Assembly (NCBI GenBank): GCA_018398585.1
Contig: JAGTTD010000008.1
Location: 32,030,156-32,094,155, forward strand
Length of the DNA: 64,000 nt
Direction: 5' to 3'
Source of the DNA: Simmondsia chinensis
Lineage: Eukaryota > Streptophyta > Magnoliopsida > Caryophyllales > Simmondsiaceae
The notes below the pieces were generated by a model. That model saw only the letters and a program-made list of their open reading frames with translations, did no database searches and had not been told where the DNA came from. The position numbers and the translations under genes are program-made. This document shows positions 1 to 64,000 of this stretch, piece after piece. Every line of letters begins with the position of its first letter. The first letter of the stretch is position 1.

Positions 1-399
1 ATCGTTACCCATCTGAACAGTTCCACCCTGAATTGACTTGTATGTGGTGAACCAATCTCGATTGGGACAAACATGATAGAAGCAACCTGAATCCAAAATC
101 CAACTATCCCTCAAATGGGACTGAGGTTCAGACACAGACAGAATATCTCCATCAATCTCATCTTCCATAACACTAGCTACTATGGATCTCTGGTCAGACT
201 TGTTATCTACTTCTAATTTTCTCTTAAGCTTGTAATAGTCTCTTTTAATGTGCCCTTTCTTATGACAGTAGTTACAGGTTAGGACTTGATATTTAGACTT
301 AGACTTGCTTCCACTATGATCATAATCTTTTGACTCAGTTCTCCCTCTCACAAATAAACCACTAAGAATCTGATAATTTCTTATCTACTCGTTCTTTAC

Positions 400-912
400 T
401 CAGTAGGTTTCTCTTAACATCATGCTTTCAACAAAGCCTCTATAAGAAATAGAGAGTGAACATAACAATAATATTGCCTGATCTTCATCCTTAGGAGCAT
501 CATCAAGCTCCTTTAACTCTTGAATTAACGAATTAAATTCATTAACATGATTATTAAGTGATGTACCTTCTGACATACGAAACGTGAACAATCGACGCTT
601 AATTGCGAGTTTATTGGAGACAGATTTGAAATAGAACATATCTAGCAATTTCTCCCACAACTCCTTAGCGGTCTTCACTTCCAGAACTTCTGTCAAAACA
701 TCATCGGTAATACACATCTGAATAGCGGTGAGAGCCTTTTCGTCTAACTCCTCCCATTGTGCTTCTGTCAAATTCTCTGGTTTCTTCTCTTTCCCATCTA
801 AAGCTTTCTTCAAGCCACTCCAAGTCAAGAGGCCCTTAACGCGAACCTGCCATAAACTGAAGCTCCCTTGACCACCAAACTTCTCAACTTCAGACCTGAT
901 TGTGGACGTCAT
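400..912 (-). pseudogene. copia gag fragment (UBN2-type)
   Basis: The reading frame from ATG 912 starts MTSTIRSEVEKF and carries typical Ty1/copia Gag features: W..R..GLLT.W.GL, then KALTAIQMCITDDVLTEV, ELWEKLLDMF and a YRGFVESMML end. This is the UBN2 Gag-polypeptide family that forms the virus-like particle in the cytoplasm. The frame runs into a TGA at about 400, where intact relatives continue to the zinc knuckle, so Gag is truncated. The open frame also extends upstream of 912 through the primer-binding sites without an ATG, so 912 is the better start. Confidence 0.8.
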
Positions 913-935
913 AGTACCAAATCGAAATAAATAGG

Positions 936-995
936 GCTCTGATACCAATTTGTGAAAAAAATATGGAGCTAACTTGATATTCTCTAATACCAATT
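936..995 (-). other. Primer-binding site (tRNA-iMet type), apparently present twice
   Basis: Immediately inside the LTR, minus strand, AATTGGTATTAGAG occurs at about 982-995. About 45 bases further in comes AATTGGTATCAGAGCCC at about 936-952. The second is the canonical plant copia site complementary to initiator Met tRNA; the first is a close, slightly decayed copy. Confidence 0.6.
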
Positions 996-1532
996 TGTTA
1001 GGAAAATCTTGATGCGGAAGCGTAAACCCTTATCACTTGATTCGATTCAAATAATATGACTTATATAAACGAGAAGTAAACTAAGATAAAAGAGATACGA
1101 AGAAACACACAGTATTTATATGGAAACCCCTCTTCAATCTAGAGGGGAGAAAACCACGGGCGGAGATGGAGATTCTTTATTGATACTTGAATGGAAGAAT
1201 TATAACGATACTTCCTCTTGACAAGATCTATGAAAGGATTACAATCACTTTCTCTTAACTCTCGTAGGGCTCTCTCTTAGATGTGGGGGTGCTATCTCAC
1301 TTTGATTGGATGACAAAATTGAAACCCTAGCTCTCTATATATAAACATGGGTCAATCGGGGGGGGGGGGGGGGGGGGGGGGGGCGCGATCGAGCCGATCG
1401 ATCGGTTGCTTGACTGCAGCCAATTGACGCTTGCTCCAAAAACCCGATCGGTCGGGGGATTACCCCGATCGATCGGCTTACTCACGGCATGCACTGAACC
1501 TGAATTAAGTAATTTGAGATATAATCCTAACA
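996..1532 (-). repeat. 5' LTR of copia element 1
   Basis: On the minus strand it starts TGTTAGGATTATATC at 1532 and ends TTTTCCTAACA at 996. This gives 537 bp with the inverted ends TGTTAGGA/TCCTAACA and the TG...CA termini typical of LTRs. It contains a run of about 26 G at 1358-1383 and GATCGATCGG-type palindromes at 1384-1480. A TATA-like stretch (ctatatataaac) lies near 1333-1346. Confidence 0.7.
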
Positions 1533-1553
1533 GTTATATTTGGTTTCATTACA

Positions 1554-1806
1554 GCAATGATTGAAGAGGATCATTTGCTCAAATTTGGAAAGGTCAAGTC
1601 TGAGAATAATCCTGCTGATGAGGCTGCAAAAGTAGTTTTTCTTGAACAAACAAAAGTGTATCCTTTTAGTTCAAGATAAATAGGATCCCAAGTGATCTGT
1701 GTTGTTTCGTCCTAAATCTTCAGAGGAGATTGTTCATAAGCTGATTTCTTTAGCCCGTCATGGAGAATTTATTGAATTATGGTCTCAAGAATTAGCAATC
1801 CACTAA
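1554..1806 (+). other. Coding-like fragment, unrecognised
   Basis: A plus-strand frame reads MIEEDHLLKFGKVK and on to DEAAKVVFLEQ. After a stop it continues with protein-like text (SSEEIVHKLISLARHGEF) in a shifted frame. Composition is protein-like compared with the AT-rich surroundings, but I cannot name the family. It ends abruptly at 1806 where a MITE-like repeat begins. It could be a captured or decayed host gene fragment. Confidence 0.3.
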
Positions 1807-2616
1807 GGCTCTTTTTGTTTAGAAGGAAAAGTAGATTATAGGAATTAATTTTTCTTTTGGAAAAGTTTTTCCAAGAAAAATTAAGATTTGATTGATGTTT
1901 TCATTTGTTTGTTTCAATGGAAAACTTGGTTCCACATTGATATTTTCTTGTATGGTCTAAAAAAATATTTTTTACCAATCATCTTGTATTTTATTATATA
2001 GGACAATATAAGCATCAATATGATATATATGAAAAATAATATAAAATTTAACTATGAAAGCTATACAAAATAAGAAAATTTATCTCTTATGTATCCTAAA
2101 ATTTGAGCATTCATTACCAAAGCATCACATCATTTTAATATATATAATAAGGTACCCTAAGATATGAAATTTTATCACCTAGGTATACTCTATGTCAAAA
2201 TTTGGGAAATTTTTGATAAAATTTGGCTAATTTCCATCAGAACTGATGTCATATATATGTATATATATATATATTAGCATTTTTCGACAAAAGAAATCAC
2301 TACATTATGAAGGGAATATGTATGTATTGTCGAACTGATATTCTACGTCAATAATTCTCATTGAGAATCTGGCAACTTTTGTCGAAAAATACCTAATTCA
2401 TAATTTTCATATCAGCGTGCTTATTATCGAGAAGGTTATTGTGCCGCTTGGAATTATAACTTCCTTAATTTTATAAAGGAAAATATTTTTCCTCCATTGA
2501 AGGAAAACTTTTTCCATTTGGAAAATCTTTTTCGTCAAAACATGTGCGGCAAACAATGGAAATGATGAAAACTACTTCATAGATTTCAATTTTCCGTCAA
2601 AACAAACGGAGTCTAA
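1807..2616. repeat. MITE-like non-autonomous DNA transposon (hAT-like ends)
   Basis: The left end GGCTCTTTTTGTTTAGAAGG and the complement of the right end (GACTCCGTTTGTTTTGACGG) are imperfect inverted repeats running into GGAAAA-rich arms on both sides. No coding frame lies between. A second, internal inverted repeat (TTTTTCGACAAAAG near 2280, CTTTTGTCGAAAAA near 2376) suggests a nested smaller element. A clean target duplication was not found, so the superfamily is a guess from the ends. Confidence 0.5.
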
Positions 2617-2639
2617 ATGATGGATTAAGAATGTTCTTT

Positions 2640-3000
2640 TTAATTAAGCCAAAATTAGGGTTAGTGTTAAGAGGGTTCATAGGCATGATTGTAGATTGTG
2701 GCAAAATGCACGGATTGCATAGGTTAGACCTTGTAACTTTATTGAAGCTCCAGGCAAATTTGTTTTGATTTTCGGATGGAAGAGCTTTCCTATTTTGTCC
2801 TTCTACTTATTTTCTCCCTAAGTGACAAAGAGTGTAATTTCTGCAAAATCGGAGGCTATTCTATTCTTAGCTGACCTATATATTTGACTTCCTCCCCCTC
2901 TAATGCGAAGACATAGATGCTCAAATCTCCCTGTTGCCGAGGGACGCATTTCTACAAAGTCTGAGGATTTTTTTAAGCACGTTTAGCCTCTATACATACT
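2640..3000 (+). other. Unassigned coding-like debris
   Basis: Between the MITE-like repeat and the copia 2 remnant the sequence is less AT-rich. The plus strand contains protein-like stretches such as CNFIEAPGKFVLIFGWKSF broken by stops. I do not recognise the family. It may be the continuation of the fragment at 1554-1806 on the other side of the MITE. Confidence 0.2.
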
Positions 3001-4381
3001 TCTTATTTATTAAAGTTGGTATTACTGAAATTATAAATTATGTTCATTTTCTTAATTCGTTTAATAGACTCAATATTTATGTGTCCTAAGCGAGTATGCC
3101 ATAATTTAAGATAAGCAGAAGAGGTACTAGCATTATCATTCACATAAACAACATCAAGAGTAACAGTGCCCCCTTACAAAATCCCTTGCCCACAAATTCC
3201 CCAGTTAGGACAAGTATGTCATAGTTAAAATCTAGTTTTAAGCCGCTTTTAATCAAGAGACTACCAAAAATCAAGTTCTACGCATCTTAGACACATGTAG
3301 AACATTTGTTAAAGTAAGAAATTTTTCAAAAGTGAGTTTTAAAGAAATATTCCATTTCCTAAGAATTGGTGCTGTGACAGAGTTTCCCATATAGACTACC
3401 TTCCCATCGGTCACTTTTTGGTATTCCAGGAACATGCTTTGGTTTGCGCAGATTTGCCTGTTAGCTCCTATCTCCACTATCCTTTCAGTCATGTTATTCA
3501 CTAAGTTCACCTCCGAAACGATAGCAACACTGTTCTCCGTCTCTACAAGGTGGGTTTTGTTTTTGGAATCTTTACACTAGTTCTTAAAGCTTTTGCAATC
3601 TTTCGCCTTATGTCCACATTTTTTGCAATGGTAACATTCTCCTTGAAATTTGCCGTTTGGCTTTTGAATCTTTCCCTCGGGTTTTAGATTGGAATGATAT
3701 TTTTTTCCTTTATTCTTAAACTTGTTAGATGCAACAGGTCTAGCTTCAATAATATTAGCCTCAGTGAGGTTAGAGTATGAGTATCCCTTATCCTTGAGCC
3801 TATTTTTCTCCTTAATTTTTAAGTGTCCTAGTAGTTCCTCTAAAGTCAGGTCCTTTTTCTTGTGCATGAGTTGATTTCTATAGTCCTTTCAGGAAGGTGA
3901 AAGTTTCTCAATTAAAACATAGGCTTAAGTGATTTCACAAATTTTTAGACATTCCTACAAAAGTGCGGCGACTATATTTTCATATTTATTGACTTGGTCA
4001 ATTATTGGTTCATCATCCATGAATTTGACATTTATCCATTTACTATCTGTGTATTTCCTAGTGTTTGCATCGTCACCCCCATATTTTTTTGAAGAGAATC
4101 CCATATTTATTTTGATGAGTCCATTTTTACATATAGGTCAAAAAGCCATTCGCTCATGTAATGGAGCAAGTTACCCCTACAGGTTCGGTTATTCGAAGTG
4201 AATTTTTTTTTCTTATGCAGCCTTTTCATTTTCGACTTCAGGTAGCTTTTTGTTATAAAGTACGTAATCAATGTTGGTTTGTTCCAGATAGAATAGCATT
4301 TTCTGTGACCACCTCTTATAAATTTTTTCCATTTAAAGGCTCGACTTTAGACATGTCGGGTAGAGGTAGTTTGGTTGCCAT
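3000..4381 (-). pseudogene. Ty1/copia gag-protease-GAG_pre remnant (copia element 2)
   Basis: Minus strand. Gag starts at ATG 4381 (MATKLPLPDMSKVEPLNGK) and shifts frame soon after, resuming as a YKRWSQKMLFYLEQ-like frame. It passes LEELLGHLKIKEKNRLKDKG at about 3,800 and reaches a complete zinc knuckle CYHCKKCGHKAKDC near 3,610-3,640. Protease-region text follows (CANQSMFLEYQKVTDGKVVYMGNS, about 3,390-3,460), and then the GAG_pre motif LWHTRLGHIN near 3,075-3,105. These are consecutive domains of a copia polyprotein. Frameshifts and stops interrupt it throughout, and homology is lost near 3,000, before the integrase core. It is a dead remnant. Confidence 0.75.
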
Positions 4382-4990
4382 GTTTAATTATGTATAAATC
4401 ATCTTTTAGATTGTTGAAAATAATAAAAGAATAGTTAAACACAACAAAAAAAACGATGAATTCGAAGGATCCTACAAAATCTAAGATAATGCCACTGTCC
4501 TAAAAGATAATTTGTTGCTACTCCGGTGCAAACAAACTATTGGCGGCCATCCTCTAGGACTAACTGATCCGACTCTTAACGTGCACTCATTAATTATTGG
4601 ATAGGGGTGCCTAAGAACTTTGCCCAATTTAAGTGAGAGGAACGAAGAGAGGAGAGAGAGAGAGAGAGGATATTGTTGTGTTGTCTGTTTAGAAATGATG
4701 GTTTTAGGGGTTTATATAGTGCTAAAGATGATTGTTGGAAAGAAGTGCCTTACTCCCAAAAGTCATCTCCAACGGACACAAGCATGGGAAAAATAGCAAC
4801 AGTCTTGGAGGTTTCGGGAGGAGCACAAGGCTGTTTGGGAACGATGTTCATTGGAAGTTCTGCAATTATTTAGTTCATGAATCTAATTTTCCGAAGGCAA
4901 GAAAACCTCGTCCAACTAGGGCGCGGCGAGCGGGCAGCACACATGCGCGTGCGGTTCCTGCCATTCTTTTCACCCTTATTTTAATTCAAA
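4382..4990 (-). mobile_element. Leader / probable LTR region of copia element 2
   Basis: This region lies immediately upstream of the gag ATG on the minus strand, with no coding frame of its own. It contains a (GA)n run near 4650-4669 and GC-richer sequence at 4900-4950. Position argues for 5' LTR plus leader, but I could not define TG...CA ends or a clear primer-binding site. A plus-strand frame here (4673-4998) has no recognisable motif. Confidence 0.35.
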
Positions 4991-4999
4991 GTGTTTAAA

Positions 5000-7140
5000 A
5001 ATATTCCCATATATAAAGTAAAAAAAAACCTCACATCCTTTTTCTACGTGGGACAAAGCTCTATATAGATTCCATAACTTTCAAAGCTAATTTTGCTTGT
5101 ACTATTTTTCCGGCAAACAACACAAATACTGTCATGGAAATTGACCAAGTACAACATTTTTCTTTGAACTTTGTTCATCACTTTCAAGGGGAATATATAT
5201 TTTTTTTCTTTTTCTAATTTCAATTTAAGCCATGGTCAAGGCGAATATGAGTTCAACTCTCTTTTTCCCCTAAGTCGTTGTTAATTGCCTGTTTGATATC
5301 ATTTTTTGTTTTATTTGTTATATTTGTTAGAAACTACAAACCAGTTTTAAAATAATTTTATTCTTGTTAGTTTTCTATTTTTAATTCAATTAAAAAATTA
5401 AGAAAGAGTAAAAACACTAAAAATAACCACAAAAAAAAAAAAAAACATTTCTAAAAATGCGTTCTTTAATTTATCAAAAGTACTATAAATAGAAAACAAT
5501 GTAAAATAGGCCCCAGAAAATGGTTAAGTTGAACAAAAAAATGCTTTCATGTTTTTCTTTTACTTAGGCCTTGTTTGATGCCAAGGAGTAGATGCATGAA
5601 ATACGAATTCATGGAAAATATCAATTTGGCCTCTTGTTTAGTTATTAGGAAATACGTAGAACATGAGAAGTAAAAATTATTTAGCAATTTTTAATTTCTT
5701 CAAAATACAAGAATTAACTAACCTTGCTCTTTAAGTAAGTTCAAATGCATTTGTTTTTAATTAGCCTTTCGAAGAAAGTTCTAGTTGTTACCATAACAAC
5801 CTAATATTTTACATCTACTTCCTAAAAAGTTGATACTCAAATTAAATTTTTATAGGAGTTTAATTCATACTGTACCCAAATAAGAGCTTATTCTTTTATC
5901 TATTACATTTTTTCCAAGAAATGTGTTGCTACCAAATAATAGGCTTGGTCGTTGAGTAATAAATTTGCTCGAGAGTAAAATTTAATTTTAAGTTTTAATA
6001 TTATATTGGTTATTAATGTAAATGTTCATGTATTTAACTTATTATGTAAATTTATTCTTGTACTTTTAAGTTTGTAAATTTAGTCTTTTTATAATTAATA
6101 TTATTTTAATCAAGTCTAACTTTTTAATTAATTTTAATTTTTGACTCATTAATTTTACAATTTTAATTGAAAATTAGTTAAAAAGATATTGACATAGAAA
6201 CATATGCAAGTGCTAATTAACGTTCATATTCTAATCATGATTAACACTAAAATTCAAAATTGGATTTGATTGAAATAATTTCAATAAAATAAGGATTAAA
6301 TTAAAATACTTAAAAATCGGGAAGCTAAATTGGCATAATATTTAAAGTAGAGGGATTAATGAGTAAATGACCCTAACATTTCATTAGAGTTTTGTTATTA
6401 TTAGGGAAAATATGTTATCAACACATCAATTATGTAACTTCTAGTTAACAATGAACATAAATTTTTTCATAAAGTTACTTTGACCTTAATATATTTGCAT
6501 CGATAATAACATCGTTCATTTATTATCAAAGTAAGACTTTATTGACTAAATAAACAATAATATAGGTACGAATTCTAAAAGTTCTCGAATGCTTAAAGTC
6601 AAAACGGACCAAATTTCATCGGGTCGGGTTATCTCGGAACACAATGCAAATTGCAAATCTATATGTAGATGTTCAAAATTTGAAATGCGAACTTCATAAA
6701 ATAAATTTTTGTGCATGTGCCTCATCCTTTTTTTAATTTTTTTAAAAAATTCTTTTTCAATCACAATTATTTATTAAATTGTTCGGTGAAAGGACAAATT
6801 GTCAAAGCGATGTTGGCTTGATTTGCGCCTCGCATTGCTCCTTTTATTTCAACCTCTTCCCATTTTCTTTGGGTGTCTTTCATTGATTATGTATTCAAAA
6901 TTTGAAAAATATTACGATATATGTTTTTTTTTTTTTTTTTTTAATGATTGATAAAACTCATACAAAATGGACAAGAGCGTATAAAAAAAATAAAATAGAG
7001 AAAACCACAAGAAAGGAGTGTTTGAAAATGACACAAACAATTCTCTCTTAAAACCAATTTACTTTTGGCTCTTTGGGGCTTATCCCACATAAGAAGATCT
7101 GTTGAGGGGATTTCCCTTTAAATAAAGAGGCTCTTGTTAA
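5000..7140. other. AT-rich intergenic DNA, no gene seen
   Basis: Long AT-rich stretches with homopolymers (T-run near 6925) and no credible reading frame. A possible small hAT-like MITE at about 5574-5893 starts AGGCCTTGTTTGATG and ends CCCAAATAAGAGCT; the ends are only weakly complementary. Confidence 0.4.
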
Positions 7141-7149
7141 CATTTTAAA

Positions 7150-8150
7150 GTAAGTTAAAGCTCTGTTTGACACATAAAATTAGAATTGGACTGTGGAATT
7201 ATAATTTCAATTCCAATTCTAATAGAATTTGAATTCTGATGGAATTTAAATTTTATTATTTGGTTCATTAAAGGAATTAGAGGTCGAAATTATAATTACA
7301 TAACGATTCAAATCATCAAGAGTTTTCAGTCAATTGAGTTGATTGGATTTTGGTCGGAGTGGTTGACATTGCGTTTAAGTTATTATGGTCGGAGCGATTC
7401 AATTTGAGTTAGAGTTATTCAATTTTTGAGTCAAATTGAGTCGAGTATCGCGTCGGATCATTTGGTGTTCAAGTAGCCTTGGATTTTTAGTTAATCTGGT
7501 TTGGTGTTTTCATGATTCAGGTTAGATATGATCGGGTTTGAGTTTATTTAGGTCGTTTCAAGCTTGAATCATCTTAGTTTTGGAAGAAATGAGTTGTATC
7601 ATTTCAAATTTTAAGCCATCTTAGGATGAGATTAAGATGGGTCGGGTCATTTTGGGTATGGGTCGTATTAAGTTTTGGGTCAATTTGGTTAAATCATTTC
7701 CACTTTGACTTAGCTTGTTTATATCACATCCAATTCGAGTAGTTTCATTTTTTGAATTTGAGTCATCTTGAGTTTTGGGTCAATCGGGTTGGGTCACTTC
7801 GGACTTTGAGCAAAGGTGATTTCTATCATTTCAAGTTCAACTTATTCAAGTTGGGTGATTTCGAGGTCTCGGTCAAATTTTAGATTATGTCTAAATCTTT
7901 GAATTTTGAGTCATCTTAGATTTAGGTTAATCAAGTTGGATCATTTTGGATTTAGGTTCACGAAATTAATATGGAATTGCAATTCCTTACCCCCATCTCA
8001 AGGAATTAGAAAGTATAATTCCCAGTTAAAATCTAATTCCATGGTATTGGACAGTGAAATTGCAACTCAAATTCTAGCTGGCAAACCAAACAGTAAAATT
8101 AAAGTTTTGGACATTAATTCCAGCTTCAGCCCCAATTTCAAGCCTGAAAC
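7150..8150. repeat. MITE-like repeat with internal degenerate GGGTCATTT minisatellite
   Basis: The left end GCTCTGTTTGACACATAAAA and the right end (...GGCAAACCAAACAGTAAAAT) resemble inverted termini, and the flanking arms both contain runs of the word AATTCCAATTCTA. The middle (about 7320-7960) is a degenerate tandem array of units like GGGTCATTTTGGGT and GAGTCATCTTGAGTTTTGGG. Boundaries are approximate and no target duplication is clear. Confidence 0.4.
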
Positions 8151-8363
8151 ATAACCTAAGGGTAAAGTGATACATGGAAAAGACAAGCGCATGAGCGACG
8201 CCCGCTGTGGCGTGGGTGTCTTTTTGGGTTTTTTTTTTTTTTTTTTTTTTTTTTCTCTAACGGTCACTATCATTTTTTTAAAAAGAGCTAAAAAAAATGT
8301 GTTTAATTTTGGTCTCTTTCCGAAGTTCCTCGCAACCCTTTCTAAAGCCCAAGTTATTGTTGA

Positions 8364-8812
8364 GGTTAGGGGTGTAAATGAGCCAAGCCGGCTTCCAAGG
8401 GCTCTTCATAAAACTCGGAAAGCGCGGCTCGCTTTGAGATCAAGCTGAGCCGAGCCGAAGCATATTGAAGCTCGAGCTCATGGGCTCACGAGCCTAAACA
8501 AGCCTTCTTGAGCTTTTTTATATGCGCTTAAATATTACCTAATGAAGTCATATTAGTGCTTAAATGAGCAGAGCTTGAGGTCAGATGAGCCCAACAAGCC
8601 TATATTGAACTTAAATGAGCCAAAATATTGCAAGCTCAGCAAGAAGCTGACCGAGCTTAAATTGAGCCAAGTCAAGCCCAAACTTTTGGCAAGCTGAGCT
8701 TGAACCTGAACTTTCAAAGCCCGGTGAGCTTCGAGCCAAGCTTAAAGCTAACAAGCCAAGCCTCGAGCTTGGCATGCCCAAGCCCAGTTTGGCTCAAATA
8801 CACCCTTAGTTG
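8364..8812. repeat. Dispersed GAGCC/AGCTCG-rich repeat, copy 1
   Basis: It starts AGGGGTGTAAATGAGCC and ends GGCTCAAATACACCCTTAG, an approximate inverted terminal repeat. The interior is built of degenerate words such as AGCTCGAGCTC, GAGCCAAG and CAAGCTGAGC. Related stretches occur near 34.3, 35.6, 56.8 and 62.1 kb. No coding capacity. Confidence 0.6.
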
Positions 8813-10444
8813 CGCTGCTTTTCCAAACCAACATAAGTGTAGTAGGTGACTATTGGAGCCTTACAACCCTTCCAAAAATACTTTCCCCTCTTACTCTTCC
8901 TTTTACTCAAATTCTATAATTTCCTTTTTGGCAAAGTTCAAGTTGCGCTCTTACCTAGTAATTAGCGAATGCATGTTAAGAGTTGATTCAAGTTAATCTT
9001 GGACAGTTGTCGATAATACTGTGAGCACCGCAGCAGCGGTGAAATCGCCTATTCGAATAATGGTCTTTACCACAGTGTGATATCATCATCGATTTATATG
9101 ATCTTTCTATTTGCTCTCTTACGGTCGATGTGTTTGAATATTACCTATTTTTCTAACAAGTGGCTACCCCAACGACACATACATAGAAGGCCTACCCCAA
9201 ACGACACAATTCCGACACGGCCAAGATAGGCCTAAAGACCCAAATAGCCTACAACGCACCAATGAGAAGCAAAAACTCCACACCAAAACAAAAGCATAAA
9301 ACACGCAATACAAAAGGACAATGAGAACGGATGAGATTCGACATGACGACAACCCAAATATCATGGATACATAAATCTAATTTATATATTTAGTATAAAA
9401 AAGAAGGTCCCAAGGGTTCGGTTGTTCAACGATTCAAGTGGTACATGAGTTGGGTTTAGAACGTCATAAGACAGTTCAGTTCCTATTTGTCTGACCAAAG
9501 ATTTTACCCGCCCAATAGTAAAATCCTGCAAATAAGTTATCACTTCATAAAAAGTAACTATTTACTATATTTTTTTATGAGCCATCTATTTTTTGGCACA
9601 TTATTAGATGTTCAACTTAGAGACAAAAATAGATATATATAGCATTTTTTAGAAAGATGTTTGACTGCGCATTGCATCATGACACTTTCAACAACACCGT
9701 TAAAGATGTTTCCAGATACATCAACTGCTTTTCCCAACAACAAAGCACTACCACGGTAATAACTATAACACAGTAGCATTTAAAGCTATAATACTTCACA
9801 AGTTGATCAAATGGAGTCTTTTGGAAATAGATTTGGTTCGGTTTGGAGTTTGCTAGAGGGCGCTTGTTCATACATTCAAGTATAGGCCCATTGATTTATT
9901 GTTCAACTGAGCAAACTGCATCCAACTACGGTTAGGCCTGGTTCACTGTAAGCTTAAGTTGAGATGAAGCACCTCCTTCAACTATTAGAAGAAGAATATC
10001 AATATTTAGAGATTATTAGACTCAAGTTGGTTGACTTTCAAATATAAACGAGATGATCTTAAGTTAAATTATGAATCCAACGTTTAAATGAGTCAAGCTT
10101 GAGTGTAAACAAACTGAATTCAAATATAAATTGGTTCAAACAAGCATACACAAGTTTATACAAGTATAATTGGGTTGAGTTTGGCGTGGAACATACTAGA
10201 TAGAGTTCAAGCTCAATCAAAATCAAGTGTAAGAAATTTAACTTGGTTATCGAAGGGGCGGGGCGTGTCGAAGTGTGTTAGGAAAAGTTGCATCGAGAAA
10301 AATGGACGTGTTTGTTGGCTAAAAGAAGTTGAGATGTACGGGTCCAATTAGGAGTCGCTATTTTAGAGTCGTGAGTGTTTTTGTCGGTGTTGATGGGCTG
10401 TTCAGTTGGCAGGTATGGTATGTCTAATTTCTTCCAGAAAAGAA

Positions 10445-10755
10445 CTAAGACTATGGCAATTAACCATTAGTCTGTTTCAACATGAAATTTCGGAACATCA
10501 ACCCCGGTGTGCTTCGAAGTGATGTGGTTTTCAACCTACTGAAAACATGTTTCCATAACGTACCCTCCTTTAATTTGAGCGTCTCTATGTTTAAATTTTT
10601 TTTTACGACTATAGCAATTAACTATTATTTTAGTTGACGAAACATAGACCTTAGTGTGCTTGGAAGTGATTCAGTTTTAAGCCTACTATAAGCGGGTTTC
10701 CCATCTCCTACCCTCTATTTGAATCTCTATTTTTAAATTACTTTTTCTGACTGTA
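10445..10755. repeat. Diverged tandem duplication, unit about 150 bp
   Basis: Two successive units share GACTATGGCAATTAACCATTA / GACTATAGCAATTAACTATTA, GTGTGCTTCGAAGTGAT / GTGTGCTTGGAAGTGAT, and TACCCTCCTTTAATTTGAGCG / TACCCTCTATTTGAATCTC. The order is the same in both halves. There is no coding signal. Confidence 0.5.
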
Positions 10756-11039
10756 AACTTATTATTTTACATACTTTGTTCGTTTTCATGATTGTCCACC
10801 TTATTTTTTTTATATAGCTAACAAAAAGTGCATAAGAGACGTTTTCTAGATTGCTGAAATAGTAGCACCTACCTATTAGTCAAGTGGATGAAACTGCTTG
10901 CACAGTGACCCGACTTGATAATCTAATCCGTGACGGTAATAACTTTTTATAAAATAGTGATTGAACACCTTATACTAATATTTATTGGAAAAATGGAAGA
11001 TGTAAGGCCAAACTTGGGAAAACTTAGAGAGAACAAAAA

Positions 11040-11545
11040 ACTCAAAGAAGTGAAAAAAGATTATCGCGAACCACTCCCTTAAAGGTGAATTTGCCCCAGC
11101 ACTGCGACACACTGGCCTTTTGACAATTGACTCCCAAGATTAAGGTGGCGACCACAATACCCCCGTACTCGAGGTTACGATATGGGAGAGCCTCAAACAA
11201 ATCCCAGGAAGAGAAAGAACACAAGTGAGTAAAAGGGAGAGAGAGAGAACCGATCGTTTTTGTTTTTCCTGTGTTTTGAAAGTGACCTGCCAGATCCTTG
11301 GCAAGTTTATTCCTCCAATGACTAGTAAATCCCAACGGAAAAAAATATCTCACGGAAGTAAAACATGCCCACCCCCACCCGTCTCCCGTCACCTGAGCTC
11401 GACCTAGTGCGGCAGGCGGGTGGCACGCTCACCCGTGTGGTCCACCTTAGCTCCAAGGGGAGATTAACAACTTACCAAGCACAATGGACGCTAGGATATT
11501 TATACAAGGTTTAACGCTCTCTCCAAATCAATGTGGGACACAATA
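11040..11545 (-). mobile_element. LTR-like or promoter-like segment
   Basis: A GC-richer island in AT-rich DNA. On the minus strand it has a TATA-like word (TTGTATAAATATCC near 11,497-11,510), a GA-rich stretch at 11,236-11,250 and no reading frame with recognisable motifs. This looks like a retrotransposon LTR, but ends and target duplication were not found. Confidence 0.25.
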
Positions 11546-12949
11546 AACAAGGAAAAGTGTTGGGTGTGAGGCTCATTTTTTCATATGGGATATTCTATTA
11601 CATAACACTTAAATAGATGGGTTATTTTGGATAGGCTTTTTCTTAATGTGGGATGTGGGATGATGTGATGAAAAAAGTCAACTTAGGAAAGTCCCAAACC
11701 TCTTCTTTTAATGTTTTGAAGCATATTTATAACATTAATGAATGTTAGAAATAATTAATTAAATAATAAATTGTTTTAATCAGCTCATTTACATGTAAAA
11801 GGGTTATTTATATTTTATTATCCTAACGTTTTTGAAAATAATAAAAATGACTCTAATCCTTTTGAATTATAAAAAAAGCCGCTAAGTTTTGTCATATTAA
11901 TAAAAATGCCCCTAAGTTTTTGTTATATTAACAAAAAGACCTCTCTCCGGCCTAATGACATCATTTTTTGTCAACAGAATTGACGTGGCAACTATTTTTT
12001 AATTAATGCTATAGCAAAATGACAAAAATATCCTTTAATAACCCTATTTTTAAACAAATTAAGCAAAAATAGATAATGTTTACATAATATAATATCTCAA
12101 ATTTTGTGCTTATAAAATAATAATAAGGGTATTGAATGATATTTTTTCTTATAGTATTGCTTAAAAACAGTCACGATGTTAGTTCTTTCGACGGAAAATA
12201 ATGTCCTTATGCTGGAGATGTGCCTTTTTATTAATACGAAAAAAAAAAAACTTAAAAGTTTTTTTTTTCTAAATAAACAAATAAAAATATTTTTGTTATT
12301 TTTATTAATATCAAAATACTGAAATATAATAATTCTAAAACAAAAAAGGATACTTTTGCTTTCGGTATTTCCTCCCCCCCCCCCCCCCCCCCCCCCCCCA
12401 CGCTTTGTGGGCGAATCATCTTTTGTTGGCCAACCTTTTGACTTTAAATTGTTATGAGACCAACTTTATTACTTTATGGGGTCTTTTTTTTTTTTTTTTT
12501 TTTTACCCTTTTCTACACTTAACGTTGATTTTATGAATGAATTATATTCGGTCAATAATATAAATGACTTTATATTGGATTACTTAGACTTAAAATAATT
12601 ATATTATTAAAATTTTTATTCATAACTTAACTTTTATTTTACTATAAAATTAAATTAACATAATATAAAATATATAGAGACTAAATTGAAATAACAAAAA
12701 TTAAGAAAATTAAATTAATAGAGAAAACAAAATATTAGAATGCTTAATATAAAGTATCTCATAAATTAATGTAGAAGTTTTACACAGTTGGATATCTTAC
12801 TTGGGAAGTTGTGATCTTAAGCATATACTTCCTTTTAAGGTGTCGGAAACGTAGAGAAAGCCTCTATAAATAGACATGAGTGTTCTTTAAAAGATAAATA
12901 CCCATGCTTCTTTTCTACATCCACACAACAACACTCTATGATAGAGCAC

Positions 12950-13480
12950 ATGGGTTTTTGGGATGGTATTATCTGACATTGGAATTTAGGATGACGTCTT
13001 GGTCTATTTGGGTGGGAAGTACGACACTACATAGCGTTAAACCAAGAAATGCAGGAAGCAATTTTTTGTCCTATTATAGACGACATCTTGACATGATAAC
13101 GTGATTCTAGATACTTTTCAGCCAACTCTTTTACAAGGTTGCGATTCTTGTTCAAGGAAGCCCCTCCATTGATCAGGTAAAAGGAATTTGGTGTGGTCTT
13201 GTTCCTCCTAGGATTGAGTTACTCACTTGGTTGGCCATTCTTAAGATGCTAAACACAAAGAGAGATTAGTGAGAATTGGGATTCTGGGCTCTAACCAGAT
13301 CATGTGTCCATTTTGTTTCTCTAGCATAGAATCATGCATGCTCCTATTTCTTACTTGCATGACCATATGGAGCCTTTGGACATGCTATGTTGAGATGGTG
13401 GGGACTCACATTCACATGCCTAAGCAACTTGAAATATCTATTTCAACAGTAACAATTCCCCTTTTTTAGAGGTCCAATCA
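12950..13480 (+). pseudogene. L1-type LINE fragment, zinc-binding (zf-RVT) domain
   Basis: Plus-strand text includes WCGLVPPRIELLTWLAILKM near 13,190-13,250. After a frame change it continues with SNQIMCPFCFSSIESC...LFLTC...IWSLW near 13,285-13,370. This is the cysteine/histidine zinc-binding region found downstream of reverse transcriptase in plant LINEs. The RT itself is missing, and stops and shifts are present, so it is a dead 3' fragment. Confidence 0.6.
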
Positions 13481-14470
13481 ATAATACTTGACTCATGCCA
13501 TTCTTTGCCATCATTAATGAAATTTGGGATTTTAAAAACACCTAGATTTTCCAAGACTCTACATAGAATTGGGATTGAATCCAAGACACGATAAACTAAA
13601 AGTCATCAGTCATCGCATGGTTCCACGTGCTATTTGGTTGCCCAGCCAACATCTCCATAAATTACCCACAGTTATTTCTAGATACATGATATCACAATTG
13701 GATCCACCTTTATGGATTAGACTACATTCACAGTCCTAGATTTTAGTTACCTTTGGCCATCAATGATATTTAGATATGTTGCTGACCATTTTCGAAGTTG
13801 GGCAACATTAATCAGCTTTGATCATGGTAGTCAACTCAAGCTGCGTCTTGAATATTTTGTTATTTTTATTTTGTTTCCTTCTTCCCTTTGAAGGTATGGA
13901 GTACTCATTTTGGAAAATGCTTTGGTTTGTTGTACCACTCAAAATAAAAATCCACCCTTTTAGCCCCAATTTATGCATGTATTTTGATACTTGTTGTAAT
14001 TGATATTTTTTGTTTCCATTTCTTTTATAATACATTATCAGCACAAGAGTTTAGTCAACAGAGGAACTTTACTCGAGTCAGTACATTCTTTCTTTATCCT
14101 TATCTTTCGTAATCTTGAACATTAATAAGTTTGAATTTGTTGCTAGTAATATATCTGACAAACAATTGTTTACCTAGACTCTTGATATTAAGATTTACCT
14201 TGATTGCTATGAATATTGGAGAAACAATTAAAAGGAGAATAGCGCTTCCTTATAGGATAGCACCAAAGCAATGATACTTTTTGGACATCATCTTCATGAA
14301 GTATTGAAAGTCGAATATTTTACTTTAAAGAATTATTATGTCCTCTGAATAAATGTAAAAGAAAGATTTGATCATCAAATATCTATATGGTTATCCCTGA
14401 AACTTGCTATGAATGTTTCTGCCTATAGTTACAGTATTCTAAAATTGTACGTGAATATAACTCAATAATT

Positions 14471-14838
14471 TATAAAGGGGTTATTTACGCTAAAGGTCCA
14501 TATACTTTGTCAATTATGTCAATTTAGTCCTTGTATAACTCAAAATGTGTCAATTTGGTCCTTAGAAAAAAATTTATGTGAAGTTTTTAATGAAAATTTT
14601 AAGGTTCAATCACAATTGGGTTAAATTGAGTAAACAAATGAATTTATAATAAGTTGCTTGCATCTAACATAATTTTACTGTTTAAAATTACGACATTAAC
14701 TTAACTTAAATTTGACCAAATGACTAAATTGACACATTTTGAATTGTTCAGGAACTAAATTGACATAATTAAAAGTACAAGGACCAAATTGAAACAATGG
14801 GCAAAGTATAGGGGCCTCTGGCATAGATAACCCTTTAT
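14471..14838. repeat. MITE with about 40-bp inverted termini
   Basis: The left end TATAAAGGGGTTATTTACGC... and the complement of the right end TATAAAGGGTTATCTATGCC... pair over about 40 bp, continuing into CCATATACTTTGTC / CCCTATACTTTGCC. Length is 368 bp. The interior contains complementary stretches of the kind TTTAGTCCTTGTATAA / CAAGGACCAAATTGA. There is no coding sequence. The target duplication is not clear. Confidence 0.7.
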
Positions 14839-15159
14839 AGAATTGTTTCCTAAGAAAAATTATGCAGGGCGAGTATTAACGAGTAGGATATGTTGGTGAA
14901 AAACATATTTTACATTTGGTTACAAGTTTTTCCAGTATCTACTCGTAATATGAGATTTGTAAGACTCCTTATACAAATAATCCTGGTTAGGCAATTAAGA
15001 GCCCAATTTCAAGAAAATTTATCTTGATTATGAAAAATTTAATCCCAAGCATTTAATTCTTGCACACATAGGCACACACAAAACGACCTTGCAAAATCTT
15101 TGATTAAATGCTTAAAGTTGAACATTAAATCACTACTCACGAAAACCAACTTGTATACT

Positions 15160-17497
15160 CTTTTTTTTTTGTTAAGTCTGCCAAGTATATAGATGAAAGA
15201 AAAGAAAACAGCTACAAGGGGCATACCTCGGATATGGCCGAAGCCTACAATGAAGTAACAATGTCAAACTAGTCCAACAAAGTCCAAACAAAAACAACCA
15301 AAGCAAAAGGTAACAGAAAACAAAAGAAGAACTAGATCTCAAGGCCCCATTGCCTAAGTAAGGAGACGTGACGATGAGCTTCTCTAAACAAAGAAGATAC
15401 TAGCAAGCTATAATGCTACCAATCTCTCGACCCTTGAGGTGCTGAGCAGCCCAAGGAACGAGATCGCTCCAAGGAAGGGCAGGCCAAGAAATAGATGTAC
15501 ACGAAGTGATGCAACTCCAGATAGGGGCAGAAAAGGAATAATCGAAGAAAAGGTGCTCATGAGCCTCATCGATAAGAGCACAAAGAATACAAACACTCTG
15601 AACCCCCTATGCTCCAAATCTTAGAAGTTTATTTGAAGTCCATAGCCGCTTTGGAGAAGCAAGCCCTAGAAGAAAGGAATGCCTCAGAATGTGAAGTTGA
15701 AAGCATAGAAGAAGGTGAATAGAGTCCTACTCTCTTCTACTCTGGATCATTTTCCAAGCGGATTTGGTAGTGAATTTCCCCGAAGGGCCACTCAACCACC
15801 TGCTAAAATTTGCTACATCAGCCTGAGGACTGAAACCAACCACATCCCAGATGGATTGGAGCTCCATACAACCCTGCAAAAATCTCCATTGATCACCATT
15901 AATAATGGCTGAGACCCAAGAATCCCATAGAAGTCCAAAACAGGTGAGCAGTCGAGTAGGGAAGTGCTCCAAAAGGCAACCGCAAGGAAGCCAAGAATCA
16001 GTCTGTAAGGTTGTATCAAGCCCATCGCTTATGACGTGATAAATCACTCCAGAGAAAAGACTACAAACCAATAGAATTTGGCGCAAACACCATGATGCCG
16101 AATTTGTCACCCAAATCATCCAAAAACTCCTCCCTCGAAGGCGGTTTAGATGAACCCAGTGCGGCCAAAGCAAAGAAGGATCGTAAAGGAGGAACCAGAT
16201 GTGCTTTTATAATCGAAGCCTGGTTCTACTCAAGAAGATGACAAAGTCCGAGGCCGCCCTCACGCCTAGGATAACAAAGATTTCTCCAAGCTACCTTCAC
16301 TCCCCCTGGAATTAGCGAAGAGCCACGCCAAAGAAAAGCCGCTAAAGTCGACTCGATCTTCCTAATCATCGTCCCCGGGAGCATGAAGACCGATGACTAG
16401 TAGACCCGAATATCAAAGAGGACTAACCTAATGCGCTGCAGGCGGCTAGCATATGATAGAGAACGAGAGGTCCATAACCGAATACAAGAGAGGATGCGAT
16501 CAAGAAGCCCCTTGCATTCCACATACTGCAGTCAAGAAGTAATAAGCAGCACTCCCAAATGCCGAACTAGACACTGCCCAAGACTGAATCCTAGAACGCC
16601 AAGAATATCCCTTTGAGTCACAGAATCAACTCCTGTAAGAAGTATATTACTCTTCGCGGCATTCAAGGAAAGCTCCAAAAAAATCGTAAAGCGATCTAGA
16701 GCCTCACAAAGAACTATGACACTGCCCAAATCACCCCGACAAAAGATCATCAGGTCATCAGCGAAGCATAAGTGCGTGAGTCCAGTGCAACAGCAGCATG
16801 GGTGATTAGCCCGGCAAAGCAATCCTCGGAGACCCTCCATAGCAATAACAAACAAATAAGGAGAGAGTGGGTCACCCTAATGGACACCCCGATTGGAATT
16901 GAAGAAACCCTCAAGTTTGCCATTGACGACGACATAAAAGTAGGCTGTAGAAAGGCAATCTCGAACCCAGCCAACCAGAATCTCGGAAATCCCCATACTC
17001 ATACCGGCCAAAATGAAGTCCCAATGGACTATGTCAAAAGCTTTGCGGATATCAACCTTCAGCACACAGCGAGGCGAAACTTGAAGATGATAGCCGTGCA
17101 TAAGCTCCAGTGTCAACAAAATGCTATCTGATATCCGACGGCCTGGGACAAAAGCTGTCTGAGCATCATCGATCAACTTAGGAAGGACACCCTTCAGCCT
17201 GTTTGTAGGGATCTTAGTGATACAGTTATAGATCATATTGCAATAAGAGATAGGGCGAAAGTCACTAAAAGTGGAGGGAGTCTCCACTTTAGGTAAAAGA
17301 CAAATCCCGGTGGAATCTAAAGTGCCTAGAATGCGCCTCGAAGTGAAAAACGACTGCACAACCTTGATAACTCCACCATCCACCACCTCCCAAGCCCTCT
17401 TAAAAAAGAGGCAAGTGTAACCATCTAGTCCCGGGGCCCTATCTTCACCAATAGAAAAGAGGGCATCACGAATCTTAACAGCGGAGATCGGGGAAAA
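15160..17497 (-). pseudogene. L1-type LINE copy A: reverse transcriptase and zinc-binding domain
   Basis: Minus strand, 5'-truncated at about 17,497, where the text is FPISAVKIRDALFSIGEDRA. RT motifs in order: LLPKVETPSTFSDFRPIS near 17,290; NRLKGVLPKLIDDAQTAFVPGR near 17,150; VLKVDIRKAFD near 17,060; the catalytic FADDLMIF (equivalent of YADD) near 16,745-16,770; and the following LNAAKSNILLTG. The C-terminal zf-RVT region ends around 15,410. A T-run in the plus strand at 15,160-15,170 is the poly(A) tail. Frames are broken several times (for example between 16,877 and 16,855, and near 15,720). RT copies the element RNA at a nicked target site; this copy cannot. Confidence 0.85.
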
Positions 17498-17499
17498 TC

Positions 17500-20290
17500 A
17501 ACTCACTCAGAAGTTGAAGCTGCTGAAGAGTGAGTTGAAGGCCCTTAATACCCGTCACTTTAGCCATATTTCAGACAGAATTATGGTGGCTCGAGAAGCA
17601 TGGGCCATGGGTTAGAAAGCTTTAGATGCGGACCCTGAGTGTTATGCTCTTCGATTAAAGGAGCGCCAATTGTTTCATGAGTATTCACTCTTATGTCGAG
17701 ATGATGAGGCATTCTATCATCTGAAGTCACATATTCAGTGGCTTTTTCTCAGAGATCAGAGCACTCGGTTCTTCCATCGGTCTGTTCTTCATAGGCAAGC
17801 CAGGAACCAAATTTCGTCAATAGTTGGTCCAAATGGTGTGAGGACTTATGATGGGCAGTTGATTTCTCGTACTGGAGTTACTTTTTTCAAGGAGCTGTTG
17901 ACTGAGCCTAGTGGTCCACTGACTAAGGATGTTTCAGACCACTTTGAGATGCACGTCTCTACGGACCAAGCTGCCCATTGATTTTTCCGATCTCCGCTGT
18001 TGAGGTTCATGATGCCCTCTTTTCTATTGGTGACGATAGGGCCTCGGGGCCAGATGGTTACACTTCCCTCTTTTTCAAAGGGGCTTTAGATGTGGGGGGT
18101 GGCAGATTATCAATGCTGTGCAGTTGTTTTTCACTTTGGCGTGCATGCTATGTGCTCTGAACACCACCAGGATATGTCTGGTGCCTAAAGTGGAGACTCC
18201 CTCAGCTTTTGGTGACTTTCGCCCCATCTTCTGTTGCAATGTGATCTATAAGTGTATCACTAAGATCCTTGCCAATAGGTTGAAGGGTGTCCTTCCTGGA
18301 CTGATCGATGATGCTCAAACCTCCTATTTCCCGGGTCATCCGATATTAGAAAATCTTGTTGACACAAGAGCTTATGCATGGTTATCACCTTCAGGTTTTG
18401 CCTCATTGTGCGATGAAGGTTGATAACCACAAAGCTTTTCACATAGTCTGTTGGGACTTAATTTTGGCCGGTATAAGGAGTATGGGGATTCCAGGGATAA
18501 TGGTTGGTTAGGTCCAAGAGTGCCTTTCTACAGGATACTTTTATGTCTCCATTAATGGCGAGCTTGAGGGTTTCTTCTACTTCATTCGAGGTGTTCGTCA
18601 AGGAGACCCTCTCTCCTTATCTGTTCGTTATTGTTATAGAGGGTCTCTGAGGTTTGCTTCATCGAGCTATTGATGACCCGAGGCTTCGCTATCACCCTTC
18701 CTATCGTAGCACAAGGCGGGTGCACTTATGCTTCGCTGATCACCTTATATTTCTTGTCGGGGTGATTTGGGCAGTGTCACAGTTGTTCATGAGGCTCTAG
18801 ACCGCTTTGCTGTTCCTTTGGGGATTTCATTGAATGCAGCGAAGAGTATTGTATTTCTGACAGGAGTTGATTCTGCAACTCAGAGTGATATGCTTGGTGT
18901 TTTCGGATTCAGTCTTAGGCAGTGCCCGGTTTGGTATCTGGGAATGTCTCTTATTACTTCTTAGTTGCAGTAAGTGGACTGCAAGTCGCTTCTGGATCGT
19001 ATTCACCTGTATTCGATTATGGACCTCTCATTGTCTATTGTACGTTGGCCGCCTGCAGATCATTAGGTTAGTCCTCTTTGCTATTCAGGTCTACTAGTCA
19101 TCGGTCTTCATGCTCCCGAGGATAATGATCAGGAATATTGAGTCGAATTTAGAGTCTTTCCTTTGGCGTGGCTCTTCGCTTACCCCGGGAGGAGCGAAGG
19201 TAGCTTGGAGACATCTTTGTTATCCTAGGCTCAGGGACGGTCTAGGACTTCATCGTCTTGCTGACTGGAACTAGGCTTCAATTAGAAGCACATCTGGTTC
19301 CTCCTTTCTGATCCTTCCTCGCTTTGGCCGTGCTGGGTTCATCTGAGCAGCCTTCGCGGGAGGAGCTTTTAGACGAATCGGGCGACGAGTTCGGCGTCAT
19401 GGTGTTGGCACCAGATTCTATCCGTTCATCGTATTTGTTATGGTGCAGTTTATCATGTCGTAAGCGATGGGCTTGGTACAACCTTATGGACTAATTATTG
19501 GCTTCCTTACTGACGTCTTTTGGAGCGCTTCCCTACTCAACTGCTCACCTCTTCTGGGCTTCTGTGGGATTCTAGGGTCTCAACCATTATTGAGGGTGAT
19601 CAGTAGAGTTTTCCATAGGGTTGTATGGAGCTCCTACCCATCTTGGATATGGTTGGTTTCAGTCCTCAGGCTGGTGTGGCAAATTCTATCATGTGGTTGG
19701 GCGACCCTTCAGGGAACTTCTCACCAAATCCGCTTTGGAGAAGATACAGAGCAGGAGAGAGGAGGACTCTATTCACCATCTTCTATGGTTTCGACTTCAC
19801 ATTTTGAGGCATTCCTTTCTTCTGTGGCTCGCTTCTAGGAAGCGGCGGTGGACTCAAGACAGGCTTCTGTGATCCGGCACAGGGGGTTTAGAGTGTTTAT
19901 GTTCTTTGCGGTCTTTCCAATAAGACTCATAAGCATCTTTTCTTCGACTGTTCCTTTTCTGCCTCGATCTGGAGTCACATAATTCCGTGTCTATCTGTTT
20001 CTTGGCCCACTCTTTTTTGAGGCGACCTCGTTTCTGAGGCTGCTCAGCACCTCAGGGGTCGAGAGATTGGTAGCGTTATAGCTCGACTCAGCCTCTCAGT
20101 GACCATTTATGTTCTCTGGTATGAGTGCAACCTTTGGGTTCAGCTTCTCAGTCTAGACCAGTTGAGACCATGAGAGAGGAGATTACGGGTTTGGTTAAGA
20201 GCCGCTTGCTTGCTACTTCTTTATTCAGAGGAGCTCATCGTCACGCCTTCTTTATTCAGACCAGTTGGGAGAGTGTTTTCATCCTACAAG
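17500..20290 (+). pseudogene. L1-type LINE copy B: reverse transcriptase, same family, opposite orientation
   Basis: Plus strand. It begins further upstream than copy A, with pre-RT text SKLKLLKSELKALNTRHFSHI at 17,510-17,570, then LRDQSTRFFHRSVLHRQ at 17,745. The FPISAVEVHDALFSIGDDRA start of RT follows at about 17,980, then RICLVPKVETPSAFGDFRPIF near 18,170 and NRLKGVLPGLIDDAQTSYF near 18,275. SLNAAKSIVFLTG (18,825) is next, and the zf-RVT region runs to about 20,250. Stops and shifts occur throughout; the catalytic region near 18,740 is frame-shifted. By eye it is roughly 85 percent identical to copy A where aligned near the RT start. It retains about 140 bp near 20,073-20,213 that copy A lacks. 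Confidence 0.85.
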
Positions 20291-20299
20291 TTCTTCTAG

Positions 20300-21440
20300 A
20301 AGGTTTGTCATTGGCGAGGTGTGCCAAAATAATTTGGAGTAGCTAGAGAGAAGTTTTCGTAGATTTAACAAATGATCCCATTTCTTTGAAAGAGTTTAAG
20401 AAAGCTGTAAGTTCTACAGGCATTGAAAATACATAGGTTAAAGTTTTCAATTGCAGGATATTCTTGATTACCTATGCCTCTAACAAGAGTTTCGCGATTT
20501 CTTGTATGTAGGACTTGGCTTATCGGGGAGTTTTTTCGAGTTTGTAATATGTTGAAGCCCTTCTGAGGCATTGTCTAGGAAAAGGAAAACTTGGATTAGT
20601 TTTTATGGTGTTCCACCAAGCGCTTGCTCCCTTTCAAACTTTCGAAAAATTGAGGAGCTTTGGGGAGACATTGTTAAAGTGGATGACGATTCCTTATCGA
20701 TGAACTATTTAGGTAGAACAAATATTTATGTGGAAACGGAAGCATCTTCTCCAATTCAAGAGGTTATATCTATGGTGATAGATGGTAATAGTCACTGTAT
20801 ATTGGTTAAGGAAGAAGTTGTGGATGAGCTTGCCTTGCAGCTTGTTCTTGATGACATGGTAGATTTAGTTAGCCATACCTTTTGTATTTTTCTGATGGTT
20901 GGTGTTTAGAAAGGGGGCCGAACTATGGAGGAACAGCCGCAAGATAATGTAGAGCAGGGGTTTCACCATCTCTTCGATGCTTGAGTCTAAGGGTGAGCAC
21001 AACGTTGATATCATAAGGGATAGTTTGGCAGCTCCTTCTCTTCCCGTGGATCAGGTCATAGAAGGACAGACTTTGAGCCATTAGCAACCTTCCCCTTCTT
21101 TGGGAATGGTTCATGGTGGTCATCCTTGGTGACAACGTAGATTTAGGCCCCCTTACCTGCCATGGTTTGGTCTTGATGCAGCTTTTAATGATCCTAACAA
21201 TGATGAATCCTCTTGCTAAATAAGTGTTAATGATATGGCCAAGCAAATTAAGGTCAGTAGGAGTTCTAAATCTGGAAAGAAAAAGAAAAAAATCTTGAGA
21301 TGTTTGGGCAATTTAAATTTGTTAACTTGCAACTGAACCCTATGAGGCATTGAAAACCTAAAAGAAAGTATGACAAGAAAGCCAAACATTTGTCTCCAGA
21401 GCTCCTTGGGGATATGATTCCAGAGGAGGATGAGTAAATC
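20300..21440 (+). pseudogene. LINE ORF1-like fragment (DUF4283-like)
   Basis: Plus strand frame at 20,571-20,909 reads RKTWISFYGVPPSACSLSNF, then KIEELWGDIVKVDD, LGRTNIYVETEA and ISMVIDGNSHCILVKEE. This pattern, especially W.S.YG.P...WS...F..IG..WG, is typical of the DUF4283 region in ORF1 of plant L1-type LINEs, an RNA-binding chaperone of the retrotransposition complex. Lysine-rich text (SGKKKKKI near 21,270) follows. It sits directly after LINE copy B, so ORF1 lies downstream of ORF2. This is not the native order and implies a rearranged or separate copy. Confidence 0.55.
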
Positions 21441-21865
21441 GAGTCTAAGTTGCTAGCAATTGTGTGATTTTTTGTTGCTTGGTTGGTGCCTATTCAGGAG
21501 TTTCTTTCTGATTCTCTTTCGGTCTTTCAAAATTTGGTTTTTGTCCTACTTCCAGGCGTTCGTCTTTAGTGTCTCCAATGAGGGGACTTTCTTGGTGTGT
21601 CTTAAGTTGCCTGTGGGGGGCTGTTTTCTTTGGCGCCCAGTACTGTGGGTAGGAGGTTATTTTTCTTTTGCTCTGTCATGTTATCTTTTGGCTATTTTTG
21701 GAGTGGTTCTAGGGATTGGGCATGTCTTTCTTGTTTTTGCAGGTTTTCTTTTTATTTTTCCCATTTTCTCTTTTTCACACTTAGTGTGTGCTCTTTGGGT
21801 CTCTTGTCTGAGATGTTGACTTTTGTATCGCGAATTTATCCTTACTAATTATCGAAAAAAGTTAT
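21440..21865 (+). mobile_element. LINE 3' tail
   Basis: A T-rich, G-containing segment with hydrophobic pseudo-frames, ending in CTTACTAATTATCGAAAAAAG at about 21,840-21,860. Similar ends occur in the minus-strand tail near 51,000 (TCGCTAATTATCCAATAAAA). This is the 3' untranslated end with a short poly(A), not a membrane protein gene, although open frames exist across it. Confidence 0.5.
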
Positions 21866-22089
21866 ACTAGGCCAATTACTTACCATAAATACTTCTCATT
21901 ACAATTTGTCTCTAGAAAAGAACCAGTTATATCCATCTACAAATTTATGGTAGCATAGTGTGTGCTCTGATTACTCCATCCCAGGAACAAATATGGGACC
22001 GTAAAAGGGAGTCAGAATTTTGATCAGATTTGAATCCCTGTCGATTATATATCATGAACTGGACTATATACGTGTTTTGCTAGTTATAA

Positions 22090-24500
22090 ATTTGAAGAAA
22101 TAATGTTTTTAGAATTCAAGAGAGAAGAGAAAGTTAGAAAAACAAGAACTTGGAATGCATTATCAATATCTCATTTTGATCCACATATAAATCAATGTGA
22201 AATAGAAGATCGAAAAGTTATTCACTTGCAAAAAGTTGCAAACCAATTGCCGGATCCATTCATTGATAGAAAGAATAAGCAACATACCCAATGCCTAAGG
22301 GCTCTCGCCTAAGCAGGGTCTTTTTTTTTAGGGGGGGGGGGGGGGGGCGGGGCCGGCGGATGTATGCAGCCTTCTCTTTTCAGGGTATTACCCCTGAAGA
22401 GAGGCTGTTTTCGAATGCCCCCCAACCTGAATGTGAGAATTTCCTAGGAGGTCACCCATCCTGGTACTACTCTCGCCCAAGCAGGAGGTCATTGATAGAA
22501 AGAATGTTACTAACTAAATCACACGTCTCGGTTATAAATTCTCGTATTTGAATTGATATTCCAAAATATGAATCTTCCAAGGCATTAACAAATGCATCTA
22601 TTGTATACTAAAATTGTGGTAGACCTATCAATTGTAAAGATAAAACCTAAGAAAGAAAAGGGAGCTAAGTAAGCAAACTATCATCTGTTAAAGTTTTGAA
22701 GAGAAAACCCCTGAAAAGGTAATAATAAAAAAATAAGAAGAAAATATGAACAAATCTCATCAAGACTGGCAGATGACTAAAAATAGTGAAAATGCTAAAA
22801 CGATAGAGAATGAAGGGATCTTGATAAATTATGTTATTACTACGGTACGATGAAATCAAAATTAGATTGATCAAACATTTGCATAAACAATAGCTACTAA
22901 TTTGATTAAGGAAAGTGAAAACCTTGAACCCAAGTTTGTTGAAGAATGATAATAAAGAAGAAAATGGACTACACAGTTTAGGAAAAATTAGACTCACTTA
23001 CAGAACTTGTTGTTTTCAAACTTGTAGTCCAAACACCTAAAAATATGGAATGTATAGGCTGCAAGTGGGTGTTTGTGTAGAAAAGAAATAAAAAGAATGA
23101 GGTTGTTAGATATAAAGCATGATTTATATCTTATGGCTTCTCATTGAGGTCATAAATTAATTATGCGGAAACAAAGTCACATGTAACGAATGCAGATTTT
23201 TAATCAGGTTGATGGTCTCTAAGGAGCTTCATGTACATCTTATGGATGTGGTGACAACCTATTTACATGGATCACTTGATAATGACATTTGAAAATCCCT
23301 AATGACTTGGGAATCCATAAGTATATAGATCAAAACCCCGAGAATTATATCAAATTATGCAAAATTTTTGTATGGATTAAAATAATTGAGGCAATTGTGA
23401 TATAATCGTCTTAGTATATATCTTCTGAAAGAAGCATATGTAAACTACTCCACTCTTGTATCTTTGTTAAAAATCAAAATCTAAATTTGGTATCATTGTC
23501 GTATATGCTAATGACTTAAACATCATAGGAGCTTCTAAAGTGCTTGAAAATGCTGTTACATATCTAAAAATAGAATTTCAAATAAAGGGTCTTTTAAAGA
23601 CAAAATTTTGTCTCAATCTTCTAAATGAGCACCTTAGATGAAAATGTAATCCATTAATCCACTAGGAAAAATGCTTAAATTTTTTTAATATGCTTAAGGC
23701 GCGTCCATATATAATACCACAATGGTTGTTCGATCCCTTGATGTAAATAAAGACCCCTTTCATCATCAAGAAGACACAAAGAAAAAATTTTTGGCCTAGA
23801 AGTATTGTACCTTAGTGTAGTGCGCTAACGTATTTTGTCAACTACAGGAGACCAGATATAGCCTTTTTAGATAATTTATTAACAAGATGTAGTTCAAGAC
23901 CAACAGAAAGACATTGAAATGGGTGAAAACATATATTTCACAACCCTCATGGAACAACTAATATGTTGTTATTCTATTCAAATAGTCAAACCGGAGAATG
24001 TTAGTTTTTTGTTCCATCCTTATAAAGAAAGTTAACAAATGGGATATTTATTTACAATGGTAATACTGCTATATCTTGGCTATTTATAAAGCAGACAAAT
24101 GCAATTGCTTCTTCAAATCATGCTTCGATACTAGTGATTCATGAAGCAAGTAGAGAATGTGAATAGCTGAGATCATTGGTTCAACATGTTCAATAAGAAT
24201 GTAAATTTTTAGCGATCAGGGGAAGTCCAATAATATTAGATGAAAACAATTTCGTATTTTTGGCTCAAATCAAAAACAAATAAATAAAAGGTGACCAAGC
24301 ATATCCCACCCATGATTTTTTTTTTTCTTTTTTTCTTTTCAGGCACGAGCTTCATAATAAATATGAAATAGATGTTCATCAAATTCGCTCAAGTGAGAAC
24401 TTGGCACGTTACTTACTAAGGTATTACCCACAATAACGATTGAGAAAGTAATACACAAGATTGACATACTCCAACTTAGGACGTCCTTTGTTGACATTCC
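22090..24500 (+). pseudogene. Ty1/copia polyprotein remnant (RT and RNase H), copia element 3
   Basis: Plus strand. It opens with KVIHLQKVANQLPDPF at 22,215-22,262, a copia pre-RT motif, and is then interrupted by the SINE at 22,277-22,488. It resumes with RGRP-like text. RT text follows: CKWVFV near 23,065, a degenerate leucine-rich core to about 23,400, and VYANDLNIIG (from YVDDLNIIG; catalytic Asp pair damaged) near 23,505-23,530. RNase H-like text appears as YRRPDIAF near 23,850, HEASRECE near 24,140 and a degenerate end by 24,480. Stop codons occur every few dozen codons, so this is an old copy. Confidence 0.75.
22277..22488 (-). mobile_element. 5S-rRNA-headed SINE, 5'-truncated copy (copy B)
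   Basis: On the minus strand it starts inside a 5S rRNA-like sequence: CTTGGGCGAGAGTAGTACC, then GATGGGTGACCTCCTAGG. It continues through CAGCCTCTCTTCAGGGGTAA and ends GCGAGAGCCCTTAGGCATTGG followed by GTATGTTGC. The flanks carry a perfect 17-bp duplication, TCATTGATAGAAAGAAT, at 22,260-22,276 and 22,489-22,505. A G-run of about 17 (22,332-22,348 on the plus strand) has expanded inside it. It is homologous to the full-length copy at 55,737-55,994 over the whole body. Confidence 0.8.
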
Positions 24501-24839
24501 GACATTAGAGGGAGTCAAATATGCATTGCACTATTTTTCATGATTTTATCTTATTAGGTTTTCTTGACAAGGTTATTAATGAGATAGTATTAAATGTATG
24601 TAAATTGAATATTAACATTATGCTCTTTTCCTTCATTAGGATTTTTGTTCGAAAGGGTTTGCTTTCATAGAGACATATTCTTAAGATGAATATATAAGAG
24701 GAAGTGATATGAATATGGATACTTTTAACTTGGGAGTTGTACCAAAGCTAGAAATTGTTATCTTGAGAGTTGTGATCTTGGGTTTATACGTCGTTCACGG
24801 CGAATGAAGTGTCGAGTAAACTTTTATAAATAACAACAA

Positions 24840-25480
24840 CAATAATAGTAGCAACGACAATGACAACAACAACAAAAGCTCAGTGCCTAAAAGGTTCTCA
24901 CCAAGACAGGGTTTGGAGAGGATAAAATGTATGCAGCTCTATATCTACAGAGTGCTATCTTAAAGGGAAGCTATTTCTTAAGGACTCCCAATCCTACAAC
25001 AACAACAACAACAACAAAAACCCAGTGCCTCAAAGGGCTTAAGGACTCCCAATCCTAAAAAGTAAAAACAAAATAATATTTATAAAATCAAGTCAAATAA
25101 AGCAGTATCAAACATATAAGCAAACAAGTGATAGTAAAGTAGCAACAGCAACAATAGCAAACACGAAAGCCTAGAGGCGCTGTAAACTGGCATCAATATA
25201 CTACCCTCTCCTAATAGCTATATCGGCCACATATGTTTTTTATTAGCTTTATCTACGGTCATCTCCTTAGTAAAGTTTAGGTGGGTAAGGTCATGTCAAA
25301 TCATCTCCATTCAACTTTTCCTTAGCCTTCCTCTACCTCTCTTCCAGTGCGTAATATGTGGTTGTTCATATTTCCTAATAGGAGCAGTAGTCAGTCTCCT
25401 CCTAGGATGCTCGAACCATTGCTAGCGCTGCTCTCTCAACTGGTTCTCAATTGAAACCACACCTAATTTGCCTCTTAAAA
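24840..25480 (-). mobile_element. Truncated RTE LINE 3' ends, nested
   Basis: Minus strand. The 5' side encodes the C-terminal end of RTE ORF text (RGRGRLRKS near 25,330-25,355, then HDLTHLN) and reaches the non-coding end. A second tail at 24,840-24,996 ends in GGCACTGAGC followed by TTG-type repeats (CAACAACAAC on the plus strand). RTE elements end in such triplet repeats rather than poly(A). A third, 41-bp tail is inserted at 24,997-25,037. Confidence 0.65.
24997..25037 (-). mobile_element. Minimal RTE tail insertion inside another RTE tail
   Basis: Forty-one bases (CAA repeats, then CCCAGTGCCTCAAAGGG on the plus strand) are flanked by a perfect 20-bp duplication, CTTAAGGACTCCCAATCCTA, at 24,977-24,996 and 25,038-25,057. 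This is a target-primed insertion that aborted almost at once. Confidence 0.75.
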
Positions 25481-27030
25481 CTTCGATAAATGGAGGTGAG
25501 TGTCTGTTTTTGGTGTCACATCTCTCAAAATAAAAAATCCAAGTTCTCTTTCTTCAATTTAATTATATATTTTCATATGTATTGTGTTCTACATTTTGTG
25601 TTTCATCTCTTTTATAATAAGAAGGGTTCTTTGACAACAACATTTTCTTCAAAAGTTGTCATTTTTTCACTTAATCACTACAGCTTTTCCACTTTTTAAA
25701 GGACCTCTTCAATAGTTTAAAATTTTTCAATCAACCGCTTACATTGACGTTGTTAGTTACATCTATAATTTAACGTTTTCTTATACAAAAAACGAAGAGA
25801 CAAGTACACTTGTTGTTATGAGCGCACTTGTTAAAACAATATACCCATAAATGGTCTCTACGTGCAGATTCGAATCTACTTACATGCTTATGTGTCCAGA
25901 GATTTGAATCTGCGCATAGAGCCACCTTAATAGTACAATGCTTTACCGGCTGAGTTAAAACCAACATTTGTTATGCTTTGCCCGATTTTATACACCACCT
26001 CATCAGAATCACAAGTGTAACCTACACGGAATATAAATGGCATTAATGTAGTTGGTTGATTGGAAATATTTAAAAGTTGGAAGGCGATTTTTTGAAGAAA
26101 TTGAAAATTTATGGTAATTAAGTGAAAATATCTACTTTAAAATTGGTTTCTGTTAAAAATCCCTATAATAAGAAACAACATGTGCATATTTTTTGGCTAA
26201 TGTTGTCACCGAGAATTTTTGTTAATAACAAAACAAAGGCTTTTTGAAGCTTGTTATGTTAAAAACTTAAAGTTGTCCGATACTAACAAAAACTGCTCTA
26301 ATAATAACATACTATTTTTAATACTAATACATGCATATCATTCTTTATAATTGTTTGACGATGAATTACGAGAGCACAAGTGGAGTGATTTTGAAGCAAA
26401 ATTTTTTTAAAAGAGCACAAAAAGTCGTGCTATAATTAATCTTTTCATTAATTAATTACTCAATCAGTAATTAATTTTCTCAAAGTACAGATTTAGCAGC
26501 ACTGCTAATTGCTAAAGTTTGAACAATCCAAGAGTCATTAAAAATTTAGAACCCTGAATCATTTTGGAAGATATAAAAATATCAGTATTTTGGCCTTATT
26601 TGGTTGCCATATAAATTGAGTTCCTACGAAGGTTACATTTCATGGAAAATTTAATTCCTGTGTCAACTTCTCAAGAAGTAGGTAAAAAATGTTTGGTTAC
26701 CAAGATGAAAAATAGAACTTTTTTTTGGTGAAATTAGTGAAAAACGAAGGAATTAGAACTTACCTGATGGGTTGGGTAAGTTACTTCTTGTATTTTGAAG
26801 GAACTGAAAATTGCGCTTTTCGGAGACCAAATAAGAGCCAAAATTCATACTTTCCATGAAATTCTACTTCTCGCATGCTAAATGAAACGTAGTTTGTTAC
26901 TTTTTTTATTATTATTTATTTATCTGTCTCATGCTCTATATTAGTAAATTTTGAAGTTATACTTCATTGTTCATAAAAAATAAACAATGCGCATCCATGG
27001 TTAGGTTCCCTTAATTATGATTTCTCTACT
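25480..27030. other. Intergenic DNA with one MITE, no gene
   Basis: AT-rich, with short unsupported frames only. The MITE at 26,588-26,843 is listed separately. Confidence 0.4.
26588..26843. repeat. Small MITE (hAT-like ends)
   Basis: The left end TTTTGGCCTTATTTGGTTGCC and the complement of the right end TTTTGGCTCTTATTTGGTCTCC are inverted repeats with one gap. Inner words such as AATTCCT...GAAGTAGGTAA and TACTTCTTGTATTTTGAAGGAA also mirror each other. Length is 256 bp, non-coding. Confidence 0.65.
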
Positions 27031-29000
27031 GATTGATATGACCTCATCGAGTCTGTTGACAATTTTCTTGAATGTAACCGTTAACATATGTTAGGTCTTT
27101 ATGGATTCTCCTACGTCAACTTCGACTATTGGATTGGGTTAGCTTAAACCAACACATGGATCACCACATTTCTTGATCTAACCATCCTGAATGATGTATT
27201 GAACCATTTGGGAGGACCTCAAGAAATGCTACCTACATCAATTTTGTGCCAGACGGATAGAACTTCATTAGAAGATTACTTAGGATAATGTGACTAGCTC
27301 ATCCATATATGACTAGCACTGGCTTCAATCTTTGGCTCATGATCTCCTATAGACCAAGTCATCTCGGTCATAGTTGACAAGTTAGCTTCTTAATTGATCT
27401 CAAGCGTCTTTGTAGGACATGCAAAATATCATTATCTATATCGTTGTCTTGACCCGTGAATTGATCGTGTCTTTAACAATTGCCATCTTACTTTAATTGA
27501 AGCATATTTTCCCTATTGTTGCCTCATATTGGCAGGGTCATCCTTATGTGTCATGGAGTCCTTTCCCCAATTTCTATTCCCCATTGCCACTAACTCTAGA
27601 GCCATCTCTACTATGGTTATTCAATGCCTTGTTTGCAACTCCTACAATGGCCTTTGGAGCCCTCTCGGCCAACACTAGTGCAGTAGAGGAAGCTATGACA
27701 CAGGCTGTCACTATGGCACCCAGTCCATGGAGCATGTTTGCGAGCTCAACACCTCAACCTTGGGACTCCTCATGGAAACCACTTGAGAGACGACCTCAGC
27801 ATCTCCAACTATCTCTTACTGTGGCATAGCTAAGGCACCAGTTGTGGCCACCCAACCTCAGGCCAGAACTCCCTTAGCCAAGTTGTGGCTTTTCCTCTTA
27901 CAACCTCGACCATGATGTAGATGGCACAACTGACAAGTTCATTAGCACTAGATCTAGGTTTCTCATTAGATATTGCCCCTACCTTTGATTATTCGCTGTC
28001 CCCATGGCCACAAACACCCATCCCATGGTGGCGCACTTTAAATCTCATGTCGACAAGTGTCGATATCCCTCTTCCTTTTTGCTCTCCTTATAGTTCTTAA
28101 GCCTATTGGTTTCTAAGAGGAGGCCAAGGACTCTAAATGAAATGAGGCCAGGGTTTGCGAATCCAATGCCTTAATCCCGAATAAATCTTGGGATCTCATT
28201 TCTTATGACCTATTAAAAATCTATTCTACAACACTTAGAAGTATATATTCAAATGTAAGGTTGATGGTTTGGTTGGATATTAAATGGCTTACCTAGTGGT
28301 CCTTAGTTTCACCTAACCACCGAACATCGATTACCATGAGAATTTTAGCCTGATCATTAAGCCCGCCGCGGTCACTTGAGCTTCCCCTATCATGGTCCAA
28401 TCAACAACTAGACATTCAAACTGTATTTAATATGGCTATCTCAATAAGAAGCCCGCATGAAACAACCTTATGACTTCGCTCACATATCCAATGCAAGTCA
28501 CATGTTCTCCGGCGTAAGACCATCTGTAGCTTGAACCAAGCACCTCGGACAAGGATTTACTACAGTAGCATCGCCTCGCTTTAATTTGTCTTTTGGTGCT
28601 CTCACGCTGACACCTAACCATTTGTTTGTCACACGAGTTAAGGCATCACATTGCTACTTCTCACACTAGCTAAGCAGTTAAAAGGATTCTTTGCTACCTA
28701 AAAGGAATGGTCGACCATGGTCTCCTCTATTGGACAAGTCATGATATTTGCATCCCAATTAGTGTCAATGTAGAATGAGACTTGTCTTGACAATTGGTGC
28801 TCGACCACTGGCTATGTGTTCTTTTTAGGACCGAGTATGATTTGTTGGAGAGCTGAGAAGCAACCTAAGTTCTCCAAGTCCACGACGTAGTCAAAGCACA
28901 TTCGGCCCTGCCATATTTGATGTTTGGGACCTACTGGCTTTGTTATCTATGGTGTGACAGCAAAGTATTCGCATGTTTGATATAGGTTAGAGCTAGCCAA
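27030..29000 (+). pseudogene. Heavily decayed Ty1/copia remnant (copia element 4)
   Basis: Plus-strand, frame-hopping matches only. Gag-like WITTFLDLTILNDVLNHLGG lies near 27,160-27,215. RT text resembling a decayed YGLKQAPR motif (LNQAPRT) lies near 28,535. The RNase H motif STTGYVFFLGPSMICWRAEK followed by QPKFSKSTT lies near 28,803-28,890; it corresponds to the usual STSGY..FLG..LISW..KKQP..S.SS of copia. Every domain is interrupted by stops. Assignment to copia rests mainly on the RNase H motif; the gag call is weak. Confidence 0.5.
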
Positions 29001-31240
29001 ATTTTACATGACACGATAACATGACACCAAGACAGTGGGTTCAAGTTAGGGTATTGCGAGCCAAGTTGATTTTTGGGTTAACACATTTTATTCATTTAAA
29101 TAATTTGGTTTAAATTTAGGTTTGGTTCAGTTCAACCTGCTTTCAAAATGTGTAATTCATTCAATTATTATGTGAAGTTTGAACCACCAGAGAATAATAC
29201 AACCCATATTTGTACTACCCCTTTAATCATTGCCTGAAAGCATTTACAACATACCTCTTCAATAACGCTTATAAATACATCCTAGTGAATCCTGTCAAAT
29301 GGTTTTCTGGATCTTGAGTTCTGTCAAATAGTTCAATATCAAGGAAACCATCTAACGATCAATATCAGGGATCTTCACCTTTTCTCCACTTGGTCAATCG
29401 GACTTTCCAAATTGATTGAGATCATTTTGCCACCAAGTTTTATACATGGCATTTCACTGGAGCTAAAACATGGAATAGCCATGGGAATGGGTTGACTCAC
29501 CCTTTCAGTGTGAAATGTTGGTTCTTACAACGCTCTCATAGTGAAGGTATTTGGAGTTGCTTGGTTATGGTTTGCACCTTAATCAGACAACTTTACCATG
29601 TATTTGTCCAGTGTGTTGTGGATCTATCCAAGCTAAGCTTTGGTGGTATATTCAAGGTGTTCTTGAGAAAGATCAAGTTGACATGATAGACCTGCCATTA
29701 TAATTTTTCTTTTCTTACATACAATGCCAAATGCTTTTAGTAGTGTTATTCCATAAGGAGACATGAGCTTAGGCTTTAGTCATAGAAAAGGGACCAAGGT
29801 TTGAGAGGATTTTGGATGAGTAGCATGACATGATAAGGTATACTTGTCCTTTGGTTCGAGCTTTGGCTTGGTATTTATAAGAAAGGGGAGTCAGATGAGG
29901 TGGACCTAGGAACACTTAGCATTATTTGCCATCACGTGTATTCGGTGCCTTCCATCAGGATTGGGCGTGTAAGGATTTTGGGACTGGATATTCTTCTTGT
30001 GGAATTGTGCATATGGAGCTCGAAGCGTTGACTTGGTACTTTAGTCCAAGTGGGCGAGAAAGGTCAAAGGCCTTATGGGAAAGTACATGTTGGTCTTTGG
30101 CGGGTTGGTAAAAGCCTATATTAATTTGTCACCTATTACTTGGACACCTTGCTTGCCTATGTTAGGACACACAGGACAAGTATGTTACTTACTTACAGTA
30201 GTTGTTATTAGCCATTTTCCATCCCAAGTAGCACAACAAGAAAAAGGGAGATGGATAAACTGAAAGAGAAAGGGTTGGCAAGTAACTCGCTACCCTACAA
30301 CATTAAGTCCACTCCACTTCAGTTTGATCAATGCTTACTTTGATCTTGCATAATAACAACCTCCTATAATTTTGATCAACAATCGCTTATCTCATATCAA
30401 GCCCAATAGTGTCTAACCATGCCAAGCATGTTTATATTGACTTCTGTTAGTAGGTTCAAGGTGACATTCACGGGCCATAATGAAGATTAACTAGCTAATA
30501 TCATTATAAAGGTCTTTATCCTTCTCGTTTGCATTGCTATGAGACAATTTGTCTATGGTCTCCCTTAATATAGATTGGAGGGACTTATTAGCAGATACAT
30601 AATATTCTTATTAGATTTTTATTTTTATTTTATTTTTTATTTTATTTTTATTTTTTTGTGTCTTACTATAGTGTTACTTGTAATGTAGTTATACTTATTG
30701 TTGGGAAAAGTCACACATCTAGCACAATGAAAGCAAAAAATCAACAAAAATATCACACAAAAAATAATCTTCTCTTAACTAGAGCGGAAAACCATGGGAC
30801 CTAAATGGGTATCTCATCCACTATGTATACAATATCTAACAGTAACCCCAAACTCTATATTACAATCATCATATCAAACGTGACTGTTATACAATAAGTC
30901 ACCAATCCTCCCACACCGTAACTTTGGACAAAGAAATTTATAAAGACTCTCTCAACTCTCAATCAGGGACCCAAGCATCACTCCTTGCATACTTGGGCGA
31001 ACCCACTCAACACATCAAACACAAAAATCGCACAAGCAACCCTTACATTCCATTTCCTCGTACTCTTCCACTAACCAGGTACCCTTTTACAACACTTAGT
31101 CTCTACATATTTCCTCTCTTCTCTCTTGTTGCAATCCAACCCGACACCTCAATTTATGGCAAAATCATTCGTCTCTCGCCTCAGAGCTTGACCCGTGCTC
31201 TTGCGCCGAGGAAACTTGGATAACTAGGTGTCATTTTGGT
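29000..31240. other. No gene recognised; possible LTR fragments
   Basis: Open frames here (29,492-29,686; 29,926-30,263; 30,924-31,223) show no family motif. A TATA-like word TGGTATTTATAAGAAAGG near 29,868 and another non-coding block starting TGTTGGGAAAAGTCACACAT near 30,700 could belong to LTRs of the neighbouring copia remnants. I could not pair them or find ends. Confidence 0.3.
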
Positions 31241-31630
31241 CTTCAGTTTGACAGCAAAGAGGAAATCATGATTATGTCTCTTAAAAACTTGATTGATGAA
31301 AGTAAGAAAACAAGAAGCTCTAGGATGATTGCTAGCACAAGGCGAAGACGGTAGGTATGTTTAGACCCTGTTTCTGGCATTTTGTTTGAGAATTTTGTCT
31401 TGAGGTTGGTCTAATTTTTTTCTTTTTGTTGGATGCTTTTCTTTTTAGGTTTTTTGTTGTATGGTTGTGGTTCGTTGGTGGCCTTTTTTGTTTCCAAGCG
31501 GTACTGTGTCATTGAGGGTGGAGGTTTTCTATCGATATGGTTGATTGTGTTTTGTTCTCTACTTTCCGGCGCTTGTTGTGCTTTTAAGGTTTGTACTCTG
31601 ATTATTTAAAAAAAAAAAAGAAAAGAAAGA
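31240..31630 (+). mobile_element. LINE 3' tail with poly(A)
   Basis: GT/T-rich 3' untranslated segment (GGTATGTTTAGACCCTG onward) ending TCTGATTATTTAAAAAAAAA and an A-rich GAAAAGAAAG extension. It is similar in style to the tails at 21.44-21.86 and 51.0 kb. No RT domain precedes it, so it is a 5'-truncated copy. Confidence 0.5.
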
Positions 31631-32133
31631 AAAGTCTAGAAATCAAAACTCGTACAATTGTAGCACCAAATCAAACATTTTTCTTCCTTTTTGTTCTCCA
31701 TTGCCATTTTTATGTAACTTTTTTTCCTGATTTTTTTCGTTTTCTTTTTTCAAATTTTTTTTTTTTCACATTTTCATTTTACAAATATAATTGTCCATAA
31801 TTCTTTATATATAAAAAGTATGCAATCATAAAATTCAGATTGCCTGATTCCTATCTCTCTCTAATTATTTTAACAATCACGATATACTGTTTAGTCTTTT
31901 AACAAATCATTAATTGTTTATATAATGAGTTAATTATTAGACAGAAAATAAGAGATTATTTAATAATAATGGACCCAACCATGTTAAGAGTCACATGCAA
32001 TGCCCGTGATTTCCGGCCCTTTTTCTGAGTTTTTATAACTTTGAATACTGAAATTGGAAATTATCACTCAGTTATCTTGATGTTGATCATGTATTCCCTA
32101 AATATACATTTTAATATATAAAATAAGGTATAC

Positions 32134-32190
32134 AACAACAACAACAACAACAACAGTCCCAGTGCCTTGCGGCTCCCGCATAAAGCAGGG
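32134..32190 (-). mobile_element. 57-bp RTE/SINE tail insertion
   Basis: On the plus strand, CAA repeats, then CAGTCCCAGTGCCTTGCGGC and CCCGCATAAAGCAGGG. It is flanked by a perfect 19-bp duplication, TATATAAAATAAGGTATAC, at 32,115-32,133 and 32,191-32,209. It corresponds to the last bases of the RTE LINE and of the 5S-headed SINE. Confidence 0.8.
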
Positions 32191-32503
32191 TATATAAAAT
32201 AAGGTATACTGTCGCTAATTAGCAAAAAAAAATATACTGTCAAAAATCATGTTTTACTTTAGCTTTTGTCAACAGAAGTGTATTGAATCTTGAAAAAAAA
32301 GAGTACCCGGTCAAGTTATAAAACTTTTAGACCTCAAGGCACCCCTTTAAAATATTAGGGTATCTCGATGATAAATGATCAAATCTCAGGGTATATCAAT
32401 GATTATTTCCCTAATTTATATACTTAATTAATATTATCAAAATATATGATGAAAACTAATAACTTACAGAAGATATATATAAATTTAATTATGTTATTTA
32501 ATG

Positions 32504-32505
<2 letters not shown>

Positions 32506-32557
<52 letters not shown>
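32506..32557. repeat. (TA)n microsatellite
   Basis: About 26 uninterrupted AT dinucleotides. The 31.6-33.1 kb interval around it is otherwise AT-rich and non-coding. Confidence 0.9.
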
Positions 32558-32558
<1 letters not shown>

Positions 32559-33122
32559 CTTTCATGCAATCTGAAAAACAAAGAAAGAAATCGTAAATTT
32601 TGTTTAAATGCAACAATTTTTGTCATTTCTTTTGACTTCTGGGGACATACGCACAAAAAATGCACATGGCGTGCCTCGGCCGTTATCTTTTCGTTAACGG
32701 TCCCTCTATCCTTATGGGACAGAAAGAACGAAAAAAATATTGAAAAAAAATTGTCTTTTTTTTTAATATTTAATAAATTTTGACTGTAAATTGTTATTCT
32801 TTTTAATATTCAATAAATTCTGACAGTCCATTAAAATTAAGGGTCAGGATTCATTCTTTTTACAACTGAAGTCATTAAATTCATTATTATATGTTTAGTC
32901 AAGCTTTTTTTTAAGTGTTTTCTCATTGAAAAAAAAAAAAAAAAACACTTTTTTTTTGGCAAATAAAAGTGTCGGTGTATCATAGATTTATATAAAGGGT
33001 CTTATATTTTGTTCACTATATCAATTATGTCCCTTTTTGCTAATTATATGTTTGGTTAAGCTTTTCTTACGAAAAATATTGGTTTTCTCAAAAAAAAAAA
33101 AAAAATTTCTTGCCTGAAATGA

Positions 33123-34050
33123 GAGTCGGTTCCCAAAATAATGCTAAACAATAAAAAAATTAAAAAAATAATGCTGAAAAAAAAATATTTCCAAATCTAT
33201 TGTTGAACCACGTTTAGAAAACGCGACTTTAATAAAACGGGTCAAAAAAACGTGTTTAAACTTCTCATAAAACGCGTCTTAAAAACGCGGTTATATTAAT
33301 AAAACCGCATCTTAGAAACGCGGTTTATTTAAAAAGAACCGCGTCTTAGTGACGCGGTTTAACACTATAACCGCGTCACTAAGACGCAGTTTATCTCCAA
33401 TAGAACTGCGTCTTAGTGACGCGGTTTATCTCCTATAGAACCGCGTCTTAGTGACGCGGTGTACTTTGGATCTAAAACCCCATACATTCACGAGCTCTCT
33501 CCCCTGCTCTCACCGTCTCTCTGCCTCTTTCTCGTTAATCTACCACCGGTCACTTCATCCGCTGTCTTTCTTTTTCTTATACACCGGAGATCTTTCAAGT
33601 ACCATTATTGGAGTTATTTGACCTCTCCTTATGATGTTGGAGCTTCATCAAGAGAGACATGGGTTCAATATGATAATTATCACAAATTACGGCATAATGA
33701 AAACTATAAGCAAACAAAAAAGTGAAGAATTGCGGTATAATGGTAAGTATAAGTGAAAAAAGGGGATTTTGGATGCCTGACGGTAAACCGCGTTTTGTAG
33801 ACGCGGTTCAGGACTAAACCGATTTTACTAAACGCGGTTCATAGATGAACCGCGTTTATTAGACGCGGTTTATTTAAAAATGAACCGCGTTTAGTTAACG
33901 CGGTTTATTCTTAATTAAACCGCGTTTATGTGATACGGTTTTCTTGAAATTTAAACGCGTCTTGTTGACGCGGTTCAACAGTAGATATGAAAATATTTTT
34001 TTTCCAGCATTATTTTTTTTATTTTTTAGCATTATTTTCGGAACCGACTC
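33123..34050. mobile_element. Mutator-like foldback element with CpG palindrome arrays
   Basis: A 928-bp element flanked by a perfect 9-bp duplication, CTGAAATGA (33,114-33,122 and 34,051-34,059), the size typical of the Mutator superfamily. Its terminal inverted repeats begin GAGTCGGTTCC and pair for about 85-90 bp. Inside each end lies an array of units of about 25-35 bp of the type AACCGCGTC-TTAGT-GACGCGGTT, each itself an inverted repeat. I count eight on the left (33,205-33,462) and six on the right (33,784-33,985). The central 320 bp carries a frame of 88 codons (33,459-33,725) without recognisable motifs; it begins with CT-rich leader-like sequence. No transposase is present, so it is non-autonomous. 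Confidence 0.75.
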
Positions 34051-34260
34051 CTGAAATGAAAGATGTTAATACATAGAAGTTGAAACTATTTTAATACTTC
34101 TATACAGACACAAGAAAGTAATGTTTTTCCTTTGAAATAGAAGTACAAGAAAAAAATTACGAATTTTTCAGATAAAATATCCCTTCTAAAATCACTTTTT
34201 ACAAAAGTATTTTTGCAAAAAGTGAACAGTTTTTCCAAAGTTTTTTTCAAACAGATTTGA

Positions 34261-34915
34261 GTGGGTTTTAGGTTAGATAGGGTTTAATGTTATCCAAACC
34301 CGGTCCGACACAAAATTCGGGGCATAAATGACCTGATTTGAGCCTAGCACCCCCTTATTTGAACTCAAGCTCAATAAGAATTATGGAGCTCGAGTAATTC
34401 GAGCCAAGCTTTTAGTAAGCTTTCGAACATTTATTCGAGTTAGGTTCCATTAGATTTTAATATGTTTGATACTCGGTTTGATTAGATTTTGGTTTGTTTG
34501 ATACTAGGCTTGGCTCCACTGTTAGCCTAATCGATTTGATTCAAGCTTGTTATTAAGCTGAGTCAAGCTCGCTATTAAGCCGCATCGAGCTCATGACTAA
34601 GCCGAGTTTGTTTTCGTGTTGAGCACAGTATCGAGCCAATCTATTCAAGTTATTATCGAGCAATTATTGTACCATTTTAGAGCTAATATTAACTATTAAC
34701 GAGCCCATAATGAGCTCTTAACGAGTTTTTAACAAGATTAAATGAGCCCTTAACAAGCCCTTATCAATTTGTAAACGCAAAAAATTCTAGCATTCTATTC
34801 AAATTCAACTCAATAAGTTATTGGGCCCTCATATAAAACACAGGTGAGCCATAAGTCGATTTCAAATACAAGTAGCTAGTCAAAATTTTAGTTTGTTTAC
34901 ACCCCTATCCAATAT
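34261..34915. repeat. Dispersed GAGCC/AGCTCG-rich repeat, copy 2
   Basis: Words such as GAGCTCGAGTAATTCGAGCC, AAGCTGAGTCAAGCTC and ACGAGCCC fill the segment, which ends TTTGTTTACACCCCTATCC. This is the same terminal word (TTTACACCCC) as the other family members. Left boundary approximate. Confidence 0.5.
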
Positions 34916-35629
34916 CCATTTATCATACATCCAAATCCAAATCCAAATCCATTTAGAATAGCCATTTTTTACATCCAAATTCATCATAAAAAGTTCAAGT
35001 TTGATGAATATCCAACGAATCAGAATCGAGTTTTCATCCCTACATATCATACATGATAGTGTTCTTCATTTTTTTTATTTTTTATTTTTTCGGATAATTG
35101 ATAGTGTTCTTCATTAGTTCCATAATAATATATATGTCACTGTGTTTATCAATGTTGGCAACCATAAAGATGTGCTCTTACATATCTATAAGTTGATACA
35201 TTGATATAACAAAACTATTATGTAACAATTAAACAGGTAATTGTCTCTGAGTTATTTAATAAATAACAGATTCAGGTCAATTGCCCTTTTCCTTTTTTTT
35301 TTTTTTTTTTTTTTTTAAACTTGTTAGATGAAAAGAACATGAAAATAACACAACATAATACACTTATCACCCCCTGGGAGGTCTTGACAATTTCGAGGCC
35401 CCAAGTGAGTTTCGAATAGGTCATTTATATATAACGACATGTCTTAACAACATAATAGTAATATAACAAAAATTCTAACTTTAAAACTTCTTAATATGAA
35501 CAATTGCAACTTTGAAAACAACTAAATTTTAGGGCTTTTAAAATTTGGGGGTCTCAAACAGTTGCTTGAACTGTTTTGGGTTATGTCCAATCTCGATAAG
35601 CCTTAATGGCATGAAATTTTGTACAGAGG

Positions 35630-36195
35630 GCCGTAACTGAGTTAAGTCGAGTTGACTATCTCAGTAGTGGACTCGAACTCGATTAACTATATAGATAGTT
35701 GAAATCAAACTCGAGCTTGAGTAGAGTATTAAATTTTGCTCAAACTCGTACTTTATAAACTATTCAAGTATTTGATTGAACTTGAATATTCGTTTATTAC
35801 GTATATTAAGGTTCAATATATTTGATAAATTATAATATTATTCCTTATATTCGACCATTGTTTATGCTCAATTTGGTTATGCGATTATTGCTTGCACTAT
35901 ATTTTAACCCAATAAAACTACAAATCACTGATATTTTAACACTCAATTCCATGGTTGAGCACATCAAAAGAGTAATTATCAAGTGCAACTCGAGTACCAA
36001 ACGAAACCAAATAGCCAGTCGAGTACTGATTTGAGTAAATAATAGAATATTAGTCGAGTATTAAACTACTCGACTCCTACTCGTTTACTAATCAAGTATG
36101 CTTTCATAATCGAATTCAAACAAAGTTAATTGGAATTTGAGTCAAGTTTTATCTGAACTATTCTGAGCGGCTCGAATCACTTACATCCCTATTTG
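35630..36195. repeat. Dispersed CTCGA/GAGTCGAG-rich repeat, copy 3
   Basis: Degenerate words CGAGTTGACTATCTC, ACTCGAGCTTGAGTAGAG, AGTCGAGTATTAAACTACTCG. It ends GCTCGAATCACTTACATCCC, the family-type terminus. Non-coding. Confidence 0.45.
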
Positions 36196-36354
36196 TAGAT
36201 AATAAAATGAGACAATAAAAATCTTGGAAATTGTCAGGTAATGCATGTGAGTGAATCTCATGTTGGTTATCAGAGGTTTATCTGGCCCATCACTATCTAT
36301 ATTAGAGCCAAATTGCACATGATGGGTTTCTTTGTACATATTTTTTATCTTATT

Positions 36355-36428
36355 AGGGTAAGGCTGCATATATCATATCCCTCCTAGATCCTGCACAAAC
36401 GGGAGCCCTTAAGGCACTAGGACTTTGT
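36355..36428 (+). mobile_element. Short RTE-type tail insertion
   Basis: GGGTAAGGCTGCATATATCA, then CCTCCTAGATCCTGCAC and GGGAGCCCTTAAGGCACTAG GACTTTGTT. This matches the last 75 bases of the RTE LINE at 56.3-56.4 kb in order, but the triplet tail has decayed and no target duplication was identified. Confidence 0.6.
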
Positions 36429-37068
36429 TTAGATAGTTCTAGGATTTTTTGTGCTCATCTCCTTTTAGAACATCTACAGCTATAATCACCTCAAATTTGT
36501 TAATTCATTTACTTCAGTACAGATTATTAGTAAAACTGTTTCTTTTCTCACCGAACCAGCTCTACCGTGATCATGTTCGACAATGGGCACTTCCCTTTGT
36601 TTGACTTTGATTATGTTACGCAATTAGACTATGGGATGTGTGACCTTGTACTTTTATTTTGTTTTAGCTTTTTGGTGTTCCTCTTGGGAAATCTATGTAC
36701 TCGAGGATTTATTCTTTTTCTAACTTAATTTTATAAATATATATAAGATTTACATTTGATTTATTTAAAATGGACGCTGAAATTTATAAGATCATGTCGG
36801 GAAATGTTTTCTTTCCTAAGAAGGAAAGTAATACCTTTCTTCCTTTTAAGATCGGTTTCTTTTTCAAATAAGAAATGATTTTACTTTTACTTCAAGTAAT
36901 TATTGCTATTATTTATGTAAAAGAATAATAAAAATGGAAAGAAAAACGATTTTGCAAAACCTTCCTCTCTATGTGTGTATGTACGTATGCAGAGTCGGAT
37001 ATAAACCAAAGCAATTGCTTAGTGCCCTCAAATTTTAGGGGTGTGGTTTTTAAAGAGTCATTTGTTAA
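36429..37068. other. Intergenic DNA without gene
   Basis: T-rich segment at 36,540-36,740 resembles a LINE 3' tail (ends TTCTTTTTCTAACTTAATTTT) but is not diagnostic. Nothing else recognised. Confidence 0.3.
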
Positions 37069-37357
37069 TGTTAAATATAAATCCAATTATAGGCCTTCAC
37101 CCTCAACTTAAGCTTTTAAGAGAGTTAATTCCTTGACATGGCATTAGAGCCAAATTGACCAAAAGGTCACGAGTTTGTATCTCAAAATTCCCACTTTATA
37201 TTAACATAATTTAAACAGAAGGTATGAGATGAGCTTGTGTAGTGTCCAAGCTTCAAGCCCAAACGGACATTTGCATGAGGGAGCATATTAGAATATAAAA
37301 CCAATCATGGGCATTCATCCATTAGCTTAAATTTTTGAGAGAGTTGGTTCCTTGATA
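37069..37357 (+). mobile_element. TRIM (miniature LTR retrotransposon), copy 1
   Basis: A 289-bp element with two LTRs of about 70 bp (37,069-37,138 and 37,286-37,357), each ending GTT..TTCCTTGACA-like. A primer-binding site TGGCATTAGAGCC follows the first LTR directly, and a purine run GAGGGAGCA precedes the second. A 5-bp target duplication GTTAA flanks it (37,064-37,068 and 37,358-37,362). There is no coding sequence. It must have been copied by enzymes of an autonomous LTR element. Confidence 0.8.
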
Positions 37358-37849
37358 GTTAATATTAATAAGTTTTATTAAATTTTTATAATTTATTCAA
37401 TTATGTTGTATTTCTAAAAAAATTTTATTATATATAAAGTACCCCATTTGAAACTTTTCCTTTGGGCTCCGAAAATGTCAAGAAGATCCTATATATATGA
37501 TATTATTATTTAAATTAATTTTTATTAATATCAAAACAACGGTAAATATTCTAATTATCATTGTCATTATAAAATTAAGTTGATCTAGCGATATATAACA
37601 ACAATAGGGTGCCAATAAATAATAATTAAATAGCTAATTAACTTTCACAACGGAGCGAATGGTAGGAGTATTAACATATTCATTTAGCATGTGATGGTCT
37701 TAATTAGGGTTAAACAAGCCTCATTTCTTTACAATTAATTAGATGCCACTCAATCTCATTGGAATGCACCATTTTTCCTGGATGCCAAATTCAAATCTGC
37801 GTTCCAGGGTTGGCCAACTGCCATCGCAATTACTACAACAAAAAAGGGC

Positions 37850-38004
37850 AATTCTCGGCGCATAATTATTGGCGTTTATACAAACGTCGAGAAATCTCGG
37901 CGTTTAAATACGTCGAGACAAAGCGTCGAAAATTCTCGACGATTTTAAACGACGAAAAAAATATCGGCGTTTATAAGCGCCGAGATTCTCGCCGGGTATA
38001 TATA
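37850..38004 (+). promoter_or_regulatory. CACTA subterminal repeats followed by a TATA box
   Basis: Units such as TCTCGGCGTTTAAATACGTCGAGA-type inverted words (8-bp arms, short loop) are repeated several times, then GGGTATATATACC near 37,995-38,006. CT-rich, intron-bearing 5' leader sequence follows up to the transposase ATG. In En/Spm elements the subterminal repeats bind the TNPA-type protein and overlap the promoter; that role here is inferred from position. Confidence 0.6.
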
Positions 38005-38862
38005 CCTCGAACAAACCCGAACCCTCATTTTCTCGCGCTCTCACCGTCGTCTCTCACCCCCACCTCCCGCAAACCCTAACCCTCGTCTCTCACCCTCATC
38101 CTCGCAAAGCACGTTCGTCTTTCACCCTCACCCGATTTCCAACCGCGTCGCCTCTCACCGTCGCCGCCCGCGTTCTCCTCTCACCGTCGCCGCCCGCGTT
38201 CGCCTCTCACCGTCGCCGCCAGCATTCGTCTCTCACCCTCACCTTCCGATTTCACAGTTGCTCTTGCTTTGTTGTGAGTATGTGATTTCCTTGCCCTAGT
38301 TTCGGTTTTTATTTTTATTGGACTGCTTATTCTTCTACAAGTGTTAAATCATTTGAGTTGGTTGAAGTAGTTTTATTATAGTTTTGTATTATCGCCGTTT
38401 CACACTTTCCCCTGCTTCATGCGCATCCTTAATGCTATGGTTCGAATGATTCTATCGTTGCATCTCATCATTTGAATTGATTAATACAAAAAATTGTTGT
38501 TTTGACGAAATTCTTGTGTTACTGTGTTTGATTGATGTTTAAAATTATGTGTTGGTGGCGCTTGTGAGTTCAATTTGTTAATGTCAGGGAGATTAGATAT
38601 CGATTTCATAATTTTTAAATTTGGAAAAATAAAACTTTGTTGCTGTATCCCTTGTTTAGATGGATCCTTCACATTAGAGGATTAAAATTGATTATAAGGA
38701 ACTCATATATCTTACTTTAATTTCTAACTTCTCCTAAGTCCCATTAATTATTTGTTTTTGTATTTGTATATATTTTGATTGGTTGATTAAATATTTGTCT
38801 TATGAACTCTATCTTTTTTCAATTTTTAGGTAATTTGATTGCACTACTTAATATTTAAAAAT

Positions 38863-41800
38863 ATGGATACAAGTTGGATCACGCAACCAAGGATTAGTCA
38901 AGCTTATATTGATGGTGTCATTGAATTCATTAAGTTGGCTAAAGAAAACCTTATATAAGGAAAAACTCGATGTCCATGTAATAAATGCAAAGTAGCCAAA
39001 TGGTTCTCATTAGAAGATGTGGAATATTATATCCTTTTTAAGGGTTTTTGGCCAAAGTATAAGAAATGAATTTTTCATGAAAAAGAAGATATTGTTCAAC
39101 AATTGAGATGCAATAGTCAAACATCTACCAATAATAATGAGGGAAGGGCCATAGGTCGAGATGATATTGGGGATTACTACGAGAAAGTATCGGAGTTGAT
39201 ATTCCTCCCTCCACAAGTCAACCCCATTTGTCTGATGAACATGATTGGTCGGACCAAGTTCCTCTTTAACAACCCAACCAATCTCCTGAGGAGAAAGCCA
39301 AGTATAAGAAGATATTGGAAGCTTCTAATGAAGAACTATATCCAGGCTGTAGCGCATTCTCCAAATTGTCATTTCTTTTGCACTTGTTTCACTTGAAATG
39401 TATGCATAGTTGGTCTGCTGAGTCCTTCACGATGTTGCTAAGACTTCTTGTTGATGCATTTTCCCAAATTATGGTATTTCCATCATCTTATTGTGAAGCT
39501 CAGAAAATGATCAATGAGTTGGGTATTGGATATGAAAAGATTCATGCTTGTCCAAATAATTGTATGTTGTATTGGGGTGAAATGTCTGAAAAAGAGAGTT
39601 GTCATACATGCGGTACCTCAAGATGGAAGATAGTTAAGGGTAAGGAAGATGACCGTTGTAGTGATGAAACTATGTCAACCAAGAAAGGAGAGCCCGCTAA
39701 GGTTATGCGGTAATTTTCTTTGATTTCAAGGCTCAAAAGATTATACATGTCATCTAAAATAGCCGAAGATATGAGATGGCATGAGATAGACCGTTTGAAG
39801 GATGGGAAATTAAGGCATCCTGCAGATGGCTTAGCTTGGAGGGCATTTGATGCTCGGTATCCGGAGTTTTCTTCAGATCCTCGTAGTGTTAGGCTTGGTC
39901 TTGCTAGTGACGGCTTCAATCCGTACCGTCTTATGAATACTACTTATAGTAAATGGCCAGTGGTGTTGACCCTGTACAACTTGCCCCCTTGGCTATGTAT
40001 GAAGCAATCATCATTTATTCTTTCTTCGATTATTCCTGGGAAATCGTGCCCTGGACTTGACATTGATGTGTACCTACAACCATTGCTGCATGAGTTGAAA
40101 TTGTTATGGGAAGGTATTGATGCATATGATGCCTATAGTGGACAAAACTTTAGGATGCAAGGGGCTATAATGTGGACTATCAATGACTTTCCTGCATATG
40201 CTATGTTGTCTGGTTGGAGTACAAAGGGCTACACAGCTTGTCCTTATTGCACTGAACATACACATTCTTATAAGTTTGGGGGCAAGATTTGCTATAATGG
40301 ACACCGTAAATGGTTACCTAATAATCACCCTTTTCGATCTCAGAGTCAATTGTTTGATGGGACAATGGAGTGTGCTTGTGCTCCTACTCCGGCATCAGGG
40401 ACCGATATCTTGAAAGCACAAGAACAAGTTCGTTACAAGTACGGAAAAACCCAAAAGACTAGTAAGAAGAAAAGAGAAAGGCACCACATAGACAGTTCAA
40501 TAGAAAGAATGGACAATGAGGAAGTGCTTTGGAAGAAAAAAAGCATATTTTTTGACTTGCCATATTGGGAGTACAATCTCCTTCGACATAATCTAGATGT
40601 CATGCCCATAGAGAAAAATGTGTGTGATAATGTTCTAGGGACGCTATTACATATGGAGAGAAAGACTAGAGATGATGAAAAGGCAAGAAGGGCCCTTGAA
40701 GAAAGGAACATAAAGCCACATTTTTGGCTACAACCTCGTCATAATAGAGATCCGTACATGCCTCCATCTTCTTACTATATGTCTTCAAATGATAAAGAAC
40801 GGTTTCTAAGAGTTCTACAGAAACTTAGGGTCCCAGATGGATATGGATCTAACATCTCTAGATGTGTGAAGTTGAAACAAAGAAAACTCTTAAACCTTAA
40901 GAGTCATGACAACCATGTTCTTATGCAAGATATTCTTCCTGTAGCTTTACGAGCATCCAATGCCACACAAGTCATTGAGTTGCTTTCAGACTTGTCTTCC
41001 TTTTTCAAATACTTGTGTTCTACGACCCTCGACCCAAATATGCTCGATCTTCAACAATCGAACATTATTCTTACACTTTGTGAGATGGAGATGGAATTTC
41101 TACCTACATTTTTCACAGTCATGGTTCATCTACTAATTCATTTAGTAGAGGAGGCTAAGCTTGGTGGGCCTGTTCACTATAGATGGATGTATCCGATTGA
41201 AAGGTTAGCCGATAATGCTTCATTTACTTTTATCTGTCATATTTGGCATCCAGTAATTGATCTCACTTGTTATTTATATTGATGTAATAAAGGTATTTGT
41301 CCCATTTGAAAGCATACGTAAGTAACCAAGCGTGGCCAGAAGGGTCTATTGCTGAAGGCTACATCATGGAGGAGACTATTACATTTTATTCTAGATACTT
41401 AGAAGGTGCTACGACCATTTTTAATAGACCCAAAAGAAATGATGATAATGGTTCAAGTATGGGTAAATACTTGTTAAAGTCTGGGGGTTGTGCAATTGGA
41501 AAAGAGAAAATTGTTCGCCTTGATATGAGAAGTAAGAAACAAGCGCATCGTTATGTGCTACTCCAGCTAGATGAAATCAAGGAACTTCGTGAGTAAGTGT
41601 TAATAGAAGCAACTTTGTCAATATTAACTATTTTTGTTCAACCTGCTAATAATTTCCTTATTATAGTGAATTTTTAAGTGAAAAACGACGAGCATATTTC
41701 CATAGAGGTCGATCTAATGCAACATTAGAAAATCCGTGGATTGTTGAAGAGTTTTCTGAGTGGCTTCAAAACCAGGTTAGTATATTTTATTCGATGTTGA

Positions 41801-42334
41801 AGTTGATATTATATATTCATCATTAATTTTGATACTACCTTTTATTCTATTAAGGTGCACAAAATTGATGCAACTACCGAAGAAGGCCGATTGAGAAGGG
41901 CTTTAGCTGGAGGGCTAAATCAGTATGCTAAAAGAATGAAGGGCTTTGTCCTTAATGCATACAAGTTTCATACAGAAGATCGTGAACGCTATATGAGGAC
42001 ACAAAATTCTGGGGTCATGGTCGTAGCTGATGGACAAGTTTACTATGGCAAATTGACAAACATATATGAACTAGACTATTATGGGAGTTATAAAGTTGTC
42101 ATTTTTCGTTGTGATTGGGTAGATATAAATAAGGGCTTAAGAACATTTAGAAATGATGGTGCTTGTGTGAACTTCTCTAAGTTGATGCATACGGGTCGAT
42201 TGTTGAAAGATGATCCATTTGTCATCTCATCTCAAGCAAAGCAAGTTTTCTATATTCAAGATAAGATGCAAAAGGGATGGTATCATTTCATTAAGACTAA
42301 ACCTAGGGACTTGTATGATCTAGGCAAGATTTGA
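38863..42334 (+). pseudogene. TNP2-like CACTA transposase (broken)
   Basis: Would cut and paste the element. From ATG 38,863 it opens with the transposase-associated domain (MDTSWITQPRISQAYIDGV, RCPCNKCK). The TNP2 core follows (CPNNCMLYW, RFDARYPEFSSD-like text, DFPAYAMLSGWSTKGYTACPYC). DUF4218 is next (HLVEEAKLGGPVHYRWMYPIER, then YLSHLKAYVSNQAWPEGSI after an intron), and DUF4216 comes last (GVMVVADGQVYYGKL, VVIFRCDWVD). Exons inferred from GT/AG sites and reading frame: 38,863-41,203, 41,293-41,592, 41,667-41,775, 41,855-42,334. Damage: in-frame TAA at 38,956, TGA at 39,067, a 1-base shift near 39,220, TAA at 39,268 and TAA at 39,711 (Tyr to stop in MRYFSL). It cannot make full-length protein. 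Confidence 0.9.
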
Positions 42335-42551
42335 TCTTTATTTTTTTAGAGTTGTGAAATAATGTTACGTGTTGTTTCATTTTGTCCATGTATGTTAGTT
42401 TTCTTTTGTACGTGTTGTTTCATTTTGTCCATGATCTTTGTTTCATTATTGATTATTTATTTTACGGAACATATTTGCTTCTCATTTTATTTTTGTAAGT
42501 TCTATTATACATCTACTAATTCTTTTGTTTTTGGAAAAGCGTAGATTCACA

Positions 42552-45153
42552 ATGAGGAGGTTTTTTAGAAGTGGCAAATCAGTGCAGTCCTCAACAGCAA
42601 CACCGAAACATGAAGGAGGTGATGACAGTCAGCCAAGACCGTCAACATCTCAAGCAGAGGGACCAGTGAGGGAAGCTGGTGTTTGGTCCACTGACGTGCC
42701 ATTTGTTGAGAGGGAGTTACTTCAACTTATCGGTAAATATTTTCAATTTTATAGCATTAAGTATGGTAATAATTTTTCAATCAATTAGAAAAGTAATAGT
42801 ATATCTTAATCGTTAATAGATTGCCAAGGTAACTTGAGTACCTTAAGGACGATACCAGTTAAGGAAGTATGGCATCTTCCTGAAGGTATAAGAATTTTTG
42901 TGCGGTTCAATGACCTACGCCAACCAATTAGAAAGGGCGGCGATTTGTTGATCTGGTTTATTGGAGAGGTTGCAAAAACGGGACGGTTTTGTCCGCTCGG
43001 AGTAAGAGATTGGCGTATGATGAATGACCAGTACAAAGCTGAAGCTATTGAGGTTATTCGAGTAAGTATTATTTGTGTCTGAAGTTTACTTTATATATAT
43101 GATATAATATATATGTCTGAAATTTTTAAACTTTATCATTGTATTAATTAAGGTTTTATACTCTTAATTGTGTTAATTTAATTCAATAGTATAATTGACA
43201 ATAGGTTCTTCTATCAAATTTTACTGTTTGAGTGAAATTTGGATATAGCACTGAAATGTGGTTGCTCTCTTACTAGTACAACTAGTGCTTTATGCCTTCT
43301 TACTATTCCCTTGCCTTTTTGTGACATTATTGTTGGATTTTATGTTTTAGGGGAAATTTTCAATGCCCAGTGATGTATTAATTGATAAATCAATACTACA
43401 GCATCTTAGCAAAATGTGGAGGGGTTATAAGACGAGCTTGAAAGTGCAATATTGCCAAGGGAACAAAACTGAGGTTGAAGTTACTGCAACAGTGCCACGA
43501 GGAGTTAATTGTGACCAATGGATAACTTTGGTACATTTTTGGTTTTCTCCACAAGGCAAGGTAAAACAATTTCTTTTTAAGTAATTTTTGATTGGTCAAA
43601 AAGGGGGAAGCAGATTGATATTAATTATGAATGTAAAGTTTTTCTTCGATTGATGTTGATTTCCAATGTCAGGAGAAGAGTAAATGCGGCAAAGAAGCAC
43701 ATGCCAAGCAGAATCAGTTTCACACAACTGGTTCAACAAGTTATGCGAATAAAAGAGATAGTTTTGTAAGGACTTCAGTATATGTTTAGTGTATTATTAC
43801 TATCTACCTGTTAAATTAGTTAAGACTTATGTTGACGTGTTGATTGTAGGAAATTAACAGAGGGAGGAAGCCCACCAGTATAGAGTTTTACCAGGAAACT
43901 CATACCAGGAAAAGTGGTGGCTTTTTTGAGAACACAGTTTCACAAGAATTTATGGTGGGTTTTATTATTATCTCACAATTCTTTTAATTTAAATGTATTT
44001 AATATCTTTTTCTCTTCTTTGTAGGATATAGCTAGAAAAATAGTTGAGGCTCGACTTGAATCTTCTTCCAGACCTCGATCAGAAATCGAGGAGGAAGTAT
44101 TTGCAGAGCTAATGTATGAACAGGAAAATCCGGGCTATCGAGCGGTAGGCTATGGATTTGGCGTGAAGAGGAGTGATATATACGGAGTCAGGGGTGAACT
44201 AAAGAAAAAGGGACTCGACCGTACTGGTGATCATGTCAAATTACAAAATATGAAAATAGAATTGGCCAATGTAAAGCAGCAAATGAGAAGGCTCCTACCC
44301 ATCTATGATGCTGTTTCTTCTGGCCAAACATCATATGAAATGATAGCAGAAGGTCGAGCAATTATTACTGCGGTTGCTGATCCGGTAAGATAATCTATTT
44401 AATTTGTATTTGTTTGTACTATAATGCAAATAATTGCCTTTCTAATCCTTTGTAAATAATAAAATTGATGATGTGAATGATTGAGACAAAAGGCGGCATT
44501 GGGGTTGGTACTTTTGGGAAGCTATATGAATTTACCATGTGAAGCAAAATTTTGGATCAGATATGCTTGTCTTGCTGCTTGATAAGATGGTTTGGTTTTT
44601 GGATGTTTTGACACTTCTTCTACTAAATCTTTTCTCTAATATCTTCATTGATAATCCTCTTTCAATTTTTCCCATATGAGGAATAGCCTAACTTTAGACA
44701 ACAAGATATAATTTGAATCATGTGTGTTGTGCTTTGCAAGATGTGGCAGAGAGTGGAATCTCATGTGCTATATTGTCGCCTTAAGATGTTGCAGACTCTT
44801 CATTTGCTTCAAGCACATACTAGATAGAAATGAGGATGGAGGGCAAGCTAAATAGGTGGCAATCACATGATATGGAAGTCATGAGATGCAGCACAACCTA
44901 GGCCTCCCTCTATCTACTCCTACTTCCCTTCCAAAAGGGATTGTGGACACTTGAGGGTTGACGGGTTCCGATAAATGATTTCATGTGCTCATTGTTATTG
45001 ATTTATGTGATAGTAAACTAGTAGATTGATATTTTATACATAAGTAATGTTATTATTGTATTGTCTATACAGGGTAGAGATGAATCGGGATCAGATGACG
45101 GTGAACCCTCAAATTTTTTTGCATCTCCAAGCACGCCAAGCTCATTCGGTTGA
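42552..45153 (+). CDS. Transposase_24 (Ptta/En/Spm, TNPA-like) protein, apparently intact
   Basis: Seven exons inferred from consistent GT/AG junctions: 42,552-42,732; 42,820-43,061; 43,351-43,560; 43,673-43,765; 43,850-43,954; 44,025-44,384; 45,073-45,153. Together they give an open frame of 423 codons with no stop. The second exon carries the IPVKEVWHLPEGIRIFVRFN-type start of the domain. Exons 5-6 carry the plant Transposase_24 signature (RRKPTSIEFYQETHTRK-like, then EEVFAELMYEQENPGYRAVG and YGFGVKRSDIYG). Exon 6 ends in a probable coiled coil (LQNMKIELANVKQQMRRLL). In CACTA elements this second protein binds the subterminal repeats and assists excision. No upstream promoter is obvious; it lies 217 bp after the transposase stop and may be made by alternative splicing of one transcript. 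Confidence 0.85.
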
Positions 45154-45368
45154 TTGATATATTTGTGAAGAATGTACTTGACTAAGTTAGCATTGTATAT
45201 ATATATTTTTTTGGTTATTAGATTAATTATGTTGATATTTGGAGTGGAAAAAATCTCAAATTTTGTATTGAACTATCGAAGTACATTGACAATGTTGTAA
45301 TATTTTGATCGTCGAATTCGGAATCTTATGAAAAATTTATCAGTTTAGTTGATATTTTTTTATTAAGT

Positions 45369-45375
45369 AATTTTG

Positions 45376-45415
<40 letters not shown>

Positions 45416-45420
45416 AAAAA
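45369..45420. repeat. (TA)n(TG)n microsatellite inside the CACTA 3' region
   Basis: TATATA followed by GTGTGTGTGT dinucleotides. It generates spurious open frames on both strands. Confidence 0.85.
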
Positions 45421-45658
45421 TATGCACAAATAAATAGGCAATACAGGCTGTTTGTAAAATGTCCATGCCAAGAAGTAAAAATAGGGTATTTAAAAAACTC
45501 AAAAAATCTCGACAATAAAAAACGCCGAAAAATATCGGCACTCTCGGCGCTTTTATTTTTCGGCGTTTTCTTTCTCGGCGCTTTTTTGCGCCGAGAATTC
45601 CAAAAAAAAGGGCCGAGAATTACCCTTTTTTGTTGTAGTGAATTATTGGGACAATCCG

Positions 45659-45696
<38 letters not shown>

Positions 45697-45757
45697 GACT
45701 TAATTTTATAAATACTATTCTATTTTTGCTTTTTTGCTTTTTGGGATCGAAGGTTCT

Positions 45758-45812
45758 GGGGTAAGGCTGCCCGCAGCCTTTTAGGCATTGAGTTTGTTGT
45801 TGTTATTGTGTG
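45758..45812 (+). mobile_element. Short RTE-type tail insertion
   Basis: GGGGTAAGGCTGCCCGCAGC, then CTTTTAGGCATTGAGTTTG and TTG repeats. This is the terminal 50 bases of the RTE/SINE family with its triplet tail. Target duplication not identified. Confidence 0.6.
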
Positions 45813-45913
45813 TGTATAGATGTATCCGTGTGTGTGTATGGTTCTTTTTTAATTAAAGATGATTATTTGTTGTCAACTTTTAAGACAAAAATACCTTTAA
45901 AAGGCATTGTATT

Positions 45914-46057
45914 TGAAAGAATAATGAAGAACCCACTAAATGATGGGAGCCCTCTCATATATTTATAGGAGAGAAGTACAGTGGAAGTTTTACATAGGCC
46001 CTAGGCCCAGATGGCCTAATATACAAATATTAATAACCTATACATTATATTCTAACA
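45914..46057 (-). repeat. 3' LTR of copia element 5
   Basis: 144 bp, TG...CA ends (TGTTAGAATATAATG ... TTATTCTTTCA, minus strand). Contains the TATA-like TCCTATAAATATATGAG. Paired with 49,708-49,851. Confidence 0.9.
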
Positions 46058-46099
46058 TCCCCCCTCAATCGAAGCAGGAGATAAACGAATGCGAAAATT

Positions 46100-49000
46100 G
46101 TCTCTAAATAAAAGAAACAAGTGACGCGGATGACTTTTAGTGAAAATGTCTGCAATCTGCTGTGAAGAAGGAATGTGAAAAACTCAAACAAGGCCTATCT
46201 GAACACACTCTTGAACAAAGTGAATGTCAATTTCAATATGCTTAGTACGAACATGCTACACGGGGTTAGTAGACAAGTATGTAGCGGAAAGATTATCACA
46301 ATAAACCAATGTAGCTCGAGGAATGGAAATATCAAGTTCATGTAATAAAAAGCGAAGCCAACAACATTCTGAAACGGCATTGGCAACGGCGCGATACTCA
46401 GCTTCTGCACTAGAGCGAGAGACAGTGGGTTGACGTTTAGAAGACTAGGAGATAGTAATTCCACCTAGAAAAACACAAAAGCTAGACGTGGAGCGGCGAA
46501 TGTTGGGATAGCTTGCCCAATCAGCATCAAAATAAGCCACAAGCTGATCTAAAGAGGTAGGAAATATAGTCAAGCCATGATCCAAGGTACCCTTGATATA
46601 GCGAAGAATGCGTTTTATAGTGACCCAATGTGGAAGGTGAGGAGCGTGCATGAAAAGGCACACCTGTTGTACTGCATATGAAATATCAGGACGTGTAAAG
46701 GTAAGATATTTCAAGGAACCTACAACAGACGAGTACATAGTAGGATCAGACATAAGATTGCCATCGGTCAATGATAGTTTGGACTTGGAATCAGTAGGCG
46801 TGGCAACATGTTTGCATGAAAGCATATCAGTCCTATCAAGACATGTTTGCATGAAAGCATATCAGTCCTATCAAGAAGAACCTAAGTATACTTTGACTGA
46901 GACAAAAATAGACCTGTAGAGAGATGAGATACTGAAATCTCGAGAAAATAATTGAGACGTCCCAGATCTATCATATCAAATTCACGGCGAATAGAGTGGA
47001 GTAATGAATCAGAAGAAGTAGTGATAACAATATCGTCCACATACACCAATAAGATGGCCATATCAGACCCTCGATGTAAAACAAATAATGATGAATCAGA
47101 CTTACAGCTATGGAAGACAAGACGATGGAGAAATGAAGCAAAGCGAGTATGCCATGCACGAGGTGCTTGCTGAAGACCATATAGAGACTTGTTCAACTTG
47201 CAAACAAAATCAGGAAATTGAGAATCCACAAAACCAGGCTGTTGCTTCATGTAAACCTCTTCATGCAAAGTGCCATGCAGAAAGCATTTTTGACGTCAAG
47301 CTGATGAATGGACCACTTATGAGAAGTGGCGATAGTGAGTATAGTGTGAACTATAGCAGGATTGACAACAGGACTGAAATTTTCACCATAATCAATACCA
47401 TAACATTGTGTGAACCCCTAAGCTACCAATCGAGCTTTGTAGCTTCCAACCTGACTTGTTGGAATTTGCTTGACCCGATAAACCCATTTTGATCTGATGA
47501 CATTAGTATGATCAAGACAAGGTACCAATGTCCAAGTATTGTTGCATAAAAGAGCTTGATATTCATCAAGCATTGCAGCTTTCCAATTTTTGTCTTCAAG
47601 AGCCTGCTTGTAAGAGTATGGAATTTCGGGCAGAGCAATATGAGCAAGCATAGAGGGTTTAAAAAGGGGCTTCACTATACCGGATTTAGAATGAGTGATC
47701 ATAGGATGAACTAAGAGAATGGGAGCAGGTGGCGCCCCGGGGGTGGAGATGGCTCACGAGTAAGGACATCACTCATGGTGGCATCAAATGTCATCGGTGG
47801 GGAGTGTGATGGGGCGCCAACCGTGGCAGGCACACGGTTGACAGTAGCAGCGGGATCCGATTGAACGGCAAGTGGTGACGTCCCAACAAATGGAGATGAA
47901 GCAAGGGTTGATGAGCACACTTGTTGAAGACGATGCATTGTAACCTGTGAAATAGCCCCCAACCGAGCAAACGAAAAATCTGTTTCATCAAAGATGACAT
48001 GTCTAGAAATGATCACTTTGTTAGTAGACAGATCAAGACATTTATAGCCCTTATTGTTAAGCGGATATCCCAAGAAAACACACAAGCTGGATCAAGAAGC
48101 AAGTTTATGCGGTGCAGTGGCACTTAAATTTGGATAACAAGCACATCCAAAAACCCGAAGATGATCATGTGTAACCTTCTTTTTATAAAGGCGTTGAAAC
48201 GGGATCTTGTTCTTAATGGAAGTAGAGGACAAGAGATTAATAATTTGAGTAGCAACAAGCACCGCTTCAACCCAGTACTCTAGAGGCATACATGCCTGGA
48301 ATAGAAGAGATCTCGTCATATTTCCAACTATTCTATGCATATGCTCTGCTTTACCATTCTGTTGTGAGGTGTGAGGATATGAAACTCGACTTAGAATGCC
48401 TTGTCGTGCAAAGAGGCCATTGAAATTGCGATTAATGTATTCGGTTCCATTATCACACTGAAAGTGCTTAATCTCAACATCAAACTGATTTAAGATGAGA
48501 TTACAAAACTGAACAATAAACCAAACACTTCAAATTTGGCACGCATAGAGTAAATCCACGCATAGTGAGAATAATCATCCAAAAGGAACAAATAATACTT
48601 ATAACCACTGAAACTAAAAACAAGAGATGTCCATACATCCGAATGAACAATATCAAATGGCTGAGTAGTACTTGACTCTGTTTTTTGAAAGGGTAATCGA
48701 CTGTGTTTGCCCAATTGACAAGCCTGACAAAGACTGGACTCTGAGGTAGAACCTGAACAGGAAATGAATTTATGTTTAACTAATAAGAATAAGACTAGTT
48801 GCCCGGGATGACCAAGTCTAAAATGCTAGAGAGACTGTGTAGTTTTAGAAGCAACTAATGAAACATGTGTAGAGGATGACTTAGGAATGGAGAAAAGAGG
48901 CCTCGAGTTAGCATAACGAATTATGAGAGACATCGTTTTAGCATTTTTAATGGAAAAACCACCCGAGTCAAATTCTAAAAGGCAGCAATTATCTTTACAG

Positions 49001-49437
49001 AATTGGTAGATAGATATTAAATTGGTGGAAATACCAGGGACATGAAGGACATTATGCAAGTTGAAACGACCAACAGGTGTATTAAAAAAATTAGATCCGA
49101 CCCCAGCAATTGATAACGAGGCACCATTGCCAACCAATATTTTATCGCAACCATTATAAGGACTAACAGATGTTAGCAAATTAGGGTTATTAGTCATATG
49201 AGATGAGGCACCACTATCCATTATATAGGGAAAATCAATCATAGGAGTTGAATAAGTAGTGAGAGATTGAAAATTGTTTTGGGGAAACGCAAACCCTGAA
49301 TAGAAATTAGAACCAGTGGCATAAGTATTATTTACAGGATAAAAGTGTGGTGTAGACAACATATTCTCACCATAAATAGGAGCACCAAAGAAAGGTAGGC
49401 CAGGTTGTAAAGCAGAACCCATCATCGAAGCGAGCAT
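46100..49437 (-). pseudogene. copia polyprotein: protease, integrase, RT, RNase H (frames broken)
   Basis: Reading down the minus strand: protease IMDSGASSHMT near 49,205; GAG_pre-like LHNVLHVPGISTNLIS near 49,020-49,065. Integrase core follows: FDIVHSDVWTS near 48,630, YYLFLLDDYSHYAW near 48,570, then TRSLLFQACMPLEYWVEA and KIPFQRLYKKK-type text to 48,180. The RT runs from W.AAMLDEYQAL near 47,570 through [29 protein letters not shown] (about 47,170) and catalytic YVDDIVIT (47,020-47,045). RNase H follows: FTRPDISYAV (46,690), YFDADWA (46,520), RSSAEAEYRA (46,400). At least six stops or shifts separate these pieces. The catalytic YVDD is intact but the protein is not. The order PR-IN-RT-RH defines Ty1/copia. 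Confidence 0.9.
46805..46874. repeat. 35-bp tandem duplication inside the copia RT
   Basis: The segment beginning ACATGTTTGCATGAAAGC and ending CAGTCCTATCAAG occurs twice in direct succession without mismatch. The second unit breaks the polyprotein frame. It arose after insertion or during its last replication. Confidence 0.8.
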
Positions 49438-49707
49438 AATCGACAGCGACCAATATATTCGACAGCTGACCAGAGAGAATCACAACCTTGTTGTGAAGAT
49501 GTGGGGGCTCGGGTTTTGTTTTGTGGTGGCTAGGGTTTGCGTCGGTGAGAGAAAGCAGCGCCGACAGGGGGCGTAGCAGCGAGGGGTGGTGGCGGCGCTT
49601 GGGTGGTCGGTGCTAGGGTTTGCGTCGATTGGGTTTTTTTTTGCTGTTGGGTGGCTAGGGTTTGCCTTGGGAAAAGAGAGTGTTTTCAGCTTTAGGCTGT
49701 AATACCA

Positions 49708-49851
49708 TAAAAGAATAATAAGGAACCCACTGAATAATGTGAGCCCTCCCATATATTTATAGGAGAGAAGTACAGTGGAAGTTTTACATAAACCTTCGGC
49801 CCAAATGGCCTATTATACAAATATTAACAACCTATATATTACATTCTAACA
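49708..49851 (-). repeat. 5' LTR of copia element 5
   Basis: 144 bp, TGTTAGAATGTAATA ... TTATTCTTTTA on the minus strand, followed directly by the tRNA-iMet-type primer-binding site. The TATA-like word TCCTATAAATATATGG would drive element transcription. Confidence 0.9.
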
Positions 49852-49926
49852 GTATTTGAGAAAATGAATAAGAAAGGTATAATGTTTTTTATTTGCCTAA
49901 GAAGGGCAACAAAGTTTTGCATAAAT

Positions 49927-50455
49927 AAAAGGGATGGCAACAGAGCGCGTAAAACACATTATCTGCAGGCACCCACTCAACGGCGCAGGTATGGGTATAA
50001 ATGAGGCAGGTAGCGGGTACGGGTTGGGTGTACCTGCCCCGGACTCATCACAAGTATGGGGCGGGTACGGGTATAGTGTTGTAGCCGCCCTGCCCCATTC
50101 CATACTCGCCTCACCCCGCTTTATACCCACCATATCCTACATTCTTAAATTTAATTACCAAAATTATTTATCAATTATGTTATAAATACGGGCATATACG
50201 GATAATTGTTTTGTACCCACATTAAGGCTGATACGAGGCCGGTAATGGATACCCATGGGTAATGGGCGGGTATGGATATGGGTTTATACCTGACGGGGTG
50301 GGTATGGGTATGGATTTCATATCTGTGGCGGCTAATAGGGCGGGCATGGATATAAAATTTGAATGACGGTATGGGTAAGGAGGAGGCACCCCACCCCCCC
50401 CCCCCCCCCCCCCCCCCCCAAAAATAACCACCCCGCCCCTCTACCATCCCTAGTA
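49927..50455. repeat. GGGTATGG-rich dispersed repeat with a long C-run
   Basis: Left end AGGGATGGCAACAGAGCG; the complement of the right end is ACTAGGGATGGTAGAGGGG. The interior is made of GGGTATGGGTATGGA and GGGCGGGTA words in both orientations. A run of about 24 C at 50,395-50,419 lies near the right end. Non-coding, though the repeats produce glycine/proline-rich spurious frames. Confidence 0.55.
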
Positions 50456-52232
50456 AAGAATATTGAAAGGCACGTCATCTTCATGGTCGACACATCATCT
50501 TTCCAATCGTATCATCATCATAAAAAGTCTATATAGCTTGTCTTAGCAAGTGGAGTTCAAACAAGGTCGACAACTTGCCTTTTTTTCTTGAGTAGGGTCA
50601 GTCCCGAGATTTTGGAGTCTAAAATAACTTTGATTGGTGGGTCCTTTTCAGTAGATAAGATGTAACATATAGGGTTTTTTTTTTTTTTGGGAACACGTAA
50701 CATATAGATATTTAGATATTTATATAAATGTACATATGGATTTATAATATGTCATACATAATTAAGTTGTTTTTTCTTCTATTATGAATGGCAATATGTA
50801 ATATAATCAAACCAATAATATAATCAAATTCAAAAACTCTTAATAAATTGGAGTCGCAAGAAAATGCTTAGATTGCTTGAATTCTTGATCAGTTCAATCC
50901 TCATGACACCAACTGTACAAAATTGCTTCGGATTTAATACGTTCTAACTGGTTTTGTGACACGAATTATTAAGGAAAAGAAAAACTAATTGGAATGGAGA
51001 GTTTTATTGGATAATTAGCGACAAAAATTACAATATAAGGCAAATGCACCTGCAAGACCTAGGCCGAAGCATACACAGAGAAAAACATGCAACAAAAAAG
51101 ACCAATACAAAACATCACAAAAGAAATGGAAAACAAAAGGTGAAAATCAAAAGGCACTAGAAGGCCTCACGAACATTGAGTTAGTCACCAAACATGAGGA
51201 AAAATCCAAAGCTCCTATACCAGGATAGAACGAAGCATGGAGAGCAAATTGAAATTTTGAACCCCCTGGGGAGAAAAAAGAAACTCACCCACAAGATTCC
51301 TTATCGCCCTTTTTTGCTAACTTGCAGAAATAACCCAATTTCAACTATTATAATTACACAAACAACTTGATCATGGCTAATTCATCTCCATCAAAACGTA
51401 ACCCTAACTTTTTACCAAACGTCCACGCTCACTCTACGTACTAAAATTTCCCAATGTTTTCTATCTCGTTACGATATTGAAATGGATAGTAAAAGTTGAT
51501 GAATCCAAACTTGAATTGACAAATGTCTCTAGGAAATTTCCCCTAAAGAGACCCAACAAAGAGTGGGCCAACTTGGTCCTAGCCCTAAATGTTGTTTCCT
51601 TTGTACTTATGGGGACATATGTAGGTAGGACGGCATGTATATGTAAACCTCACATGCAAGTTCTTTGAGTCATTTCAAAAGTTCATTAAAATGTCACAAA
51701 ACCGTTACCAATACAGTTTGTATTCATTTTACAGATTTTGTTAGTTATTGATTCAATATGATTTGATCCGGGTTTGAAGCGAGGAACAGTTGGAAAGAAT
51801 TCAAATACCGGTTTGATCAATTTGTAGACCAAGCCAAGTTAGCTAATCTACAACTGGACCATGCCTGTTATCATTCGGCTTGATCTATGATTAATTATTC
51901 AGACCTTTCCTCTATTTTAAGTCAGATTTGATTCATAGGATATTTGGTTGAACAAACTATCTTTAAGAGTTCTTTCTTTTTTTTTAAAAAAAAGATCTAG
52001 CTTGTTGTTTTTAATGAAGGCAATCCTATACATATCGTTAACCTCTATTAGTTTTGAAAAACCACCTAAATTTATTATTTTTTAATGTCACACTTAAATT
52101 TTGTTAAAATTTTTTAATGTCACACCTATGACATCGTTAACCTCTATTAGCTTTTCTCTTAAATAAATGAGTTAAACTTGGTGTTTTGGTTCATTTGTAC
52201 TTGAGACATGACACTTCATCTAATGGATGTTC
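50456..52232. other. Intergenic DNA with a LINE 3' tail, no gene
   Basis: The minus strand at about 50,990-51,290 has the character of a LINE 3' end (GTCGCTAATTATCCAATAAAA at its end, near 51,000). The 63-codon frame at 51,477-51,668 has no recognisable motif. The rest is AT-rich. Confidence 0.4.
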
Positions 52233-52441
52233 ACGGTGTCATGATGATTATTAGGGCAGCGGATAGGATTGCAACTCTCTCTTGCTCGCAATTTCTCCCT
52301 CTCTCCCGTAATCTCTCTCCCTCGCTCTCATGTGTGCCACCAGATCACCCTCTCTGGCTCACGTTGGCCCACTCGCTGACAACAACCACCACCATCGGCG
52401 ACTCCTGCAACAGCAAAGCACCATCACCGCCAGTCTTGAGC

Positions 52442-52443
52442 AG

Positions 52444-52487
<44 letters not shown>

Positions 52488-52545
52488 CTCTACCTAACCC
52501 TAACCCTAACCCTAACCCAGTGAACCCTAACCCTAACCCTAACTG
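52442..52545. repeat. C-run followed by telomere-like CCCTAA repeats in the LINE leader
   Basis: About 40 consecutive C (52,445-52,484). TACCTAACCCTAACCCTAAC follows, continuing with one interruption (CAGTGA) to about 52,543. The unit is the 6-mer CCCTAA, not the usual plant 7-mer CCCTAAA. Confidence 0.85.
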
Positions 52546-55500
52546 AGGCCACCACCACCATCGGACAGGACCACCACCAAGCCAGCCACCACTGAATTGG
52601 ACCACCACCACCCTCACCCTCTCACTGTGAAACCCTAGAAAGCCCCAAAACTAACCCAAAACCTGACCCTAACCCATTAACCAGCCAACCCTAGCCTTAG
52701 CAACCCCAAACTTGACACTCACCCAACACCGCAACCACAACAGCCTCGCTCCATGGCTCGTAGTCGGCCGATCCCAGGTAAGCAATAACCGGCCAGTCCA
52801 ACGTTAGATCTCTCATTTGCGTGAATTTGTGCTAAGTTTGTTGGGTATTATTTGATTTCTCCTATCTACTTTTGAACTTCATCATTTTGAGTGTTGTTGC
52901 TATTCTGTGTCAACTATGTGCTGCTTACCTGTGATTGTTGACAGTTAGTTGATGAACTCTTCTAGTTATGGAGCTCAAAACCTGAGGCCATCTTCAAAGG
53001 GTTTGGGGTGGGGGAGGGTGAGTCAACTCGTTAAGGCAAGCCTGCAATTTGGGATGCTAAATGTCAACATGTTAACAAAGAAGAGTTTTGAGGTGGCCCA
53101 AATGATGATAAAGAGAGAGATTAGCATCCTTTTCCTTCAAGAGAGTAAATAGGTGGGCACGAAAGCTAGAGAAGTGCTAGGATATAGATTGTGGTATGTG
53201 AGCAAATCTAGAGGGAGGAATGAGGTGGGTATTTTCATGGATAGCGACCTTAAAGACAAAGTAATGGGAGTCATTAGGATTACCGATAGGACTACTGCCA
53301 TCAAGATGGTATTGGATGGGGAGATAATGAATGTTATAAGTGCCTATGTACCACATATTGGATTAACAGAGTAGGACAAAGCTAGATTTTTGGCGGACTT
53401 ACACTTAATGATGCAAGGCATACCCCAGAGCAAACAAGTAATGATTTGGGGTGATTTCGATGGACATGTGGGAGCAACCTGAGATGGCTATGCATCCTAC
53501 CATGGAGGCCTTGGTTTTGTAACCAGAAATGCTGAGGGTAAAGCTCTCTTAGATGTTGCCGTCACTTATGAGTTAATGGTTGCCAACACTTTCTTCAGAA
53601 AGCGTGATGAGCACATCATCACATATCAAAGCAGTGGAGCAAAGACTCAGATTGACTACATATTACTAAGAAAGAGGGCTCAAAAAGACTACAAGAATTA
53701 CAAGGTTATTCTTGGGAAAGACCTATCTACACAGCATAGATTATTGTGTGCTGATGTTAAGGCCAAGAGATGGGGGAACAGAACTAGGAAACCAGCCTAA
53801 TCATGCACTCATTGGAGGGATTTAAAGGGGGGCAAGTATCAAACCTTAAAGGAAAGAGTAGAATCTGAGCTCAGCTGGGATTTGGTGGGGAATATAAACC
53901 ACATTTAGAACCAACTGGCCCAGAAGATCAGAGGTTTGGCATGTGAGGTCCTATATGTGTCAAAGGGTGGGGCACCGAACCACATAGAGTCTTGGTGGTG
54001 GTGCAAGGAGGTCCAAAAGAAGATTAAGGCCCAGCGTTACTATTTCAAGGAGTGGGATTGAAGTGGAGATGATGACAAGAAACAATAGTACAGAAAGGCC
54101 AAGAACGAAGCAAAGATAGCAGTTAGAGAAGCACGGTCCAAAACATACGAGGATTTTTACAAAAGGCTAGACACGGAGAAGGGAGCTAGGGACCTATATA
54201 AAATCGCAAGAGTGAGAGAGAGGAGGACTAGGGACCTGATTCAAGTAAAGTACATAAAGGGACGAAGGATAGGTGCTTGTGGATGAGGAACAAATTAAAG
54301 CTAGGTAGAAAGCCAACTTCCAAGATCTGTTCAACGAATAAGGGGATAGAGATATATCCCTAGAAGAGCTATAAACATTTGAGGAGCATCAGAACCATTG
54401 CTACTGTAGGCCGATTAGATCGGAGGAAGTCAAGGAAGCCTTGAAAAAGATGCGCATGGGTAAAGCAACTGGTCTATATGGAATACCCATTGAGGCTTGG
54501 AAATGCTTCAGAGAGAAGGGCATCAGCTGGTTAACCAAACTATTCAACCAAATTCTTCAAGGTAAGAAGATGCTTGACGAGTAAAGGAAGAGCACAATAA
54601 TTCCGATCTACTAGAATAAAGGCGACATCCGGAGCTGTGTCAACTGTAGGGGAATCAAAATAATGAGCCACACTTTGAAGCTATGGGAGCGGGTCATAGA
54701 AAGAAGGCTACAGAAACAAATAGGGGTGTCTGAGATGCAATTTAAATTTTATGCCTGGTAGATCAAAGAAAGAAGCCATCCATCTTTTAAGGAGAACGAT
54801 AGAGTACTATAGAGATAGACAAAAGGACATGCATATGGTTCCATTGATTTGGAGAAGGCCTATGATAGAGAGCTAAGAGAGGTCTTATAGAGGGTTTTGG
54901 TGAAGAAAGGCATTCCTCAGTACTATAACTGAGCCATTAAAGACATGTACGAGGATGCACTAACCAATGTGCATATAGCGGAAGGGGAGACAGATGCTTT
55001 CCCCATTATAGTTGGGGTTCATTAAGGATCGGCCTTAAGCCCCGTTTTGTTCATTCTGGTTATAGACGAGCTCACTAGGCATATCCTAGGAGGTGTGCCT
55101 TAGTACATGCTTTTCGTGGATTATATAATTCTGGTGAGGAAGTCCCAAGAAGAGGTGAATGAGAAGCTGGGACTGTGGAGAACGGCCTTGGAATCTAAAG
55201 GCTTACGACTCAACTAGGTCAAGTATAGAATACATCAAGATTGGATCAGAGTGCATACCAAGAAAAAATTGTTTTAAATATCTAGGTTCCATAGTGCAGC
55301 AAGATGGGGAATTTAACGAGTATGTCAACAACCGGATTAAAGTAGGCTGGCATAAATGGAGGTTGGCCTCTACAATACTATACGATAGAAAGTTCCCGCT
55401 GACGTTAAAGTGAAAATACTACAAGCCGGTAGTGAGACCGGCTATGTCATACAGTACTGAGTGCTGGCCACTCAAAACGGCATCACACTCAGAAGTTGAA

Positions 55501-55736
55501 GGTGGCGGAGATAAAGATGTTGTAGTGGTTGTGTGGACACACAAGGAAGAATACGATTAGAAATGATGTTATAAGAAGCAAATTGGGTGTGGCCCCAATC
55601 AAGGATAAGTTGAGGAAGCAATATCTGCGATGGTTTGGATATGTTAGGAGGAGACCAACCACTGCCCTTGTCAGGAGAAGTGAACAACTTCATACCACAG
55701 ACGGAAGGAGAGGGAGAGGCAGGCCAAAGAAGAGTT

Positions 55737-55994
55737 GCAACAATAACACCAACAGACCTAGTGCCTCAAGGGCTTCCGCATAAGCGAGGTCTGGGAGGAG
55801 TGGATGTACACAGCCTTACCCCTTCAGGGTGTAACCTTGTCGAGAGGTTGTTTCCGAGGACCCCCAACTCTATAGGGTTGGAAACACGGGGAATTCCCAG
55901 GAGGTCACCCATCGTGGTACTATTCTCGCCCAACCACGCTTAATTTCGGAGTTCTAATGGGATCCAGTGTCTTAGTGCCTGGTAAATGAACCCT
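55737..55994 (-). mobile_element. 5S-rRNA-headed SINE, full-length copy (copy A)
   Basis: Minus strand, 258 bp, inserted in the RTE LINE with a perfect 16-bp duplication AGGCCAAAGAAGAGTT (55,721-55,736; 55,995-56,010). The first 121 bases (55,994 to 55,874) follow plant 5S rRNA from end to end: GGATCCCATTAGAACTCCG, AATTAAGCGTGGTTGGGCG, GATGGGTGACCTCCTGGG. They keep the box A-IE-box C region that acts as an internal RNA polymerase III promoter. The remaining 137 bases end GGGGTAAGGCTGTGTACATC, CGCTTATGCGG, GAGGCACTAGGTCTG and a TTG-type tail. This is the same 3' end as the RTE LINE it sits in. It has no protein-coding capacity. Confidence 0.88.
55874..55994 (-). ncRNA. 5S rRNA-like sequence forming the SINE head (not a functional 5S gene)
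   Basis: 121 bases resembling 5S rRNA, with substitutions at the first stem (AGGGTTCATTTACCAGGCAC instead of a GGGTGCGATCATACC-type start). It is single-copy, lies inside a transposon insertion and lacks a T-run terminator. It is therefore a derived promoter module rather than an array member. Confidence 0.75.
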
Positions 55995-56779
55995 AGGCCA
56001 AAGAAGAGTTAAATGGAGACAGTTCGACAGTAGCTCACCCACCTCAACTTAAATAAAGAGATGGCACTAGATGAAGCGGAATGGAGGGTTAGCATAAGCG
56101 TAGCTGATATTGCGGTTTACGAAGACAGGAGCGCGTCTAAGGTCGTACTAGCGCCCATAGATTTATATGTATGCCTGTTTGATTTTATTTTCTATTAATG
56201 TGTATTGATTGCTTGTTGTTCTATCGCTGTGTTGCTTTACTGCTATCGTTGCTTCATGCTTTATGTTTTATGCTCTCTATCTATGTGCTACTGTTTTCAC
56301 ACTTTCCAGGTTGGAGGTCCTCAAACACAACCTCTTTTTAGGGTAGCACTTTAAAGGGATAAGGCAGCTCACATCCCACCCCTCCCAGACCCTGCATATG
56401 CAGGAGCCTTTGAGGCATTGGGTTTGTTATTGTTGTTAATGTTAACGGTGTCATATTAAGGTATTGAAAATTTTTAAAAGGTTTGTGACATTAAAAAATA
56501 AGAAAATATAGATAGTTTTTTGAAATCGTACCTAAAATTTATGTAATTTTTTTTGGACAAATAAAATTTAAAAATAAGTCAAATTTTTTATAGGTTGCAA
56601 TTTTACTAAATAGGTACAAAACCCCAAAAGCAGACAACGATATATATATATGGACAGCTTTTCAACAAGAGGAGGATTATGGCTCTCTTGTCATTTTCAA
56701 AGGAGATACAGTAGGTGCACCTTCCTTAACTCCCCCCCATGTGCATTTAATTTACATCCTCGAGGTCGTAACTCAGTAC

Positions 56780-57237
56780 CCATTTGTTCGTACTCAAGCT
56801 TAATAAGTCTTTTTGAATTTGAGTTCAAGCCAAGCCTTTAACAAGCTCGAGTTTGAGCGTTGTCTTTAACAAGCTTTTGAACCTTTTTTCAGACTTAATT
56901 CGATGAGATACTACTATGTTTGCTACTCAACTCTTTGGTCTAATGGAGCCGAATTAAGCTTGCTTTTGAGTTGACTGTGCTATCATGTCAAGTTTGATAT
57001 TAACTGAAGTTGTTCGAGTTACTATCAAGCTATTAACAAGTTCTTAAAAAGTGTTTAATAAATTCCTCACGAACTTTCATAAGGTGAGCATCCATTATTC
57101 GGACTCGACTAAGTTCATCAAGCTTACTCGAACTTGGTCCATTCAAGTATCAGTCCCCCAAATCAAAAAGAACCAAACCTTTATGAATTTTAAACATAAA
57201 TAGTTCATAAAATATTTGAGTCATTACACCCCTACCT
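56780..57237. repeat. Dispersed AAGCTCGAG-rich repeat, copy 4
   Basis: Words GTACTCAAGCTTAATAAG, TTGAGTTCAAGCCAAGCC, CAAGCTCGAGTTTGAGC. It ends GAGTCATTACACCCCTACC, the family-type terminus. Left end approximate. Confidence 0.5.
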
Positions 57238-57277
57238 GTTTGGCCAAGATTCAATTATGTACTTAATATGATTCTAT

Positions 57278-57804
57278 CTGGGCTTGTCAGGAAATACGAG
57301 CAACTCTATACTACGGACGGAGGAGAGGAAGAGGCAGACCAAAGAAGAGCTGGATAAAGACGATTCAACACGACCTCACCCACCTAAACCTAAATGAGGA
57401 GGTGACTCTAGATAGAGCTGAGTTGAGAGCTAACATAGGTATCGCTAATATGGAGGTTTAGAATAGAGGAGCATAGCTAGCCTAGTCCTAGCACCCCTAG
57501 GCTTATTTGCGCCTTACTATTTGTTGCTTTGTGCTGTATTGCTTTTTACTTGATGCTTTAGTACTTATTGCCTATTGCTACTTTTGTTACTTTATACTTT
57601 CTACTTTATGCTCTCTCTGTGCTTTTGCTATTGCGCTAGCATGTTGTTATGCTTTTTATGCTTTTAGGTTGGGAGTCCTAGAACGCAGCCTCCCTTTGGG
57701 GTAACACCTTCATATCCCCCCCCCCCCCCCCCCCCCCGGATCCTACTTTAGCAGGAGCCTTTGAAGTACTAGGTCTGTTGTTGCTATTGTTGTTATTGTA
57801 CACT
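57278..57804 (+). mobile_element. 5'-truncated RTE LINE copy
   Basis: 527 bp flanked by a perfect 12-bp duplication, ATATGATTCTAT (57,266-57,277; 57,805-57,816). It encodes only the C-terminal end (RGRGRPKKSWIKTIQ-like, then HDLTHLNLNEEVTLDRAEL, 57,320-57,430). It ends GCAGGAGCCTTTGAAGTACTAGG with TTG-type repeats. A C-run of about 21 lies at 57,717-57,737. Same family as 52,243-56,444. Confidence 0.85.
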
Positions 57805-58675
57805 ATATGATTCTATATTGTTGGAGAATGAAATCAAATTCTTATCTTGGCATAACGACTTAAACTTTTGAGATGGTTAATTCAATGGCATTTCTTCATT
57901 AGTAAAGGAGGGAAATTATCATTCCTCCTATCCTTATCACATTCCTACATAAAAAGAAAAAATTAGCAAAGGCCAATCCAAACTCCTAGTAATCGAAGCA
58001 ATTGATTAGGCTCTCAATTTGTTTAGAAAATTGATTGCATCATGAATTTACTTCTACTGCATATAGTCGTACATAATTGGACAAATAACCTATATAAACT
58101 AGTACACACATATAGAAGAGGGCACATGTAGGAGGACTGAAGATGACAGAGGAAGAAGTGCAAATTTTTAATTCTAGAAGTACTCTGTTTTTGTTTTGAT
58201 GTTATTTCCTTTGTGCTGCTGCCTGCAAATGTAACCAAGCAAAGCCCTTTTCAAGGCTTGAATTTTGTAAATTTAACTATCCAAAAACAAAAATTACACA
58301 AATATTAACATAGAGGATCATATCTAAACTAATATTATAATATACACGTGATTATACATGGAGATTCAACAATGTCAAAGAATGAAAAAAATTTGAACAT
58401 TTACAAAGAGGTTTAAATGTAACATTTATACAAGCTTGTTTATAAAAGAACTCAAAAAAAATAATAATAATAAAAATGAAGTCATTAACACTGAAAATGA
58501 GCAGTTGAGCCGAAACTGGATTTCCAGACAAAAGGACATCAAACAACCAATGCCTGAGGGGAAAAGCAGAGGAACAAGCGACCATGTATTAATTACGGTA
58601 AATTACATATTAGTATTCTGATGTTTTGTGTATTAATTTTTATGTCCAAAAGTTACATGTATAATTAATAATCCG

Positions 58676-58900
58676 CCCACCATGGCCTTACCTTAGTGTT
58701 AGGAGGCAAGTAAGGGGATATGGTGTTGTTTTAGGCCAAAAGGTCTGGAGTTCGACCCCCCCGGCGAACCTTTCCCTGAAAAATTCTTGACTTAACTGCT
58801 CCTGTGGTTTGTAGGTCACTGCAAGGGCCGAGGTTTAGCAAGTACCAAGTTCCTAGTTAGCAAAACAAAATAGTCCAAACATCGGGGTGAAAAGGGTGTA
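58676..58900 (+). mobile_element. Possible tRNA-derived SINE
   Basis: CCTTAGTGTTAGGAGGCAAG resembles an A box and GGTCTGGAGTTCGACCCCCC a B box, spaced about 60 bases apart, as in the tRNA-like heads of plant SINEs. CTCCTGTGGTTTGTAGGTCAC follows. No clear target duplication or tail, so this remains tentative. Confidence 0.4.
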
Positions 58901-59225
58901 GAACTTGCCGTTATTTGTAGGTAAACCTACAATCCCCTTGTCATTTCCCTCATCTCATACACAAGCTGACTGTTGTGACACCACTAATGAGAAAAAGTTG
59001 GATGAAAGACTTATTTTGCACCTTTATACAATCTTGTTTGGATTATTTTTTTAAATATATGTAATTTTTGGACAAAAATATTATTTCATGAAGTTCGTGT
59101 TGGAAAAAAATAATACATTAAACCTCAAGACACTAATACGTAATTTTTTGCTCGAAACGCATAGTTTCAGCTTTAAAAAATATCAAAACTCCGCGTTGCA
59201 TGTACCTGCATTTCCTTCAGAACTT

Positions 59226-60574
59226 TCACAATATAAGGAGTGGCTCTTCCATCACATCAATCCCCTGAAGCTTACTTAGATGATCTTGTTGTGTAATCTG
59301 AGAGACTAACTGTGACTCCGGTGTTATATATAATTGCTGCTGACATGGCACGCTCGTTCTGAAATCAAACGGTTGCAATTTTTCTAAGGAAAGATCAACT
59401 GGGTGTTGAGGGAAATACACGTTCATTTCGAGTGGATAAAACTCTGGCGTTTTGGTGTTTGTAGGTGGTTCTAATGGAAGAGAATCGTAGGTTAAAATGG
59501 GTGCTTCTTGTAAACAAAACTGTGTTGATTTTGGTTTGGCTTCGAATGGTAAGAATTGCGATAACTTTACGTCATCAAGCGCACATAAATTTGACACGCC
59601 GGAGAAATCGATGGGGTGATGAGAATTGGATATGTTTGGTTCAAAAAGGTGTAAAGGAGGTAACCTTGATTTTGGTAAGTCGATTGTGTCTGATTGTGGT
59701 TGGCTGGAGAAGGAAGAGTTATAATGAATGGGTTGGAGAGGTAAAATATAAGCATCTGTGGTGGTTTTTGTCTCTCCTGTTGCCATCTTAAGCCTTTCTA
59801 GTTCGTGCTTTAGTGCCTCGTTCAAAGCTGCTTCACAAAAAAGTACGGCGAATTTGATTTCATTTTATAAGTCCTTGTAGCACGAGTAGAAAGCAATATA
59901 TACACATAGACACACATTGTGTTTTCGATCGCATCCAAAGGGTGGACCTTGGTGCAATCAATAAGTATGCTCCATTGTGATCCAAATCACGGTTAGAATC
60001 TCATAAACAACATATTTACAGAACTTTAAAAAGCATTGTTAAGGTTAAGATCCTAGGGTACGAGGTCCTAGGTTTAAATCCTATCATCCCTAACCCACTA
60101 TCTACCGAAAACCAAAAATTTGTTTGCATTTGGTCCTTCCAGACTTCACTTTAGCGGGAACCTTGTGCACTGGGATACCCATGCTTCTCATTTCTCGAAT
60201 GGCATAGGCATATATAGCTGCATCATATAGTATTCATATGAATTCAAATAGGTGAAACCAAGTAGATTCACACCATATTTGATCACATACTACCGGCCAT
60301 CAAAGATTTCAAAGTTCAATGAATTCAAGATCAGCTGCATCACAACAAATACAAGATGAAATGCGACGAGCTCTTAGATACACTGCTTGCGTTGTCGTAA
60401 CATCACTATGCAACTTGTTATATAAGAGCACATAATTGTCACATGCATCAGATAATGTCTTATAAAGATAGCATAAGCAAGATGCGTACCGTCACGTAGC
60501 TGGGCTTGCTGCTCCATGGATTCTAGCTGACATCTGAGCTCTGTATTTTCTGTAGTCAAACCCTTTGTGTCTCT
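59226..60574 (-). CDS. Group I bZIP transcription factor (VIP1/PosF21-like), 3' exons only
   Basis: Minus strand. Exon 60,574-60,490 reads RDTKGLTTENTELRCQLESM then EQQAQLRD. Its last G joins exon 59,827-59,226, which starts (A)LNEALKHELERLKMATGE, with intact AG acceptors and GT donor (ttcag|AGAGAC; GACG|gtacgc; gcag|CTTTG). The heptad leucines and the EQQAQLRDALNEAL signature are those of plant group I bZIP proteins, nuclear DNA-binding dimers acting in vascular, osmotic or cell-wall related gene control. The exon junctions fall where that family has them. The C-terminal 180 residues are Pro/Ser/Gln-rich, ending EEPLLIL and TGA at 59,226. The basic region and the first part of the zipper are not found between 60,575 and 64,000, so they must lie to the right. 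No stops or shifts are seen. Confidence 0.88.
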
Positions 60575-60671
60575 CTGAACAAGGACAAATCACATTATGA
60601 GCCCTATTAGCAAGTCAGTGAACATAAATTGCACACGAGTTAGTATATGATAATGGATACTAGATATAAGT

Positions 60672-61698
60672 TGTCAAGGGATCAACTTGTCACAATCCTT
60701 CTTGGTTGTGACGGCCCAAATCTAGGACATAGGCCCGAATCTTGGAAAGATAGAGGTTTAGATGAGGGAAGAAGAAGAAATAGAGTTTAGATGAGGAAGA
60801 ATTAGAATAAGAGATGAGATGAGAGAGTAGAGAGTAAAGATGAGAAAGTAGAATATTTCATATATTTGTAAAATTGATTGGATGATTTACAAAATGGGTT
60901 ACAGTTCCCTATTTACAGAAATATAACAAAATACTAAAATATCTAATAATATCTAGAATTATCAATTACAACAATTAAATCTAGAATAATATCAAAAGGA
61001 GAATCTTTCCAACGGCTAGTAAGGGAGGCGCGCCTAACGGCTAGTTCAGGCACTGTTCCGGTGCGACAAGGCGTAGGACGCTGGCTGGGAACGCACTGGA
61101 CAAGCTGGGACACGCGGCCCTGGGACGGCACTGGCACAAGCATGGGCCGCGCATTGGCGCGGCCTTGACAAGGCCCTGGCACGGCACTGGCAGTGTCTTG
61201 ACATTGTCTGGCACGGCACTGGGCAGCGAACCATGACAAGGTCAGGCACGGACTGGGCAGCAACCATGACAAGGCTGGGCACGGGACTGGACAGCGAATG
61301 CTCAGACCTAGGCAGCGACCTAGGCATGTCCTAACAAGCGATCTCGACACGGACCTCGGGCTACCTGCTCGGTCCTTTGAGACTGTCACGGACCAGGGAA
61401 CATCGTGTCCGTGACACAACTATTACAAGAGTTTAAGTTGTTGCTTGAAGATTCAAGAATGGTTTTACACTCTAACATGTTCTATCATATGAATGTCAAT
61501 TGGCTTGAAACATAGATAATACACATATGACCATCTCATACTTTTTGCTTCAATTACATTAATATTTAAAGCGGAGGTTATTGGGATTCAAACTCTTGAC
61601 CTCTCAGTTACAAGCTATCTATACCATGTTAAGGAATTGACTTTCCAAAAAGCTTAAACTATTAGGTGAACGGCCAAGAATGATTTTGTACTCTAACA
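60672..61698 (-). mobile_element. TRIM copy 2, split by a solo LTR
   Basis: On the minus strand the first LTR is 61,698-61,627 (TGTTAGAGTACAAAATCATT ... TTCCTTAACA). A damaged primer-binding site starting TGGTAT follows, then an internal part with GAGGTCAAGAGTTTGAATCC. The second LTR starts at 61,477 (TGTTAGAGTGTAAAACCATT). It is interrupted at about 61,417 by a 710-bp insertion and resumes at 60,706, ending TTGATCCCTTGACA at 60,672. The flanking pentamers are only partly alike. It lies in the bZIP intron. Confidence 0.65.
60707..61416 (-). mobile_element. Solo LTR inserted in a TRIM LTR
   Basis: Minus strand, 710 bp, starting TGTCACGGACACGATGTTCC and ending GATTTGGGCCGTCACA, so TG...CA with inverted TGTCACGG/CCGTCACA. 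The 61,020-61,400 part is strikingly GC-rich against its surroundings and contains a degenerate minisatellite (GGCACGGCACTGG, CAGCGAACCATGACAAGG words, 61,120-61,300). There is no internal retrotransposon sequence. The open frames of 93 and 158 codons across it are repeat-driven and not genes. Flanking pentamers do not match perfectly. Confidence 0.6.
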
Positions 61699-62103
61699 CA
61701 AGCCAGAGAAGGGGATTTCTAATTTCTCAATGAAAAATAGGCCAATCTGCTACACCATTTTGACAAAGGGAACAAATATCTTAAGAGCTCAAAAGAAAGA
61801 AGCTAGAATAAGAGAACGAAAGGCTGGAAGAGAAAGAATAATTGCAGCAACATCTACAAGTTGATTGAAAGAATAATTCAAAAGAGCAACTGAATATTAG
61901 TAAACATATAAGCCTTGAGAACTTACTAGCGAAAACAAAAGAACTGATTTTAAAAGATGTCTATAAGCCTCAAGGTGGGCTATGCTCAAAATTTGCTAGT
62001 ATCATCCAATCAATTAGAAACTATAAGCTGCTGCAATGTGTGTCAATGAAATGACTCATCAAAAACATGGATTGGATTCAATAATGGTATTATCTGCCTC
62101 CAG

Positions 62104-62640
62104 ACTAGGGGTATAAACGAGCCGGGTTGAGTTGAGCTGGGCCCTTATGGAACTTTCAAAACTTTTTTCAAACTCGGTTCAATAAGAGATCAATATGTTC
62201 AATAATTAACTCGACTCGATTATTAGCCTAATCGAGCTGGGTTGAGCTTGTTATCAAGTCAAGCAAAGCTCATAATCGAGTCGAGTCAAGCTTATAATTT
62301 AGCTAAGCTAGTTATTCAGTCAAATTTGCTATGAAGTCGAGCTATCCAAGTTACTATCGAGCCATTGTCGGCCTACTTTCAACCTAATACCAACCGTTAG
62401 AAAACTCTTAATGAGCCCTTATTGAGCCATTAACGTGTAACGTGTTTTTAATGAACTCTTATCAAATTGTTCGTGAACGTTAGCTATCGAGTACCCCTAG
62501 TTCGAACTCAGCTTATTAAACTTATCGAGTATATTCAAACTTAGCTTGATAAGGTATTGAGACGCAAAAGGATCACAAACTAGCCCTTAGCAAATTTTTA
62601 CACGAGCAGTTTATGGGACATTTGGTTCAATTACACCGAA
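62104..62640. repeat. Dispersed GAGCC/TCGAG-rich repeat, copy 5
   Basis: It starts AGGGGTATAAACGAGCCGGG and is filled with GAGTTGAGCTGGGCCC, AATCGAGCTGGGTTGAGC, AAGTCGAGCTATCC words. It ends GGTTCAATTACACCGAAG, close to the family terminus. Lies in the bZIP intron. Confidence 0.55.
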
Positions 62641-62754
62641 GATCACTCATATTCCTCATGAGAAGTACAGAAGACAAACTTGCAGGTGAATCTTCCTATC
62701 AATCGCAAGAACCTCCTAATATCTCATGCTAAGATCGTACCTAGGGGGCCTTCA

Positions 62755-63018
62755 CTTGTTTGGCTCAACAAATTAAGCTATTAGGTGAAAATCTGAAAAT
62801 GGTTCTATACTCTAATATGCCTCCTCACACAGATATCCACAAGGCTAGAAATGAATACACAAGCTCATCACATTGTGCTAAATTATACTAATATAAAAGG
62901 TGGGCCTATTGGGATCTAAATTCAAGATCTCTTGGTCAAAGAAGCTCTAATACTTTGTCCATGAACAGTCCTAAGAGCTTTAGTTATTATGTGACATTGA
63001 TCTCATACTCTGGTAAAG
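62755..63018 (-). mobile_element. TRIM copy 3, decayed
   Basis: On the minus strand: an LTR-like block (about 63,018-62,956) ending TTCATGGACA, then AAGTATTAGAGC (primer-site remnant) and GACCAAGAGATCTTGAATTT. GCCCACCTTTTATATTAGTA follows, then GGAGGCATATTAGAGTATAG, opening the second LTR at about 62,818. Same order and words as copies at 37.07 and 61.7 kb. Ends approximate. Confidence 0.6.
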
Positions 63019-63343
63019 TGAAATCAAGTTGACAATAAGGATGATGAGATGGAGGAGAAAATACATTTTGCCCCACCGACAATGGAAACCCTTTTTTCCA
63101 GGCATAAGATACATTAGGTGCTGGAAAACATAAAGAGCCTCAATCACCATTTAGATTGAACTCGATTTCATAAACTCTTAAAATCTGAATTTAGGATGGT
63201 TTCCCATACCCTTTCACCATTCGGGGGAAAAAAAATCTTCTAGTACTGCTCCGTTACTACGAAAATATAAGAAACTATATTATTGAATTTATTATTAGAG
63301 TTACTCGTCTTCCTATTTATAGAGGAGATATTGGAAAGTAAAT

Positions 63344-63449
63344 CCCATTAGGGTAACACCCTGAAGAGGTAAGGCTGTGTACATCCCATCCCTCCCAAAC
63401 CTTGCTTATGTGGGAGCTCTTGAAGCACTGTGTTTGTTGTTGTTGTTGT
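63344..63449 (+). mobile_element. 106-bp RTE/SINE tail insertion
   Basis: GGGTAACACCCTGAAGAGGT, AAGGCTGTGTACATCCC, GTGGGAGCTCTTGAAGCAC and TTG repeats. Flanked by a 16-bp duplication, ATATTGGAAAGTAAAT at 63,328-63,343 and ATATTGAAAAGTAAAT at 63,450-63,465 (one mismatch). It extends far enough into the body (CACCCTGAAG) to match the 5S-headed SINE, so it may be a truncated SINE rather than a LINE end. Confidence 0.75.
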
Positions 63450-63619
63450 ATATTGAAAAGTAAATAACAATAAATACCTAATTGTAAATATAGAGGATGG
63501 AGATCTGGATATAAAATAAATACAAAAGCTATGTTGAAATAAACAACACTAGCCCAATGTCTAAATTATCAAGCCGAAGGTAAAATAATAGTCCAGCCCA
63601 TCTTGACCCAAGTCCGTAG

Positions 63620-64000
63620 AAAGTTCTCAACAATTGTGGAGACTTGATTTTTCAGTATTGCTAATGCATTATTGAGTTAGGTAAGTCTTTTGTGGTAATA
63701 ATTAATCACAGTGTGCTCCGACGTGTAATACACTAGCAAAAGGTGTGGCTTAAATTTAATAAGACTATTTTAATATGTAGCGTGTATTTCCTCTAATTAG
63801 CTATAAATACCCCAGCCCCAAGCCTTGTATATCATTGAGAAGTGAAGAAGAGGGGGGGGGGGGAGGAAATAAGACTAGAAGTCTTATAGTCATGTGGTCT
63901 TGTGAGCGTTGAGAGTTTGTGAGAATTGAGCTTTCTTTTATAATATTTTCAGTTTAATAAAAGTATTTTGTTGTGTCTCCATTATTGAGTAAATTTCTTC
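63620..64000 (+). mobile_element. Possible LTR at the right window edge
   Basis: Non-coding sequence with a TATA box (GCTATAAATACCCC near 63,801), a following leader with a G-run (63,853-63,864) and poly(A)-signal-like AATAAAAG near 63,956, the usual order in an LTR. It could equally be a promoter, but it lies on the opposite strand to the bZIP gene and inside its intron. No ends were defined. Confidence 0.35.

Follow-up and report, generated by a model that had tools for sequence, protein, structure and literature searches.

How a plant genome came to hold a short element that begins as 5S rRNA and ends as a LINE, and whether it does so at one locus or throughout, is the question raised by the stretch of Simmondsia chinensis DNA analysed here (64,000 nucleotides, referred to as the window). 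An older, decayed LINE in this window is interrupted by a 258-bp unit with both of these parts. The answer reached below is that the unit belongs to a dispersed family with three subfamilies, designated A-, B-, and C-type.

The interrupted LINE and its SINE

The features of the window are collected in Table 1. The original prediction of a 258-bp unit bounded by a perfect 16-bp target duplication (TSD) proved exact in its coordinates, the element lying on the minus strand. Its first 121 bases had been likened to plant 5S rRNA, and this is borne out by Rfam model RF00001, which matches at 55995–55877 (minus strand) over model positions 1–120 with 64.1 bits, against a gathering score of 38. Over 117 bases aligned with an A. 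thaliana 5S reference (6 gap positions), the head is identical at 99; the alignment score is 65, the best of 1000 shuffles being −9, and the nhmmer value in Table 1 was obtained with the same reference. A tRNA-derived head, as in the plant SINEs TS, Au, and the Angio-SINEs, is not what this element carries—its head is 5S by Rfam—and ARAGORN found no tRNA in the 64-kb window. The tail may resemble the Angio-domain of the Angio-SINEs.

Table 1. Coordinates of the SINE copies, their parts, and the host LINE within the window
Feature	Position	Strand	Basis
Complete A-type 5S-headed SINE	55737..55994	minus	5S head, LINE tail, TSD, empty sites, genome matches
5S rRNA-derived head (element bases 1–121)	55874..55994	minus	Rfam RF00001 64.1 bits; nhmmer E 4.6e-21
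Internal control region (5S bases 50–97)	55898..55945	minus	alignment to host 5S; motif as described in PMC10853983
LINE-derived 3′ tail ending in TTG-like repeat	55737..55868	minus	LINE 3′ end match
Left TSD copy of 258-bp SINE	55721..55736		AGGCCAAAGAAGAGTT, 16 bp
Right TSD copy of 258-bp SINE	55995..56010		AGGCCAAAGAAGAGTT, 16 bp
Decayed RTE-like LINE hosting the SINE	52949..56437 (limits approximate, 3′ end about 56437)	plus	ORF pieces, 3′ end, related copies
Second SINE copy, B-type tail, 5′-truncated at about 5S base 57	22277..22488	minus	head E 1e-7
Left TSD of second SINE copy	22260..22276		17 bp
Right TSD of second SINE copy	22489..22505		17 bp

The tail had been assigned to the 3′ end of an RTE LINE. 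The match itself stands (74% over 128 nt to the surrounding LINE); the name RTE for the clade of this LINE is less firm, since no Pfam reverse transcriptase or endonuclease family matched among its nine short, decayed ORF pieces. A COX6C Pfam match on one LINE piece was taken as chance. Thirteen other LINE copies (L063–L070, L004, L019, L088, and two further LINEs of the window) cross the SINE insertion site uninterrupted, with the flanks joined by one copy of the duplication, and therefore the 258-bp unit was inserted as a whole. L077 spans the site too but falls narrowly under the span criterion, and only one side is matched in L062 and L083. Within the head, the C box reads ACGATGGGTG instead of the canonical motif AGGATGGGTG (as given in PMC10853983), and because of this mutation the window copy may be inactive.

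The head of the second, truncated copy is found at the E value of Table 1 when searched with the head of the first copy, and at 1.8e-9 when searched with Arabidopsis 5S. Two very short tail-only LINE/SINE insertions lie at 32143–32193 (minus strand) and about 63345–63449 (plus strand), both flanked by a target duplication of their own, 16–18 bp long (with one mismatch at the 63-kb copy); a supposed 5S remnant (CCCATTAG) in the latter was dropped, as it aligns as LINE tail. Runs of 20–45 C occur at 12374–12399, 50389–50419, 52444–52488, and about 57716–57737, and also within 22277–22488. The runs at 57716 and inside the second SINE copy coincide with the LINE/SINE tail's CCCCTCCC stretch, which is similarly expanded in several C-type copies; because of these coincident expansions, this tail position seems prone to growing C runs. 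Elsewhere in the window, the long open frame at 39714–41282 (plus strand) presumably resembles the transposase of a DNA transposon, and that at 46445–49479 (minus strand) the remnant of a Copia polyprotein.

A dispersed family with a single junction

The host genome (831,394,711 bases, 35 contigs) was searched with each of the three types, those of B- and C-type having been traced from further heads in the flanks of fetched A-type loci. With the 260-base A-type query, all 40 scored candidates matched at 88%–100% identity over at least 245 bases, from 8,061 first-look candidates; the C-type search gave 40 of 40 at 84%–100% (6,969 first-look candidates) and the B-type search 40 of 40 at 95%–100% identity to the query (3,305). 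The best match in each search is the query itself; candidates may be common to more than one search, and their numbers are not copy numbers. All three types are dispersed over many contigs. The 5S head is hence not confined to the window: every scored A-type match is headed, and the Rfam cut-off was passed at the element by all 20 loci given (L002–L021 of L001–L030). The expectation of many near-full-length copies with 5S heads is likewise borne out by the scored matches. Besides the window SINE, four headed copies (E < 1e-3) were present in 147,933 bases of window and flanks (L001 and L024 left out), a density which extrapolates to about 22,000 copies, with a Poisson 95% range of about 6,000–57,000 and with the flanks being a non-random sample.

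On average, copies are 94.6% identical to the consensus of their subfamily in A-type, 98.5% in B-type, and 92.0% in C-type, the true means being lower because the measured loci were best matches to a query; B-type looks the youngest. The consensus sequences are 239–254 nt long and non-coding. The SINE junction had no match in viral and prokaryote contigs, as expected of a plant element.

This junction, in which the 5S 3′ end is followed by AGGTTGGG, is common to the three subfamilies, and C-type retains the exact 5S end CACCCC. Compared with a consensus of ten LINE 3′ ends, the A-type consensus (30 copies) agrees at 113 of 128 positions from the junction onwards and at 14 of 31 before it, so that the LINE match of the A-type tail ends at the 5S/LINE junction; from the junction on, the B-type tail agrees at 101 of 128 positions and the C-type tail at 106 of 129. 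The 3′ termini differ: the TTG tails foreseen by the original prediction are present in A-type, which ends in (TTG)n, and B- and C-type end in a short T run. Downstream of L020, a LINE/SINE-type tail (108/131 to the LINE consensus) is preceded by unrelated sequence, and this copy could represent a further SINE family whose head is of another kind.

A single junction weighs against the reading that the copies are recurrent one-step chimeras, each formed independently when a LINE reverse transcriptase jumped from LINE RNA to 5S rRNA, with no propagating family. Such chimeras between a LINE and small RNAs are reported for mammalian L1 (PMC13174262), and 5S rRNA is abundant. However, the copies share, in addition to the junction, subfamily-specific changes outside both 5S and LINE; their heads share changes that are not in the host 5S genes; and B-type copies, from head through junction to tail, are 97.4%–99.1% identical to their consensus. 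The shared junction already contradicts recurrent chimerism, which is very improbable for the family and would apply to the founding event only.

Clear TSDs were found at 33 of 48 loci (A-type 21/29, B-type 6/9, C-type 6/10) and at none of 288 displaced control positions. A TSD was counted when its score was at least 11, and L024 (a duplicate of L014) and L081 (the query copy) were dropped; with L024 kept, A-type TSDs number 21 of 30 (0 of 240 controls), and with no limit on the score 23 of 30 (12 of 240 controls). The duplications are 11–21 bp long and differ between loci, as had been anticipated. At the other 15 loci no clear TSD was found, L005, L007, and L030 being among them though good matches. 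An all-against-all comparison of the A-type loci (30 loci, 300-bp flanks) shows the flanks to be unrelated, except for L014 and L024, which are one duplicated region, and for 72 bp in which L005 and L011 match.

These flanks bear on a further possibility, namely that the copies are remnants of Cassandra, an LTR element described as carrying 5S within plant LTRs (PMC10886601, PMC10853983). The surroundings of the 30 A-type loci contained no LTRs, in keeping with the original description of a unit free of LTRs, and in the comparisons made no fetched locus had a head running into LTR sequence. Since the flanks of these 30 loci are, with the two exceptions named, unrelated and without LTRs, the copies are not Cassandra derivatives; moreover, their heads span the whole 5S length (to its exact end in C-type), they have a LINE tail, and their TSDs reach the lengths given above. 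This derivation, too, is very improbable. A last reading—dispersed 5S pseudogenes that adjoin LINE tails by chance, in a genome that has 5S arrays and many LINE tails—is already contradicted by the shared head–tail unit, present as one piece in 40 of 40 scored matches and bounded by TSDs at the loci counted above, and is extremely improbable.

The 5S head and the probable route of mobilisation

The host 5S genes lie on contig C8, 47 of 51,838 candidates having been scored; of 30 fetched, 20 are identical and the other ten share a second sequence. Aligned with the main host gene over 117 bases plus 5 gap positions, the A-type head is identical at 109. Agreement is uneven along the head. Bases 30–97 match the host at 65 (A-type), 65 (B-type), and 66 (C-type) of 68 positions, and bases 50–97 at 45, 45, and 46 of 48. 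Bases 1–29 have drifted (17, 13, and 17 of 29), and bases 98–119 match at 18, 12, and 21 of 22, the B-type head having lost part of this region. The conserved part therefore covers the internal promoter and the bases immediately before it. The internal promoter boxes (A, IE, and C) are preserved in the consensus sequences, within what we take to be their exact limits in the 5S heads. At the C box, the canonical AGGATGGGTG is kept by the A- and B-type consensus, and AAGATGGGTG is found in the 30 sampled host genes and in the C-type consensus.

Base 39 is T in all three consensus sequences and in the host, where the Arabidopsis sequence has C, and all three consensus sequences keep CTCC where the host genes have CTCT. 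To judge from these bases, the SINE heads probably come from the 5S of this lineage and would be older than some of the changes seen in today's arrays. The SINE also records 5S evolution, because bases lost from the host's sampled 5S genes persist in it. In the 5S intergenic spacers (L031–L060), 17 bases repeat the C-box region (GGGTGACCTCCTGGGAA) in the older CTCC form lost from the genes. A 5S-like RNA fold was considered as a selected feature and set aside as unsupported, there being no sign of selection on it (z −0.65; two-sided change in 4 of 57 predicted pairs).

The insertion signature reported for plant RTE LINEs and their SINEs consists of a duplication beginning with TA and, some ten bases ahead of it, a run of T (PMC13295347). 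Positions −12 to −10 before the TSD hold T at 59 of 99 positions, against a background of 32%; this interval was picked after the A set had been viewed, and the B and C sets alone give 22 T of 36 positions. The TSD begins with T in 22 of 33 cases and with TA in 12 of 33. The Tn-TA signature of RTE-mobilised plant SINEs is hence present, and together with the shared 3′ end it points to mobilisation by an RTE-like LINE. The TTG tail also fits RTE, as described in PMC3747384, and the partner LINE may belong to that clade.

The 5S head, LINE tail, common junction, dispersion, TSDs, and empty sites of the family have all been observed, and the features of class SINE3 are found together: a 5S head with promoter boxes, a short, non-coding, and dispersed unit without LTRs, TSDs of LINE type, and a 3′ tail shared with a LINE. 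Very probably, then, these copies form a non-autonomous retroposon family of 5S-derived SINEs (class SINE3), which arose from fusion of 5S with an RTE-like LINE and is presumably mobilised via LINE enzymes. The family would have a single origin, most likely in one fusion between a complete 5S rRNA sequence and the last ~130 nt of such a LINE. Transcription by RNA polymerase III would be driven by the internal 5S promoter of the head. The LINE enzyme—probably of RTE type—would recognise the shared 3′ tail and cut the target some 10 nt downstream of a run of T, and the RNA would be reverse-transcribed in place, leaving a duplication of about 11–21 bp.

Relation to known 5S-bearing elements

No report of a plant 5S-headed SINE was found among the papers listed in the literature searched, Repbase and most subscription papers lying outside that search. 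A 2022 review derives plant SINEs from tRNAs (PMC9033089), and a 2024 paper on Cassandra mentions animals for SINEs with such promoters (PMC10853983). What is present here is an abundant 5S-headed SINE family with a young-looking subfamily in a plant, of a kind known from animals and fungi. A high-copy family of this kind, with a young subfamily, would extend the SINE3 class to plants. It also offers a possible plant source for the 5S of Cassandra: the landing of a SINE in an LTR has already been speculated upon as the origin of Cassandra (PMC10886601), and the family makes this speculation testable. The counter-proposal is that an LTR element acquired 5S beside an array and so became Cassandra (PMC10853983). 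That the present family survives from an old plant 5S-SINE lineage, of which one member landed in an LTR and gave Cassandra, is unlikely; if true, two classes of plant 5S-driven parasites would share an origin.

Among known elements, Ped-1 of the springhare likewise joins a 5S rRNA head to a tail from a LINE, BovB, of the RTE clade; its host is a mammal, and the likeness, drawn from the published description alone, is one of design (PMC3747384). With SINE3 elements of animals and fungi (zebrafish SINE3, HaSE3, PxSE4/PxSE5, and AfuSINE3, the fungal cases being described in PMC5063351), the family shares a short, non-coding form and a Pol III type 1 promoter from 5S rRNA, here predicted, but differs from them in host and, where the LINE is named, in tail (PMC8010984, PMC5063351). 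The 5S likeness of their heads is about 63% in PxSE4/5 and 50%–65% in AfuSINE3 (PMC8010984, PMC5063351), compared with the A-type figure given above. TS of tobacco is a plant SINE with an RTE tail that also ends in TTG repeats; unlike the present family, it has a tRNA head (PMC3747384). Cassandra, finally, is a plant mobile element with a 5S promoter, but it is an LTR retrotransposon (a TRIM) with its 5S inside the LTRs (PMC10853983, PMC10886601), whereas the SINE described here is without LTRs and has a LINE tail and long TSDs.
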